Shown here: piece after piece, positions 1 to 64,000 of the stretch | How positions within the stretch are numbered: the stretch's first letter is position 1 | Layout: every line of letters starts with the position of its first letter | Assembly: GCF_000003815.2 (NCBI RefSeq) | Contig: NC_049991.1 | Coordinates: 1,595,718-1,659,717 of the forward strand | Reading direction: 5' to 3' | Length of the DNA stretch: 64,000 nucleotides | From: Branchiostoma floridae | Lineage: Eukaryota; Chordata; Leptocardii; Amphioxiformes; Branchiostomatidae | Made by a program: the position numbers and the translations under genes | The notes under the pieces: model-generated | What the model saw: only the letters and a program-made list of their open reading frames with translations | What the model was told of the DNA's origin: nothing | The model's database searches: none

Positions 1-77
1 ACAGCATAGAGGAAACTCATTGACCTCTTATGATAAAAATCAACTTTCAGTGAATATTTTCTCATATGAGTTTAATC

Positions 78-181
78 TAGTCTGTGTAACGCAAACTCCG
101 CCATCCGGAGCTTGTAGCCTCCTACCCGCGGATTGGCGCGGCAATTACGACGGGCCTGAGAAGCGTGATTAAATCAGGCTA
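78..181. mobile_element. Short MITE, TAGTCTG/CAGGCTA ends
   Basis: A 104-bp element begins TAGTCTGTG and ends ATCAGGCTA, giving short imperfect inverted termini. It is flanked by a perfect 9-bp direct repeat AGTTTAATC (69-77 and 182-190). A second copy with the same ends lies at 16166-16255. No coding capacity. Target duplications of 9-10 bp fit Mutator-like (MULE) elements; the superfamily is inference. It sits in the intron just upstream of the first zinc-finger coding exon. Confidence 0.75.
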
Positions 182-280
182 AGTTTAATCAAAATTTGAA
201 GCATAGCTGACAATAAAGATAATGGGAAACATTGCTTTGAATATTTATGTTTGTTTTGTTTTGTTTTTCCAGAGGTTGAC

Positions 281-1423
281 ATGGCGACAACAGACAGCAT
301 GCAGGGTTTGGATGACATCAGGAGAGGAGCAGCAGGGGGTTCTGTCTGGCAGGGAGAAAGACGTGAGGATTCTGGGGAGGAGTTCAGTAGGGTAGACAAA
401 GGTGTGAAAGTGTACAGGTGTGAGGAGTGTAGCAAACAATTCAGTATACAGTGTAATCTGAAGAGACACATGCGGACTCACACTGGAGAGAAACCCTACA
501 AGTGTGAGGAGTGCAGCAGGCAGTTCAGTATGCTGGCCCATCTGAAGACTCACATGCTGACTCACACAGGTGAGAAACCTTACAGATGTGAGGAGTGCCG
601 CAGGCAGTTCAGTCAGCTGGGCAGTCTTAAGAGACACATGCGGACTCATACAGGTGAGAAACCCTACAGGTGTGAGGAGTGCAGCAGGCAGTTCAGTATG
701 CTGGCCCATCTGAAGACTCACATGCTGACTCACACAGGTGAGAAACCTTACAGATGTGAGGAGTGTCGCAGGCAGTTCAGTCAGCTGGGCAGTCTTAAGA
801 AACACATGCAGACTCACACAGGTGAGAAACCCTACAGGTGTGAGGAGTGCAGCAGGCAGTTCAGCGACCTTGGTAAACTGAAGACACACACGCGGACACA
901 CACAGGGGAGAAACCCTACAAGTGTGAGGAGTGCAGCAGGCTGTTCAGTCAGCTGGGTGATCTGAAGACTCACATGCGTACTCACACAGGGGAGAAACCC
1001 TACAGGTGTGAGGAGTGCAGCAGGCAGTTCAGTCAGCTGGGTGATTTGAAGAAACACATGCGGACTCACACAGGGGAGAAACCCTACAAGTGTGAGGAGT
1101 GCAGCAGGCAGTTCATTCAGTCGGGTGATTTGAAGAAACACATGCGGACCCACACAGGGGAGAAACCCTACAAGTGTGAGCAGTGCAGCAGGCAGTTCAG
1201 CGAGCTGGGTTCTCTGAAGACTCACATACGTACTCACACTGGGGAGAAACCCTACAGGTGCGAGGAGTGCAGCAGGCAGTTCAGTATATTTGGCAATCTG
1301 AAGAGACACATGCAGACTCACACAGGGGAGAAACCTTACATGTGTGAGGAGTGTAGCAAACAGTTCAACACATCAGGCAGTCTTGAGAGACACATGCGGA
1401 CCCACCAGGGGGAAACTGTATAG
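281..1423 (+). CDS. C2H2 zinc-finger protein, 12 fingers (ZNF copy 1)
   Basis: Encodes 380 residues from ATG 281 to TAG 1421-1423. The open frame continues upstream to 251, but a pyrimidine-rich splice acceptor (AG at 271-272) marks the exon start, so ATG 281 is the first usable start. Residues 1-44 have no recognisable KRAB, BTB or SCAN domain. From about residue 45 come 12 consecutive fingers of the C-x2-C-x12-H-x3-H type joined by TGEKP linkers. Helix contact residues (-1, 3, 6) vary: INR, MHT, QSR, MHT, QSK, DKT, QDT, QDK, QDK, EST, INR, TSR. Fingers 2-3 and 4-5 are a near-identical tandem duplication at DNA level. Expected role is a nuclear sequence-specific DNA-binding regulator; the target is unknown. 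A paralogue lies at 6533-7510. The long antisense frame here is a shadow of the repeats. Confidence 0.93.
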   Translation: MATTDSMQGLDDIRRGAAGGSVWQGERREDSGEEFSRVDKGVKVYRCEECSKQFSIQCNLKRHMRTHTGEKPYKCEECSRQFSMLAHLKTHMLTHTGEKPYRCEECRRQFSQLGSLKRHMRTHTGEKPYRCEECSRQFSMLAHLKTHMLTHTGEKPYRCEECRRQFSQLGSLKKHMQTHTGEKPYRCEECSRQFSDLGKLKTHTRTHTGEKPYKCEECSRLFSQLGDLKTHMRTHTGEKPYRCEECSRQFSQLGDLKKHMRTHTGEKPYKCEECSRQFIQSGDLKKHMRTHTGEKPYKCEQCSRQFSELGSLKTHIRTHTGEKPYRCEECSRQFSIFGNLKRHMQTHTGEKPYMCEECSKQFNTSGSLERHMRTHQGETV

Positions 1424-1639
1424 ATGTGCAGCTATGACGAGCATTTTGCTATAACTTGGTTTCAAGGTTCACGCATTATGTGAAAGCTCTTTTGATAAAA
1501 TTGATGTGAGTGTAGTCTTGCTTATTTGAATAACATGAAATCATACACATGAGAAAGCACCCTGGTCAGAAGTGTAGAGATCGCTTTAGAAAAATGAAAG
1601 CCTACGAGGATATAACAAGTGCTAAAAACATAACCTTTA

Positions 1640-1752
1640 GCCTGGGCACCATCCTCCATAGTAACAGCTGGCTTAGCTTGCTAACCACCATGGTTTGTAA
1701 GTGGAAAGGTTTGAGTCAACAGTTACTACAGAGGATGGTACCCAGGGTAACA
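1640..1752. mobile_element. Hairpin repeat (CCTGGGCACCATCCTCC / GGATGGTACCCAGG)
   Basis: About 110 bp with inverted ends: TAGCCTGGGCACCATCCTCC on the left and GAGGATGGTACCCAGGGTA on the right, and TAGTAAC/GTTACTA just inside. Related fragments occur at about 7740-7875 and at about 61320-61380. It lies in the ZNF 3' UTR. A short reading frame across it looks non-coding. Confidence 0.5.
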
Positions 1753-2266
1753 TTGCTTTAGTTAGAACATCTAATGTGTATATGTATCTTTATTAGTTAT
1801 AGAATACTTGTTGATTATAATGTAATGGGTATTTACATAGTTCAGCTTGTATAATTAGTGTTCTGCTTAACCGACACCTGTTAAAGGTTGTTGGAAAGAG
1901 ATTCAGTGGAAATGGTATAGTTATTGACACCGTTAGTTATTTTTCAATTTTTTTTTGCATGTTCGTTCCTGATCAGGTAGTTTGTAGGTGGAAAGTTTTG
2001 TTATCAAGTTTGCTCGTATATTATAGTGGAGTTGTTCTTTCCATAAATATTACTAAATTTAACATTATATTCGTTGACGTTGAAAGTTAACTAACAGCTT
2101 ACTATTTTTGTAGCAGCTTTCTTTGGTTCTTGTTCTGTTAATGTTGTATTCTTTAAATGCATATATTGTTAGTTAAAGATACCCGCATATCTGTGACCAC
2201 GGGGTAACTTTCCGACAACTGTTATGGTTTTGTCTGACTTAAATCATTTTCTAGTATTTTTGATTA

Positions 2267-2272
2267 AATAAA
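2267..2272 (+). terminator. Poly(A) signal, ZNF copy 1
   Basis: AATAAA about 840 bp after the stop codon. The surrounding sequence (AAATAAAATTAGAT.CAGATGTT) is shared with 8431-8450 downstream of ZNF copy 2, so the duplicated block includes the 3' UTR end. Confidence 0.6.
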
Positions 2273-2399
2273 ATTAGATACAGATGTTTGCTGTTTTGCA
2301 CGTTATGTATGAGACAAAGAAGGATAGTTTGAAACTTAATTTAGTCAAGAGCGGCTCAAATCGGCCTTCAGGTCGCTTTTCAATGAGGGAAGAGGTTAT

Positions 2400-3016
2400 T
2401 GCAAGTTTCAAAGTAAGTTGCTAGGGGGCCAAAAATACAACAAGTACTCGATAGTGATTTCATTGGGGTTTCGTCACAGACACCATCATCGTTGAACAGC
2501 AATTTTTGTGACAAAACGTGGTACATGTATCAATATTATCCAGCAAATCATTTATTCCTGTATTGAAGAAGTGCACAAAGGGATAATTGTGTAGTGATTC
2601 TTAAGTATCACTTACTTAGTTGGAAGCTACTCTCAAGGCTACCAAAAAGGTGTCTCTTCCACAACTGATGAACTAGTTTCAATTTTACATCTACAGCCAT
2701 GGCTATTGTTACTTCTTCAAGAACAATCAAGGCTTCCCCACAACATATTTTCCCACTTTGGTATTTTCTCCTCATGTTGAACATATCTCCTGAGGGGGAA
2801 ATTTCTTCTTTTTTTTCATCAATTGAAAACTACATGTAATGAGTGCCCTTATGTCATCCATAATATTTACTTGCTGTGACCTAATTTAAAAACAGCAGCG
2901 AGGTTTCAGATTTAAACCTCCTTGATTCAACTATACCAAAAAAGTTTTGCGAAGAACATTCAGCATGAAGAAAAAGCCGTGTCTGATTCAGGACTGGCTT
3001 CTATAGACATACACCC
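2400..3016. other. Gene-free stretch between ZNF copies
   Basis: Downstream of the first ZNF poly(A) signal. It holds AT-rich unique sequence and a GGGGGCCAAA motif that recurs near 8705 and 29545. No exon, RNA gene or complete repeat is seen. Confidence 0.4.
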
Positions 3017-4165
3017 ATGTCCAGTATCAGGGTGAAATGCACGAAGTTGTCCTAAGTTAAGTTAGATGTCAGAAGTTGTCCGAAGTTGTCCGAAGTTATG
3101 ACGTCACGCTAACCATGACGTCATCCTAACTTTGGACAGTCAGCCGGGGGGTGTACGGAGTTGTCCGAAGTTGTCCGAAGTTATGACGTCATCTTAATTA
3201 TGACGTCATCCAAACTTTGTATAAAAAGACGGGATGTTACCGAAATTGTCGGAAGTTGAGACGTAAATATAAAAGTGATTAGATCGAGATCTAAAAAGTC
3301 TGTGTTTTTGGTGGGACATAACGTTAATTAAAATAAGAGGAGAAATAAAAGACCAAAAGACTTGAAATAAATGAATTTTTTACAATGCATGAACATTGAC
3401 TTTGTGCTGATTAATGTGCATCTATATTTTATTTGTTTATATGCGTGAGTGGTGTGTATCTTATTTACACATATACAAGTTTTTACTATGTGTTAATTAA
3501 CTTTGGACAAGTTCGTACACATGCCGCCCTACCCTGCCTACTGTACGAAGTTAGATGACGTCACTTAACTTTGCACAACTTAGGACAACTTTGCACACTT
3601 GTTGACCAACCCTGCCCACTGTCCGAAGTTAGATGACGTCACGTAACTTTGCACAGCTTAGGACAACTTTGCACACTTGTTGACCTACCCTGCCCACTGT
3701 CCGAAGTTAGATGACGTCACGTAACTTTGCACAACTTAGGACAACTTTGCACACTTGTTGACCTACCCTGCCCACTGTCCGAAGTTAGATGACGTCACGT
3801 AACTTTGCACAACTTAGGACAACTTTGCACACTTGTTGACCTACCCTACCCACTGTCCGAAGTTAGATGACGTCACGTAACTTTGCACAACTTAGGACAA
3901 CTTTGCACACTTGTTGACCTACCCTGCCCACTGTCCGAAGTTAGATGACGTCACGTAACTTTGCACAACTTCGGACAACTTCGTACACTTGACACCTTAC
4001 CCTGCCTTCTGTACGAAGTTAGATTACGTCATCCAATAAATGTTTTGACGTCATCTGTGACTCCCGATATAGCCTCAAAACCAGTAGGAAACGGTTGTAA
4101 CTTCGTACAACTTCGTACAACTTCGTACACCCTAACTTCGTGCACTTCACCCTGATACTGGACAT
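3017..4165. mobile_element. TIR-bounded foldback element containing CRE satellite
   Basis: Left end ATGTCCAGTATCAGGGTGAA (3017-3036) is matched in inverse orientation by the right end ending at 4165; the match extends through TGCACGAAGTT with one mismatch, about 30 bp in all. The interior is built of CGAAGTT/AACTTCG words in inverted orientation, TGACGTCA palindromes, and a central 78-bp satellite. No open frame of note. Transposon class is unresolved because no clear target duplication was found. Confidence 0.7.
3543..4020. repeat. 78-bp satellite with full CRE palindrome
   Basis: Seven starts of the GT(C/A)CGAAGTTAGATGACGTCA unit at 3543, 3621, 3699, 3777, 3855, 3933 and 4011, an exact 78-bp period. 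All but the last contain TGACGTCA, the palindromic CREB/ATF site (the last has TTACGTCA). Copies are nearly identical, so the array is recent or homogenised. It lies about 0.7 kb upstream of the putative ZNF copy 2 promoter. Confidence 0.9.
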
Positions 4166-4317
4166 AGCTCAGACATAGAGTCTGGGACGAGCGTTTGTCA
4201 TAAGCAAAATAGCATTTACTGAACGCAAAGACCTGTCGTAGGTGGACACTAGTGTATTGCGAATCAGAAAAGGTCGTTACATCTCTTGGGTAATCAGGTA
4301 ACAAGATTGACCTCATG

Positions 4318-4716
4318 TAGCCTGGATTCCATAAACCAACCTCAAGATATATCTTTCGTGTTGGGGTCTGGCAACATGGCTGTAGAAAGGTTCTCGAAGG
4401 CCCGTTGATCAGTGGGAGGAGAACCTAGGATTGATGACCACTCTCACCACAGGTAGCCAGCTACAACACACCACAGTTAGTCAGCAGGCTATCACAGTAG
4501 CGAATCAGCTACGTTATGGATTCAAAAAGTACAGTTGGGGGTCTTTAACCAATCATGGCAGGGGTGTAATTACCTCCTGCTGATCCTGTGTTGTTCTATT
4601 GGTGGGTTTTTTTTTCCCACTATAAGGTGCAAAATTGAGAAGAGTTCCTATCCCATCCGCCCAGACCCCTGCACGATAGATACTTGAGATCGTGCTGGGG
4701 TTTGGTAACCAGGCTA
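4318..4716. mobile_element. MITE, TAGCCTGG/CCAGGCTA ends, 9-bp TSD
   Basis: 399 bp starting TAGCCTGGATTCC and ending GGTAACCAGGCTA, flanked by perfect 9-bp GACCTCATG repeats (4309-4317, 4717-4725). The termini resemble those of the 78-181 and 16166-16255 elements, and the duplication length matches. Non-coding. It ends about 20 bp before an ETS-type motif at the probable ZNF copy 2 promoter. Confidence 0.75.
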
Positions 4717-4734
4717 GACCTCATGTAGAGGAAT

Positions 4735-4882
4735 ACTTCCGGGTCACGGGATAGCGTGGTACAGCTTGGTTGCTGGTGCTCAGACTCAGAGTCGATTTTC
4801 TTTCGTTTTTGAAGGAGTCCGTTTCCATTGTGTTGCTAAGACGAGCGATTATACAGGCGACTTTGTATAGACTGATTTCCAG
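4735..4882 (+). promoter_or_regulatory. Probable promoter and 5' UTR exon of ZNF copy 2
   Basis: ACTTCCGGG (4735-4743) matches the ETS core common in animal promoters. It is followed by unique sequence ending in a consensus splice donor CCAG|GTAAGA (donor GT at 4883-4884). The next good acceptor on this strand, TTTCTGCAG ending at 6509, opens the ZNF coding exon. Transcription start and exon 5' edge are not determined. Confidence 0.45.
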
Positions 4883-6037
4883 GTAAGAAGAGTTCACATT
4901 GTGTATTTTGGTGGGAAAGAAGAAAGTTTCAAAGTAGCAGTTTTTTTAACACCCCCTTCACCTTGGTGTAACGTCCTTGATATAAATTTTTTTTTAGATT
5001 TCTGTAACGTTACTGTCCTTCAAAACCTTTTCTGTGCAGATTCGTATAGATATATAGTAAGTTGAATAATGAATGAAAAGCTTCCTTTGTTTTCTGTCTT
5101 GGTCGCAAAATGATGGTTATAGGACTAGGAGCTGACGATGGTCGATGTAAACAAGAGTGGAGGGTCAGCTAGGGGATTTTCGATAATCGATTAGGGTGTC
5201 ACAAGTGGCAAGCGGGGCAAAAATATGCAGTTTGTAGCTCTGCTTTGTGAAATATGTACATACAGTGTCTTGAATTAACATTTGATATTTCGCTAATACC
5301 GATAATGATAGGACCCAGTTGAGTTGATCCGTTGTAGGTATGCTGGAAACCCCTACATGCGCCCAAGTAAACTTCCCTATCAAATTGTCACATCTGGTTT
5401 TCATCAGGCCTGGAGGCCAAATTGTGTGAATGTCTGGGGACGGTTCACTAACTGCTGCATTGGGGACCGTTCACCTTGTTCATCTTTGTTCATATTGCTA
5501 ACGTTCAAAGAATACTAGTCAGTAATAGCAGTATACAATGTACATTGAAAACAACTCGCATAAAAGATAATCACCATATTATTTCTTTGTATTTTTTATT
5601 TCAGAAAGTTTATGTTCATGTCTGTAGACTAAAGTTTATGTCAGTAGGCTAATTGTAAGTATACGATAGAAACAAAGATATTAGGGGTTATGAATGTAAC
5701 AATGAACAGGGATAAACATTTATTGTACGGTTTGGGTGGCAGGGGAGGAGCACCACCAGACATGTCATAAGTCAAGTAAATCAAGTACAAAGAGACTACT
5801 CCAATACTAGTGTTGGCTGTATCTAGATAGTTTTGGTTTAGCTTCTTTTTGCAGAGAAAGACAAAGAGCCCCTCCATTTCTACAATTTGTGGGTTTGGTG
5901 AATTTAAGAGGACATTGGCTCTCTTCGTAAATGTATGAAATCTCGGAGTGATTTTATTTGTACATTTGTATGTGTTGCATACCCGTTGAACTGCCCCATG
6001 GCATAGCACAACAGGTCAACTGATATGCCTGTAACAG

Positions 6038-6213
6038 TACTCTGAATGCATTTATGTTCGCGGGGATTTAATTTCGCAGTAGTGGGAAAAAGGACTTTTC
6101 GCTGTGGTTTTAAGTTCGCGGCAACACCATAGACTGCAGTCTAATACCATAATAGAAAAATAATAGAAAACCATGAACATTAATCCATCGTGAACACTTC
6201 TGCATTTACAGTA
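6038..6213. mobile_element. MITE with ...TGCATTTACAGTA end
   Basis: Contains the recurrent words GCATTTATGTTCGCGG, AAAAAGGACTTTTC and TGCATTTACAGTA. Related copies occur at 20083-20269 (inverted), 37626-37828 and 57352-57562, with fragments near 16335-16395, 29985-30055 and 48850-48920. Ends are TACTGTAAATGCA-like inverted repeats. It lies in the 5' UTR intron of ZNF copy 2. Confidence 0.7.
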
Positions 6214-6532
6214 CCTTGCTATGAGAAAGAGTGATTTGCATGTCATGTTACTGACATTCTATGCTATTTCTTCTTCTATGCTATTTAATAGGAACATTCA
6301 CATAGGTGAAATTCTGAGGCCAAGCTCAAGTTAAGGTCTTTGCTTTCTGGTGGAAAATCATTGACCTTTCATCATATCAACTTATTTGCAGTGTTTTTTT
6401 CATCACGAGTGTAATTGAAATTTAAAGCATAAAGGAAAATTGAGACAAAGGTGACCTTAGATAATTTAATTTTCCAGTGGTTTGAATATTGTTTGTCTTG
6501 TTTCTGCAGAGTTTGACCCAGATATTGTTGAC

Positions 6533-7510
6533 ATGGCGACAACAGACAACATGCAGGGTTTGGATGACGTCAGGAGAGGAGCAGCAGGGGGTTCTGTCTG
6601 GCAGGGAGAAAGACGTGAGGATTCTGGGGAGGGGTTCAGTAGGGTAGACAAAGGTGTGAAAGTGTACAGGTGTGAGGAGTGCAGCAAACAGTTCAGTGTA
6701 CTGTGTAATCTGAAGAGACACATGCAGACTCACACAGGGGACAAACCCTACATGTGTGGGGAGTGCAGCAGGCAGTTCAGTCAGTTGAGTCATCTGAAAA
6801 CTCACATGCGTACTCACACAGGGGAGAAACCCTACAAGTGTGAGGAGTGCAGCAGGCAGTTCAGTCAGCTGTGTCATCTGAAAACTCACATGCGTACTCA
6901 CACAGGGGAGAAACCCTACAAGTGTGAGGAGTGCAGCAGGCAGTTCAGTCGGCTGGGTGATCTGAAGAAACACATGCATACTCACACAGGTGAGAAACCC
7001 TACAGGTGTGAGGAGTGTAGCAGGCAGTTCAGTCAGCTGGGCAATCTAAAGAAACACATGCTGACTCACACAGGTGAGAAACCTTACAGGTGTGAGGAGT
7101 GTAGCAGGCAGTTTAGCGACCATGGTAAACTGAAGACACACATGCGGACTCACACAGGGGAAAAACCCTACAGGTGTGAGAAGTGCAGCAGGCAGTTCTG
7201 TCAGCTGGGTGATCTTAAGAAACACATACGTACTCACACAGGGGAGAAACCCTACAGGTGTGAGGAGTGCAGTAGGCACTTCAGTCAGCTGGATGAGCTG
7301 AAGACTCACATGCGGACTCACACAGGGGAGAAGCCCTATAAGTGTGAGAAGTGCAGCAAGCAGTTTAGTACATCAAGCCATCTGAAGAGACATATGCGTA
7401 CTCACACAGGGGAGAAACCGTACAAGTGTGGGGAGTGTAGCAGGCAGTTCAGCGCGTCAAGAAATCTGAAGAAACACATGCGGACTCACCTACAGGGAGA
7501 AAATGTATAA
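6533..7510 (+). CDS. C2H2 zinc-finger protein, 10 fingers (ZNF copy 2)
   Basis: 325 residues from ATG 6533 to TAA 7508-7510. The exon opens after TTTCTGCAG (AG 6508-6509), so ATG 6533 is preferred over an upstream in-frame codon that lies in the intron. The N-terminal 44 residues are almost identical to ZNF copy 1 (MATTD.MQGLDD). Ten C2H2 fingers follow with TGEKP linkers (TGDKP after finger 1). Contact residues (-1, 3, 6) are VNR, QHT, QHT, RDK, QNK, DKT, QDK, QET, THR, ANK, largely different from copy 1, so the two proteins probably bind different DNA. Upstream intron (from about 6340) and 3' flank align with the first copy, showing a segmental origin. Expected nuclear DNA-binding regulator; the target is unknown. 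Confidence 0.93.
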
Positions 7511-8431
7511 ATGTGTCGGCCATGACCAGCATTTTACTACAAGTTGGTTTCAAGGTTCATGCATAATGTGAAAGCTCTTTTGATATTAGAAATGATGCGA
7601 GTGCTCAGCCTCAGTGCTGTCGATTAGAATACAATGAAATCATGCAGATGAGAAAGCCCACCAGTTGATGTGTAGAGATTGGTTTGAAAAACCAAAGTTT
7701 ACAAGGAAATAGCAAGTGCTAAAACATTCCTTTATCCTGTATCCTGCATAGCTGGCTCAGCTTGCTAACCACCATAGCTTGTGAGTGGAATGATTGAGCC
7801 AGCAGTTACTACGGAGGATGGTACTCCAGTTAGAATTAAAATCTACTATGTTACGGAGGATGGTACCCAGAGTAACATCGCTTTACTTAGAAGTTAGAAC
7901 TGAAATCTAGTATGTATATGTATCTTTGTAGAATACATGTAGACTATACTCTGATGAGTATTTATATAGATAAGCTGATATAATGGATCTTCTGCTTAAG
8001 TTAACACACCAGGTAAGGTTGTTGTAAATAAGAGATCATCCAGTGTTGTAGTTACTGATACTGTTAGTTATTTTCAGGTAATGTTTGCATGTTCGTTCCT
8101 GATCAGGTAGTTTGTAGTTGGAAGTTTTGTTATTTTATAGAGTTTGCAAACTTTGCATAGTTGTACATAGTTATATACATTTTGTTTTCATAGATATTCC
8201 TACTAATAATCATATTCGTTATAAGTTAACCAACAACTTACTGTAGCAGCATTCTGGTTCGTTTTCTGTTAATGTTGTATAGTTTTATATGCATATATAA
8301 GTAGTTCTGTAACAATATTACTCTCTTTCTTACTCTTAGGGTTAACTTTCTGACAACATATAGTAGCAACTGTTTTTTTTTCTGACTTAAAGTTTAATCT
8401 TCACCATTTTGTAGTTCAATATTTACAGTCA

Positions 8432-8437
8432 AATAAA
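8432..8437 (+). terminator. Poly(A) signal, ZNF copy 2
   Basis: AATAAA about 920 bp after the stop, in the same sequence context as the copy 1 signal at 2267. Confidence 0.6.
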
Positions 8438-8479
8438 ATTAGATCCAGATGTTGGCTGTTTTGTAGGTTATTTAAGAGA

Positions 8480-10188
8480 CAAGGAAGGATGGTTTGTTTG
8501 TTTGAACTTTTATTTTTTCATGAGAAGCTTAAATCGACCGACAGGCTACTTTTCAATGAAGTCATGAGGGAAAAGGTTAGGGTCAGATAAGATATAACAG
8601 AGATAGAGATTGGTGGGTATGTTTGGACATGTCACTGCACTTTTGCATCGCCTGATGATTTTACAAAGACAAAAGTTTCTACCCCAAAGTAACATATTGT
8701 TACTTTAAAAGGAGGGGGCCAAGTATTTGATTGTGATTTAAGAACACCTATGGTGTATCAATTGTAGACTTGCTGTTACATAATGGAAGCACTGTCACAT
8801 TTATGAACAGCCAGAAACCAGGCCAGAATTATCTGAATCATAAACACGTAATGTTGTTGTCCACAATTCATGTTACAAGTAAAAAGTCTAACGTTACATT
8901 CGTCATGTGAACATATTTTTTGAAACCGACATAGGAATACAAGTTGCAAGCAGGATATAAGCTGAATGCAAGATACTTATATTCCTTGCAAATGTATAAG
9001 ACAAATCTCAGTAACGTATCTTAGTCTCAGCCTTAAAACTTGAGAAAAAAAACACGAAAATATTCAAATTTTATTTTGTACCGAAACTTAAAACAAATCT
9101 ATTACAATAAAAGTATACCCTGTCCACCTCTGTTCCCAGCCAACTGGCACCATTCGACCCTCCTACTCCCGTAAAAGTCACTCCGCTTTGCACGTCTCCG
9201 CTTTGCACGTCAAAAACAGGCTTGGCATGGACGGTATGGTTTGTTAGATTACTTAGATATATAGAATAGCCTACCCCCCTCACGAATGGAACAGCCCAGT
9301 GTGGACTGTGGAGTTTCCGAGAATACACTCACGTGGACTTAGATGTGTGTGTCAGTGTGCTTATTTATCCCTGAGTAAAGAGGGACGGAAAGTAAGCTTA
9401 ACATGGTTTGCAGTAGTTTTACAGATGGCACGAAGACAATCTGTACATATGTGATGCCACATATACAATGCACGATGTCTGATTTTTAGGCACACACAAA
9501 GTAGGCGCCAAGCGTACTTTAATCAACATATAACATTTACGCCTGCTTTAAGGCGTTCTTTAGCATGTTTGAGTGAGTGTAATTATGTGTTGGTGTATCA
9601 AGAATCTGGCTAGAAAATAAAATTCTTGTACGGAATCAGAATGGACTTCCAGAGTTTTTAACGTTTTGCCAGTAAAGCAAAGATGATGTACTGAATAATG
9701 ATCGCTGAGGCCAAAATGATTTTAAATATGGCCGTTAATACCAAATGGGTGATGCTATTAGAATAATTTATTTCCCAATACTAGGAGCTGATAAATAGTT
9801 AATTTGGCAGTTGGCGCGTTGGTAACGTTCACGTATTAACCCTCGTGCCATCGTGACGTCAACTTCAGACAATCAACACGCCTGTCTAATCAAACATTGT
9901 TTTCTCCACTCCGTTGCGTAACGTCCACACCGAGCTCCAGTCTGAGGGGTACAGCTGAAGAAAACGCCCGAGGACAGCTCTTCGTCACTTCCTTACCCAC
10001 TGAGTGGCAACTGATGATTTTCTGACCAGCTTTAGAGGTATGTTTGGTGAAAGCTAAGGTGAGTATCTTTCCAGAATCCAGATCACCTGATGAAAAGTAG
10101 TTAATTATGACCTACCCAATGAAGGCAACTGGAAGCTGCCAAAATGTCGCGGATTAAAAAAAATCATGGCAACATCAACAGCAACATT
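8480..10188. other. Gene-free stretch
   Basis: AT-rich sequence with no supported gene. A minus-strand open frame at 9071-9328 (85 codons) has no family resemblance and its end lies in low-complexity sequence. A GC-richer patch at 9890-10065 carries two possible splice donors (GTATGT at 10038, GTGAGT at 10060) and could be a 5' UTR exon of the LRR gene, but this is weak. Confidence 0.3.
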
Positions 10189-10668
10189 ACAGTCAAACCT
10201 GCCCGAGCGACCACCTCTTCTCAGCGACCACCTGGCCATTTCGACCGCTTTGTCTCGGTCCCGATTTATTTTCCCATTGACGTAAGCATTAAGCGACCTT
10301 TGCTCAACGACCACCTGGCCAACGCGACCGGCCCAAATTGGGACCCATAACGACCACATCATTTTCAAAATTGAGGTTTTCATCGATTTTTGATGATAAC
10401 TAGCGCGATTTTGTGCCGAAATTGGCCAGTTTGCGTCAGATTTTGGGGTTGAAGTTAGAGTTTACAGTGTGCGTGTTGTATTTGGCATTAAAGACCTCGC
10501 TTCTTTGCGTGCGTGCAGTGTGCTTGCTATTTGCCATGTAACACAACGGAAACCATTTATACTTTGCATCGGGCATGTTTTGAGTTGATACTCTTCTCAG
10601 CGACCACCTGTCCAAATCGACCGTTTTTTTTCGGTCCCCCGGGTGGTCGTTTTGGGCAGGTTTGACTT
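10189..10668. mobile_element. TIR element, CAGTCAAACCTGCCC ends
   Basis: Left end CAGTCAAACCTGCCCGAGCG and right end GGGCAGGTTTGACT are inverted repeats with additional CGACCACC words inside each end. About 480 bp with no transposase. A truncated relative with GAGTGGTTGTTG...AAGTTTGACTGTA is at about 33775-33845. Immediately downstream a 25-bp word (ACTTCCAACTAAGTCATC) is repeated in tandem. Confidence 0.7.
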
Positions 10669-10719
10669 CCAACTAAGTCATCAATTTTAACTTCCAACTA
10701 AGTCATCAATTTGAAGGAA

Positions 10720-12338
10720 CTATTCATAGGATCAAATCCTTAGAAAAGGCATTTTGTTGGAATTTTCACATTTTAAAGATGTTTATAGGGCATGATATCG
10801 ACTCAAGCTCTCGTAACCCGATCGTCTCTTACCGGATCAGTCACACCAATTTGATTTCTTCTGATTCGTTTCGATATTATTGTGTAGAAGCATGTCTATA
10901 TCTATATTTACATATTGTGGTACCACCAACGAAACAAGTTCCTCTAAGTCTTATCAATGTTTCAATTTTCCTATTTCATGATAAAGTAAATTTGTCAAAT
11001 TTCATGCTTGAAATGTCAGCACTCAGGAATGTTGACTACTAGCCAGTTTCTTATTTACTGCTTTTTCACCCGCCCTCCCCGTTATCGTCCTGCAACAATC
11101 TCAGAACCAAGGAATTACATTGATGTGGCTCAATATTCTTATCTGGTCGAAACGGCGTCAGGAAAATTTTAGTGAAAAGCAAGAACAGTAAACAACCTCC
11201 ATGCCTAATGTTAATATTCAAATAGCCAGCTTCAGACAATCAACATAACCATATGATTCGGTACGACTGCTCTACGGCTGTTTAGTCAGAGCTGATGAAG
11301 CATTCATTCTGCATGCACAATAACAAATTCGTGTAACAAAATGCTATTCTGCTTTTTTGTGTAGCATGGCTCAATATGTTACGGATTGGTCTATAGTCTG
11401 ACTTCACGTGACTTCGAGTATGGAGCATCCTTGCTCCTCGATATACAGCCCTCATACTCGTATTCAAACGTACAGCTTCAGACATTCAACGTGAACAATG
11501 ATGCAAACATATCAATAAAACAAATCTAACTTAGCATGAAAGTGAATTAATCTGTGTTGGTAAACTACATTATGGCACTAAACTTCATCTTAAGTTAGAT
11601 AAAGTTTAGTTCGTGCCAGAACACTAATCTAAGGCACTCCATTTTGGAACAGGTAATGAAGTAAGTATCATGGCGCGCTATCTTTCAAATGTTGATATTG
11701 TTTATTTGGTTGTTTGTTGGTTTATCAACTCCTTTAGCTGTCACATGTAGATGGAACAGCTAAACTTTCAGGAGCAACAAATACACACAGAAAACATGGA
11801 CAGCATAACATAACATAGCAGTTATGTCATGATTACTAGTACTAACAATAAATCCGCATGTGCTGACACAATGGTAGCTTATACTATTGGATGTATGATA
11901 ATAAATGTAATCATAATCTTATTAATTGTATATATTTTACCACCATTACCTTTTGCTGTTTAGGTTTGTACGAGAACTATTAATATGAAAAACGTTAGTC
12001 ATTACTTCATTTACATGTATCACCTTTGCTTGAAAGATTTCTTTTTCGGTGTTGTTGTGTTTCTGGTGTTGTGTTTCTGGTTTAGCAACTCAAGAAGCAA
12101 TGGATGGATTGCCATAAAGTCTTATTTGTGGCCCGTAGGTCTTACCCTATCAAAGAAAAAAAATAAATTTTACTCAATGAAAAAAAAACTGTCAGAGAAA
12201 AGTATGTCTTCAATGAGACTAATAACTCCCACAATTACAGCAAAACTATTGATACAAAGATTAATTGTTTCACAACAGCGTTGCAGAGTTAAAATTGTCA
12301 AATACTTTAAAAGAGGAGCCATTTCATTGTTTTGCCTA
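10720..12338. other. Gene-free stretch, probable LRR-gene intron
   Basis: AT-rich. A word CAGCTTCAGACA.TCAAC recurs at about 11228 and 11469 and, as ACTTCAGACAATCAAC, at about 9861. Open frames at 10779 and 11985 have no recognisable domains. It ends at a splice acceptor TTTTGCCTAG (AG 12338-12339) for the LRR coding exon. Confidence 0.4.
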
Positions 12339-12351
12339 GGTAACAGACGAC

Positions 12352-15300
12352 ATGGGGAGAAAGCTACGACACCTGCTGATTTTCATTCTCATCATCCTGA
12401 AGGAGCCAAGCATACCAGAAGCCGGCTGCAGCTGTGCATCGTCATCAAGCTGTGACTGCAGCAACCGGGGCCTCTCCAGCATCCCCCATGACCTCGGAAA
12501 ATCCATCCACCAGCTACAATTGAAACGTAACCAGATAACAATGATTCAGGCTGGTACATTTGTAAATCTGCCCCATCTACAAAAGTTGTACCTATCCTCC
12601 AACCAGATAACAATGATTCAGGCTGGTTCATTTGTAAATCTACCCCAGCTACACACTTTGCAACTGACGTCCAACAAGATAACAATGATTCAGGCTGGTA
12701 CATTTGTAAATCTGCCCCATCTACAAAAGTTGTACCTATCCTCCAACCAGATAACAATGATTCAGGCTGGTTCATTTGTAAATCTACCCCAGCTACATAC
12801 TTTGCAACTGAAGTCCAACAAGATAACAATGATTCAGGCTGGTACATTTGTAAATCCTCCCCATCTACAAAAGTTGTACCTATCCTCCAACCAGATAACA
12901 ACGATTCAGCCTGGTTCATTTGTAAATCTACCCCAGCTACATACTTTGCAACTGAAGTCCAACAAGATAACAATAATTCAGGCTGGTACATTTGTACATC
13001 TGCCCCTTCTACAAGAGTTGTACCTATCCTTAAACCAGATAACAATGATTCAGGCTGGTTCATTTGTAAATCTACCCCAGCTACAAGACTTCCACCTGTC
13101 CTACAACCAGATAACAGTGATTCAGGCTGGTACATTTGCAAATCTGCCCCATCTACAAGAGTTGTCCCTGTACACCAACCAGATATCAATGATTATGGAA
13201 GGTGCATTTGTAAATCTACCCCAGCTACAAACGTTGTACCTATCCTACAACCAGATATCAATGATTCAGGCAGGTTCATTTGTAAATCTACCCGGGCTAC
13301 AAACGTTGTACCTATTCTCCAACAAGATAACACTGATTCAGGCTGGTTCATTTGTAAATCTACCCCAGCTACATACTTTGCAACTGAAGTCCAACAAGAT
13401 AACAATGATTCAGGCTGGTACATTTGTAAATCTATCCCGGCTACGACTGTTGTACCTATCCTCCAACCAGATCACAATGATTCAGGCTGGTTCATTTGTA
13501 AATCTACCCCAGCTACATACTTTGCAACTGAAGTCCAACAATATAACAATGATTCAGGCTGGTACATTTGTAAATCTGACCCATCTACAAGAGTTGTCCC
13601 TGCACACCAACCAGATATCAATGATAATGGAAAGTGCATTTGTAAACCTGCCAAAGCTTCAAAGTTTATACCTTATGAACAACAAGATGTCTGCTATTCC
13701 TCCTTTAGCTTTTAGCTTGCTGCCACATCATCTCGTCATAAAACTGGACAGGAACCCCTGGCAGTGTGACTGTAAGATGGTTCCCTTTAGGCTAGATTCG
13801 ACTAAATTTCCTTCATTTAAAGATCAGGTAATCTGTGCACAGCCCACCAACTTACAGGGACATAAGCTTACAGATGTCAGTCCTGAAGACTTGGTATGTG
13901 CGGAGCCAACCATATCAGCACTGACTGTTAATGTCCATGTAACCTTTAACAACTATGATAAAACAGCCGGCTCAACAACAGGTCCTGCAGATGATAAGAC
14001 TAAACAAAGAGGAACAATAGCTTCACCCCTTCAAGCAACTTCAGACAGACCACAAACTGGCAAAACAATAACAACAATAACTCCTCAAACCACTTCCAAG
14101 GAATCTGTTCCCAGTTTCCCCATACATATTCTCATTGGCTCTGTCTGTGGTTCAATAGCTGGCATTGCCCTGATCGGCACAGTCATTTTCACAATTTGGT
14201 GCAAGAGGAGGACCAAGAGTCCTCCTTCAGACCCTTCAGCTAGAAACCCCTCGTATGGCACAGGGCAGATTGATTTAATCATGCAAGGTCTCCTGTACAA
14301 AGCCGTAGGTCAGCATCAGGCTACCACTAAATCCAACCCAAACACCACAGCTGCTCTAATGACCAGTGGTCATGATCACCAGTATGAAGATATAGACAAA
14401 CAACACAATCAGACAGGACAGGGTCAGTCTCAGACCATCACTGAATCCAACCCAAACACAACAGCTGCTTTAATGACCAGTGATCATGATCACCAGTATG
14501 AAGATATAGACAAACAACACAATCAGACAGGACAGGATCAGTCTCAGACCATCACTGAATCCAACCCAAACACCACAGCTGCTTTAATGACCAGTGATGA
14601 TTATCACCAGTATGAAGATATAGACAAGCAACACAATCAGACAGGGCAGGCCCAGTCTCAGGCCATCACTCAATCCAACCCAAACACCACAACAGTTACT
14701 GCTTTAATGACCAGTGGTCATGATCACCAGCATGAAGATATGGACAAACAACACAATCAGACAGGTCAGGGTCAGTCTCAGGCCATCACTGAATCCAACC
14801 CAAACACCACAGCTGCTCTAATGACTAGTGGTCATGATCACCAGTATGAAGATATCGACAAACAACACAATCAGACAGGTCAGGGTCAGTCTCATACTAA
14901 ATCCAACCCAAACACCACAACTGCTTTAATGACCAGTGGTCATGATCACCAGAATGAAGATACAGACAAACAACACAATCAGACAGGTCAGGGTCAGTCT
15001 CATACTAAATCCAACCCAAACACCACACCTGCTTTAATGACCAGTGGTCATGATCACCAGCATGAAGATATCGACAAACAACACAATCAGACAGGTCAGG
15101 GTCAGTCTCAGGCCATCACTGAATCCAACCCAAACACCACAGCTGCTCTAATGACTAGTGGTCATGATCACCAGTATGAAGATATCGACAAACAACACAA
15201 TCAGACAGGACAGGGTCAGTCTCAGACCATCACTGAATCCAACCCAAACACCACAGCTACTTTAATGACCAGTGGTCATGATCACCAGAATGAAGATATA

Positions 15301-16116
15301 GACAAACAACACACTCAGACAGGTCAGGGTCAGTCTCATACTAAATCCAACCCAAACACCACACCTGCTTTAATGACCAGTGGTCATGATCACCAGCATG
15401 AAGATATCGACAAACAACACAATCAGACAGGTCAGGGTCAGTCTCAGGCCATCACTGAATCCAACCCAAACACCACAGCTGCTCTAATGACTAGTGGTCA
15501 TGATCACCAGTATGAAGATATCGACAAACAACACAATCAGACAGGACAGGGTCAGTCTCAGACCATCACTGAATCCAACCCAAACACCACAGCTACTTTA
15601 ATGACCAGTGGTCATGATCACCAGAATGAAGATATAGACAAACAACACAATCAGACAGGTCAGGGTCAGTCTCATACTAATTCCAACTCAAACACCACAA
15701 CTGCTTTAATGACCAGTGGTCACGATCATCAGTACGGAGATATGACCCAACATAATCATCTAGAGTGTGGCCAGATCTTTAACACAAACATCACAGCTGC
15801 TGTAGCAACCAGTGGCCATGACCAACAATATGTAGACATGAACCAACATAATCAGACAGGGAAGGACTATCAGGCTATCATGGAAGCGAGAAACCCCTCG
15901 TATGGCAGAAGGCAGATTGATTCAATGGAAAGTCCCCTGTACAAAGCCGTAGGTCAGCATAAGGCCACCACTGAATCCAACCCAAACACCACAGCTGTTT
16001 TAATGGCCAGTGACCATAATCACCAGAATGAAGATATAGACAAACAACACAATCAGACTGGTCAGGGTCAGTCTCAACACAATCAGACAGGGCAGGGTCA
16101 GTCTCAGGCCAATTAG
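12352..16116 (+). CDS. LRR transmembrane receptor with repetitive tyrosine-motif tail
   Basis: 1254 residues in one exon, opened by an acceptor at 12338-12339, ATG 12352, stop TAG 16114-16116. Residues 1-24 are a signal peptide (hydrophobic 8-16, likely cut after PEA). C26, C28, C34 and C36 form an LRRNT cap. Residues about 51-465 are 17 LRRs of 24 residues (pattern LxxLxLxxNxIxxIxxGxFxxLP), alternating in 48-residue pairs. An LRRCT follows (NPWQCDC at 468-474, last Cys 516). A Thr-rich stalk leads to one transmembrane helix (about 592-614) and CKRR stop-transfer. The tail has no TIR or kinase domain. It has 15 copies of a 36-38-residue unit (NPNTT..LMTSGHDHQYEDIDKQ): six YEDI (Y678, 716, 754, 832, 942, 1054), YGDM (Y1128), YVDM (Y1160) and two NPSY (Y635, Y1184). 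Role is inferred: cell-surface recognition with SH2/PTB docking. It is not a Toll-like receptor. Confidence 0.92.
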   Translation: MGRKLRHLLIFILIILKEPSIPEAGCSCASSSSCDCSNRGLSSIPHDLGKSIHQLQLKRNQITMIQAGTFVNLPHLQKLYLSSNQITMIQAGSFVNLPQLHTLQLTSNKITMIQAGTFVNLPHLQKLYLSSNQITMIQAGSFVNLPQLHTLQLKSNKITMIQAGTFVNPPHLQKLYLSSNQITTIQPGSFVNLPQLHTLQLKSNKITIIQAGTFVHLPLLQELYLSLNQITMIQAGSFVNLPQLQDFHLSYNQITVIQAGTFANLPHLQELSLYTNQISMIMEGAFVNLPQLQTLYLSYNQISMIQAGSFVNLPGLQTLYLFSNKITLIQAGSFVNLPQLHTLQLKSNKITMIQAGTFVNLSRLRLLYLSSNQITMIQAGSFVNLPQLHTLQLKSNNITMIQAGTFVNLTHLQELSLHTNQISMIMESAFVNLPKLQSLYLMNNKMSAIPPLAFSLLPHHLVIKLDRNPWQCDCKMVPFRLDSTKFPSFKDQVICAQPTNLQGHKLTDVSPEDLVCAEPTISALTVNVHVTFNNYDKTAGSTTGPADDKTKQRGTIASPLQATSDRPQTGKTITTITPQTTSKESVPSFPIHILIGSVCGSIAGIALIGTVIFTIWCKRRTKSPPSDPSARNPSYGTGQIDLIMQGLLYKAVGQHQATTKSNPNTTAALMTSGHDHQYEDIDKQHNQTGQGQSQTITESNPNTTAALMTSDHDHQYEDIDKQHNQTGQDQSQTITESNPNTTAALMTSDDYHQYEDIDKQHNQTGQAQSQAITQSNPNTTTVTALMTSGHDHQHEDMDKQHNQTGQGQSQAITESNPNTTAALMTSGHDHQYEDIDKQHNQTGQGQSHTKSNPNTTTALMTSGHDHQNEDTDKQHNQTGQGQSHTKSNPNTTPALMTSGHDHQHEDIDKQHNQTGQGQSQAITESNPNTTAALMTSGHDHQYEDIDKQHNQTGQGQSQTITESNPNTTATLMTSGHDHQNEDIDKQHTQTGQGQSHTKSNPNTTPALMTSGHDHQHEDIDKQHNQTGQGQSQAITESNPNTTAALMTSGHDHQYEDIDKQHNQTGQGQSQTITESNPNTTATLMTSGHDHQNEDIDKQHNQTGQGQSHTNSNSNTTTALMTSGHDHQYGDMTQHNHLECGQIFNTNITAAVATSGHDQQYVDMNQHNQTGKDYQAIMEARNPSYGRRQIDSMESPLYKAVGQHKATTESNPNTTAVLMASDHNHQNEDIDKQHNQTGQGQSQHNQTGQGQSQAN
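12514..13700 (+). repeat. 144-bp LRR-pair tandem repeat in coding sequence
   Basis: Within the LRR exon the DNA repeats at 72 bp (one LRR) and more strongly at 144 bp (ITMIQAGTFVNLP.. then ITMIQAGSFVNLP..). Several 144-bp units are nearly identical in nucleotide sequence, indicating recent unit duplication. Antisense open frames here are by-products. Confidence 0.85.
14320..16110 (+). repeat. 108-114-bp tail-unit tandem repeat with 336-bp higher-order repeat
   Basis: Fifteen in-frame units of 36-38 codons. Units 7-8-9 (from 15001) and 10-11-12 (from 15337) form a near-identical three-unit block with an exact 336-bp (112-codon) period. The tyrosine codon TAT in unit 1 is replaced by CAT (His) or AAT (Asn) in units 4, 6, 7, 9, 10, 12 and 15. 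A block beginning ARNPSYG...LYKAVGQH occurs before unit 1 and again before unit 15. Confidence 0.9.
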
Positions 16117-16165
16117 GATCTGTGCCTTGTTACAACTTACTTGTAGTGGATAATCATCACAACAG

Positions 16166-16255
16166 TAGTCTGTGTAACACAAACTCTGCTGTCCAGGGCT
16201 GTAACTGGCCGGCGGATGTTGGGCGGGCTGCTATAAGCGAGATTTAATCAGGCTA
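16166..16255. mobile_element. Short MITE, TAGTCTG/CAGGCTA ends, 10-bp TSD
   Basis: 90 bp with the same ends as the element at 78-181. Flanked by perfect 10-bp ATCACAACAG repeats (16156-16165, 16256-16265). It sits in the 3' region of the LRR gene, 50 bp after the stop codon. Confidence 0.8.
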
Positions 16256-16683
16256 ATCACAACAGGTGCATTCAGATATAATTAACACATCATTATACTG
16301 TACTATGTACAGTATGTATTGTTTAGACAAGGGGTGAAGACCGCGAAAACTGCGAACATAAAACCACCATGAAAATTTCCGCATTTTATTACTATAGATG
16401 AATTGTGATGATATTTGACATGTTGGACTTTTTTTGCATTTCAATATAGGAATATCATTCACTTAATCCTCTCAGCACGAAGGATTCAAATGAAATTTAT
16501 CTTACATCTACTACTAGTATTCATTATATTTCAGCCTTTTTTTTACATTCCGATTATTTTTTATTACATGGAGCTACCAGATTGATTGCAGGTTCGTCTA
16601 GATAAGACATAATGAAGGATTCCTAATCTACCACAAATTTCCTTATCCAGATGTTCTATCTGCAAAGTGACAGTAGCTCTATA

Positions 16684-17076
16684 CACCTTTCTCACGCGGC
16701 GGCCATGATAGATCGAAGAAGAGGTCAATGAGGCAAACAGACAAAACTTATTTCTAAAATCAGTTCCCATTTAGTTTTCCCCCAAACCACACAAATTTTC
16801 ATGATATAAGATAGAATAGTAAATATTACAAGAAGTGTTATGCACCGAAAGATGTAGCAATTTATAGTAGTGTAGACTGACCCCATAGTCCCTTAAGAGA
16901 TGCAAAATAACAACATAATAATGCAAATTGTTAACGAATTTGCAGCCATTCACTTATTGGTCGATTTCCTAATTGGCAGGCTACCATTGGTCGAACTGCT
17001 AATTATGATGGACAGCCTTTTGTTTGCCACATTGAACTCGTTTTAGATCTATCATGGCCGCCGCGTGAGAAAGGTG
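16684..17076. mobile_element. 393-bp TIR element inserted in duplication copy 1
   Basis: Perfect 31-bp inverted ends starting CACCTTTCTCACGCGGCGG and ending ...CCGCGTGAGAAAGGTG. Flanked by TATA on both sides. The orthologous empty site in copy 2 reads AGCTGTATATCAGC (about 30367-30380), with a single TATA, so this is a clean insertion with a 4-bp (TATA) duplication. No coding capacity. Confidence 0.88.
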
Positions 17077-17112
17077 TATATCAGCCGGAAGCATACATTG
17101 CACCTAAGCCAG

Positions 17113-17657
17113 TAGGGGTGGGTACTGGTTCAGAAAATTTAGGTACAGGTACGGTCCAGGTCCAGAAGACCAGGTCCAGGTCCGGACCTGAATCTGGACC
17201 TAATTGTCTGCACTCACTCACTCACTATCCGTTGTTTGATTATACTGCTGCTGGGGTCCCTGACACGGGTAGGCAGCAGTCGGGTAGTCATCACACCCCG
17301 CTTGCAAAAACTTGTAAATGGACAATACTCAAGACAAAGGTCCATTTTACTACAAAGGAATCTGTTTCATGGAGTAGCTGACTTCCACCAGTGTTTCAAT
17401 ATCCTTCATGTAAACAACACTAATGCAATCAAACTTAGACCAAGTTGGACAACAAACAAAATGTCAACTCTCCTCTACACCACTCTTGTTATTTTCTTGG
17501 ACTGGTAAACCCCAAAACACGCATGCCGGTGTAATCTGTTCATTTTCTAAATGGTCCAAAATCTGGTCCACTGATTTTTTCAGGTCCGGTTTTTCTGAAC
17601 CAGTCCAACAAGAAAAAACAATTTTGTTCTGATACATTGTACTGGTACCCACCCCAA
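17113..17657. mobile_element. hAT-like non-autonomous element
   Basis: Ends TAGGGGTGGGTACTGGT and ACTGGTACCCACCCCAA. Target duplication TAAGCCAG/TAAGCCAT (7 of 8 match), with the empty site TAAGCCAC in copy 2 near 30400. The interior is rich in CAGGTCCGG words. An 8-bp duplication and these ends fit hAT. Same family as 19639-20071 and a remnant at 57040-57706. Confidence 0.82.
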
Positions 17658-18267
17658 TAAGCCATCTATTGTCTTCGAATCCCTAAAAGCTGTCTGCAAC
17701 TTTGAACATGGATCATCTAAATTGCACACTTGGTTTTCAGTTGACATTGACAAATTCAGGCAAAACCCTACAATCCTGATAAATCATGTTAAAGCTGATT
17801 AAGAAGTAAACGTTAAATAACACTTATGTCTGGTTGAATTTTTTAAGACAATTCAATCTCTACAACTGGATAAATAAATAAAAATTGACTTCCAGATGTT
17901 TTGAGAGACACCTGTCACTTCTTCAGCATCACTACGAATGAATTATAAGAACAATTAAGTCAATACAAGTACATTTAACTTGAAAAACAGCTGAACATGT
18001 CAAAGACTCTAACATAGGATCGTATGCAAATGTCACTCATGAATATTGAAGAAGAACTTGTGGATGTTATTTAAAAATGTATGGAAGTAAATCTTGTCTT
18101 TAAGCATTGTTTACCTAGATGTCTAACCTTACTAAACGTACCCTGTGGTATCAAATTATAAGTTTTCTTATTGGCTTTTTTGTCCCGTACGCTGACAGAA
18201 GTTAACTTGCATACATAGTTGTTCTTGCCATAAATATGCTGATACGCTATATCCTGTGGAATATTTG

Positions 18268-18271
<4 letters not shown>

Positions 18272-18315
<44 letters not shown>
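18272..18315. repeat. (GA)n microsatellite
   Basis: About 44 bp of uninterrupted GA dinucleotide inside duplication copy 1. Absent from copy 2. Confidence 0.95.
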
Positions 18316-18317
<2 letters not shown>

Positions 18318-18545
18318 TGGTTTATTTATCTAAACATACACAAAGTAATATACAAGATGGTAGTCCGAGAACTAAATTGCCTCGTACATTGTACAGGAGA
18401 GGCTGGCGCTTAGGAGTACAACAATGGAATGTCCTGCCTAAGTGCATTAATCTAATTATACTTATCACAATTTCCACTTAACTGTACACACCCAGAAGGA
18501 TATATATATATATATCAATAAAATATACCCCTTTGAAATTATATG

Positions 18546-19547
18546 TTACAACTTTTCCATTTCCTTCTCAGCTTTTTTGTCCCGTATGCTGACACTCTTG
18601 TTCCCCCTGATGTAAAATCTACAGGGTTTTTTAGCCCACTCTTCCCCAGCGGAGTCTATCCCTATCCCTATCCTAGTATGATGTCAGAGTCTGTCACATC
18701 GTCTCCTGGCTCCAGCCATATAAAGGGACATGTTGCAAGGTCCTGCTGGTTCATTGTAGCCCTAGAAAAAGGCGATAAAACAGACAAACTTATCAAACAT
18801 AGTTATTAAACTTAAGTTACTGAAGTTTTATTCTAGCTTACAATGTAGGCTGTCTTTCTGGTTCCCAGACCAACCCTTTAAAAAACCTGCCAATGTTCAG
18901 CCTTAGTGGAGGGGGCTCTTAGTGAAGAAAGTTAAATTTTCAATTTGGAATATGAGTGATGAAATTTTCAAACAGAATTCTGAGTAGTCTTGCATATTGT
19001 CTTACAGGCTCCTGGCATTTTGCATTCAGATTAAGGTTCTTAACAGTTGATATATAATCAACATTGTACTCCTTTGTTCAGTTTTAATAAATACACTTGT
19101 ACAGTGTACTTGAACATTGTTTATAATGTTGTATTTCATAATTCAACTGTATGTGTTGGATCACTCTGATACAGGTAGAAATCTAATAGTAAAAAAGAAA
19201 GACATGTCTATCCATACATTTTTTCACGAACTTTACGATTAACATCAATTTAATTGTAGAATGAGAAAGACATACACATAGCACATTTCCAACCTTTCAG
19301 CACATAGGATAAGAAGATGCTCACATGACTGTACACCACCTCTTCCAGTGCACATCATAATGTTCTATGAAAATCATACATACTTGTCTATGTGTAGAGC
19401 TTGACACAGTTTGGAAGGACCATTGCCCAGCTGTTCTATCTTCAGGCCTGCTCCCTTGTCTCCCGCTTCGCTTTCCTCTCTGTACCTTCATCTTGTCTAC
19501 ACCAGTCAGCGGCTGTAGCGCACGGATCAGAACTGCTGCTCCTTCTC
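18546..19547 (-). pseudogene. Partial MPG pseudogene (exons 2 and 3 only)
   Basis: Minus-strand copy of the last two exons of the glycosylase gene at 31341-33375. Exon-2-like 19384-19547 is 164 nt against 163 in the intact gene; the extra base shifts the frame after the segment reading GVDKMKVQRGK. Exon-3-like 18546-18761 keeps DLATCPFIWLEPGDDVTDSD, then a net 1-base loss yields an in-frame stop, after which the original frame (RFYIRGNKSVSIRDKKAEKE) is still readable. Exon 1, with the catalytic residues, is outside the duplicated block. A further fragment of the exon 3 end (TTTTTTGTCCCGTACGCTGACA) lies near 18176. Clearly non-functional as a glycosylase. Confidence 0.88.
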
Positions 19548-19638
19548 CTATGGCCCAAAATATCGAGTACAAGATATACTAGTATTAGCCTGTTTACGGT
19601 CCCAATTGTGATGCCCAGTGTGATGCATTCATTGTGAG

Positions 19639-20071
19639 TAGGGGTGGGTACCGGTACAGAAACTTCAGGTCCAGGTCCGGTTCAGGTCCAAAGGATCAGG
19701 TCCAGGTCCGGACCTAAACCTGGACCTGATTCAGTATGACTCGTACCAATGGTCCATTTCTCTACAAAGAAATCTGTTTGGTGGCGTATTAGACTTACAC
19801 TGGCGTTTTAAAATCCTACAACGCTAACTGCACCTGTACGATTGACTGTAAAACTTGGTAGAAATGACTATAAACTCTACTCTACTTCACTCTTGTTATT
19901 TTCTTCCACCTGCAAGAACTAAAATGTGTGAATTCCTGATCAAATAATCTGTTAATTTTCTAATCGGTCCAACATCCGGTCCACCCAATTTTTTCAGGTC
20001 CGGTTTTTCTGGACCGGTCCAATAAGAAAAACCGGTTTTGTACCGGTACACTGAACCGGTACCCAGCCCTA
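19639..20071. mobile_element. hAT-like non-autonomous element, perfect 8-bp TSD
   Basis: 433 bp with ends TAGGGGTGGGTACCGGT and ACCGGTACCCAGCCCTA, flanked by ATTGTGAG on each side (19631-19638, 20072-20079). Interior CAGGTCCGG-type words match 17113-17657. No transposase. Confidence 0.88.
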
Positions 20072-20082
20072 ATTGTGAGTAA

Positions 20083-20269
20083 TACTGTGAATGCAGAAGT
20101 GTTCGCGATGGATTAATGTTCCTGGAACTTAAAACCACCGTGAACATTTTTCCATTATGGTATTAGACTGCAGTCTATGGTGTTACTGGGAACTTAAAAC
20201 CACCGTGAAAAGTCCTTTTTCCTGCTACTGCGAAATTAAATCCCTGCAAACTTAAATGCATTTACAGTA
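20083..20269. mobile_element. MITE, TGCATTTACAGTA family (inverted copy)
   Basis: Opens TACTGTGAATGCAGAAGTG and closes TAAATGCATTTACAGTA; interior words match 6038-6213 in reverse complement. It abuts the hAT-like element's target duplication. Confidence 0.75.
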
Positions 20270-20655
20270 TGTCAAAGGTGAGGGCCCCTATAAAAACGTT
20301 CTCGTCTAGAGGGGTGTGCCTAGAAACCACACCCACGACACACTCTAGTATGCAGTGTGCATGGAACAAGGACCTTATATGACGCTCTGGATATATTGTC
20401 TATGTAATTATTTACAGAAAAACATGCAGTACTAACCGATTTTTCAGTGTTATTTCACAGGTTGTGGTCGGGTGTGGTTTTAGGCACCAAACCATCCAGA
20501 CATGTTTTGTCTATGTCCCAGGGAGCTTTACCTTTGACACATTACTGACAATAATCACCAGGTGCAGCTAGCTTTGCATGTGCAGTTGGAACCAAGAACA
20601 AGCTTATGTAATACTTTGTATGTTAATACTTTGTAGCTTTATGTGTATTGTTAGC

Positions 20656-22002
20656 TTGCACTATGTATAACTTGCATAGTTGAGGTCTCATTGACGAGTT
20701 TTTTTCTTCCCATAGACCTCTATGTTATAATTCGTGGTTTACATGGGCGCGTTCATATCAGCAGATACGCGAAATATCAGCAGATTTTTCTTCTATGTTG
20801 AGTACATTTACCCTATATCGTGGGAAAAATTACGAACGTCAAATAGACACTGGTTATTTTTTATAGCAATTACAAACCACAAAGGGCACTTTTTCGCTGT
20901 TAGTGTACAACCGCACCACTCAGAACCCACGACTGTGTACCTCCGACCTAGCGCGCGGCTGCAAAACTTTACCTGGTAATTTCTTCAGTTACAAACAAGC
21001 TTTCACCAGTCTGACTTTTGAGATCAGTTGCGCTGGCTAAAAGGGAATTTCTCACCGCTAAAAACACTCATCCATGCAGCCGTTTATTTTTCGGCTCGGA
21101 TCTCTTTTAGGACCCACTCGGAGTAATACATCAATGAGACCCACTCGGAGTAATACATCAATGAGATCTTGACAATCACACATTTTCAACACTTGTTATC
21201 ATATCACCCCTACATTTCTATCGTCCTTCATCGTTTGAAATAGGTTTGATTAACCATAAGGCTACTAAGCCATTTTTATAGTGACCTTTACTCAGTAAAT
21301 GATAGTCTCCTTTGCAACGTCTTGAGAGGAGCATTTATTTTTTGGGGAGCGCTGATTCGCGATATCAACATGGGCCAGTGTTCTCTGTACTTGGAAAGGG
21401 TTTTTGCCACACCCAGTGCCAGTGGAGAACATTTATCCCATGGTGAAAACCATTTAGTGTGTAAGAATGAGACCGAGTAAAATATCTTGCAACAGATGCA
21501 GTACAGAGTCTGAGAATATTATCATGGTTACCTTTGCTTGAAAACCATCACCTTGCAAGTAGGCCCCTATCAGTTTTTTTTGTAGCCCTATCTTTTCCAG
21601 AATTCAAGAGAGTAAACACTATGGACAGTTTTGACGGGTTTCGCCATTATAAAGACTTGTGCCTTGTTTATCCCGTTTGATGGAATGGTACTGAGTGTCC
21701 TCTTAACAGGGACCACTGTGATCCACTAGAGCGTTACATCAGCTTGAAGTTCAATGGACCATTTAATCGCTCTACCGTTTGAGAATACGTTGGAACCTTC
21801 GAATGATTTTAGTATGGGACAGACGAAATCCTAGCACTGAATGCGCGTCCCGTTGTTTACGCTTGAAACAGAATGGTAACAAAGCATCCGATTACTGGAT
21901 TACGTCATACCCACAGTGCGTCGCATCTGTGTCTGGCATTCCCCAGTCAGCAATTCCGCTTTATATGTTGTGTGAGTATTTCTGTCATGCCTAATTCTTC
22001 AG
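20656..22002. other. Gene-free stretch upstream of the NTase-TPR gene
   Basis: Contains a short direct repeat (GACCCACTCGGAGTAATACATCAATGAGA, twice at 21111-21166) and unique sequence. The first exon(s) of the NTase-TPR gene should lie here or in a gap, but I could not identify one with confidence. The open frame at 21779-21994 does not resemble the family. Confidence 0.35.
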
Positions 22003-22719
22003 ATATCGTCGGTGCCACATGATCGGAGGCAGACAATGACTAATATGCTGAGGGTCGCGGAGATACTCCGTCCTGCAGATTTGCAGTGCCGGGTCAAAAA
22101 GTTTCAATTGGCCGAGGCAGGGTATCGCCATTGCCTTCTGGACGCCATGTCTGATTTAGACAGTGTGCTGGAAGTTGAGGTACTCAAAAGTCTTGGGGAC
22201 GTGAACCTGGAGAAGGGGCGTCTCAACAGAAGCAACGACCTACTGAACAGGGGTGTGAACCTATACGTGGCCGCGTTGGACCGGTGTGAGGACTCGGTGA
22301 TGTGCGAGTCTCTTGAACACAGAGTCAAGTATGCTGAAAAATTCATCAATCAGACGTCCAACGTGAAGTCACCCTCTGACATGGCTATTGATTCTATAGC
22401 ACAGATCGTTTGCAGGCAGGAACAGATTGATAACGGTAAAAGTACTGACTGCATTTTAGATGGTCATACAAAGGCAGTCATTGAAGCAATAGCAGAGAGA
22501 AACAACCTGTTGGAAGTAGAGTCAACCAAACGCCTGGGGGATGTAAACCTTGAGAGGGGAAGGGAGTCCAGGCAGTCCTCGCACTTGACTAAGGCTACTG
22601 CCCTCTACACAAGAGCGCTAGCTCGCTGTGACTACTCATTCGGGAAGGACGTCCTCATACATCGCCTATTTTACGCAGCAAGAATCCGGAAAGAGATGGC
22701 AGAAGCGAAGCTGAGAAGA
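22003..22719 (+). CDS. NTase-TPR protein, N-terminal exon
   Basis: Open from acceptor ATTCTTCAG (AG 22001-22002) to donor AGA|GTGAGT (GT 22720-22721). The frame has no start before PHDRRQTMTNM; the first in-frame ATG is 22036, but the frame is open to the acceptor and amphioxus relatives as I recall them continue upstream, so an earlier start exon is likely. 239 codons with two related alpha-helical halves: each contains a DAMSDLDSVLEVE- or NNLLEVE-type segment followed by LGDVNLE(K/R)GR and a LYVAALDRC/LYTRALARC motif. This is the N-terminal helical region usual before the NTase domain in this family. The exon ends in phase 0, which does not match the next recognised exon. Confidence 0.8.
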
Positions 22720-22721
22720 GT

Positions 22722-24253
22722 GAGTGCAATGCTCGTTACAACGTTGTTTTTCGTTAAAATGATATCTTAATAGTCTATCTTAGATTTGTTGATGATCTTA
22801 TAAGCTTAATAACATAGGTTTACCGTATCTTTTTGTATAGTCATTTTATAACTGTTTGACTTAAATTTGATTTGTGTACCCCTTGCAATGATTGACCTCG
22901 TAATTGGTATATGATGCAAACGTACGACTGAAGACAACAAAACACACAAAGCTAAAAAGATTCGGTTTTTTTTTAATATACAAACTTCGTTGAGCGCTAT
23001 GTCAAAATCGCTCGGTCGCAACGAAGTCGCCGCCCTCAGTGTAATCACCCTGATTGTGTACCAACCGTCTCCCCACCTTGTGTTTGTAGCAACAATATAC
23101 ACAGGTAACAATTTGAAAAGTAACATGACATGTTTGAACATTGCTTTGTCACTCAGCCATGAAAAGAAGGGTGTTGTATTACGAGATCGCTCACAAAGCC
23201 AGGCAGGCATATCCTACTCTATACACTTACCCACAGTACTGTAGACATGCCCAACAGTATTCAAACTCAAAGTTTAGGTATACTTTATGAAGCGTTTTGC
23301 TGTGGAAAATGCCCGTCTTTCTTCCATCCAGTAACAATTTAGTTCAGTGAGGGGGGGGGGGGGCACTTTCGGACATACTAATATCCACATGGTAGCCGAT
23401 TATGCACAACGGCCCTCCCACCCCCTTCCGTCCAAATAATGTTATGGATTTGAAGTTGATAACTGTAGGTGTATTATCCTCTCTCATGCTATTTCTTGAA
23501 CAAATAGGGGGCTGGGAAGTGTGTGAAAGTTGTGAATAGACACTCCGGGCAACGAAGTTCTGAATATACTGTGCAAACTGAACGCCACATCATCCCCCCA
23601 CGAGATACGCGAGAGTACAGGTAGGCGCTTTGTGTGACCTTTTCTATGACCTGAGGTTATGACCCATATCGTACTGTACTTCCAACCGCGGCACCTGATC
23701 ATTCCACCCTGTTATGTGTTTTGGCGATACCATGTATGTGTATGGGTACATGTCATGCAATGACCATGCTTTAAAGTCATATAGTGCTATATCGTTTGTT
23801 CGACCCTTATATTACTCTTGCCTCATGACCTCAACGAGAAGCAGGCTGCACCCCGATTTGAGCTTCTCAAGAATGATTAGAAAGCGTAAACAAAACCGGT
23901 TGCCTGATTTTCTTGTATATAATGGATGGATATGGACGCTTTGAAGTAATGGATGACAATTTTTTTAAATTTCTTTTAAATTAAGGAATGAACTATCCTT
24001 TGTCAGCACCAACAAGATTGCTGGGAAACTTGACGCGGACATCATGTAAGCTATGTTTTCAAACATGTTTTTCATGTGTTTTTTTTTACAATAACTTTTA
24101 TCAATCTGGCTGCGACCATGTGGCTTTATACCACTCTTCTGTTCACCCTGCCAAGATTTCTGTCGTACTTATGATAGGAATATAGGGATAGTTCGATAAA
24201 CGTCTACTATCGCTCATTTTGTGACCTGTAAACATTTCTCCCAATACCTTCAG
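22722..24253 (+). other. Intron (or introns) of the NTase-TPR gene
   Basis: Holds a poly-G run (23349-23362) and, at about 23820-23890, a CTCATGACCT...GAGCTTCTC repeat also present near 36085-36155. A missing short exon may be here, because flanking exon phases (0 and 2) disagree. Confidence 0.5.
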
Positions 24254-24354
24254 GTCTTACGACCAACACATCCTGACAGGAGACCGTGAACTGGAAAATG
24301 GAAACCTGGACTCAGCGGAGCAGAACTTTGCAGCGGCTCTTAAACTTGTGCATG
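24254..24354 (+). CDS. NTase-TPR protein, middle exon
   Basis: 101 nt, one base completing a codon, 33 codons, then one base. It reads SYDQH.LTGDRELENG.LDSAEQNFAAALK, the TPR-like linker motif of this family. Acceptor CCTTCAG (AG 24252-24253). The 3' boundary fits a GC-AG intron: CATG|GCAAGT. Using the GT four bases further on would put TGA in frame in the next exon, so the GC donor is preferred. Confidence 0.75.
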
Positions 24355-24688
24355 GCAAGTAGACGTCATTCGCAACAATTCCATATATATATATAGTGCA
24401 TGTACATGATGTCATGTAGGATGAGGGGGGGCACTCCGAACTAAGCCAAAAAAAGCCTTTCTGTCGTCCTTACAAGGTTTGAATTTCATTGTGATAATTC
24501 ATAGCTATGTGTGCAATCATCTGATTTAAGTCGATAAGGCATACACATGATTACATAAGTTAAACAAATATGCAAACAACAAATCAAACTTTGCCTTCAG
24601 ATAATTTTCATAACACATTTTTTTCATAGCTCTATAACCTAGCTTGACTATGACTAGTGCCTAGTGTCTATCTAACCTATCACTATAG

Positions 24689-27600
24689 GTGATGCAAACC
24701 GATCCAAACTTCGGGAAGAAGCCGACTGCCTCCGGAAACTGGCTGAGGTTTACCTGAAGCGAGGAATACAGACGAAGGAAGGTAGGAAATTCACCCAGGC
24801 ATCAGCTCTGTGCCACGCGGCGATGGTCAGAACAAACGACGAGAAGCTCAAACAAAATCTCCTTAAACTGATCAAAGAAACAGAGAAATTATTTCTTAAA
24901 CATACAATAGGAACGCCCAGTGAACAGAGCCCATACGACTTAGATATCTGCCACAAAGAGCAGTTGCAGGAAATGCGAGATAGTGTAAAGCGCACACTTG
25001 AAGCAATTCACGACGACTACAATCCCTACCAGTATGATGAAGACGATCCTGTAGTAAGAGACGTTGAGGTTAAACGAGCTGAAGCGATCGAAGACTTGTC
25101 TAAAAGAATCGCTAATGAGAGGCAGGTTTTCATTCAGGCGCTCCTTGAAGAATGCATAGACAAACTCGGTGCTCCCCCATGTAAGTATACTGCCATTGGT
25201 TTGGGCTCACAAGCAACAGAACTGGTCACACCGTACTCCGATCTGGAGTTCGCTATTCTCATCGAGGACGGAAAGGACAATGAAGACACACGACAGTACT
25301 TCCTCAATCTCACACATTACCTACATCTGAAAGTCATTAACCTTGGAGAAACCATCCTTCCAGCAATGGCGATTCCATTGCTGAATGACTTTCAATCTGA
25401 TGATCTAAGTAAAGACTGGTTCTATGACTCTGTGACACCTCGTGGTTTTGCCTTCGATGGCTTTATGCCATGGGCCAGTAAAACCCCTTTCGGAAGAGAC
25501 CAGACAAAAACGAACCCGCCAATCAGTCTGATTCAGACACCTGCTAAACTGGTCGAATATCAGGAGCTTGATGTGGCCCTGGCGGAAGGGTATCACCTGT
25601 CTGACATTCTCAGGCGTGTATCATACTTAGCTGGAGACCAGGCTTTGGTAGATGATTACATGCTAAAGGTGAATGAAACAATACAGCAACAGCACTCAAG
25701 GCTCCCTTTCCTCAAACGTTACCCATTGACCACAATGGACGTTGTTCGGGAGATGTGCAAGCCGGCGACCACAGTTGATCAACTTTTGGATGTAAAGAAG
25801 GACATGTATCGTTTTCCCAGCATAGCTGTTGACTTCTTGAGCCAAATCTGCGACGTTCGCAAAAGTAGTGTGTGGGCAGTTACTACAGAGCTCCACCGAA
25901 TACATAGGATCAATGACGACGACGCAAACAACTTGAAGGTACTGCTCAGTATCTCTGCAGAACTAAGATTAAGAACATACATGGCGAACAAAGGACAAAA
26001 GGAATGTCTATCTGCACTTCCACAAGTCACAGATCAGTCTATTCCACTGCAGGAAGTGCCAAACAAAGGGCTTGAATCAGTATTTCGTATAAAGGAAACT
26101 AAGATGATTTTTCGCTACTTCTACACATCAATTCCATTGAAGCAGTGTATTTCAGACATAATCCTAAAGGCTGGTCATGTCTCAACTGGAAGTTTATTCA
26201 TTGATGCAACCTTGCTCGACTGTACTCCAAAAAACAGGGGCATCATAGCAAAATCCTTTCTGCAATTTGACATTGCCAAACACCATTTCCAAAAGGCTTT
26301 GAGGGAAGCTGGCAGCGACCAAACACAATGTGGAATTCTCAATGTATTGCTAGGGGAGGTCTATTTACAGAAAGGTGATTGGGCAAAAGTGATTGAATGC
26401 AGTGAGCTGGAATTTAGCCAACTTGAACCAGATGCCAACTTTAAGGAAAGAGCATACGTTGCTCAGTCATTGAATACGCTAGGATCGTCTTACCACGCCC
26501 TTGGTGATTTGCAGAAAGCCATTTGCTACTTTGAGCAAGCACAGGAAGTCGTTAAGCCAGACCCTAACACTACAATGCACCACACCACTACCTCATCGTT
26601 AGGCGGATTGGCAACATGCTGGCTTTATCGTTCTGACTTCAAAAAGGCAATAAGCTACCAGGAACGGATACTGTTGATGGAAAGAAGTCGTGGGAAAAAA
26701 ACAGTGCAAGCTGACATTGCCTCAGCACTTAACAACTTGGCAATCTCGTGGCTAAACTTTGGAGACGTGGAGAAAGCTGTAGAACTGTTAGAAGAATCAT
26801 TAAAGATCATGAGAGATCTTTATGGACACATGACCGCGCAATCTGGTATAGCTTTTTCACTGTGCAACCTGGGTGTATGCTATGGTAAACTTGGTGACAA
26901 CAGTAAAGCAGGCAGCTACCATCAACAGGCACAAAGGATGATGAGTGTTATCTACGGACACAACGTGGCACACCTTAACATTGCCGCGATACTCTGCAGT
27001 TCAGGAGAATCCTGTCATGATCTCGAAGACGATAGGAAGGCAATTAGTTACTACGAACAGTCACTGAATATGTACCAAGCTATTTATGGGAAGAACGTTA
27101 ACGTGCCGCATCCGGCATCTGTCCTCAAGGTACTAAACGGCCTTGGAACATCCTGGTGTGAGCTTGGCGACAATGATAAAGCAATCAAGTACTTCAACCA
27201 GTTACTAGCAACGGCAAAAGCTCTCTATGGAGAAAACGCCTCGCATCCCCGCATCGCCACTACACTGTGTGACCTTGGCAGGTGCTTTGATGAGCTTGGT
27301 GATAACGAACAAGCAATCAGGTATTATGATCAATCACTGACGATGATGAAGGCTGTAGATGGAAATAACAAACAGTATGTCATTGCTGAATGTCTTGATT
27401 ATATTGGTGGATACTGGCGCAATCTCGGAGATACAAAGAAGGCCATAAGCTACTACGAACAGTGCCTTGAAGTTACAAAAGCCATTCGCGGGGACAACGC
27501 GGTACATTCTGATTTCATTAATGTATTCGGCAACTTGGGCCTGTGTTGGACTGATCTTGGTGATCATCGAAAAGCAATCACCTTTTTCGAAAAATCACTG

Positions 27601-29109
27601 CAACTTTGTAAAGAGATCAATGGGGAATCTACACAAATACCAATAATTGCCGAGATATTAAAAGACCTCGGACATAGCTGGAGTGAGCTAAAGAACCACA
27701 GCAAAGGGCTTGACTACTACGAACAATCACTGAGAAGCAGGAAATCTATTCATGGTGAAAACGTGGCACATCCAGACATTGCCAAGTTACTCGGACACAT
27801 AGGAATGCTTATCGGTGAGGGTGGTGACTCCCGGAAAGCAATCAGTTACTTTGAACAGGCGCTTGAGATGTTTAAAGCCGTTGAAGGGGGGCAAAAGGAA
27901 CACGCTAACATCGCATGGATACTTGGCAGGTTGGGGACTTCTTGGAAACAGCTGGGAGATGCCAGGAAAGCACATAGCTACTGGGAAGAGTCACTTCTGA
28001 TGTTCAGATCTATTTGTGGAGAAACCGATCGTAACCGATCGGAAACTGTACGTTTACATGTCAACATTGTCCGCTTACTTTACAAGTTAGGATCTTCCTT
28101 CTCTGACTTAGGAGATGACAGGAAAGCGATCAACTACTTTGAAGAGTCAATTGAAATGCTCAAAACGAGTCATAGAGAAAATGGAGTAGACAATGCCTGT
28201 TCACTTATCAAATTGGGTCTATCCTGGGGGAATCTTGGAGATTTAAGAAAAGCAATTTACTGCTTCGAACAGTCCCTTGAGATGTTAAAAGGTATTGGTG
28301 GAGATATTAAGGAACTAATGGAGGAGGTACTCAACAACTTAGGAGCTAACTGGGGCAACCTGGGAGACCACAGAAAAGCAATCACTTATTTTGAACAGTC
28401 GCTCGACATGCTAATAGCTTTGCATGAAGAGAAGAAAGAACACGTGCACGATTATGGCATTTTCCGGGCCCAATCACTGAAAAATTTAGGGGTAGCGTGG
28501 GGTAAGCTGGGAGATGTTGGAAAATCAACCAGCTACTTCGATCAGTCGCTAAGAATGTTCAAAGCTATATCTAGAGACGGCAGTGTGGTATCTGATATTG
28601 ACGAATTATTTACAAAATGTGCAACTTTGTGTTGTCATCAAGACGATGCAACGAAAGCCATCAGGTACGGTGAAAAGGCACTAGAGATACTTGAAGCTAA
28701 TCAAGAGAAAAAAGCAAACTCTTCTATTGCCGGGTTTCTGTACAAAATGGGAAATACCTGGCTTGAACTAGGAGATAGACGGAAAGCCATATTCTTCTGT
28801 GAGAAGGCGCTTGAGATGTTCAAAGATATTCATGTAGAAAACAAAGATCATTTTGTCATTGCCATGATACTCCAAACCTTAGGGATGTGCTGGAGTGGCC
28901 TAGGGGACATCATGAGAGCGATCGGTTTCTTTGAACAGTCACTTAAAATATACAGAGATACATGTACTTGTGAAAAGAAAGAAGAAACCCTTCTAATTTC
29001 TCGTTTACTTAAACAATTGGGGCAGTCCTGGAATAACATAGGAGATGTCGACAAATCAGCCATGTATTTTGAACAGTACCAAGAGATGCTCAAAGCTACT
29101 CAGGATTAA
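24689..29109 (+). CDS. NTase-TPR protein, main exon (NTase-like domain plus about 21 TPRs)
   Basis: Opens after CACTATAG (AG 24687-24688) and joins the previous exon as HGDANRSKLREEADCL; stop TAA 29107-29109. About 1,472 codons. A helical segment (KLAEVYLKRGIQ) precedes a nucleotidyltransferase-fold signature at about 25195-25250: GLGS, ten residues, then DLE, with TPYSDLEFAIL. This matches the GS..D-x-[DE] metal-binding core of the Pol-beta-type NTase superfamily. WFYDSVTPRGFAFDG and a TPFGR motif follow. From about 26265 to the end run about 21 TPRs of roughly 42 residues (LGxxWxxLGDxxKAIxYFEQSLxM), like kinesin light chain or nephrocystin-3. Catalysis is not proven; a third acidic residue was not assigned. 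Likely a cytosolic scaffold or sensor; this function is inference. Confidence 0.9.
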
Positions 29110-29331
29110 ACTAATACAGAGCATGGTGACTTGACAATCCCCATTCGTCCTCTGTACATCGTACAGGGAATTAGCCATTATTGAACATTAAGAAATGAAT
29201 GGGACAAAAAGGGATATCCAATTGAAAGTGTATTACTCATAGACTTCAGACTTTTGTTTTCAACTCCATATTCTTTTATGTTATCATCATGGAATATTTC
29301 TAAATGTACAGAATGGTAGGAAGCTGATGTA

Positions 29332-29337
29332 AATAAA
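29332..29337 (+). terminator. Poly(A) signal, NTase-TPR gene
   Basis: AATAAA 223 bp after the stop codon, in AT-rich 3' UTR sequence. Confidence 0.65.
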
Positions 29338-30034
29338 ACTCATGTCCTCAACATTGATAAAACCATTTTGTTTTTGTCAGTGTGCGGAGAAAAAATGGTA
29401 GCAATGATTCTGAGGAAGACATGACAAAAAAGTAGATACGTTAAAGGGACAGAGAACATAGAGGGGTATGTATGGGGATCTGATCGTAGTGATCGTACTT
29501 TTAAAGTTTTTATTCTAAAGGGACACGTTAGCCCATGATACTAGGGGGCCAAATGTACAACATGAAGTTGACAATGATTGAACAACATCTATGGTATTTA
29601 CATATGAGATTTCAAACATATCATCCATTCACAGATTCTCTAAAATTCTACAGTACAGAGGTGATTTGGCCTTGTACACTAGATCACAACTTTTTGCTGC
29701 CAGTGTTTCAAAATCTGTGAATCCATTAACTTTTCCACAACTAGGATCGATGGCAAAGTTACAGAAGACCATGACTCAAGACTAGTGCATCACCCATCTA
29801 TCTTATTTGGTACTGCAAAAAATGCAAACTGCTCATTTCAGAAGTAGATATGTGCAGTAAACTATATTTTCCCAAAGGATTGATTTGCAATTTAGAAATT
29901 GATAATGGCAAAGACACATAATACAAGTATATACTAGCACCCTTCTAGACAATGATGGAAGTAAACAGTAGTTGAAAATGATACTGTATGCATTTAAGTT
30001 TGCAGGGCTTTAATTTCGGGTTAGGGAAAATCCA

Positions 30035-32805
30035 CCCTGAAAATTTCTGCATTTTTAGTAATACTAGTAATAATAGCAGTAGTAAATTAATTGTGATATT
30101 CTTTATATCAACAGATGAATATCATTCACCTAATCTTCTCTGCACAAAGAATATTCAAAATGAAATTTATCTTACATCTACAAAATGTACTATTCATTAT
30201 ATTTCAGCCCTTTCACTTCAATCAACCAAACAATATATTCCAATTATTTGCTCTTACACACAACTACCAGATTGATTGCAGGTTCCTCTATACATGACAT
30301 AATGAAGGATTCCTAATCTTCCACATTTTTCCTGATCCAGATGTTCTGTATGTAAACTGACAGTAGCTGTATATCAGCTGGAAGCATACATTGCACCTAA
30401 GCCACCGATTGTCTCCAAATTCCTGGAAACTGTCTACAACCTTGAACATGGATCATCCAAATTGCACACTTGGGTTTTGGTTGACATTGACAAATTGGAG
30501 CAAAGCCCTACAAGCCTGATAAATCATGTAACAGTTAAAGCTAATTTAGAAGTAAATGTTAAATAGTATTTACACCTGGTTGAATTTTTTAAAGACAGTT
30601 CAATCCCTACAACTGGATAAAGTAATAAAAATTGACTTCCAGATGTTTTGAGAGACATCTGTCACTCTTCTTCAACATCACTAAGAATGAATTGACAGAA
30701 CAATTCAGTACAATTACATCTAATTGCAAAAAATCAGTTGAACGTGTCAAAGGCTTAGTGCCTCATAAGGATCATATGCAAATGTCACTCGTGATGAAGA
30801 AGAGTTATGGATGTCACTCAAAATGTATGAAAGTAAATGTTGTCTTTAAACATTGTTAAGCTAGATGTCTAACTTTTATAAACATACCGTGGTATTACAG
30901 TTTATTTCATACCTGGGCCATGACAACATTTGATACAGGTGTTCCGGACCGTGTGATAAAAAGCCGAACCACACAGGCTTCAACGTTTTATCACACATGC
31001 TTACATCGAATAGATCGAATGTACTCTGTGCAGGTCGAGTTCGGTGCGGTCAAAAATTCAAATACCTGATTCGGACGTTGGAATTGCTGTTGTAACAATT
31101 TTTGTTTGAGGGCACCAAATTTTTTCAACTTCTGGCGCATTTTGAAACATGTGCTTTCTCAGGTAGGTATGACATAAATGAAATTCCATACATTGTATTC
31201 CACATCACCCACGGTCCCAGCCCTCCTGCGGGTTGGATCACCCTCCGGCTTTCAGGCAATCCTACCTGCGGTCGGGCTGGTACCTTGGGTGATTCCAAAT
31301 ACACCATGTTGTATTCTATATAATTAAATGTCATGATATGTCACAAGTTCTCTGTTTCCTTCTCTGCTTTTTTGTCCCGTATGCTGACACTCTTGTTCCC
31401 CCTGATGTAGAATCTCCAGGGCTTTTTGGCCCACTCCTCCCCAGCTGAGTCTATCCCTATCCTAGTGGAGTGTATGATGTCAGAGTCTGTCACATTGTCT
31501 CCTGGCTCCAGCCATATAAAGGGACATGTTGTCAGGTCTTTCTGGTTCACTGTGTTCCTAGAAATAGAAGAGGGGAAAAAGTAGACAAACTTATTGAACA
31601 TAAATGTACCAGTATTACTTTCATTCAGGCTTTAAGCTGTATTTCCATTTACCCGACACACATTCAATAAAAAAAAGACTGTGATCTTTTTTTTGAGAGG
31701 ACTTTTGGCAAGGGACATGAAGTTTTTGATCTGAGTCATGAAATTCTAAAACAGAAATTTTCAAGTAGTCTTAATTTATGCTCAGATTAAGGCTCTGAAC
31801 AGTTAATATTGTACTTATTTGTTCAGTTTACTACTAAACTTACACTTGTACCATGTATATCTATAATATATATATATAATTACATGATGCTAAAAAATAC
31901 TGTTTTTCTGATGCATTTCAGTCTTATGCTGTTACACTGTATCTCTGATATTGGAAGAAATCTGAAAAAAAGTGAGAAAGAGAGAATTTCTACCTACATG
32001 TACCTATTCTAATTTTTCACAACTGTAATTATCATAAGCATTGATTTAATTGTGGAATAAGAAAGACATAGCACACTTTCCAACTGCAGCATCTAGGATA
32101 AGAAGTCTTGGGGAAAGATGCTCACATGACGTACACCACTTAACACATTATCAAGTGCTCAGTGCACAAGGTATTGTTCTAACATAACATCATACATACT
32201 TGTCTATGTGTAGAGCTTGACACAGTTTAGAAGGACCATTGCCCAGTTGTTCTATCTTCAGACCTGCTCCCTTGTCTCCCCTTCGCTGTCCTCTCTGTAC
32301 CTTCATCTGCTCTACACCAGTCAGCGGCTGTACAGCTCGGATCAGAACAGCTGCTCCTTCTCCTATGGACCAAAATTTAGATAAAGCCTTATTAAAGCAT
32401 GTAAGAAAAAGGAATTGGTAAAAAACTGAAGCTAAAGCAGCTGAGACGGCGTCCCGCTCATGGCTTTGCATATTTCCTACAACTGTAACATCACCTTTCT
32501 CTACTTACAGGTCCCTTTCCCATTTATCCCGGCAATAACCTCAAATAAAGTATGCACCTTGACTTTTGCAGCAACTTGCAGCACCTTGCGGCTATTGAAA
32601 TGTAGAAAATGTGCGTACTTTATTCGAGAAAATACAGAAGCATCCTAACAGTTCTCTTCTAGACCAATTGTCCAGACATGTTTTGTTTGTGTCTCAGGGG
32701 CCTTCATTTTTGACACACATGACACACAATGTGACTTGCTGAGCTTGTGCAGTTGGAACCATGAACATGCTTATAGTGTTAGGTGTATTGTTAGCTAGTA
32801 CATGT
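30035..32805. repeat. Segmental duplication, copy 2 (partner 16355-20655)
   Basis: Direct-orientation partner of copy 1, carrying intact exons 2 and 3 of the glycosylase gene. It lacks the two insertions at 16684 and 17113 and so provides empty sites for them. It has its own insertions, including the palindromic element at 31191-31308. Confidence 0.85.
31191..31308. mobile_element. Short palindromic repeat downstream of MPG
   Basis: Inverted ends CATTGTATTCCACATCACCCA and TGGGTGATTCCAAATACACCATG, with CCCAGCCC/GGGCTGG inside. 118 bp. Not present in duplication copy 1. Two open frames across it are chance. Confidence 0.55.
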
Positions 32806-33375
32806 ACTTCTGCATTGATGACTGTTACTGTAATCATATTTTTTACTAAATAATATTAAAAATGGACACCAAACAGCATGCACAAATAATACTGAGAAAC
32901 ACTGAGATCCATGCAGCATATCTATAATCCCACCTTGACTGGATATGTTGAAGCAGTGGTACATCCCATAGATGATGTACACATACGCCGTCCCTGGCTT
33001 CATGAACATTGCGGCGTTCCTCTCCGTCTTCTTGCTTCCGGAGGAATGCGATGCCTTGTCGTCTTTACCACAGTACGCCTCCGTTTCCACGATCATCCCA
33101 GAAACCACCGCGCCATCATCAAGTTTTCTAACTATGATTTTTCCTAACAATCCTTTTGCGAGGTCCAGGCACATTTGATCATAAAAGCTAGACGACAGCC
33201 TAGCTTTACATGAACTTGTTGTATCATTGGAAAAATAAGGACTTGTGGTTGTGGTGTCAGGCAAAGCAGGTGTTTTTGTATTGACTTTGGCCTTGACTGG
33301 ACAATCTGAAGTTTCTGATAGTTTGTGTTTCTTAGGTTTTGTTGGTGGCATCTTCTTTTGAGCTACAGCTGCCAT
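31341..33375 (-). CDS. MPG: DNA-3-methyladenine glycosylase (N-methylpurine DNA glycosylase)
   Basis: Three coding exons on the minus strand: 33375-32934 (442 nt), 32362-32200 (163 nt), 31557-31341 (217 nt), total 822 nt, 273 residues. Donors AAG|GTGGGA and AA|GTATGT and acceptors CCATAG and TTCTAG keep the frame (QGEGAAVLIRA and HIDKNTVNQ across the joins). The base-excision-repair enzyme removes alkylated purines in the nucleus. Residues 1-60 are a basic, poorly conserved tail. Catalytic core: VETEAY (E99, Y101, equal to human E125/Y127), ASHS (H110), YIIYGMY, FNISSQG (N143), then GPSKLCQAL and EEWAKKPWRFYIRG. Human protein is 298 residues. The ATG exon is opened by a strong acceptor at 33391-33392, so an untranslated first exon lies upstream. 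It appears intact and functional. Confidence 0.95.
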
Positions 33376-33392
33376 TCTGTAGCAGTTTGTCT

Positions 33393-34897
33393 GGAAGAGT
33401 AAAGAAATACAAACATGTTAATAATTATATAGCATTCATCAAATACATGTATAATGAAAAATGATTATCACTATATATCTGTGAGAATTTGACAGACTGT
33501 TTAAGAAATTGAAAGCACTTGTTTTGTTTAGGCTGTTCAAAGAAACAGACAACTACAAAACAAACCATGTTTGATTGTTAGACAAAGTCAGCTCTGATTG
33601 TTAAACAATGGTTTCTTGAAGTTTGTTTACACAACAGCATGGAGAGTAAAAACTGTGTGCATCTCTTATAGATATGTTTCCTGGGAACTAACTGAAAGGT
33701 GTACATCATGCAAACCGTATCATTTTTTTTTTTTTTTGCCAACCAACCAACTTGTCAGGAGCAGTTTTATCCAACAGCCAACTCCAGTCAACAACTATAT
33801 TTCTTTGGTCCCTTGAGTGGTTGTTGAATACAAGTTTGACTGTATAATTGTTGTTAATATGTTTGTACTGCATAACCATTACACTGCCTCATGGTATAAC
33901 ACATCAGGTTTATATTGAAGAGTACCTGTAACAGTGGGGTTCAAGCACTGCCAACCGACCATGGCAAACGCCTGTCAGGCTTTTGTCCAAATTGGTTGGG
34001 TGCTTGGTTTTGGGAGCTTGGCTACCCGGGTCCGGCGCGATAGGTCGCGGGTTTGAATCCCGGGAGCAAGCTTGGGGTAAAAACTGTTATACCCACCTCT
34101 GGTGTTTCATACCTTAGAGCTTAGTATATCTGGAATGCATTGGTACATTGTAAGGTCCCCTACACTTTTCGATGAGATTGAGTGTGGTGGGTTCTTTAGA
34201 ACATTGATCGAGGTGTGGCTATCCTCAAAACAAGGATTCTATTAAACCGCCATTTAACGTCTTATCATAGGGATGTCCCTTATTGCTAAGTTCCTGCCTT
34301 AGGTATACTCATTTTCACCTGAGTGAAGTGAGGAAGGGCACAACATCAAGGCATGTCCTGCATGTAACCTCCCAGCATCATCCTCAACAAGAGGGTACAT
34401 GGGGGGGTCTCAACAATGCTTTACACAGAAGCCCTTACATATAACGATATATTACGATATTCAAAGAAGGCAATTACGCAAAATTTGGTCGCCTTGCTAC
34501 GAATATGAATTTCCCTACAAATCACGAGAAATCAAAATAAGCTGTTTACGCCATACGAAAAAGCCTTGACATGTAGGCCCTGACAACATAACAAATATCA
34601 AATTCATATCAATATGGACAGTGACATATTTTCAACAGATTGCAAATGTAATCTTTAATATAACAACTCTATACCAATACCACCATGATAATGAGATACA
34701 AGTGCACAGAAAAAGTGATACCTCTTGGATCTTACCACGGTTTCAATCAACCAACCCAGCCTGACATGGTCTACAAATTTGCAGTGCAGTGCAGTGTTTG
34801 TTTATGGTTTTACCTGCCCAGACATGTTCAGGCACGCCCCCTAGTAGGTCCTTAGCGACCTGCAGTATCTTACACCTGTTCAACCAGATATACTTAC
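33393..34897 (-). other. Probable 5' UTR intron of MPG, with repeats
   Basis: From the ATG-exon acceptor a first untranslated exon is expected. A candidate minus-strand donor GAGG|GTAAGT has its exon end at 34898. The interval contains a 13-T run, a remnant of the CAGTCAAACC element (33775-33845) and a tRNA-derived SINE-like sequence. Confidence 0.4.
34010..34420 (+). repeat. tRNA-derived SINE-like element
   Basis: The head, about 34015-34075, has AGCTTG pairing with CAAGCT 50 bases later (acceptor-like stem) and a T-arm-like GCGGGTTTGAATCCCGGG containing the Pol III B box GGTTTGAATCC. A non-tRNA body of about 350 bp follows. Length and 3' end are approximate. Confidence 0.5.
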
Positions 34898-35204
34898 CCT
34901 CAAAACATTCCAGTACAGAATTACTCCCTTGTTTCCCTGCCACAAGACGTCAATAACAACAAACAACATGCACACCTACCTCCAGTCCGGTCAAAGGTCA
35001 GACATAAGATATTTAGAAGGCTACAAAATGTTACTCTAAAACAGTTCGATATCAATGTAATCAGGATACTACACCATCAGAATAAAATTACATTAAATTG
35101 TTTTACATTCAAAGTGGCAAGATAGCTTATCAAGTGGGTTATGTGTGTGGTTAATGGGCTTTATCTATTTTCTAGATTTTATTTTTGTTTTGTGTATGAT
35201 CGCC

Positions 35205-35349
35205 CTCTCACTTCCGCCTTCCTGAGTTGACCCCTGACCCCGTGGAATCGAACTCCCCGATCAGCGGCAGATCTGGCTTGTGCGGACAACAATAACGTCT
35301 TGTTGCTTCCTTCCCCTCGCCTCTCCGGCCTGGCTGCTGGCTCCGAATG
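35205..35349 (+). promoter_or_regulatory. Candidate promoter and first exon of an unseen + gene
   Basis: CACTTCCGCC (ETS-type) at about 35208, locally GC-rich sequence, and a consensus donor GAATG|GTGAGT (GT 35350-35351). An ATG forms the last three bases of the exon. With MPG transcribed leftwards from about 35 kb this may be a bidirectional promoter. No downstream coding exon was recognised. Confidence 0.35.
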
Positions 35350-35351
35350 GT

Positions 35352-37625
35352 GAGTAAGACATCTCTCATTGCGTGTGTGAGAACGCCAAGACGCTTTAGA
35401 ACGCCTTAAGATGTAAAATCTTAGCGAAAGTCGGAGGAGAAGGAGAGAGTGTGAGTGTTTCGGAACGTAGGTGTAGTAGGGGAGGAAGTGCCAAACCAGG
35501 TACTATAGAACGTCGTAAGAGCGGGCTAGCTCGGGCATGCTCCGGCCCTGAGGGCACAGTGCGCCATACAGGCCTTCCTGATCCCCTAAACAACGAAGGA
35601 ACCAGCTGAGAAATCACGATCGCTAGCTATGTGAGTGGTTTACAACTGATTTCTGATTGTCTTGACGTGGGGGAAAAGTAGTTGGTTGCGGATAGCTGAC
35701 TAAGGCTCCCCCCTCCCCATAGCGTTTTCCTCAGTGTCTCATTCCGATAAACTATTAGCAGATGTTTCGATGGAAGATTGTTTCCATTTCGATCAATCTC
35801 AGCTGCTATCCAACCCCGTAAAGGATTGTCTAGAAGAAATCTGGCAGCCATAAAATGTTACGATTGGCCAACCCGCAATATCTGCTTGGAGATTAGCATT
35901 CCTGTGGGTTTGAAATGGCGCGCTCCAGAAGTGTAGAGGAAGCGACCAGCCCTGGGTGCCTCCAGTGATGTAATGCTCACTACATTAGTAGTACATACCA
36001 TCCCTTTTACTTAACACTAAAATTAGTGTGTTCTGTATTGATAGTTTAAAACAAATTATGCATCAGATTCTGACCCTTTAATACCTCCCTCATGACCTAA
36101 ATCAAAAGCGGCCTGCAGGCTGACTTGAGCTTCTCTTGAATAAATAAAGGTTCATTTATCTGAGAGATGCCATAGCTCAAAATTATAAGATAAGGTTTTA
36201 GTTCAAATTCAAATTATTACACCCATAGAGTGTTAATAAATTCAATTCAAGGAAGTGACAAAAATTGCTGTCTTCGCCAGATCTTGGCCAGATTGACTTT
36301 TACTAGTTTTAGAGGAAGGGTTTAAGATATCACATGTGATGCAAGTTCAATGTTGATGAATCAATTATTCTAACCGTCCCAACAATAAGGTAAAAATCAT
36401 TAGATCTATTGAAATGTAAACAGCAGAGTTGATAAACTGGTTTTGTTGCAGTCTATACATACTTATTGAAAATGTATGCAGTGTCATTTTTTCCTCAATA
36501 CAATTTGTATCAGGACACATCACCTATTCCCATCTTGAGGGTCGCTTGACATTGACAATTATATATAGAGCAGGAAAATGGGGTACTGGTGGACAATATC
36601 CCCCCATGTAGACCCTCCCACCCGCCTCCAGATGCAAGTATGCATGGTGATCTATTGCTTCAATTAGTACAAATATGTTTGCTATTGTTGTTGTGGTTGC
36701 TGCATTTCCATAAAATCGCAGTGAGTCATAAATTTGTCATGAGCCACCCACATAGGTCATAGGTCAAAATCCGATCTTGTGATTGTGACTCTTTGGTATC
36801 AAAAGGGAGGTCGTGTTATCTGTGAGGAAACAATGATGTAAACATGCACCTTTTCCTGGTCTGTTACATAGGAAAACAGATTTGTTGTTGATATCATTCC
36901 AGAAATAAATGTTTAGAACTAGACTGGGTGCCATCCTTGTGGGTTTTCCTTGGCTCCCATACTCACCTCTAAGGTGGGCTGCACCCAGGTTAGAAAATAC
37001 CTTCTCCCTGGTGCCTAACCTGTAAAGTTATACAAATTCAGTACCAAATGGATATTTAAGCCTGCTTGTAAAGATAACACTCATAACATTGTTGAGACAG
37101 AAGCAAATACCAGTTAAAGCAATAATAACAGATATATAGATTATGGTTTGGAATGCCAACACCCAACAACCACCAAATATTAGGTTCTATACTATCATTT
37201 TAGTATAGATAATTTTCAGGAATACATCTATAGACAAACATTATGATAAATTGACAAAAAGCAATAAGAATATTTTGTGCATTGAGTCCGAGATACAAGA
37301 CTGACCATCAGGCAGTCAAGAGAGTTTTGGTAGGGACCACCCTGAGCGTGACTCTGGGGTAGAGAGAAAGCTCTGTTGCCATGGAAACTATTGTCACATG
37401 ACATGCAGGGATCACACATCATCCGGCTTGCTCTCCTTTCACATCATTCAAAAGCCAATATTTCCATATGTGCCAAAATATTTTATTTCACAAAGAAACA
37501 AGTCAACATTGCACAGGTACATGTAAGTCACATTTGAAATATTTGAGATGTACAGTTAGTACTGGAACAAAGGAGGTTATACATGTATATACCTCCTTGC
37601 TGGAACAACATTACATACATGTAAG
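35352..37625. other. Gene-free stretch
   Basis: No supported gene. It includes the CTCATGACCTAAATCAAAAG repeat (about 36090-36150) shared with about 23820, and otherwise AT-rich unique sequence. Confidence 0.4.
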
Positions 37626-37828
37626 TACTGCAAATGCCTTTAAATTTGCGGGGAGTTAATTTCATGGTTCAGAGAAAATAGAGTGTTTGTGATGCTTCTA
37701 AGTTTGCAGTTAAAACAAGGCGGTAGGTTGGCAGAAGACAGAGCAAGCATTTTCGTGGTGATTTTAAGTTAGCATTGAAGACGTCCTGTGAACATAGCAC
37801 CACTGTGAAAATTTCAACATTTACAGTA
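37626..37828. mobile_element. MITE, TGCATTTACAGTA family
   Basis: Opens TACTGCAAATGCCTTTAAATTTGCGG and ends CAACATTTACAGTA; degenerate relative of 6038-6213. It ends 19 bp before the hAT-like element at 37848. Confidence 0.6.
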
Positions 37829-37847
37829 ACAACAGGGGCTTATCATG

Positions 37848-38473
37848 GGGATGGGGTTTTGTGCGCGTGAAAAAGTTGCGCGTGAAAACTTGCGCGTGAA
37901 AAATCTGCGCGTGAAAATATGCAAATTAGCTGATTCCCAAGGGATTCAAAAAGTTTTTGCAGTTTTATACTTAAAAGCTCAAACATGATGGCGCAAAATG
38001 GAATCAAGTATCATATTGCTGCATTCTAGAGTACAAAATCTCAAGCTGAGTGCTTTTCAAGTGATTTTTCAATGTTAAGTTTTTACGCGCAAAAAAGTTT
38101 GAAATTTGCGCGTGAAACAATCTGCTTCAAAACAAATGAAATTTAGCTTCTAGAATTTAGAAAAGCCTCAAATTGTTACATTATACAATATGAAACATCA
38201 TATGTGTAATCTTTCCATGTATTTCTGTCCAATTTACTTGATTTTGAAATTTTCAAAATATGCAAATTAACCTATTCCCAAGGGATCTAAAAATCATTTT
38301 TTTTCAAACCAGAAATTTAGGTAACAGATGGGAAATTATATCATAGGTTCACATTTTTATGCCTTAGAATTCCTTGCTGCACATTTTCTGACATATTTCA
38401 GGAACTTTGTTTTTTCACGCGCAGATTTTTCACGCGCACGCCCAAATTCTTCACGCGCAGAAAACCCGTTCCC
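37848..38473. mobile_element. hAT-like element with GCGCGTGAAA subterminal repeats
   Basis: 626 bp. Ends GGGATGGGGTTTT and AAAACCCGTTCCC are imperfect inverted repeats, flanked by perfect 8-bp TTATCATG duplications (37840-37847, 38474-38481). Four GCGCGTGAAA words sit just inside the left end and three inverted TTTCACGCGC-type words inside the right; an inner inverted-orientation pair of TATGCAAATTA..ATTCCCAAGGGAT blocks is present too. No transposase frame. Confidence 0.85.
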
Positions 38474-39589
38474 TTATCATGCCTTATCACTAAGATACTG
38501 CCTAAAGAAATAAACAAACAAGGAGAACAGATAAGGCTTCTGACCTCTTTTTATTAAGCAGATGCGCTGTGCTAGGATTACATAGAAATTCAATATTCCC
38601 ATTTATCATAGCAACCTGCAAGGTCATTATTTCATTTCATATCCATGCCATATTTCATCCACGCTTATAGGTCGGGCAGCGGTCAATATATCCATTATCG
38701 ACGCTGCAGGCAAGAAGTGATATGTCGGCTTTGGTTATAATCACAATGGGGAGAAATGTTTAGTATGGATGAACACAACAGGTGAAGCAATAGTCATGGT
38801 TGATCCTAGACAATGCAGGGGATTCTTTTATTGGATTTTCAATACAGTTGTCTCTGCAGGTGTATATTACAGTGTGATAAAAACGTTCGTGATATGATAT
38901 CGGTTATGCTTATGGAAGTTTCTCACAGTAGAAAGTGTCCACTAATTTCATAAAGATTATATATGGGTTTAAGTAGGTTAGTACTGATGATTATATTGAT
39001 AATGATATGCCAACAGGTGTCTTTCTTTATGTCATACTTCATAGCAATATGACCTGGGGGAAAGAAAGATTTACATGATGGTTTATAATCAATATTTTAT
39101 TATCAATATCTACATGTACATGTATATGCCTCTGCATATATGGACTCAAATGATAACAGAAATGGTAGTTGAAAAAAAAAGGATAAATGTCTATTCTCTC
39201 CCAAAGTCTAACAAAGCTATATATAATTGTAGATGTGTCATTCTTTTGGAAAGTCCTAACTTACCTAACTGTTAAAGTACTACATGTATCTCTTATCAAC
39301 AGTTAACATACAGTGTATTTGTACAGGTGTCCAAAATATGCTCTGTAAACTAACTGAAATCTGACAAAAGAAGAAAACCCCTCCATGCAAATAGGAGGTC
39401 CCACAATCTGTTCATCATAAACTATAACTTGAGAGTTGTGGGGAACTGGGGATGCTCAGATTGTTTCCGATATGGCATAACCGAGCAGGCAATTGTCTTT
39501 TATACGCTCCACAGATCTATCCATAACGCATATGTTTAGCTTTATGGAAGCACTTACCCATTCAACGGAGATCCGCTGTCGCAAAATCA

Positions 39590-40146
39590 ATGCTGAAATG
39601 TCCGCTGTTCAAATCTGTTACATAAAGTATGCTTTCCTTCAGACAAAGGAGGCCGTTGCTGATAATACTACAACTAGATGGCAAGCAGATAATATTGAGA
39701 GAATGGAAAGGAAGTTGCTGCAATGTTTTAGGCCAAAATGCCCGCTGTTAAAATCTGTTGCATAAAGTATGCTTTCCTACCTACAAAAGAGGCTGTTGCT
39801 GATAATACTACAACTAGATGGCGGCCAGATATTAGGAGAATGGAGAGGAATTTGCTGCAATGTTTTACGCCAAAATGCCCGCTGTTAAATTCTGTTGCAT
39901 AAAGTATGCTTTCCTACAAACAAAGGAGGCCGTTACTGATAATACTACAACTAGATGGCAGCCAGATATTGATAGAATGGTACGAAATTTGCTGCCATGT
40001 TTTAGGCCAAAATGCCCGCTGTTAAAATCTGTTGCATGAAGTACATCTGTATGCTTTCCTTTAGACACAGGAGGCTGTTGCTGATAATACTACAACTAGA
40101 GGGGAGCCAGATATTGAGAAGAATTTGCTACAATGTTTTAGGCCTT
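39590..40146. repeat. 137-140-bp tandem repeat, four copies
   Basis: Unit starts at CCGCTGTT: 39602, 39742, 39879, 40016. Each unit contains GCTGATAATACTACAACTAG and GTATGCTTTCCT. Copies differ by a few per cent and small indels. A reading frame crossing the first units is not conserved. Confidence 0.9.
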
Positions 40147-40379
40147 AGGGCATAGAAGAGAACATGACGATTGTGGACTTTCTGATTATTCTATTATAAT
40201 TTATCTACAACACTCCTGCAAAGTAACAAGTAGATAATGATTAGAGAAGTATTGCTTCAATGTTGTTGTTTTTTCTTTCTAGGCATAACGTTAGATTCAG
40301 AAAAAAAACGTCAAACCATGACTTATGAATTTTGGCTGTCCGTCAAACATGTAGCCTTGTCTAATGTCCAATCTCATCC

Positions 40380-40800
40380 GAGCGTTGAGTTATAGATTTC
40401 GGGGGAGCAGATGCATTATCATCCTGAGTACACCGCCGATGTAATGTCTTCGGCTTGTACTGACTGTCTGACATTGACCACCCGGGCTTACGCTTGGCGG
40501 GCTGCCGTCTGAACTTGCACCCGCGTATGTTAATATGACGTGGCCTTCACACTTTTCATCTGCTCCGAATGCATTAGGCTAAAGAGTTTGGATGCCAGCC
40601 GTGTTTAGCCCGGCGCGATTCCCACCAGTTTAATCCGCCATTGTCCTTGTCGATGACCTTTCCCGCGGCCGTCCCCTAATGAAGGATGGGACGGCTCCAT
40701 TAACTGCATTTAGGCGGGACGCTCTTTTCATTTTGCCGCGCGCCGACGGGACACGAGCACTGGTAATTGAATTTGAGGGCGGAGAGGTGAGCTGCGATCT
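40380..40800. promoter_or_regulatory. Candidate non-coding regulatory block
   Basis: GC-richer unique sequence without an open frame, containing several TAAT cores (CCTAATGAAGG, TCCATTAACTG, GGTAATTGAATT) and CCGCGG/CGCGCGCC words. No repeat structure. Function is inferred only from composition. Confidence 0.25.
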
Positions 40801-41849
40801 GTATTTCCACTTACGTCGTATCGTTGTGAGTTAGGAGGACCATACAAGGTAGCCAGACATCATTTATTATGGAAATCTGTGCGATTTCCTATGGGTAATC
40901 TGGAGTGTGTGTGTCCTTCACTGGACCATGATATTCCTGTTTCCCCCAATAGGAAAACATATTGTTTTTGCTGGTGTGTTCTGTTTATTTCTTCTGTCAT
41001 GAGCCAATCAGAGTCTAGAACTGATATTTCAAATTCGGGCATTTTTTCTTATTACAGTATCACTCAGTACAATAGGGTGAGGTTAATGGTAAAATATTGT
41101 GTGCGAGTAGCACAAAGCTACTGTTAAAACATTCTGCATTTTAGTGAAAATCTTGCCTATCTAGTCGGAAATGTAATATTTATGTACAGCTGTTACAGTA
41201 ATTGACGTATCATACTAAAAGTTCTATAGCCAGAGGACATATGATTGCATTTGTTAGACATTGGAAAGAATTTGATGAGAGTACCTCTGTACGGAGACAA
41301 ACTGAAATAATTGATAATTGCAAAGTGTGGTTGCAACTTGCATGCTATGGTGCTTTTCACTCAACAGTACTAATAACAGCAGTTTAGAAGAATATTGAGT
41401 TCTGCAGGGATTCCATTTTCCCAGCAATATTCCAGGTAACAATCTAAAGTAGAGATGACATTTTCCTACACGTTCGGGATGACACGCAATACCTTATGTC
41501 AGCTCGATGTCTGTTACAATATCGTTCACGCGTCACGTTTTCATTACGTGTCAAATCTTCGCATGGCGTATGTTGCAGAGCGTGTTAGCTTCATTTTGGT
41601 GTCCTAGAAAGTTGCTTTCTCCAATAACACTGTCTCGTGACGTTTGAACTGATTTTTATTATAGAACGATCAATAACTTTGAGATTACTGAAGTTCAGTC
41701 TATTAATATTATTATCAGTTAAAGGTTTAATGTGAGGAAATAAAGTGTTGTTGTTAACCAGGTTTTACTAGAAATAGATTATTGAGTTACTTTACAGCCA
41801 GCTACTACTGTCCCTTGGGGTTTTAACCCTTAACAAGATATTTGTACTA

Positions 41850-42515
41850 TACTCATATTGGCAGGGATATTGTAATTTTACAGTAGTAATTTCAGCAAAT
41901 AATTGCATAGTAAAACATGGTAATAGTAATATAGGAATAAATGTATTATTTAATATTTTGTCAATAGCATATCAGGGATATGGCATGATAGGGAGATACC
42001 ACTCTACCTATCTCTACATATAATTGTAGTACTCATATTGGCAGGGATATTGTAATTTTACAGTAGCAATTTTAGCAAATAGATGGTATCATAACCCTGG
42101 TAATAATACTTTTGGAATCTTGATAATATTTTGTCAATAGCATATCAGGGATATTGCATTGGGAGATACCACCCTACCTATCTCTAGAGACAATATTGGC
42201 AGGGATATTGTAATTTTACAGTAGCAATTTTAGCAAATAGATTGTATCATAAACCCTGGTAGTAGTAATTTTGGGATCGTAATAATATTTTGTCAATAGC
42301 ATATCAGGGATATAGCATTGGGAGATACCACTCTAGCTATATCTCTAGAGATAATTGTACTAGTCAAATTGGCAGGGATATTGAAATTTTACAGTTGCAA
42401 TTCTAGCAAATAGATTGTATCACAAACCCTAGTAATAGTACTTTAGGAATCGTAATAATATTTTGTCAATAGCATATCAGGGATATGGCATTGGGAGATA
42501 CCACTCTACACCCCC
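41850..42515. repeat. About 160-180-bp tandem repeat, four copies
   Basis: Unit marker TTGGCAGGGATATTG at 41858, 42038, 42196 and 42369; each unit also carries TTTTGTCAATAGCATATCAGG. The array ends in a C13 run (about 42511-42523). Confidence 0.9.
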
Positions 42516-42689
42516 CCCCCCACACACAAATGTTTTATTGAAAAGGTGATCATAGGGGAAATGTCATGAGAAGGGCAGGGTTTTGTCTCTGTTAGGAGGG
42601 GAATTGTAGCAATCTTGTAACAGTAAAAAGGTTAGAGTTCTGACTTGATGTTAGACATGGATGTGATGATGCGTTGGCACGGTGCCAGA

Positions 42690-43265
42690 GTCTTAGGCCT
42701 AGGAAAAAATTATTGTGTTTCCTGTTCCCTACCTACCCTAGAAAAACCTGCCGACCCTGGACTTTCTGGGTAAGGGCAGTGGAGTCACATGGCCTCCAGT
42801 TATAATTCTTATTCAGCCTGCTTCCTATTGACTCACTGCTTGTCCTATCTTATGAAGGATAAATGTCAGTTTTATTCACAAAATCGAATTTTGACATTGA
42901 AAGACGAGTGTCTTCAGGCATTTCAGTTTATTTTGTTCAACTGTATTGTAATATGTAACACTAGACTCCAGTTTGGGCCAGCCTAAAAAAATTACAAGAA
43001 AAAAAGGCAATTCCTACCTACCGACCCTAATTTTTTGTAATAATAAATGTATCTATTATGCACAGAATTAAAAGTTTGACATTGAATGACAAGTGTCCTT
43101 ATGCATTTCAGTTTACTTTGTTCAAATGTATTGTAATATGTGTCACTAGAGTTTGGGCCAGCCTAAAAAAATTATATGAAAAAAAAGAAGATACCTACCG
43201 ACCCTAATTTTTTCAGGACTGAAACAGGAAACACAACTGTTACATTTCTTTCCCTAGGCCTGGGT
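42690..43265. mobile_element. Inverted-repeat element with internal duplication
   Basis: Left TAGGCCTAGGAAAAAATTAT...GTGTTTCCTGT pairs with right ACAGGAAACACAA..TTTCCCTAGGCCTGGG. The interior has two related blocks about 160 bp apart (TTTGACATTGAA...GTTTGGGCCAGCC) and CCTACC(T)ACCGACCCTAATTTTTT twice. A degenerate relative is at about 43920-44100. Confidence 0.5.
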
Positions 43266-43409
43266 GATGGTAGAGGAAATGTGAACACAATAGCAATAGG
43301 CAGATCTAGAAGAGGAAGGATTTGTGGAGGTTGCAACCCGGCCTTTTCATGCCCAAATACGTATTTTGGCAAAGGTTATAAAGCTGTAGATGCCGAGATA
43401 GATGCTGAG

Positions 43410-45330
43410 TAGTGCAGGGATTGAATCTGGCCATTTATACTGATGGAGTAGCAACGATTGTAATTTGTGAACGATGTACATGTAGCAAACTATAGCATGC
43501 AAAGTGTGTTCAATTTGATTTAGACCATGCAGTTTGAAGTGTGAATAGAAAGAAGTACACGTACATCATGTCCAAAGCCGTGGAAAAGTAATATTTCTGG
43601 TTGCCTGTCTGCCCCGAGTAAAAACCTGCTCACACTGGTGGTTTTTAGGGGTGTGCTGCCTGCAAGGGACAAAGAATTTTCCATATGACCTCTCATTGAA
43701 TGATTGATGAAATTAACCAAAAGATGTCTGTCTGTCTGTGTGTCTATCTGATAACTTGAGAGGGCCCAAGTGTATTGTGTCCATATTTGGTAATGTAGGT
43801 AGGTCTTGATGACACTAGAAATAATTAGATTTTGGGCCCCCTAGCAACTTTCTAACGTACTACAGCAGAATTTTTTTACTTTCATGTTAAGGGCATGATA
43901 TGGTCGTGATTTTCTGTTGGTAGCTATCTCTTGTTTCAAACTGAAAACACAGTGCATCTCAGTTTTAATTTGTTGGATTACTCTGGTAGTAGTCTTGGTG
44001 AAAAAAATTAAAGATTGGATAAAAGAAAGTCCCTACCTAAGGGCCATAATTTTTTTGGACCATATTCATAAGCACAGTATTGATTTTCCTAGGCCTATTA
44101 AAGTTATATTTCAAGGGCATTTTTTCGGTTATTAACTTTCCAAAAATACAGCTCATTAGAATTCAGTAATGTCCAGATATCAGCAATTATTGTGATAAAG
44201 AAATTAGTGCATGAAGGATTTACAAGAAGTTGAATACAGTAATTTTTCTACCTGAAATGTCAAATACTTCCCACTATTGTAAAAGCGAAAAAGGGCGGAT
44301 GTGCCCTTTCCGTCTACATAGAGGTCAAAGTCGTGTAGGGAGGATGATCAGTTGTTAGCATGTCAATCGGCTGAAGGACCATACAGCTCCTGGCACGGCT
44401 GATAACACCCACTACGTGCCGCACAGCACTCATTGGCATCGCATCAAACTACAGAACAAGAAGCACAATGCACTCAGAATCATAAAGAACCTGCCACCCT
44501 CGCCGAGACAACCTAAGTAATTAGCTCTACTGCTGTATCAGTGCCGTTATTGCCTTGGCTGGGTGATCTTGGTTGGAAAGGGATGCACGATGACCGTAGC
44601 ACGATTGATCAACATTTGTTCTCTAAACCGCTCGGAACGTCGCTGTACAATAGCGTCGTAAAAGTTAAAGCGTTGAAAGAGGTTGGCCTTTAGTCCCAGC
44701 GAAATAGGATCTATAGAAGTACTACAGATGTATGTAGTAGCCATTCAGACCTGCTTAAGATTGGTTAGGGCATACCATCATGCAATTCTAATGCCACCAA
44801 TGAAGGTTGTCTTTTATTAATAGGCACATGGGCAAAATTGTAGCGGGCCACCCATGGCACAACCCTTCATACCAACTTTTTATGTGGCCTTACGATATCT
44901 ACATATACAGTTAAGGCCTAAACTTGAGGCTTCGTCCTTTGGGGTACTCATGTACCCCTTCACCATCACATGACCCTTTTTTCATTTCTAGACCAGACCA
45001 GTGATGGTTAACTGACATGCATGGGACAGTTATTATAATTAACCGACAAGCGATTCGAATCTCTAAACGACACCAGTCTACAGGCTGTAGTACAGCAGGC
45101 CTAAGTTACTCAGTAGATATACATTACATTGTACTATTATTATGCAATTCAGCACAGTATAGAAGTCGAGGGTTTATATAGAGTAAATACAGAGACATTC
45201 AAGCTTTCCTCCCTGCCCAATACTTTAATTTATGATGTCCCCTTGATACATTTTAAAATCTGAGAACTAAGGAAATAAATTGAAGACAAAATGATAAATT
45301 ACAACCTTGGAAGTTGAAAGGATTTGCCAC
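43410..45330. other. Gene-free stretch
   Basis: No supported gene or RNA. The minus-strand frame at 44547-44744 has no family features. A diverged relative of the 42690-43265 repeat lies at its left end. Confidence 0.35.
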
Positions 45331-45339
45331 ATGGAATAC

Positions 45340-45560
45340 TGTCATTATGCCTGTCAACTTGACTAACTGTCGGAGATAATGTCTTAATTAAAGCCAGTAG
45401 GAGTGGAGAATTGCTGGAAGCTGTTGGCTCCTAACGTCTTAGTACTTAATAATCCCAGAGCTGTTGAGCTAACGGAAGAACGATGACATTCAACTGTAGA
45501 CAAACTCTGATAATCGATTAGCCAGAGGCGTAAATGACAAATTAGGCAGTGAACTTATCT
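45340..45560. promoter_or_regulatory. Candidate regulatory block, homeodomain-motif-rich
   Basis: Unique sequence with clustered AT-core motifs: TCTTAATTAAAG, GATAATCGATTAG, GACAAATTAGG, GGGTAATTGCAC. No coding potential. The pattern resembles developmental enhancers; conservation cannot be tested here. Confidence 0.3.
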
Positions 45561-46088
45561 GGGGTAATTGCACATCAGTATTTTCCATCAACCTGACAGG
45601 GATGGGCAATTATTTGCTTCTTAGGGGGCCTTGGAAAGTTATTAAAATGAGGAGAAATTGATTGTTAGTAAGTCTGATATGTTATGAATTTCTAGATATT
45701 ATTTCAAGGAGCAAGTTTCTTTACTATGATCAAAGTAAAGTACTCAAATAAAATAAAATACTATGCAATAATTTTTGGTCAATGGTCAGAACCCTATAAT
45801 TAGAATGGTACGTTCCTCACGTTGTTGTCATTAATAAAATAATTCGATCTGAAGGATAGAATCCTCGGATTATCGTCTGATTTTTCTTAAAGATTACAGG
45901 AAGTATGGAGTGATACGTCTTTTCCTTTATTGGATTTCCTGGGGAAAATGATGGGGTGTTTGCGTTGGCACCGGAATTGGTATGGTAGGTTGGAAGGTGT
46001 GTTCATTTGTCATGGCCGATGGTCACTGCACTGAACAGCGGTACCACTCCATTATTCATCCCGTGGCATTACCCGGGGTATCGGAATC

Positions 46089-46650
46089 CCGCTGAAAAAT
46101 TATCGGCAGGCATGAATTCTGGGGATGCAATTTTCCGAAGGTATGGACATTCGTGTCCATAACAGCAGATGTCATTGATTGGTCATTACTCAGAGAAATG
46201 TTTGACTGTGGTTTTGCCCCTGTACAGACCCCCCTCCCCTCCTAGCTCACATTACCGCTGAAAAATTATCGGCAGGCATGAATTCTGGGGACCCAATTTT
46301 CGTATGGTATGGACATTCGTGTCCATAACAGCAGATGTCATTGATCGGTCATTACTCAGAGAAATGTTTGACTGTGGTTTTGCCCCTGTCAGACCCCCCT
46401 CCCCTCCTAGCTCACACTACACCCCTCGGTTTTACACAGAGTGGTGTCTAATTATAATGGCCGGGTCGGGGGTATGCAGATGAGCAAACGGTGATCTGCA
46501 AACAGGATGTGCGGTGATCATCACTCAGAAATATCCGACTGCCCCTCTACAGACCCCCTACCCTCCTAGCTGACATTGCACCTCTAGGTTTTACACAGAG
46601 TGGTGTCTAATTACAATGGCCAGGTCGGGCGTATGCAGATGAGCAAACAG
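46089..46650. repeat. Tandemly duplicated non-coding block
   Basis: A 166-bp block beginning CCGCTGAAAAATTATCGG (about 46089-46255) is repeated directly at 46256-46422 with few differences, including GTCATTGAT.GGTCATTACTC. A second pair follows: GTTTTACACAGAGTGGTGTC at about 46428 and 46589, each followed by GTATGCAGATGAGCAAAC. Confidence 0.85.
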
Positions 46651-46924
46651 TGCGTACTTGAGTGGCGGGGGAAGCGTGTTTGCTCACGCGGTCCTGTCGA
46701 CACGGATTCCCCGGGCAGGGTCACCTCATTTCATCATGATCCATGTACGAACCGCGGGCAAGAATCGCTCAGCTCAAGTACCCTGTCCTCATATATGTGC
46801 TTCGTAACGGTCCCTTAACGCTAAGGTGTATATTGAGCCGACAGAGATCTCCAAGCCACCTGCTTACAGAGTCCTGTTTAGTGGAGTGGTGAGTCGGATT
46901 TTGTCTATCGTTATCTTACCAGGT

Positions 46925-47414
46925 GTTTTAATGTTATTGTAGTATTTAGGGATTATTACTTATAAGTTGACAGTGGTATCTACATATTTTATCTCAATAG
47001 TGAACGGCTGTATAAAGGAATATTTTTATCTGGGGAAAGAGAGCATTTTGATCAGGAATGCTCTTTGCCAGTTGGAGTGAAATTAGCGTTTATAAAGGCT
47101 ATCTTCCCAGGTGCTTTAAGTAAAATTGATCTGGTATTTACATATTTTATCTTAATAGGGAAAGGTTGTATAAGGGAATTTTTTATCTGGGGAAAGAAAG
47201 CATTTTGATCAGGAATGCTCTTTGCCAGTTGGAGTGAAATTAGCGTTTATAAACTTAAGGCTATCTTCCCAGGTGCTTTAAGTAAAATTGATCTGGTATT
47301 TACATATTTTATCTTAATAGGGAAAGGTTGTATAAGGGAATTTTTTATCTGGGGAAAGAAAGCATTTTGATTAGGAATGTTCTTTGCCAGTTGGAGTGAA
47401 ATTAGCGTTTATGA
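46925..47414. repeat. About 160-bp tandem repeat, three copies
   Basis: Units end AATTAGCGTTTAT and contain TTTATCTGGGGAAAGA and AGGAATG.TCTTTGCC; boundaries near 47097 and 47259, the second and third nearly identical. Confidence 0.88.
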
Positions 47415-49115
47415 AGGCTAAAAGAATAATGTAGATGTAATTTTATCATTCTCTCAGTCGTTCATTTAATGCACTTCTCTTTGATCAAATTTATCTTTTC
47501 TAGGCCATAGCTTTGCCTCAAACTAAACCTTACTAAAATGAAGAGTAATAAAATTTGCAATTACAATCAGCGTATCAAATTGCCCTAATAAACGTCGTCC
47601 CTTGGTATTTAGATCACGCTGAAATTCAGAAGTCAAATCTTCTCATTTACATAGGAAAACAATGAAAGCCCCGAGATCATCATTCCTTCATAATTCAATA
47701 AAGATATCCCAGGTCGATATCATAACCGTATTACTTCTCAATTAGGTACCCCGATATAGCAGAAATTTCATATTCTAGAATCTAACAATTGTAATTTTCT
47801 TGTAATCTTTTTTGCCCCCATCTCAGTCTTCAAACTGGTAGTCTAAATCTCTTAGGGATTTCTTTGTATCGAAATCCTTAAAGCTGGCCATAGCGATTGC
47901 AGCTTGCCAGTGTTGCTTATCAGTTATCTACAAATTATAGAAATGCAGCACTCGATGGTAATCAGGTGGTGAGAGTGAAGAGGTCAGAGGTCACCAGGAG
48001 CTGGAGGCCATCAATGCTGATGGTGTCCCAAGCCTATTATCTCTATAGGCCCAATAATCAATACAGTTACATTTTATCGTACCCCCTCTAAGGACCAATG
48101 GTATGTAAGATTGTGCTGGTTTTAAAGAGAGCGGATGGAATTTACTTATTCGTGCTGATGCTAAATATTTAGAGCTGCTAAATGAAAAGATGGAAGGATC
48201 TTCTTTAAACCTCGTAGTTAAGTATCACATGTCACTAAGGTCACATTTCAGCTGGAATTCGATGATGAATTATTTAGTTGCGAAAATGTATAAGGGATTC
48301 TTCTATTTTTATCAGAAGCTGGCGTATGCAGTCCCTTCCGGACGGAACAATGGTCTAAACTTATTCTTAGACCACGTTTGTTATGTTGTATTTGTGTGCG
48401 AAATCTTCCTTGATTTACCTCCTTGGTTTGCGTGGTCCTCACGACAGGTTGTTTGAAATGGGACCTCTAGACATTAGGCAAATACCGCTATCTGGTAACC
48501 AATCAATAAAGGAAGGGTGAAGGACTGACTTGTTGCAAGGTAATGCAAACGAGAGAAAAGGAACTGAAAAAACAAACTTTTTTACTATTTTTAGCCAGTT
48601 TTTGTCGCTTTCGGGAAAACTGTAATGTAAGGCTACATATACCTACATCTACACTGTAAATGTAATTGATATTTATTGATGGGCATATCAATCTTGTGAA
48701 GGTTCCACAATTAGCTGCGATACCATTTCCTAGACTAGAATAGAATGATTATTATGATAGATGTCTTCATTTGAAATGATTTGATAGATCTACGATGTGG
48801 GATTCCTATACAACAGTCCTTGGGATGCATTTAAAAAGACAGAAAAAGGCATGTTTTTGCGGTGGTTTAGAGTTAACCACAAAATTGCAAACATAAAACC
48901 AGGTCGGGAACTTAAATGCATAAGTTTCAGTGTTATGAATACAATTTCCTATTTTCAATAAAACAATGATAAACATATTACGTCTGATAGTGATATAATG
49001 TTGTGGTCACCAGAAAAAGACATTGAATGCAACATATAACCAATATTATGTCATGCATATGCCTAGGCAGTGATAATGTTCAAGTACAGTGTTCTGCACA
49101 GGGTGATAACTTGGT
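47415..49115. other. Gene-free stretch
   Basis: AT-rich unique sequence, a MITE fragment (about 48850-48920), no supported gene. The frame at 48190-48456 has no recognisable domain. Confidence 0.35.
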
Positions 49116-50540
49116 TTATCACACGGGGTTCACTACAGTACAGCCTCCGGGTTTTTCAGCATCGTGTTTCGTGATCACGCAAGTCGCCCCGCGTGTTCAC
49201 GCAAGTCGCCCCGCGTGATGAGGCGATCGCCCCGCGTGATTATGGGTGACGTCTTGCGCGGCACACGCGTGACAACAATCGTGCGTGACAACACGCAAGG
49301 TGTAAAAACGTGGTGTGAGACCGTCTAGGCCAGCCCTTCCTGAACTCTGCCGAGGACCCGTGCGTCTTTAACGTCCCTTGGGGCGAACTGTTGCGTCAGT
49401 GGGAAGCCGCTTTAGATACTACATTTTACGCAACGATTGTGTAGCGCAAAAAGATAAAATTACGTAACAAAGTAACGGGTAGAGTAGCTGCCCATCTAAG
49501 GCTGCACAACTGTCGATTTTTTCATTGAAATAATGGCTAGATTATATAAGAAATTAGACGAGTGGAGACAACAAGTTGCAGACAACTGGTGCAATAGCGG
49601 CACGTATCGCCTCGGCCCGGAGAGCCTTCTCTCTTATCTCACCGATCTCGAATAAAACCTCGTATACGTTTACCAGAAAATTCCCTAAAGTTTGAAATAT
49701 GACCCTGCAAATTGACCGACAGTGTGGTGTTTTAGACATCGTGTTTAGAAGCGGCAAATACTTTACAAGTACGCTGCAATACACAGTGATTAAAACACGA
49801 ACAGAATGCCGGCCCTTTTGATCGACATCGGTACTTTCGGTCTGCTTTCGGTGTCGGCTAACGAGCCTGTCTACTTACGAGGTACATGTACCAAGATTTT
49901 TTTCTAACTAGGAGGAAAGCCGACGGACATATTTTCATAAGTTGGATCCTTCTTTCTTGAATGTCTGTAATTATGTGGGCGAAGCCACACATATAGTTTT
50001 CTTACAAGTATTTCACCGGAAATCAGAAACAAATGGAAGCCTCCATGTACTCCATGTTTCAAGCTTTTTGATTGGCCTAAAGTCGCACTTTCTCGGTTGT
50101 ACGTCAGAGGTGAACCTATCAACGCGCAGGACACAATCGGCATCCATTTTGATAATAGCCAATCAAAACTCAGAAAAATGGAAGCTGTTAGCAAATACTC
50201 CGCGTTCCCAGCTTTTTGATTGGCCTAAATTCAGACTGTCTCGGGTGTACGTCAGAGCTGGACCTATCAACGCAGAGAACACAAAATGTCATTCGGCATC
50301 CAGTTTTATAATAGCAGCTGAGACGCGGCAGTAAATCGGCCATGCATTCGACCAAACAGGCGCTCAAGGAAGAAGTTGCCCGCCACGGAATGAACAAGAT
50401 TAATAAATTTGCACAGAAAAACATTATCTTCAGAAAATGGGACCTTGGAATCTTGCAAATTAAACAGTGAACGGACGTGTTCAAGCTACGCATTGCATTT
50501 GTATACATGTTACCTGTTAAAATGCCAGTAATAACGTTAC

Positions 50541-50624
50541 GGCAAGCTTGGCCGAATGGCTAAAGCACCAGCCACGATAGCGCTTTTTTCGCTAGGTCAA
50601 CCCTGGTTCGATTCCGGGCGGGAA
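50541..50624 (+). tRNA. tRNA-like sequence or tRNA pseudogene (Ser/Leu type)
   Basis: A box TGGCCGAATGG (50549-50559) and B box GGTTCGATTCC (50605-50615) match Pol III consensus. A T-stem (CCTGG/CCGGG) and an AGCG/CGCT long-variable-arm-like hairpin are present. A run of 11 T at 50645-50655 would terminate Pol III. However, the acceptor ends (GGCAAGC and CGGGAAC) do not pair and no anticodon stem forms, so it is probably not a functional tRNA. Confidence 0.4.
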
Positions 50625-52390
50625 CAACTTTCTTTTAGTTGTCCTTTTTTTTTTTTCTTTTTTGATATTTACAACAATTTTATCTTGCAAACAGAGCATC
50701 GTTCAGTTTACACGCCTTTTTATTTATTTTTTAATTGCCCTCAAAAGACGGCGTTTAAACGGTCGGACGGTCCATGTGGGGAGGGGGGCTCGTCAACGCC
50801 TCGGACCATACCGGCCGCGGCAGCCAAATACTGTATCGTCGATGTCTGTCGCCTGCGGCGTTAAGTCAAATTTGGAATGGAGGCTACGGTACGGTACCGG
50901 ACCTGAACCTGATCATGAATTTCAGCTTTATAATTGCTACACAGCACAACCCGTGACGTCAGGTAAAGGCCGAGAATAGGGGTGAACCGAGAATACGGGG
51001 CACCTAATGGCAATTACTATTGTGTGTAAGGTAGTTTGACTTAAACTTCAAAAAAAAGGCCACGGGAAAGACTTGCTGCATTTTCGCGAAAATGTTGTCA
51101 TTCTAGTTGTTTCTTTTCTTGCGATTTTTCCTTTCTTTTCCCTTCGCCCACATCCTGCATTTTTTCAAAAATGTTGCCTTTCTAGTTTAGTTAATTATAC
51201 CGACCTCGATGAGTAGAGGAAACAGTTAATTGTCACAAATAAACACTGTGCCGGAATGTTCAGTTCTCCCAACGCTGCATCACCCGACGGCCGTGCGTTG
51301 AAGATAAGGTTACGTTTGTCTATGCCGCCGAAACTCGAGAAGTTCCGATCAAAAGAGATTGCGACACGTAAGTAGCGTCATTCGCTATACATTTCTTTCA
51401 CTATTACGTGTATCTAGGAGAGCCCACTTTACTGACGGTACCGTGTCAAGAGAGTCTAGCAAAGGTAAATCTTAACGAGATAATTTTTTGTATTGTACTT
51501 GCCACCCAAGACGATCATTTTATACACTTACGAACAATTCCTTTTAATCATCCGTGAAAACTCGCACGCCGACTAGAACAAAGAACAAAGAAACACGCCC
51601 CTGTAGTTTCCAGAATTACACATACATATGACATAATGATCATGCATGAAACTTTAACCTATCGACGATATATCTCCAAGATTATTCAAAGACCAGTGAC
51701 AGAACCTCGTTTATATGCAACAAGTATCAAGTTTTTTTGTTGTTTTTTTGCTGTCAGTATTCTTCGTCTCTGATTGGTTGTCGAAAATGATTGAATTTTC
51801 GTCCCGCGAAACTTCAGACAGCCCGGCGCCGGGCGGCAAAACTTCAAACAGCCGCGATATGTCAATCAAGACCACGTCCGTGAGAAAGTGTATGTTTCTT
51901 GAGTTGCGGTTTTGGCGAAACACTATCAAAATGCAGAACCTATATTTCATTTTTATCCGGATCATAGACTATCCTCATTATTTCATGTTAGATTTAAAGC
52001 CCTCAAATTCTAAGTAAATTGCAGTTTGGAAAGTTGTACCCACAGAAAAGTTGTTCAGATGGCATTCATGTTTGTATACACGTGAGGTACATTTTGTACG
52101 TGCGGGTCCAATCTTTTCAGCTTGCGCTGTTCTTTACATTTTGCCGTATTTTTCTGTGTTTCGTGGATATATATAAATTGAATATATGAGGACATGAATT
52201 GGCTATTTACACGCATGAAGTGACCACTAATGTTTCTATATACATACATTTCTATATAATATAAACGACATACATGTACATGTAATATGAATAAAGGATA
52301 TTGTGTTTGATCATAACTTACTATTTCTAGATACACTGACGTTCCTGGTTAGACATCGATAGCTACTTTTCTACGCTAGTAAAGTAGAAT

Positions 52391-52990
52391 TCAGGTTTCC
52401 ATCCGCCGGTTTCCTTGACACTGCTGAACGTCACGGTTGCAACTTGGCATGAAGACCTACCTGGATTCAGGTTTCCATCCGCCGGTTTCTTTGACACACT
52501 GCTGATCGTCACGGTTGCAACTCGGCCAACAAAACCTACCTGTTCCTGAGTTCTTGTGTCGGAACACCGCCATCAGACGATCCGGGTCGTCAGTCAGACG
52601 ACGGACGCAACCATACTCAAGGGCATACTGGTATATTAAACCTAATGTGTTTTTATTCTATGTGTTAATTGTGTTTTGTCTGCGTATCTGTTCAATCTTA
52701 TATCTGTGTATCTGTTTTAACAAAGTTGTGTTGGTGCCACTAATATTACCTCTACTGTATACATTAAAGATAGAGGTTTCTAGGCTAGGAAAGTAGGATT
52801 CAGGTTTCCATCCGCCGGTTTCCTTGACACACTGCTGATCGTCACGGTTGCAACTTGGCCAACAAAACCTACCTGTTCCTGGCGCAGCTCTTGTGTCGGA
52901 ACACCGCCATCGCACGATACGGGTCGTCAGTCAGTCGGCGGACGCAACCATACTCAAGAGCATACTAGTATATTAAACCTAATGTGTTTT
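52391..52990. repeat. Direct repeats with CATCCGCCGGTTTC
   Basis: CAGGTTTCCATCCGCCGGTTTC occurs at about 52392, 52469 and 52800. The last two start units of about 330 bp that share ACACTGCTGA.CGTCACGG, GGTCGTCAGTCAG and CCTAATGTGTTTTTATTC. Confidence 0.85.
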
Positions 52991-53180
52991 TATTCTATGT
53001 GTTAATCGTGTTTTGTCTGCGTATCTGTTCAAACTTATATCTGTTCTAACAAGGTTGTGTTGGCGTCACTAACATTTCTTCTACTATGTAACGTTTCTAT
53101 ATAACTTTCTAACATGTTTGAGTCAGTTTAGCTACAACTGTTATGGGCTGTTCAAGGAAGTTCACTCTTTTACACATACA

Positions 53181-53386
53181 GACATACTCGGACTGTTTGT
53201 CACTCTTTTACACATACTCGGACTGTTTGTCACTCTTTTACACATACTCGGACTGTTTGTCACTCTTTTACACATACTCGGACTGTTTGTCACTCTTTTA
53301 CACATACTCGGACTGTTTGTCACTCTTTTACACATACTCGGACTGTTTGTCACTCTTTTACACATACTCGGACTGTTTGTCAGCAA
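53181..53386. repeat. 30-bp minisatellite, seven copies
   Basis: Unit ACTCGGACTGTTTGTCACTC plus TTTTACACAT, repeated without change. The 30-bp period keeps several frames open, giving repetitive hypothetical peptides that are not evidence of a gene. Confidence 0.95.
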
Positions 53387-56300
53387 CACGTATATATCTG
53401 ATCGAGATACTACGAAGAGAGTTTGGGCCGATATTTATGTGAATACGTAAATGGATATAAACGACGTCACGACATATTACTGCCCTTGGAACATGAAAGG
53501 TAAGTTTAATACCGATCTGATCGATCGTCATTCGGCAGCTTCTACACCGTCAGGATCGACCATCATCTGTTCCGTATGTTGGAAATACGGTAGGTTGTTC
53601 ATTTTATTAAATATGTCAGTGTATGAATAAATTTGATACATTTTTTTAACAACAACAAAGGGGACATATAGTACATTACTATGGTGTAGTACACAGTAGT
53701 GCCGCACTCAAGCAGACTGGCTTATATTAACGGCACCACTGGGCAAAACATTAAGAAAGCATTCTCAATTCTTTGATCGTGGCTACATTGGCTTGAACCG
53801 GTAGCGTAATGAGTTCGATATTCATTGATCATCCACCCCTGTAACATTGCCACGAACATAGTTCAAATATGATCTACGCTACCGATATACAGTCTACAAA
53901 GTATTTCAGTTAGTCTGTTTTAGACACTGTTGTTAATACAAATGAAGAAGAAAAAATTAGACAAACCAAGAAGAAATAGCCACATACTAAACACGGGGCT
54001 AGTGCAGAGAAGAAAATTCACGCAGAATATTGTAACAGTCATCGTGGCCTCCTTCTGTGGGAACATAGTTTCAAAGAAGCCGCTCCTTGCCGCACATGTG
54101 TCAATCAAATTCAGCAGCACGTGAGCGCAGACCTAATTTTTTTCGTCAAGTCTACCGACACTTGAACAGTTACGTCAATCGTGTACTTGCACACACTTAA
54201 CAATCAAATCATCTGTTGATTTTATCGCAACAATGTTGGGCTCATATTGGCGCCCAAAAAAAGACAAAAGAAAAGGTTGACAACATGTCGCACGACGTTC
54301 TAGAGCCAACACAAACCGTGCATACGTCTAAATGTAATATGATACACTAGTAGTTGGCCGAGGCAAAGGAATTTGCATAAACAGGTCACGTTCCAGCTTT
54401 CCTCTGTGTGGTGCTTGATGTTCGGATGTAGGTATCTGCCGGTCGAAGCCCGTTTAGTTGGTAGTGTGACCTCCTGGATTTTGTACAACTGCACTGGCCG
54501 CATGGGACATTCCTTGGTCATTTTACGAAAGTTATCTGTTAAATGGTCTGTAATGGGTGCTAGAAGCGGTCAGGGAAACTTACCTTGTTGGCGGAGAAAA
54601 CATGTAACAAGTTAATGATGTAACGTTACGCAAGTTTCATTTTTGCCCGAGGCCTGGACGAGGTTTCTTTTCCAGTGATTGGACAAAACTAGGTCAAAAT
54701 TTGCATAAACAGATCACATTACAATTTTCGTGCCACGCAGCTTGTAGCGAGACTGCATCTACCGATCGGAAGCTCGTGGAATAGATTAGATACATTTGTA
54801 CATTTTGTATGTCCCACAGTTTTAAAGTTGTGGGTCAGGGACCACCAGGATTTTGCACGACCACAGGGTCTGCATGTATAGCTCAATTGATATTATTATG
54901 CTAAAGTTCAGTTTGTCCCAGCCTTTGTCCAAAGATGAGCATTACAAACAAAACAAAGCCTTTCCATATTCTTGCTACTTCTTTATAGTTCTAGTAGCGT
55001 CTACATCGTGTAACGAGCCGTGGTAAAAGTACAGTACACTATTAATTGTCTTCATTATGAGTATACGTACACCATGTGATACCGTCCATCGCAACAACAG
55101 ATCCTAAAACACATTGTCAAATACAAAAACAACATATCATTGGAAGGATTTGTTCGGTCGGTGAGACCTTGCATAACTAAATTTTCCAGACGTGTTTTCC
55201 AATTCCACGCGTTTTTTTTTTTTTTCTTGCGACAGCCGCGGCTCGTTCTGTTGTTGTTTTCGCTCGCCGTGGCAGCGCCGAAATATGCCGTAGCTGGGCG
55301 CAAGAAAAAAAGAAAGAAAAAAACATCGTGTGGAAAATTTCGTTCTTTTTCTTTTATTCACACGCATCGGATTCAAACATGTGCTGGACAGTCGGTCCCT
55401 CAAATAGTAGCAAATCTTCCGACAAACAACGTGAGAGGGAACGGCGCAAGTGAGGGGTCTCACCATATCTCCTGGAGATTTTGCTCGGCTGGCCCTGGAG
55501 CCAGCCGCGGCGGCACCGAAAGATCGGGGGCCCGGTACAAGCATACTTTGCCAAATTGACATTATTCATTGCTCTTAAACTTACCATACCGGATTTTCTG
55601 ATATCAATAAAACAAACATCTTGTGGAAAAATCATTTGCTGTTCTTTTATTTAGACGTATCATGTTCAAACATGCGCTGCACGTCACAGACGGTTCGTAG
55701 CAAATTTGTAGCAAATCTTTGATTGAAACAACGTGGGAACAGCACGGGTGAGTAGACCGCGAACGTGTGCCAGGTCTCCCACCAGAGATCGTGTTACGGG
55801 ACACGGTTTACGCCCTGCGTGAGTCACGCGTGACCGCAATCGCAACGCTGCGTGTGCCACGCACAGTCCTGCGTGTGTCACGCAAAACCCTGCGTGAGGT
55901 CACGAAAAATTCTCCGTGATTGCGTCCGTGATATGCTGTGAAACCCGAAGGCCGTACTGTAACTGTTATCACACAGGCTTCCTCAAATACATTTTGTAAT
56001 TCAAGCACACTTAAAAATTTGAAAACTGAATTCCGGTGCTGGTATTGATACTGTACATAATGTACATGTACCTCAGGTGATACAGAATACATATATAATC
56101 ATTCACTTTCTTTCAGCGCATTTGATATAGTCTTATTCATTCATTTTAGTTTGATTTCCTTGGTACTTTCTTAAAGATCAGATAACTTTATACAGTAGAT
56201 ACTGTTTTGAAAGCCCGGCATATTACAACAGACTTTAAGAATGCGTCTCACATGTCCATTAAGCACAAGAATAGCAGCAGATAAGACTCACTAAAGCCTC

Positions 56301-56414
56301 TACACCAACGTATCTAAGAACTGCTAGAAGCAATTTCAATTTCTTTGCTGAGTCGAGACCCCCGGGAGGGACTCGGATTACTTCTGCTGCCACAATTGAG
56401 TCTGATTTGGAGTG

Positions 56415-56765
56415 AACTCCCAGTTTTTGGCTGGCCTTGAAAGTACCCACAAGGGACAGCTAGCTGATTCAGAAACTAGAAAAGCATTCAGGGAACACAT
56501 TCAAACTTGAATGTGGGAAAGCCACATATATTTGCTCCTAGTTTTTGGCTGGCCTTGGAAGTACCCGCAAGGGACAGCTGGCTGATTCAGAAACTAGAAA
56601 AGCATTCAGGGAACACATTCAAACTTGTGGGAAAGCCACATATATTTGCTCCTAGTTTTTGGCTGGCCTTGAAAGTACCCTCAAGGGACAGCTGGCTGAT
56701 TCAGAAACTAAAAAGGCACTCAGGGAACACAAAGCTGTGCGAAAGCAGCATATATTTTCTTAGTA
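56415..56765. repeat. About 116-bp tandem repeat, three copies
   Basis: Marker AGTTTTTGGCTGGCCTTG at 56422, 56540 and 56654; units include GGGACAGCT.GCTGATTCAG. The last copy is truncated and diverged. Confidence 0.88.
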
Positions 56766-57039
56766 TGAATTCACATTTGTTATCTCAAAGATGAGAGTTG
56801 CAGTTTTAATGAAAGCTGCTAGAGGTCCCCATAATTTATAATCAGTCACTTTCCAAAACATCAGGGTTGGACAAGTTGTCTAAAATTCACTTGTCCTATC
56901 GGGCAAGTACATGTACATAGAAAATTTACTTACCTGAAGTAATAACTTTTCACTTATCCGGACATTTAAATGACATTCTATCAAGAATTAGTTCTTTTTT
57001 TTCTTTGTTGACCAATGCTTTGACAACAATATGACTGTG

Positions 57040-57706
57040 AATGGTAACCAGTATATCAAAATCTCTATCCCAATCGGACCAAAGTCGAACCTGGACCTGA
57101 TTCAGTGTGTCAAAACTTGTGAATGGACTATACTCAAATCAATGGCCCATTTCGCTGCAAAGAAATCTGTTTAATGGAGTATTTGACTCCCACTGACGTT
57201 TCAAAATCCTACAAGGCTAACTGCCTTTGTACGATTGACTGTAAAACTTGGTAGAAATGACTATAGACTCGACTCTACTTCGCTCTTGCTATTTTCCTCA
57301 ATCGATCGGTATGCCCCAAAATGTGTACATTTTGTAAATGTCTGATCATATACTGTAAATGCATTTAAGTTCGCGGGGTTTTAATTTTGCGGTAGCGGGA
57401 AAAAGGACTTTTCACAGTGGTTTTAATTTCGCGGTAACACCATAGACTGCCATCTCATACAATGATAGAAAAATGTTCGCGGTGGTTTTAAATTCTCGGT
57501 GAAGTGGTCACCGCGAAAACCGCAAACATTAATCCACTGCGAACATTTCTGCATTTACAGTAATCTGTTCAGTTAGGTAGGTTCATTCAGGTAGGTTCAT
57601 TTTCCAATAGGTCCACCAAATTCTTTCAGGTCCGGTTTTTCTGGACCGGTCCAATAAGAAAAAAAAACGGTTTTGTATCGGTACACCGTACCTGTACCTA
57701 TCCCTA
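57040..57706. mobile_element. hAT-like remnant, CAGGTCCGG family, with nested MITE
   Basis: Interior and right end match the 19639-20071 element (CCACTGACGTTTCAAAATCCT, CAGGTCCGGTTTTTCTGGAC). The left terminus is decayed. It is interrupted by the MITE at 57352-57562. Confidence 0.7.
57352..57562. mobile_element. MITE, TACTGTAAATGCA family, full length
   Basis: Ends TACTGTAAATGCA and TGCATTTACAGTA are perfect 13-bp inverted repeats, consistent with TA target preference. Best-preserved copy in the window; interior words match 6038-6213. Confidence 0.85.
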
Positions 57707-57889
57707 ATTGTGGAGGCCCCACATCTTCTAATAGTTGACAGTGATCAACTTGCACGTAGGGTAAAGACTCTGAGGTACAACTAATTTCACAGTTATGTTA
57801 CCCCATCACACAGGTGTGCCCACCAAAGATGTCTATGACTGATGGCACACACTTCACACTCAGCCTTGTCCAATTTCCGCGGCCCGCTA

Positions 57890-58620
57890 AACTTCTCCCC
57901 GCTGACAAATTACTCTTCGCTTTCACTCATCTCAAACTACCTAAGTGGCCTTGTTTGCTAGGGTTGGGGATTTGATTAAAATGCTAACTTGAGTGTGAAG
58001 GAATCCGCCGAGAAGCGAGAATTGAAATCCAGGTGTTGGCGAGATAGCCTTTTATCTACGGGCAGGTTGCCAATCACGATGCCAAGCTGTCGTGACTCCG
58101 TGGAAGGTTTCACGCAGAGATGGAATATCGAGCTGTCGCTGTCGCTGATGAAACGCAAATTGCTGATGTAGGAATGGGGGAGTAATACCTGTAATGGGAC
58201 GGGTGACAAACTCAGACGCTCTTAAAGAAGTGTACTTCATTTTGTCTCAGTCTCGGCTCCGGGTTTCCCTCGCGGGAAATGCAGCGGCAAGAAATTCAAT
58301 CTCGGAGTAGGAGCCAATTCTCCGGGAAGCCGTAATGCGTCTGTTCCTCCATTTCAGCTGGGATTGGTCTTTCCAAATGAATTAGGGTTGGCACCCCAAC
58401 CGAGAAGGCAGGTTCATTGCATCCTGCGATGTTTGATTTTCGATGCTATTTACTAGGACAGCTCAGGACAGCGTCGCCGTATCTTATTCATCCAGAAGAT
58501 TGGATTATCGGCGAGAGAGAGCGTCTGATGTTTCTCATTATCAGGTAAAGCGCCAACGCAATTTAGCTGATAAGTTATTGTCTGTGACATTGGATCCCAC
58601 CAAAGGGTTTTGAGCTTTTC
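57890..58620. promoter_or_regulatory. Candidate regulatory block with a paralogous partner at 62 kb
   Basis: Unique, GC-mixed sequence with no long plus frame and motifs such as GATTTGATTAAAATG and AATGAATTAGGG. Its right part (about 58500-58597) aligns with 61976-62086, including the exact TAAGTTATTGTCTGTGACAT followed by TGGATC in both. Confidence 0.3.
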
Positions 58621-58701
58621 CAATCACGTTGTGTAATAGCTGTGTCAGGGACCGTCCGCGATGCTTCTTGATTTAAAGATGATCACGTCAAGTATTAACA
58701 C

Positions 58702-58924
58702 TAGTTCACCTTTATCCGCGGGGTAACCTTTATACATTGTATATAGAATAGGAGTATTTAGGGATATCAAGTCGACAGATGAGTGTTTCAGACAGGAAAG
58801 CTATGAAAATATTGCAATTTGAAACCAACGTCCGCTGACTAGATATTCCTCCACTGTGAATGTCTCGTTTTAAAAACACCGGATATAGGTTACTATGTGG
58901 ATAAAGGTGAACTACCGTTACTCG
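58702..58924. mobile_element. MITE, GTTCACCTTTATCC ends, TA target
   Basis: TA-GTTCACCTTTATCCGCGGGG on the left and GGATAAAGGTGAAC-TA on the right are inverted repeats. A related copy lies at 63079-63269 (GATCACCTTTATCC...CGTGAAC) nested in another element. Confidence 0.75.
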
Positions 58925-58929
58925 TTTTG

Positions 58930-59696
58930 TCAAAAACAGTTTTTAACATGTAATATTGCTTTACTGGCAAAGACAAATGATACATGACAAATTTTATATT
59001 TGGGCTGTCAAATGGCAGTTGACTTGTGCCAGCGCAATTCTGTCAGGAATTATTTGGCTTGTGTTTTATCGTTACATAAGGTCAGAGGTACGCATCCTTG
59101 ATAAATGTCTACTCAACCGTAACATGGTAATGTCATGCGTCTAGCTGTCTATGTCTGTTAAGTGCACACTTTGTTTTTGCAACCACCAACTTCTTCAGTT
59201 ACTGTAACTGTTTTATTGCTTGACGGTGATTATATGGCAGAAAATTGAAGAGTAGTATTATGCATGATGAATCCTTGCAAAATATTTGCGTCAGAAATAT
59301 CATTTGATTTTTAAATTAGTTGTATGAATCTATGAAATATAGATGTATGTTCATAAGCCAAGATTCTATAAGAAAGGAAATCTGCATTGATATCATAGTT
59401 ACATGCATATAATATCAGTAGTCATAAAATATTCCAAGTTGACCATTACAATTTCTTTATATTCATATCTGAAATGGAATGTGCATGGGCGTTGTAATAT
59501 TGAGCAAAGAAAATGCATAGTACTAAACGTGACTAAAACCTATAATTTAATGTGATTATGTGATAACTGTGTTATCATGGTGAATTCTTAGAAAGTCTGG
59601 ACTTTGTCACAAATTCTTCTGGAAAATTATAGATGTTGAGTTAAGAAATTGTTACACTGTACTGAATCTATTCTAGATGAATGATTGGTCTTCAAG
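58930..59696. other. Gene-free stretch
   Basis: AT-rich, no gene or complete repeat seen. Confidence 0.35.
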
Positions 59697-60129
59697 CAGG
59701 GTTCTCACGTCTAGCATTTTGAAAGCGTGGGACCCCTATGCTGTGATTTGGACCCCTATGCTATGATTTGGACCTTTATGCTTTGATCTGGACCCCTATG
59801 CTGTGATTTGGTCCCCAGTATGCTGTGATATGGACCCCTACGCTGTTTTTTTAAATCAGGTTCGTAGGGCCTGATGTTACCATCATGAAGATGAAGAGCG
59901 GCCCATAGCGATAACTGTAGCAGCATTTCTTCTCCCTAAGTCAGAAACATCAAGCTTAGGCAAGCTTGACTCCACTGACTCGATAGCTAGGAGAAGCAGG
60001 AGTTACGAGGCTGCTTGGGATTCCCTACCCCGTTTTGGCCGGAATGGTTTGATCCGCTCACAACGGGAAGGTCCCCTACTCGATAAGTCTTTCAACCAAC
60101 ACGGGTGTTTCTTTCTGGGGAGAACCCTG
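59697..60129. mobile_element. TIR element with 20-bp minisatellite
   Basis: Ends CAGGGTTCTCACG and GGGGAGAACCCTG are inverted repeats. Near the left end about six copies of GGACCCCTATGCTGTGATTT (59733-59850) form a degenerate minisatellite. No clear target duplication. Confidence 0.55.
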
Positions 60130-60313
60130 TGACTCCTCGTATGTCTTTTACAAAATAAAAATTTGGCAAATGAGAATAAGAGAGTGGATTAAGCTTTACT
60201 TCAAAATATATGGCCATCAAAATGCAGGAAAATACTTTTATGGGCGTCATATGCCAGACACTCTGCTTGCACTAGCCTTCTAGATTTGCACCTGTGAAAA
60301 AATACTGGTAAGA

Positions 60314-60655
60314 CAGTGCTCGAAATACTTTTTTCAGCCAGGTTGTCCAAGTGGCAACCTGAGTCAAAAGCCAGGTTGCGCCATCAACATTTCAGGTTGC
60401 CCTACTTTCAAGTTGTTCCTTTCTTCAAATCAGCTACTTATCCATAATCTTTTCTTCCAGTTATATGTAACTATGTAACATGTTTTATATTATCCAAAAA
60501 TAAATACAAAGGCTTATGGACGTAGGTGGGGGAAAAGCAGTGTTCCAAATGCAAAATTTCAGGTTGCGCAGTGTGCAACCTGGGTTTAAAATCAAGTTGC
60601 GCGAGGCAAAATGAGGTTGCATTTTCAAGTGGGCAAGTGGGTATTTCGAGCCCTG
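60314..60655. mobile_element. TIR element, CAGTGCTCGAAATAC ends, TAAGA flanks
   Basis: 342 bp with ends CAGTGCTCGAAATAC and GTATTTCGAGCCCTG, flanked by TAAGA on both sides (60309-60313, 60656-60660). The interior has inverted CAGGTTG/CAACCTG words. Confidence 0.75.
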
Positions 60656-61407
60656 TAAGAACTGTAAGCTTTAAGAAAATATGGCACCATCATAGCACCT
60701 GCATGGGGCAGGGTTTTCCCCCTGTGCAAAATCAATGTGAAATCCAGTAAAGCCCTGTCATTGTGCTCAAATTTTGGTTGACAGAACTGTTCTTATGATT
60801 ACGATAAAACGGCAGCGCAATTTTACTCTGAATCATCGCAGGGCTCTGCATAAGACCATCTCCCAGAGTTAGGAGTAAGATTACAGCAATTCATATAAGG
60901 CTCTGGACGTGTGCTCTTCCAAGATAAAAGCATGCATGATTAACTGTTATTACCCTCAAGTCTCTAGAAGTAAGACATAAGAGTTTAAGACATTGCATAA
61001 TGGATGGGACTACCGCAGATTATACTAACCCCCATTATACTACATATATTAAGTTGTACTGTTGTAATATTTTATAAGATGTTCCGCGGAAGGATTTTAC
61101 AAAATGTCTTTCAACAATGTCGGCTACATTCTAAAACATGGACAAATTGATGTCAATGAAGGACAACAAACAATGAAGGATAACTTTCAAGTGACAAGTG
61201 ACTTTCAATTGAGTTATCAATTCAGGGTTGAGGTATTAAAAAATTGTTTTTCCTTAATCTATTTTACTTATAGAGGGGTAACCTGTAGTAATGTGTAGTA
61301 ATCGCTGGTTCGGTGTTTTCTTCGGTTAGAAAAGATTGAGCCAGCAGTTACTACAATAACAGAAGATGGTACCTAGGCTAGTAGAGAGGAACTTATTGCC
61401 ATCAATT

Positions 61408-61675
61408 CAGGGCTGGACAGGTTTTCTAAGATTCAATGTCTATAGCTAATCGTGCAATTATAAAAAAACTGTATGAGTTTTCATTTCCAGCAATGGAATT
61501 CTTTTATTATTGGCTCTATTTTTCTGTCTTGACCAATGCTTGATGCCATGATCACTCATGGGAAAATCTTGCTTGCTCGATCGGACAAGTGGGGTACAAC
61601 TGTAGGACATGCACTTGCATGATCAGCACTTTTGCTTGCCCTGGACAATCGGGCTAATGGACTGTTCCAACCCCG
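61408..61675. mobile_element. Degenerate TIR element, CAGGGCTGGACA ends
   Basis: Left CAGGGCTGGACAGGT, right ACTGTTCCAACCCCG. A related left half is at about 56862-56955 (AGGGTTGGACAAGTTGTC). No target duplication found. Confidence 0.45.
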
Positions 61676-61975
61676 TCAAGTACAGGAGGGACATTCTCTC
61701 TAGAATCGGCTTTAAGTAATGATTGCAGCTATAGATGTGCAAAGGTTAGGTGTGACAGGTCGTTCAGTGTCTATACATGTAAAGCTGGTGTGTTGCACCG
61801 AAGGGCAGCTCTACAGAGATGTACCTGCTATCAGATACATAGACATTGTACATGACAATGACTGCCATAACTCATAACTAAATCCCCCAAAACTGTTCAT
61901 GGCAATGATTTTGACACTAATTTTTATCAAACCCATTTGCAGGACCTTACTGTCGTATTTTGTTTGCGCTGGAAA

Positions 61976-62086
61976 CTTGATTATCGCTGAGAGGGAGCAT
62001 CTGATCATCCCTATTATTGGTCTATCCTTGAAGCTAGCGACAAAGTAATCTTGGTAATAAGTTATTGTCTGTGACATTGGATCTTT
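61976..62086. repeat. Non-coding block paralogous to 58500-58597
   Basis: Shares GATTATCG.(T/C)GAGAG, GAGC.TCTGAT and an exact TAAGTTATTGTCTGTGACAT (followed by TGGATC) with the block near 58.5 kb, in the same order and orientation. Confidence 0.7.
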
Positions 62087-62763
62087 TATGAGTCTCTAAG
62101 GAGAGAGACAGTTGGCTGCAGTTGAATCTAATCGTTCTATATCATGGATTTCATCCAATGACATCGGCTAATGCAAAAGACAATCTAGTATTGGTGACTT
62201 ACCTGCACTAAGTGATATCCGAAAACTAGCTACTTAATGAGTTTAGATGACATTGTGCATGATGTTACTTCCCTTTTAGCTTAATATGGAATCTTCAAAT
62301 TAAATCAGCACAAAACCTCTGTATGCTACATTGTATTCATAATGTAAAGGATTAAATTTCCATTTTGAAACACTAAGAGTGATAAACGATTCAGACCCAG
62401 AACTTTTGGAAATCATGCTAGAAATTGTCGACAGTAATGTTTGAGTCAATTTTCCATGTATCTGATTTCAATTGGTAGCAATTAGATTTAGAATGGCAGG
62501 TATATTAAAAGAGGAATTCCACAGTAAAACTACCTCGTAAAAGTTCACAGCTCAATGTAGCTGTACAATCAAAAATCAATGCTGTCATTACAAAAACTGA
62601 AACTCTCTATGTGCAACTTGTAAAAGTTTTACAGCTCAATTAACTGTACAGTCGTATGATTGGATGAAGAGTCAGGCCAATTAGAAAGCATTAAACTGAT
62701 GGGCACTAGCACTAATAGCCTATACTGTATTTCTTGACTTCCTGACTTCTTGTATTCCTCTAG

Positions 62764-63319
62764 CAGGGCTCAAAATACCACCTGCATATGCAGGTTAGTG
62801 CAGGTAAAATTGGAGCTGTGCAGGTCTTTCTGGTGTCTACCTGCACCTAACCTGTACTGGTCCGTGTACTGGGTTTACATTTTTGTATTATCCACATGTA
62901 CTATGATGTAGGTGTATGTGAATTTCTACAAGCTGCATTGACTGTACCACCTATGAAGTATCAAAAGAAATGATGGCAATGTTTTCTGAACAATTTTAGT
63001 ACATATGATCAATACGTCCTAAATTCAGAGTGGTGCAGGTAAAATTTGTCTGGTGCAGGTAGTTTTCAATGTTAACATTAGATCACCTTTATCCTTGGGG
63101 TATCCTTTATTTGTTGTATTTCAAAACAGGGTATTTAGTGATATCAAGTCACAAACTGCAATATTTTGAAATAAGAATACTTTCCAATTTGAAACCGCAG
63201 TATGTCGACCTGAATACCCTGTTTTTAAAAAGAACGGAAATAGGTTACCCCACGAAAAAACGTGAACTATCGTTACCTGCACCAGTGCAGGTATGCAGAA
63301 AAAGGTATTTCGAGCCCTG
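62764..63319. mobile_element. TIR element, CAGGGCTC ends, with nested MITE
   Basis: Ends CAGGGCTCAAAATACC and GGTATTTCGAGCCCTG; interior CCTGCA/TGCAGG words cluster at both ends. It contains the GATCACCTTTATCC MITE at 63079-63269. Termini match the 60314-60655 element, the interior does not. Confidence 0.7.
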
Positions 63320-64000
63320 TTTCTTGACTTTGCATTCCCCTATAAAGTAAATCAGCTACAATGAAGAGAAGACTTCACAAGTTACTGATACCATGGTGGT
63401 GCAACAAACTCATTAGGCTCTGATTCCACCAGTCCAAGCAGCCAGCTCGGTGCTAACAATCTATCAGTATCTGTCAGTGTGTGAGACAATCAGCCTTCTA
63501 CAGGCCACTAAGCTTGGGCTGAGGAAGGTAAAACCTTTCAATTTGCTCTGGAATAGCATGCAAGTAATGCTGGGCCCTACATGTATGTAAGCATTGGATA
63601 TCGGCATTGTGACACCTTGCTACCTGGAACCATCTTAGCAAAACTCTGTGACCCCTGGGTTAAGTTTCTTAAATTGACACAGAATTTAAGAAACTTAACC
63701 CTTGGAAGACTGAAGTAGTAGTCAGGGGTTTCTAGAAAAAAGTTGCAAGGGGAGCACTGCAATGCAGTGGAGCGACCAAGTGGGGGCAATGGTGTTGAAA
63801 CTGAGGTTCCGCCTTCCAGAGTGTGGAGTTTGAGAAATTAGATAAAAATGGGGCATTCTAGGGCTTCCTGAAGGGCAAATATTACTGTAAGACAGGTCAA
63901 AGATAAAGAAGATGTCCACATGTGACCTAGTGGCATCCTTGGTCTATCAGAACTGTATGCTTACACTACTAGATAATCTGATCTACTGGGTAAGGGGGAG
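63320..64000. other. Gene-free right end
   Basis: A short palindrome GTTAAGTTTCTTAAATT / AATTTAAGAAACTTAAC at about 63659-63700. No supported gene. Confidence 0.4.

Follow-up and report, generated by a model that had tools for sequence, protein, structure and literature searches.

The receptor gene and its predicted product

The 64-kb stretch of Branchiostoma floridae DNA analysed here, hereafter the window, contains an LRR-TM receptor gene whose single coding frame of 1254 aa runs on the + strand from an ATG at 12352 to a stop codon at 16114-16116 (12352..16116; all features described below lie on the same strand). These coordinates agree exactly with those of an earlier note on this DNA, and the frame is free of stops throughout its 1254 codons and takes in the tail, on which the reading offered by that note depended. 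A whole-protein genome search identified C13:1608069-1611830 as the gene's own genomic place, and no further copies of receptor parts were found within the window. An AG at 12337..12338, 15-14 bases upstream of the ATG, is a possible 3' splice acceptor of an intron in the 5' UTR; the AG is preceded by a T-rich tract in most of 26 start-codon-aligned loci, window included (A 0.81, G 0.77). The start region of the receptor looks like a single coding exon.

The predicted protein begins with a signal peptide judged by eye (about aa 1-25; 12352..12426), and a start similar to this region is found in 26 of the 41 family loci described below. It is followed by an LRRNT-like cap with Cys 26/28/34/36 (12427..12504), a call that depends on the cysteines and their position because the Pfam LRRNT match lies under the cut-off (12.9 bits vs 25.8, E=0.085). 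Repeat analysis and Pfam (LRR_8, E=1e-112) then delimit 17 LRRs of 24 aa each, starting at aa 52 (12505..13728). These are partly organised in 144-bp pairs, and their residue variation peaks at six positions taken as the concave face. AlphaFold models them as a solenoid, with block pLDDT values of 66-91 for aa 51-440 and about 50 for the last repeat. The LRRCT cap, NPWQCDC...C...C (Cys 472/474/495/516; 13729..13899), was assigned by eye from its cysteines, no separate Pfam LRRCT match to the receptor being found. A Ser/Thr-rich stalk (13900..14115) leads to a transmembrane helix at about aa 589-616 (14116..14199; hydropathy maximum 2.14), and then to KRRTK. The juxtamembrane residues, which are basic in 35/36 family frames, place the tail inside the cell. 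A luminal tail was considered in view of 27 N-glycosylation sequons in the tail vs 3 in the ectodomain, and was ruled out by the signal peptide, the single TM and KRRTK.

Judged by its sequence features, the window protein is thus an extracellular-LRR type I receptor, and the succession of signal peptide, LRRNT, 17 LRRs, LRRCT and one TM described in the earlier note is borne out, albeit with an LRRNT profile below cut-off. Its capped LRR solenoid is common to Toll-like receptors and other LRR ectodomains. As that note also held, the protein is unlike Toll-like receptors and is not classed with them: no TIR domain appears among its Pfam matches to E=1, and its tail is a repeat array. LRRC15, LRIG1, LGR4/5 and TLR3 are among the closest solved chains listed in a PDB comparison, with query TM-scores of 0.23-0.47 among the 50 matches listed; these matches are generic for LRRs, and the receptor was therefore given no subfamily.

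Tyrosine motifs and tyrosine loss in the tail

The tail of 638 aa, whose hydropathy falls in the disordered range, reads one repeat unit 15 times in a single frame. Motif counts and tail comparison delimit a first module, ARNPSYG...LLYKAVGQ, carrying NPSY and YKAV (14239..14331). Units 1-12, of 36-40 aa each, follow (14332..15681), where the acceptor position reads, in order, Y Y Y H Y N H Y N H Y N. A block of three units (H-Y-N) occurs three times in this region (14674-15009, 15010-15345 and 15346-15681; overall 14674..15681); six of the seven Tyr-less units of the tail fall within this 336-bp higher-order repeat, the last two copies of which differ at 2/336 bases. Units 13 and 14 are divergent and carry YGDM and YVDM together with a YQAI (15682..15885). 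Beyond them lie a second module recognised by tail comparison, ARNPSYG...PLYKAVGQ (15886..15975), and finally unit 15, in which NEDI marks a lost Tyr, with a C-terminal 10-aa duplication, HNQTGQGQSQ (15976..16113).

A recount confirmed the six YEDI (aa 678, 716, 754, 832, 942 and 1054), one YGDM (aa 1128), one YVDM (aa 1160) and two NPSY motifs (aa 632 and 1181) reported in the earlier note. Absent from that note were the two YKAV sites and the YQAI (aa 1173), the presence of the NPSY-YKAV module in duplicate, one at each end of the array, the seven of 15 units without Tyr, which have H (three units) or N (four units) instead, and the existence of a large family around the gene. The motifs exceed chance, since among shuffled tails (n=20,000) 0.2% contained at least one YE[DE]I and 0.06% two NPxY, but the six YEDI are not six independent events because they were copied from one unit. 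The motifs do not compose an ITAM (Yxx[L/I] x6-12 Yxx[L/I]), the YEDI sites being spaced by at least 38 residues, and the nearest pair of Tyr motifs, YVDM(1160)-YQAI(1173), departs from the pattern by the M at its first +3, where L/I is called for.

The units of the window gene are under purifying selection: minimal events number 9 synonymous vs 12 nonsynonymous (ratio 0.28, p=0.006), and dN/dS is 0.21 (bootstrap 0.07-0.54), or 0.15 leaving out the Tyr codon. Of 25 codons compared across 13 window units, the Tyr codon varies the most, and for this reason the window gene alone led us at first to favour a coding minisatellite, that is, a low-complexity spacer rich in Q/T/N/H/D that grows by slippage and unequal exchange and carries its Tyr as passengers. 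The disordered-range hydropathy and the recent duplication of the 336-bp block are consistent with such a spacer, whereas the purifying selection on the units is not; the genome searches led us away from this explanation for the family, but not for the window gene. Since 7/15 units lack Tyr, a reading of the tail as a docking array is likewise weaker for the window gene taken alone.

Relatives in the B. floridae genome

Searches of the B. floridae genome gave at least 171 matches to the whole protein (37 of 2533 candidates scored) and at least 165 to the tail (69 of 340 candidates scored), the latter representing at least 63 loci, window included, distributed over 15 contigs when the best 150 of the 165 matches are grouped. 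Our family sample consists of 41 loci that were read, the window and 40 others. At least three LRRs, a TM and core tail units stand in one stop-free frame in 36 of these 41 loci, window included, so that LRR-TM relatives with tandem units, for which the earlier note had advised a search, are present in this genome. The remaining 5/41 loci are without an LRR-TM-tail frame, and 7 of the 36 with such a frame have further core units in another frame. With LRRs, a TM and a DHQ[Y]ED[IMV] core unit in one frame, the window gene belongs, by sequence, to a large and dispersed family of LRR type I receptors. The NP motif is not strict across the family (NPMY 33, NPSY 33, NLSY 15, others). As expected, no relative was confirmed when the tail was searched against viral and prokaryote contigs. 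An 18396-aa open frame at C8 was set aside as probably due to masked letters read as open, the locus there (L049) ending in a long masked run.

The 41 loci contained 420 unit hits, of which 113 were dropped (core incomplete or masked) and 27 core-less units were set aside; 18 Ser units considered as Tyr losses were rejected as core-less units misaligned to the core. Outside the window gene, Tyr is present in 249/265 core units, at the usual position in 236 and shifted two residues away in 13. In two C8 genes, L047 and L049, all 12 counted core units are without the usual Tyr and have a Tyr two residues later, as YMSL; one partial unit in each, with an in-place Tyr (HQYDN and HQYEN), falls outside the core-filtered counts. 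The number of canonical Tyr units per LRR-TM-tail frame ranges from 0 to 15 in the sample.

The window copy is an outlier in this family, having lost Tyr in 7/15 units vs 16/265 core units elsewhere (Fisher p=4e-5, or p=0.0016 with core-less units counted as losses; units are not independent in either case), and it is not the best example of the design proposed in the earlier note. We see it as a serious possibility, though short of probable, that the window gene alone is decaying or attenuated, its Tyr loss being tolerated or tuning signalling down, which would be compatible with any reading of the family. Three parsimony steps at the Tyr position on a unit tree favour such a course, but the 1254-codon frame is open and the gene still has 8 Tyr units, a number not reached by 27 of the 35 remaining LRR-TM-tail frames.

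A tree of 279 units is blurred by duplication and exchange between units, and its fixed offsets ignore indels, which exaggerates the variability of codons remote from the core. On this tree it is the Tyr codon, of the 28 compared, that has changed its amino acid least often (18 changes), and codons -3, -2, -1, +1 and +2 have ratios of 0.26-0.39 vs 0.81 overall. For Tyr by itself, constraint beyond that on silent change is not clear, because its codon shows 11 synonymous and 18 nonsynonymous changes (ratio 0.72) and between-locus pairwise pN equals pS there (0.106 each). Its conservation outside the window, 0.89, is the same as for D at -3 and slightly under that of linker Q (0.93) and S (0.90). 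Together, these data support a Y-E-D-[I/M/V] site multiplied at the family level, with the core as the least-changed part of the unit. The existence of core-less units and the Tyr codon ratio would suit a minisatellite with passenger Tyr, but this conserved core and the retention of Tyr in most core units make that origin unlikely for the tails. The docking reading, weakened by Tyr loss in the window gene, is therefore restored at the family level by the genome relatives that keep Tyr.

A YxxPhi signal requires Tyr and a hydrophobic +3 residue. Outside the window gene, I/M/V/L occupies +3 in 254/265 core units, the shifted YMSL units retain a hydrophobic +3, and NPxY motifs are frequent in the family, all of which would fit an endocytic tail in which the units are clathrin-adaptor signals, NPxY is endocytic and the array drives uptake, not signalling. 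Against this stand E at +1 and D at +2, which belong to the codons with the fewest changes (ratios 0.35 and 0.28) and are favoured by Src-type SH2 sites but not required for adaptor binding. We therefore consider an endocytic array doubtful; the argument from E and D is not decisive because the YMSL units are without both.

Probable phosphotyrosine docking and comparison with known systems

Phosphotyrosine docking is probably the main function of the family tails. Most likely, the family members are innate receptors whose tails, once phosphorylated, would dock SH2/PTB proteins. On ligand binding or clustering through the LRR solenoid, the long disordered tails would be drawn close to one another, and the Tyr of each DHQ-Y-E-D-[I/M/V] unit would be a substrate of Src-family (Lck-like) kinases or related ones. 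The resulting pTyr would dock SH2 proteins, namely Src-family kinases, PI3K-type SH2 domains at YEDM/YVDM and possibly SHIP/SHP phosphatases, NPSY/NPMY may bring in PTB adaptors, a role such motifs have in engulfment receptors, and tandem duplication within the tail would determine how many sites each receptor has. Cell type, ligand, kinase, docking partners and signal sign are all features that we infer for these receptors, and kinase recruitment and graded signalling are equally conjectural. What the earlier note termed an SH2/PTB docking array thus stands as regards the type I receptor, the tail cytosolic by topology and the site multiplied across the family, but is weakened for the window gene, with its 7/15 Tyr lost.

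More tentatively, signalling strength in dozens of LRR receptors may be set by tail repeat count, duplication adding pTyr docking sites, Y to H/N/C changes removing them and one lineage having moved the Tyr within the unit, which would amount to a fast-evolving innate rheostat. If true, repeat-counted Tyr tails in dozens of receptors would link repeat number to signalling output, a link that is directly testable, and tail array length would become a measurable trait in natural populations.

As far as the available text of its report goes, BbLcLRR, the Lck-associated LRR receptor of Branchiostoma belcheri, is an LRR-TM protein with high mRNA in gut, whose tail undergoes tyrosine phosphorylation via Lck and binds SHIP1, with weaker binding to SHP1/2 (PMC8211107). 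It resembles the window receptor as an amphioxus LRRNT-LRR-LRRCT-TM protein and differs in its 699 aa, its WSC domain and its three major Tyr sites, which sit in ITIM or ITIM-like contexts; compared by description, not sequence, it has no tandem tail array in that account (PMC8211107). The window protein does not appear to be its ortholog, as it has no WSC Pfam match to E=1 and lacks the contexts DDYATV, HDYSEV and HDYDDP given for BbLcLRR (PMC8211107). The "undescribed receptor design" of the earlier note is accordingly narrowed to the array, a receptor of the same kind having been published.

BbLcLRR is inhibitory through its three Tyr (PMC8211107), in contrast to the kinase-recruiting role proposed in the earlier note. 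By analogy, docking could take an inhibitory form: SHIP/SHP phosphatases would be recruited to the tail, and the degree of inhibition would depend on how many sites there are. The strict ITIM pattern [I/V/L]xYxx[L/V] has one match in the window tail, LLYKAV (aa 647-652), and LYKAV/LYKVV is recurrent in the family; however, the HQYEDI array units lack the hydrophobic -2 of a strict ITIM and the YKAV sites lie outside the array. We regard this form of docking as doubtful.

FrLRR of B. belcheri is likewise an amphioxus LRR receptor, found in intestine and linked to the tyrosine-signalling adaptor Grb2, but the accessible part of its description gives a folate-receptor domain and a predicted GPI anchor, without cytoplasmic tail (PMC10199209). 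Together, the available accounts of BbLcLRR and FrLRR suggest that LRR receptors of amphioxus signal into tyrosine-kinase and adaptor pathways (PMC8211107, PMC10199209). Megf10/Draper/CED-1 are single-pass like the family, with NPxY and Tyr motifs in their tails read by SH2/PTB proteins, and differ, in the text available, by EMI/EGF- or NIM-type ectodomains and a small number of motifs, with no combination of LRR and tandem array (PMC8092387). The window receptor has an engulfment-type pTyr/NPxY likeness confined to motifs.

A tandem Tyr tail array in such receptors was not described in the available parts of the literature searched, where the tail strings were likewise unmatched. The closest layout is that of bacterial EPIYA effectors, which, as described in the accessible text, have a disordered, tandemly duplicated, SH2-binding Tyr segment of variable copy number (PMC3593179). 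These are injected bacterial proteins of unrelated sequence and the likeness is one of layout only (PMC3593179); if the tails do act as a rheostat, the family would be an animal counterpart, in layout, of these duplicated Tyr segments.

Architecture and tail array of the window gene

The gene at 12352-16116 on the forward strand is a single open frame of 1254 codons, the product of which comprises an N-terminal signal peptide, four cap cysteines (with a Pfam LRRNT score below the cut-off), 17 LRRs of 24 residues (12505-13728, +), an LRRCT of the pattern NPWxCDC, a Ser/Thr stalk and a single TM helix followed by KRRTK. An AlphaFold model of residues 1-620, computed from single-sequence input, gave an LRR solenoid (mean pLDDT 65, pTM 0.61) with block pLDDT of 66-91 for residues 51-440 and low values beginning at the last LRR; among the matches listed, the closest solved structures were generic LRR ectodomains, e.g. 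LGR4/5 and LRIG1. The LRR units vary most at six presumed concave-face positions (mean entropy 1.77 vs 0.64 elsewhere), and their pN/pS is 1.25 (15 units), a pattern of variation reminiscent of binding-face diversification.

We confirmed the six YEDI, one YGDM, one YVDM and two NPSY motifs counted in the tail by the earlier note, and found two YKAV and one YQAI besides. The tail consists of 15 units of 33-40 residues, read in one frame, with acceptor residues (those at the Tyr site) in the order Y Y Y H Y N H Y N H Y N Y Y N, i.e. 8 Tyr, 3 His and 4 Asn. Units 4-12 are a block of three units, H-Y-N, repeated three times in tandem, the last two copies differing at 2 of 336 bases, both residue-changing. 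Across the 13 regular units no codon of the 25 varies more than that for Tyr, and the acceptor position takes three steps on the unit tree. The units are nonetheless constrained in their evolution, with minimal events numbering 9 synonymous vs 12 nonsynonymous (ratio 0.28, p=0.006). The tail also contains 27 N-glycosylation sequons (14203-16113; NTT and NQT in most units), although it is expected to be cytosolic.

Elsewhere in the window, two C2H2 zinc-finger frames with 84-bp tandem fingers and much alike N-terminal parts (200-1423 and 6470-7510) are probably a local duplicate pair. A 1477-aa open frame (24676-29109) combines a DUF294-like nucleotidyltransferase stretch with a long TPR array, a partial methylpurine-DNA glycosylase gene lies at 32794-33417 on the reverse strand (Pfam Pur_DNA_glyco, E=2.4e-32), and a 30-bp unit is repeated 6.7 times with 100% match at 53182-53382.

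A family of tandem-unit receptors in the assembly

The search covered the assembly that contains the window (513,431,437 bases in 431 contigs; window coordinates C13:1595718-1659717). The whole protein gave at least 171 matches (37 of 2533 candidates scored) and the tail alone at least 165 (69 of 340 candidates scored); when tail matches no more than 3 kb apart were merged, the 150 matches listed corresponded to at least 63 loci on at least 15 contigs, window included. Forty relatives were read, 36 from whole-protein matches and 4 from the 29 further tail-only loci, and LRRs were present in all four of the latter. Other amphioxus LRR-TM proteins with tandem units, which the earlier note had suggested looking for, do exist: 36 of the 41 loci, including the window gene, have at least three LRRs, a TM helix and at least one core unit in a single stop-free frame. 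These frames, taken stop to stop and some of them (L011 and L019 among these) including masked letters, carry 0-15 canonical Tyr units each, and basic juxtamembrane residues are found in 35 of them; extra core units occur in another frame in seven (L012, L014, L015, L017, L021, L022 and L044). No single LRR-TM-tail frame was found in the stretch read of five of the 41 loci (L028, L034, L040, L045 and L049), which may include pseudogenes; L049 is shortened by the end of the stretch read and by masked letters. Long Ser/Thr/Val/Pro repeat stalks (STVPVSTVP...) characterize L047 and L049, both on contig C8.

A MGRKLRH-like start is common to 26 of the 41 loci, including the window gene, and most of these have a T-rich tract along with an AG some 15 bases 5' of the ATG. 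We interpret this AG as the putative 3' splice site of an intron within the 5' UTR and the coding part as a single exon, which would make splicing out of the tail less likely.

Conservation of the tyrosine position

A unit profile gave 420 matches in the 41 loci, 307 of them with all six core columns; setting aside 27 core-less units left 280 for analysis. In the relatives, Tyr is in place in 236 of 265 core units, shifted by two residues in 13 and lost in 16 (replaced by 5 Cys, 5 Asn, 4 His, 1 Phe and 1 Asp), and +3 is I/M/V/L in 254. The window gene, whose array of 15 core units ranks second in length in the sample after the 19 of L012, keeps Tyr in 8 units and lacks it in 7 (Fisher p=4e-5, or p=0.0016 counting core-less units as losses, the units being non-independent); it is an outlier in the family. 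Its Tyr-less units make up about half of the sites, and six of the seven lie within H-Y-N blocks; duplication in this tail has amplified mixed-type units. The tail design proposed in the earlier note is real, but relatives show it more clearly, for example L012 (Tyr in 19/19 core units, in two frames) and L032 or L038 (10/10 each).

In a tree built from 279 units, those of the window gene among them, amino-acid changes are fewest (18) at the Tyr codon out of 28 codons, and the ratios at the neighbouring D-3, H-2, Q-1, E+1 and D+2 are 0.26-0.39 vs 0.81 overall. The Tyr codon itself, however, has 18 nonsynonymous and 11 synonymous changes (ratio 0.72), and its pairwise pN equals pS (0.106), so the case for constraint on Tyr by itself is not strong. 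The linker Q and S columns are conserved like Tyr (0.93 and 0.90 vs 0.89). A shifted Tyr (HEYMSL or similar, YMSL) occurs in 12 of 12 counted core units of L047 and L049. This form probably arose in one or two events followed by amplification, and is suggestive, but not proof, of each unit needing a Tyr.

Proposed phosphotyrosine docking and known receptors

Src-type SH2 sites favour E+1, D+2 and a hydrophobic +3 residue, while YEDM and YVDM suit PI3K-type sites. The tail units, with E+1, D+2 and hydrophobic +3, fit this Src-type context, and their YEDM and YVDM forms the PI3K-type one. For BbLcLRR, an LRR receptor of Branchiostoma belcheri, phosphorylation via Lck followed by binding of SHIP1 and, less, SHP1/2 was shown in Jurkat cells (PMC8211107). 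An NPSY...YKAV module occurs at either end of the array in the window gene, the two being duplicates. NPxY and Tyr motifs are combined in engulfment receptors (PMC8092387). Bacterial effectors bear duplicated Tyr segments in variable number that bind SH2 proteins, and disorder is argued there to favour duplication (PMC3593179). From the SH2-type context and these three precedents, we favour the tail as a phosphotyrosine docking array in which duplication would vary the number of sites; a passenger minisatellite, inhibitory signalling and endocytic sorting all stay live as rival readings.

A literature search, largely without subscription papers, did not turn up a tandem array of Y-E-D-[I/M/V] units or a family bearing it. 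The earlier note's candidate for an undescribed receptor design can be narrowed: LRR receptors with phosphotyrosine tails are already known in amphioxus, whereas the tandem array and its family are apparently new.
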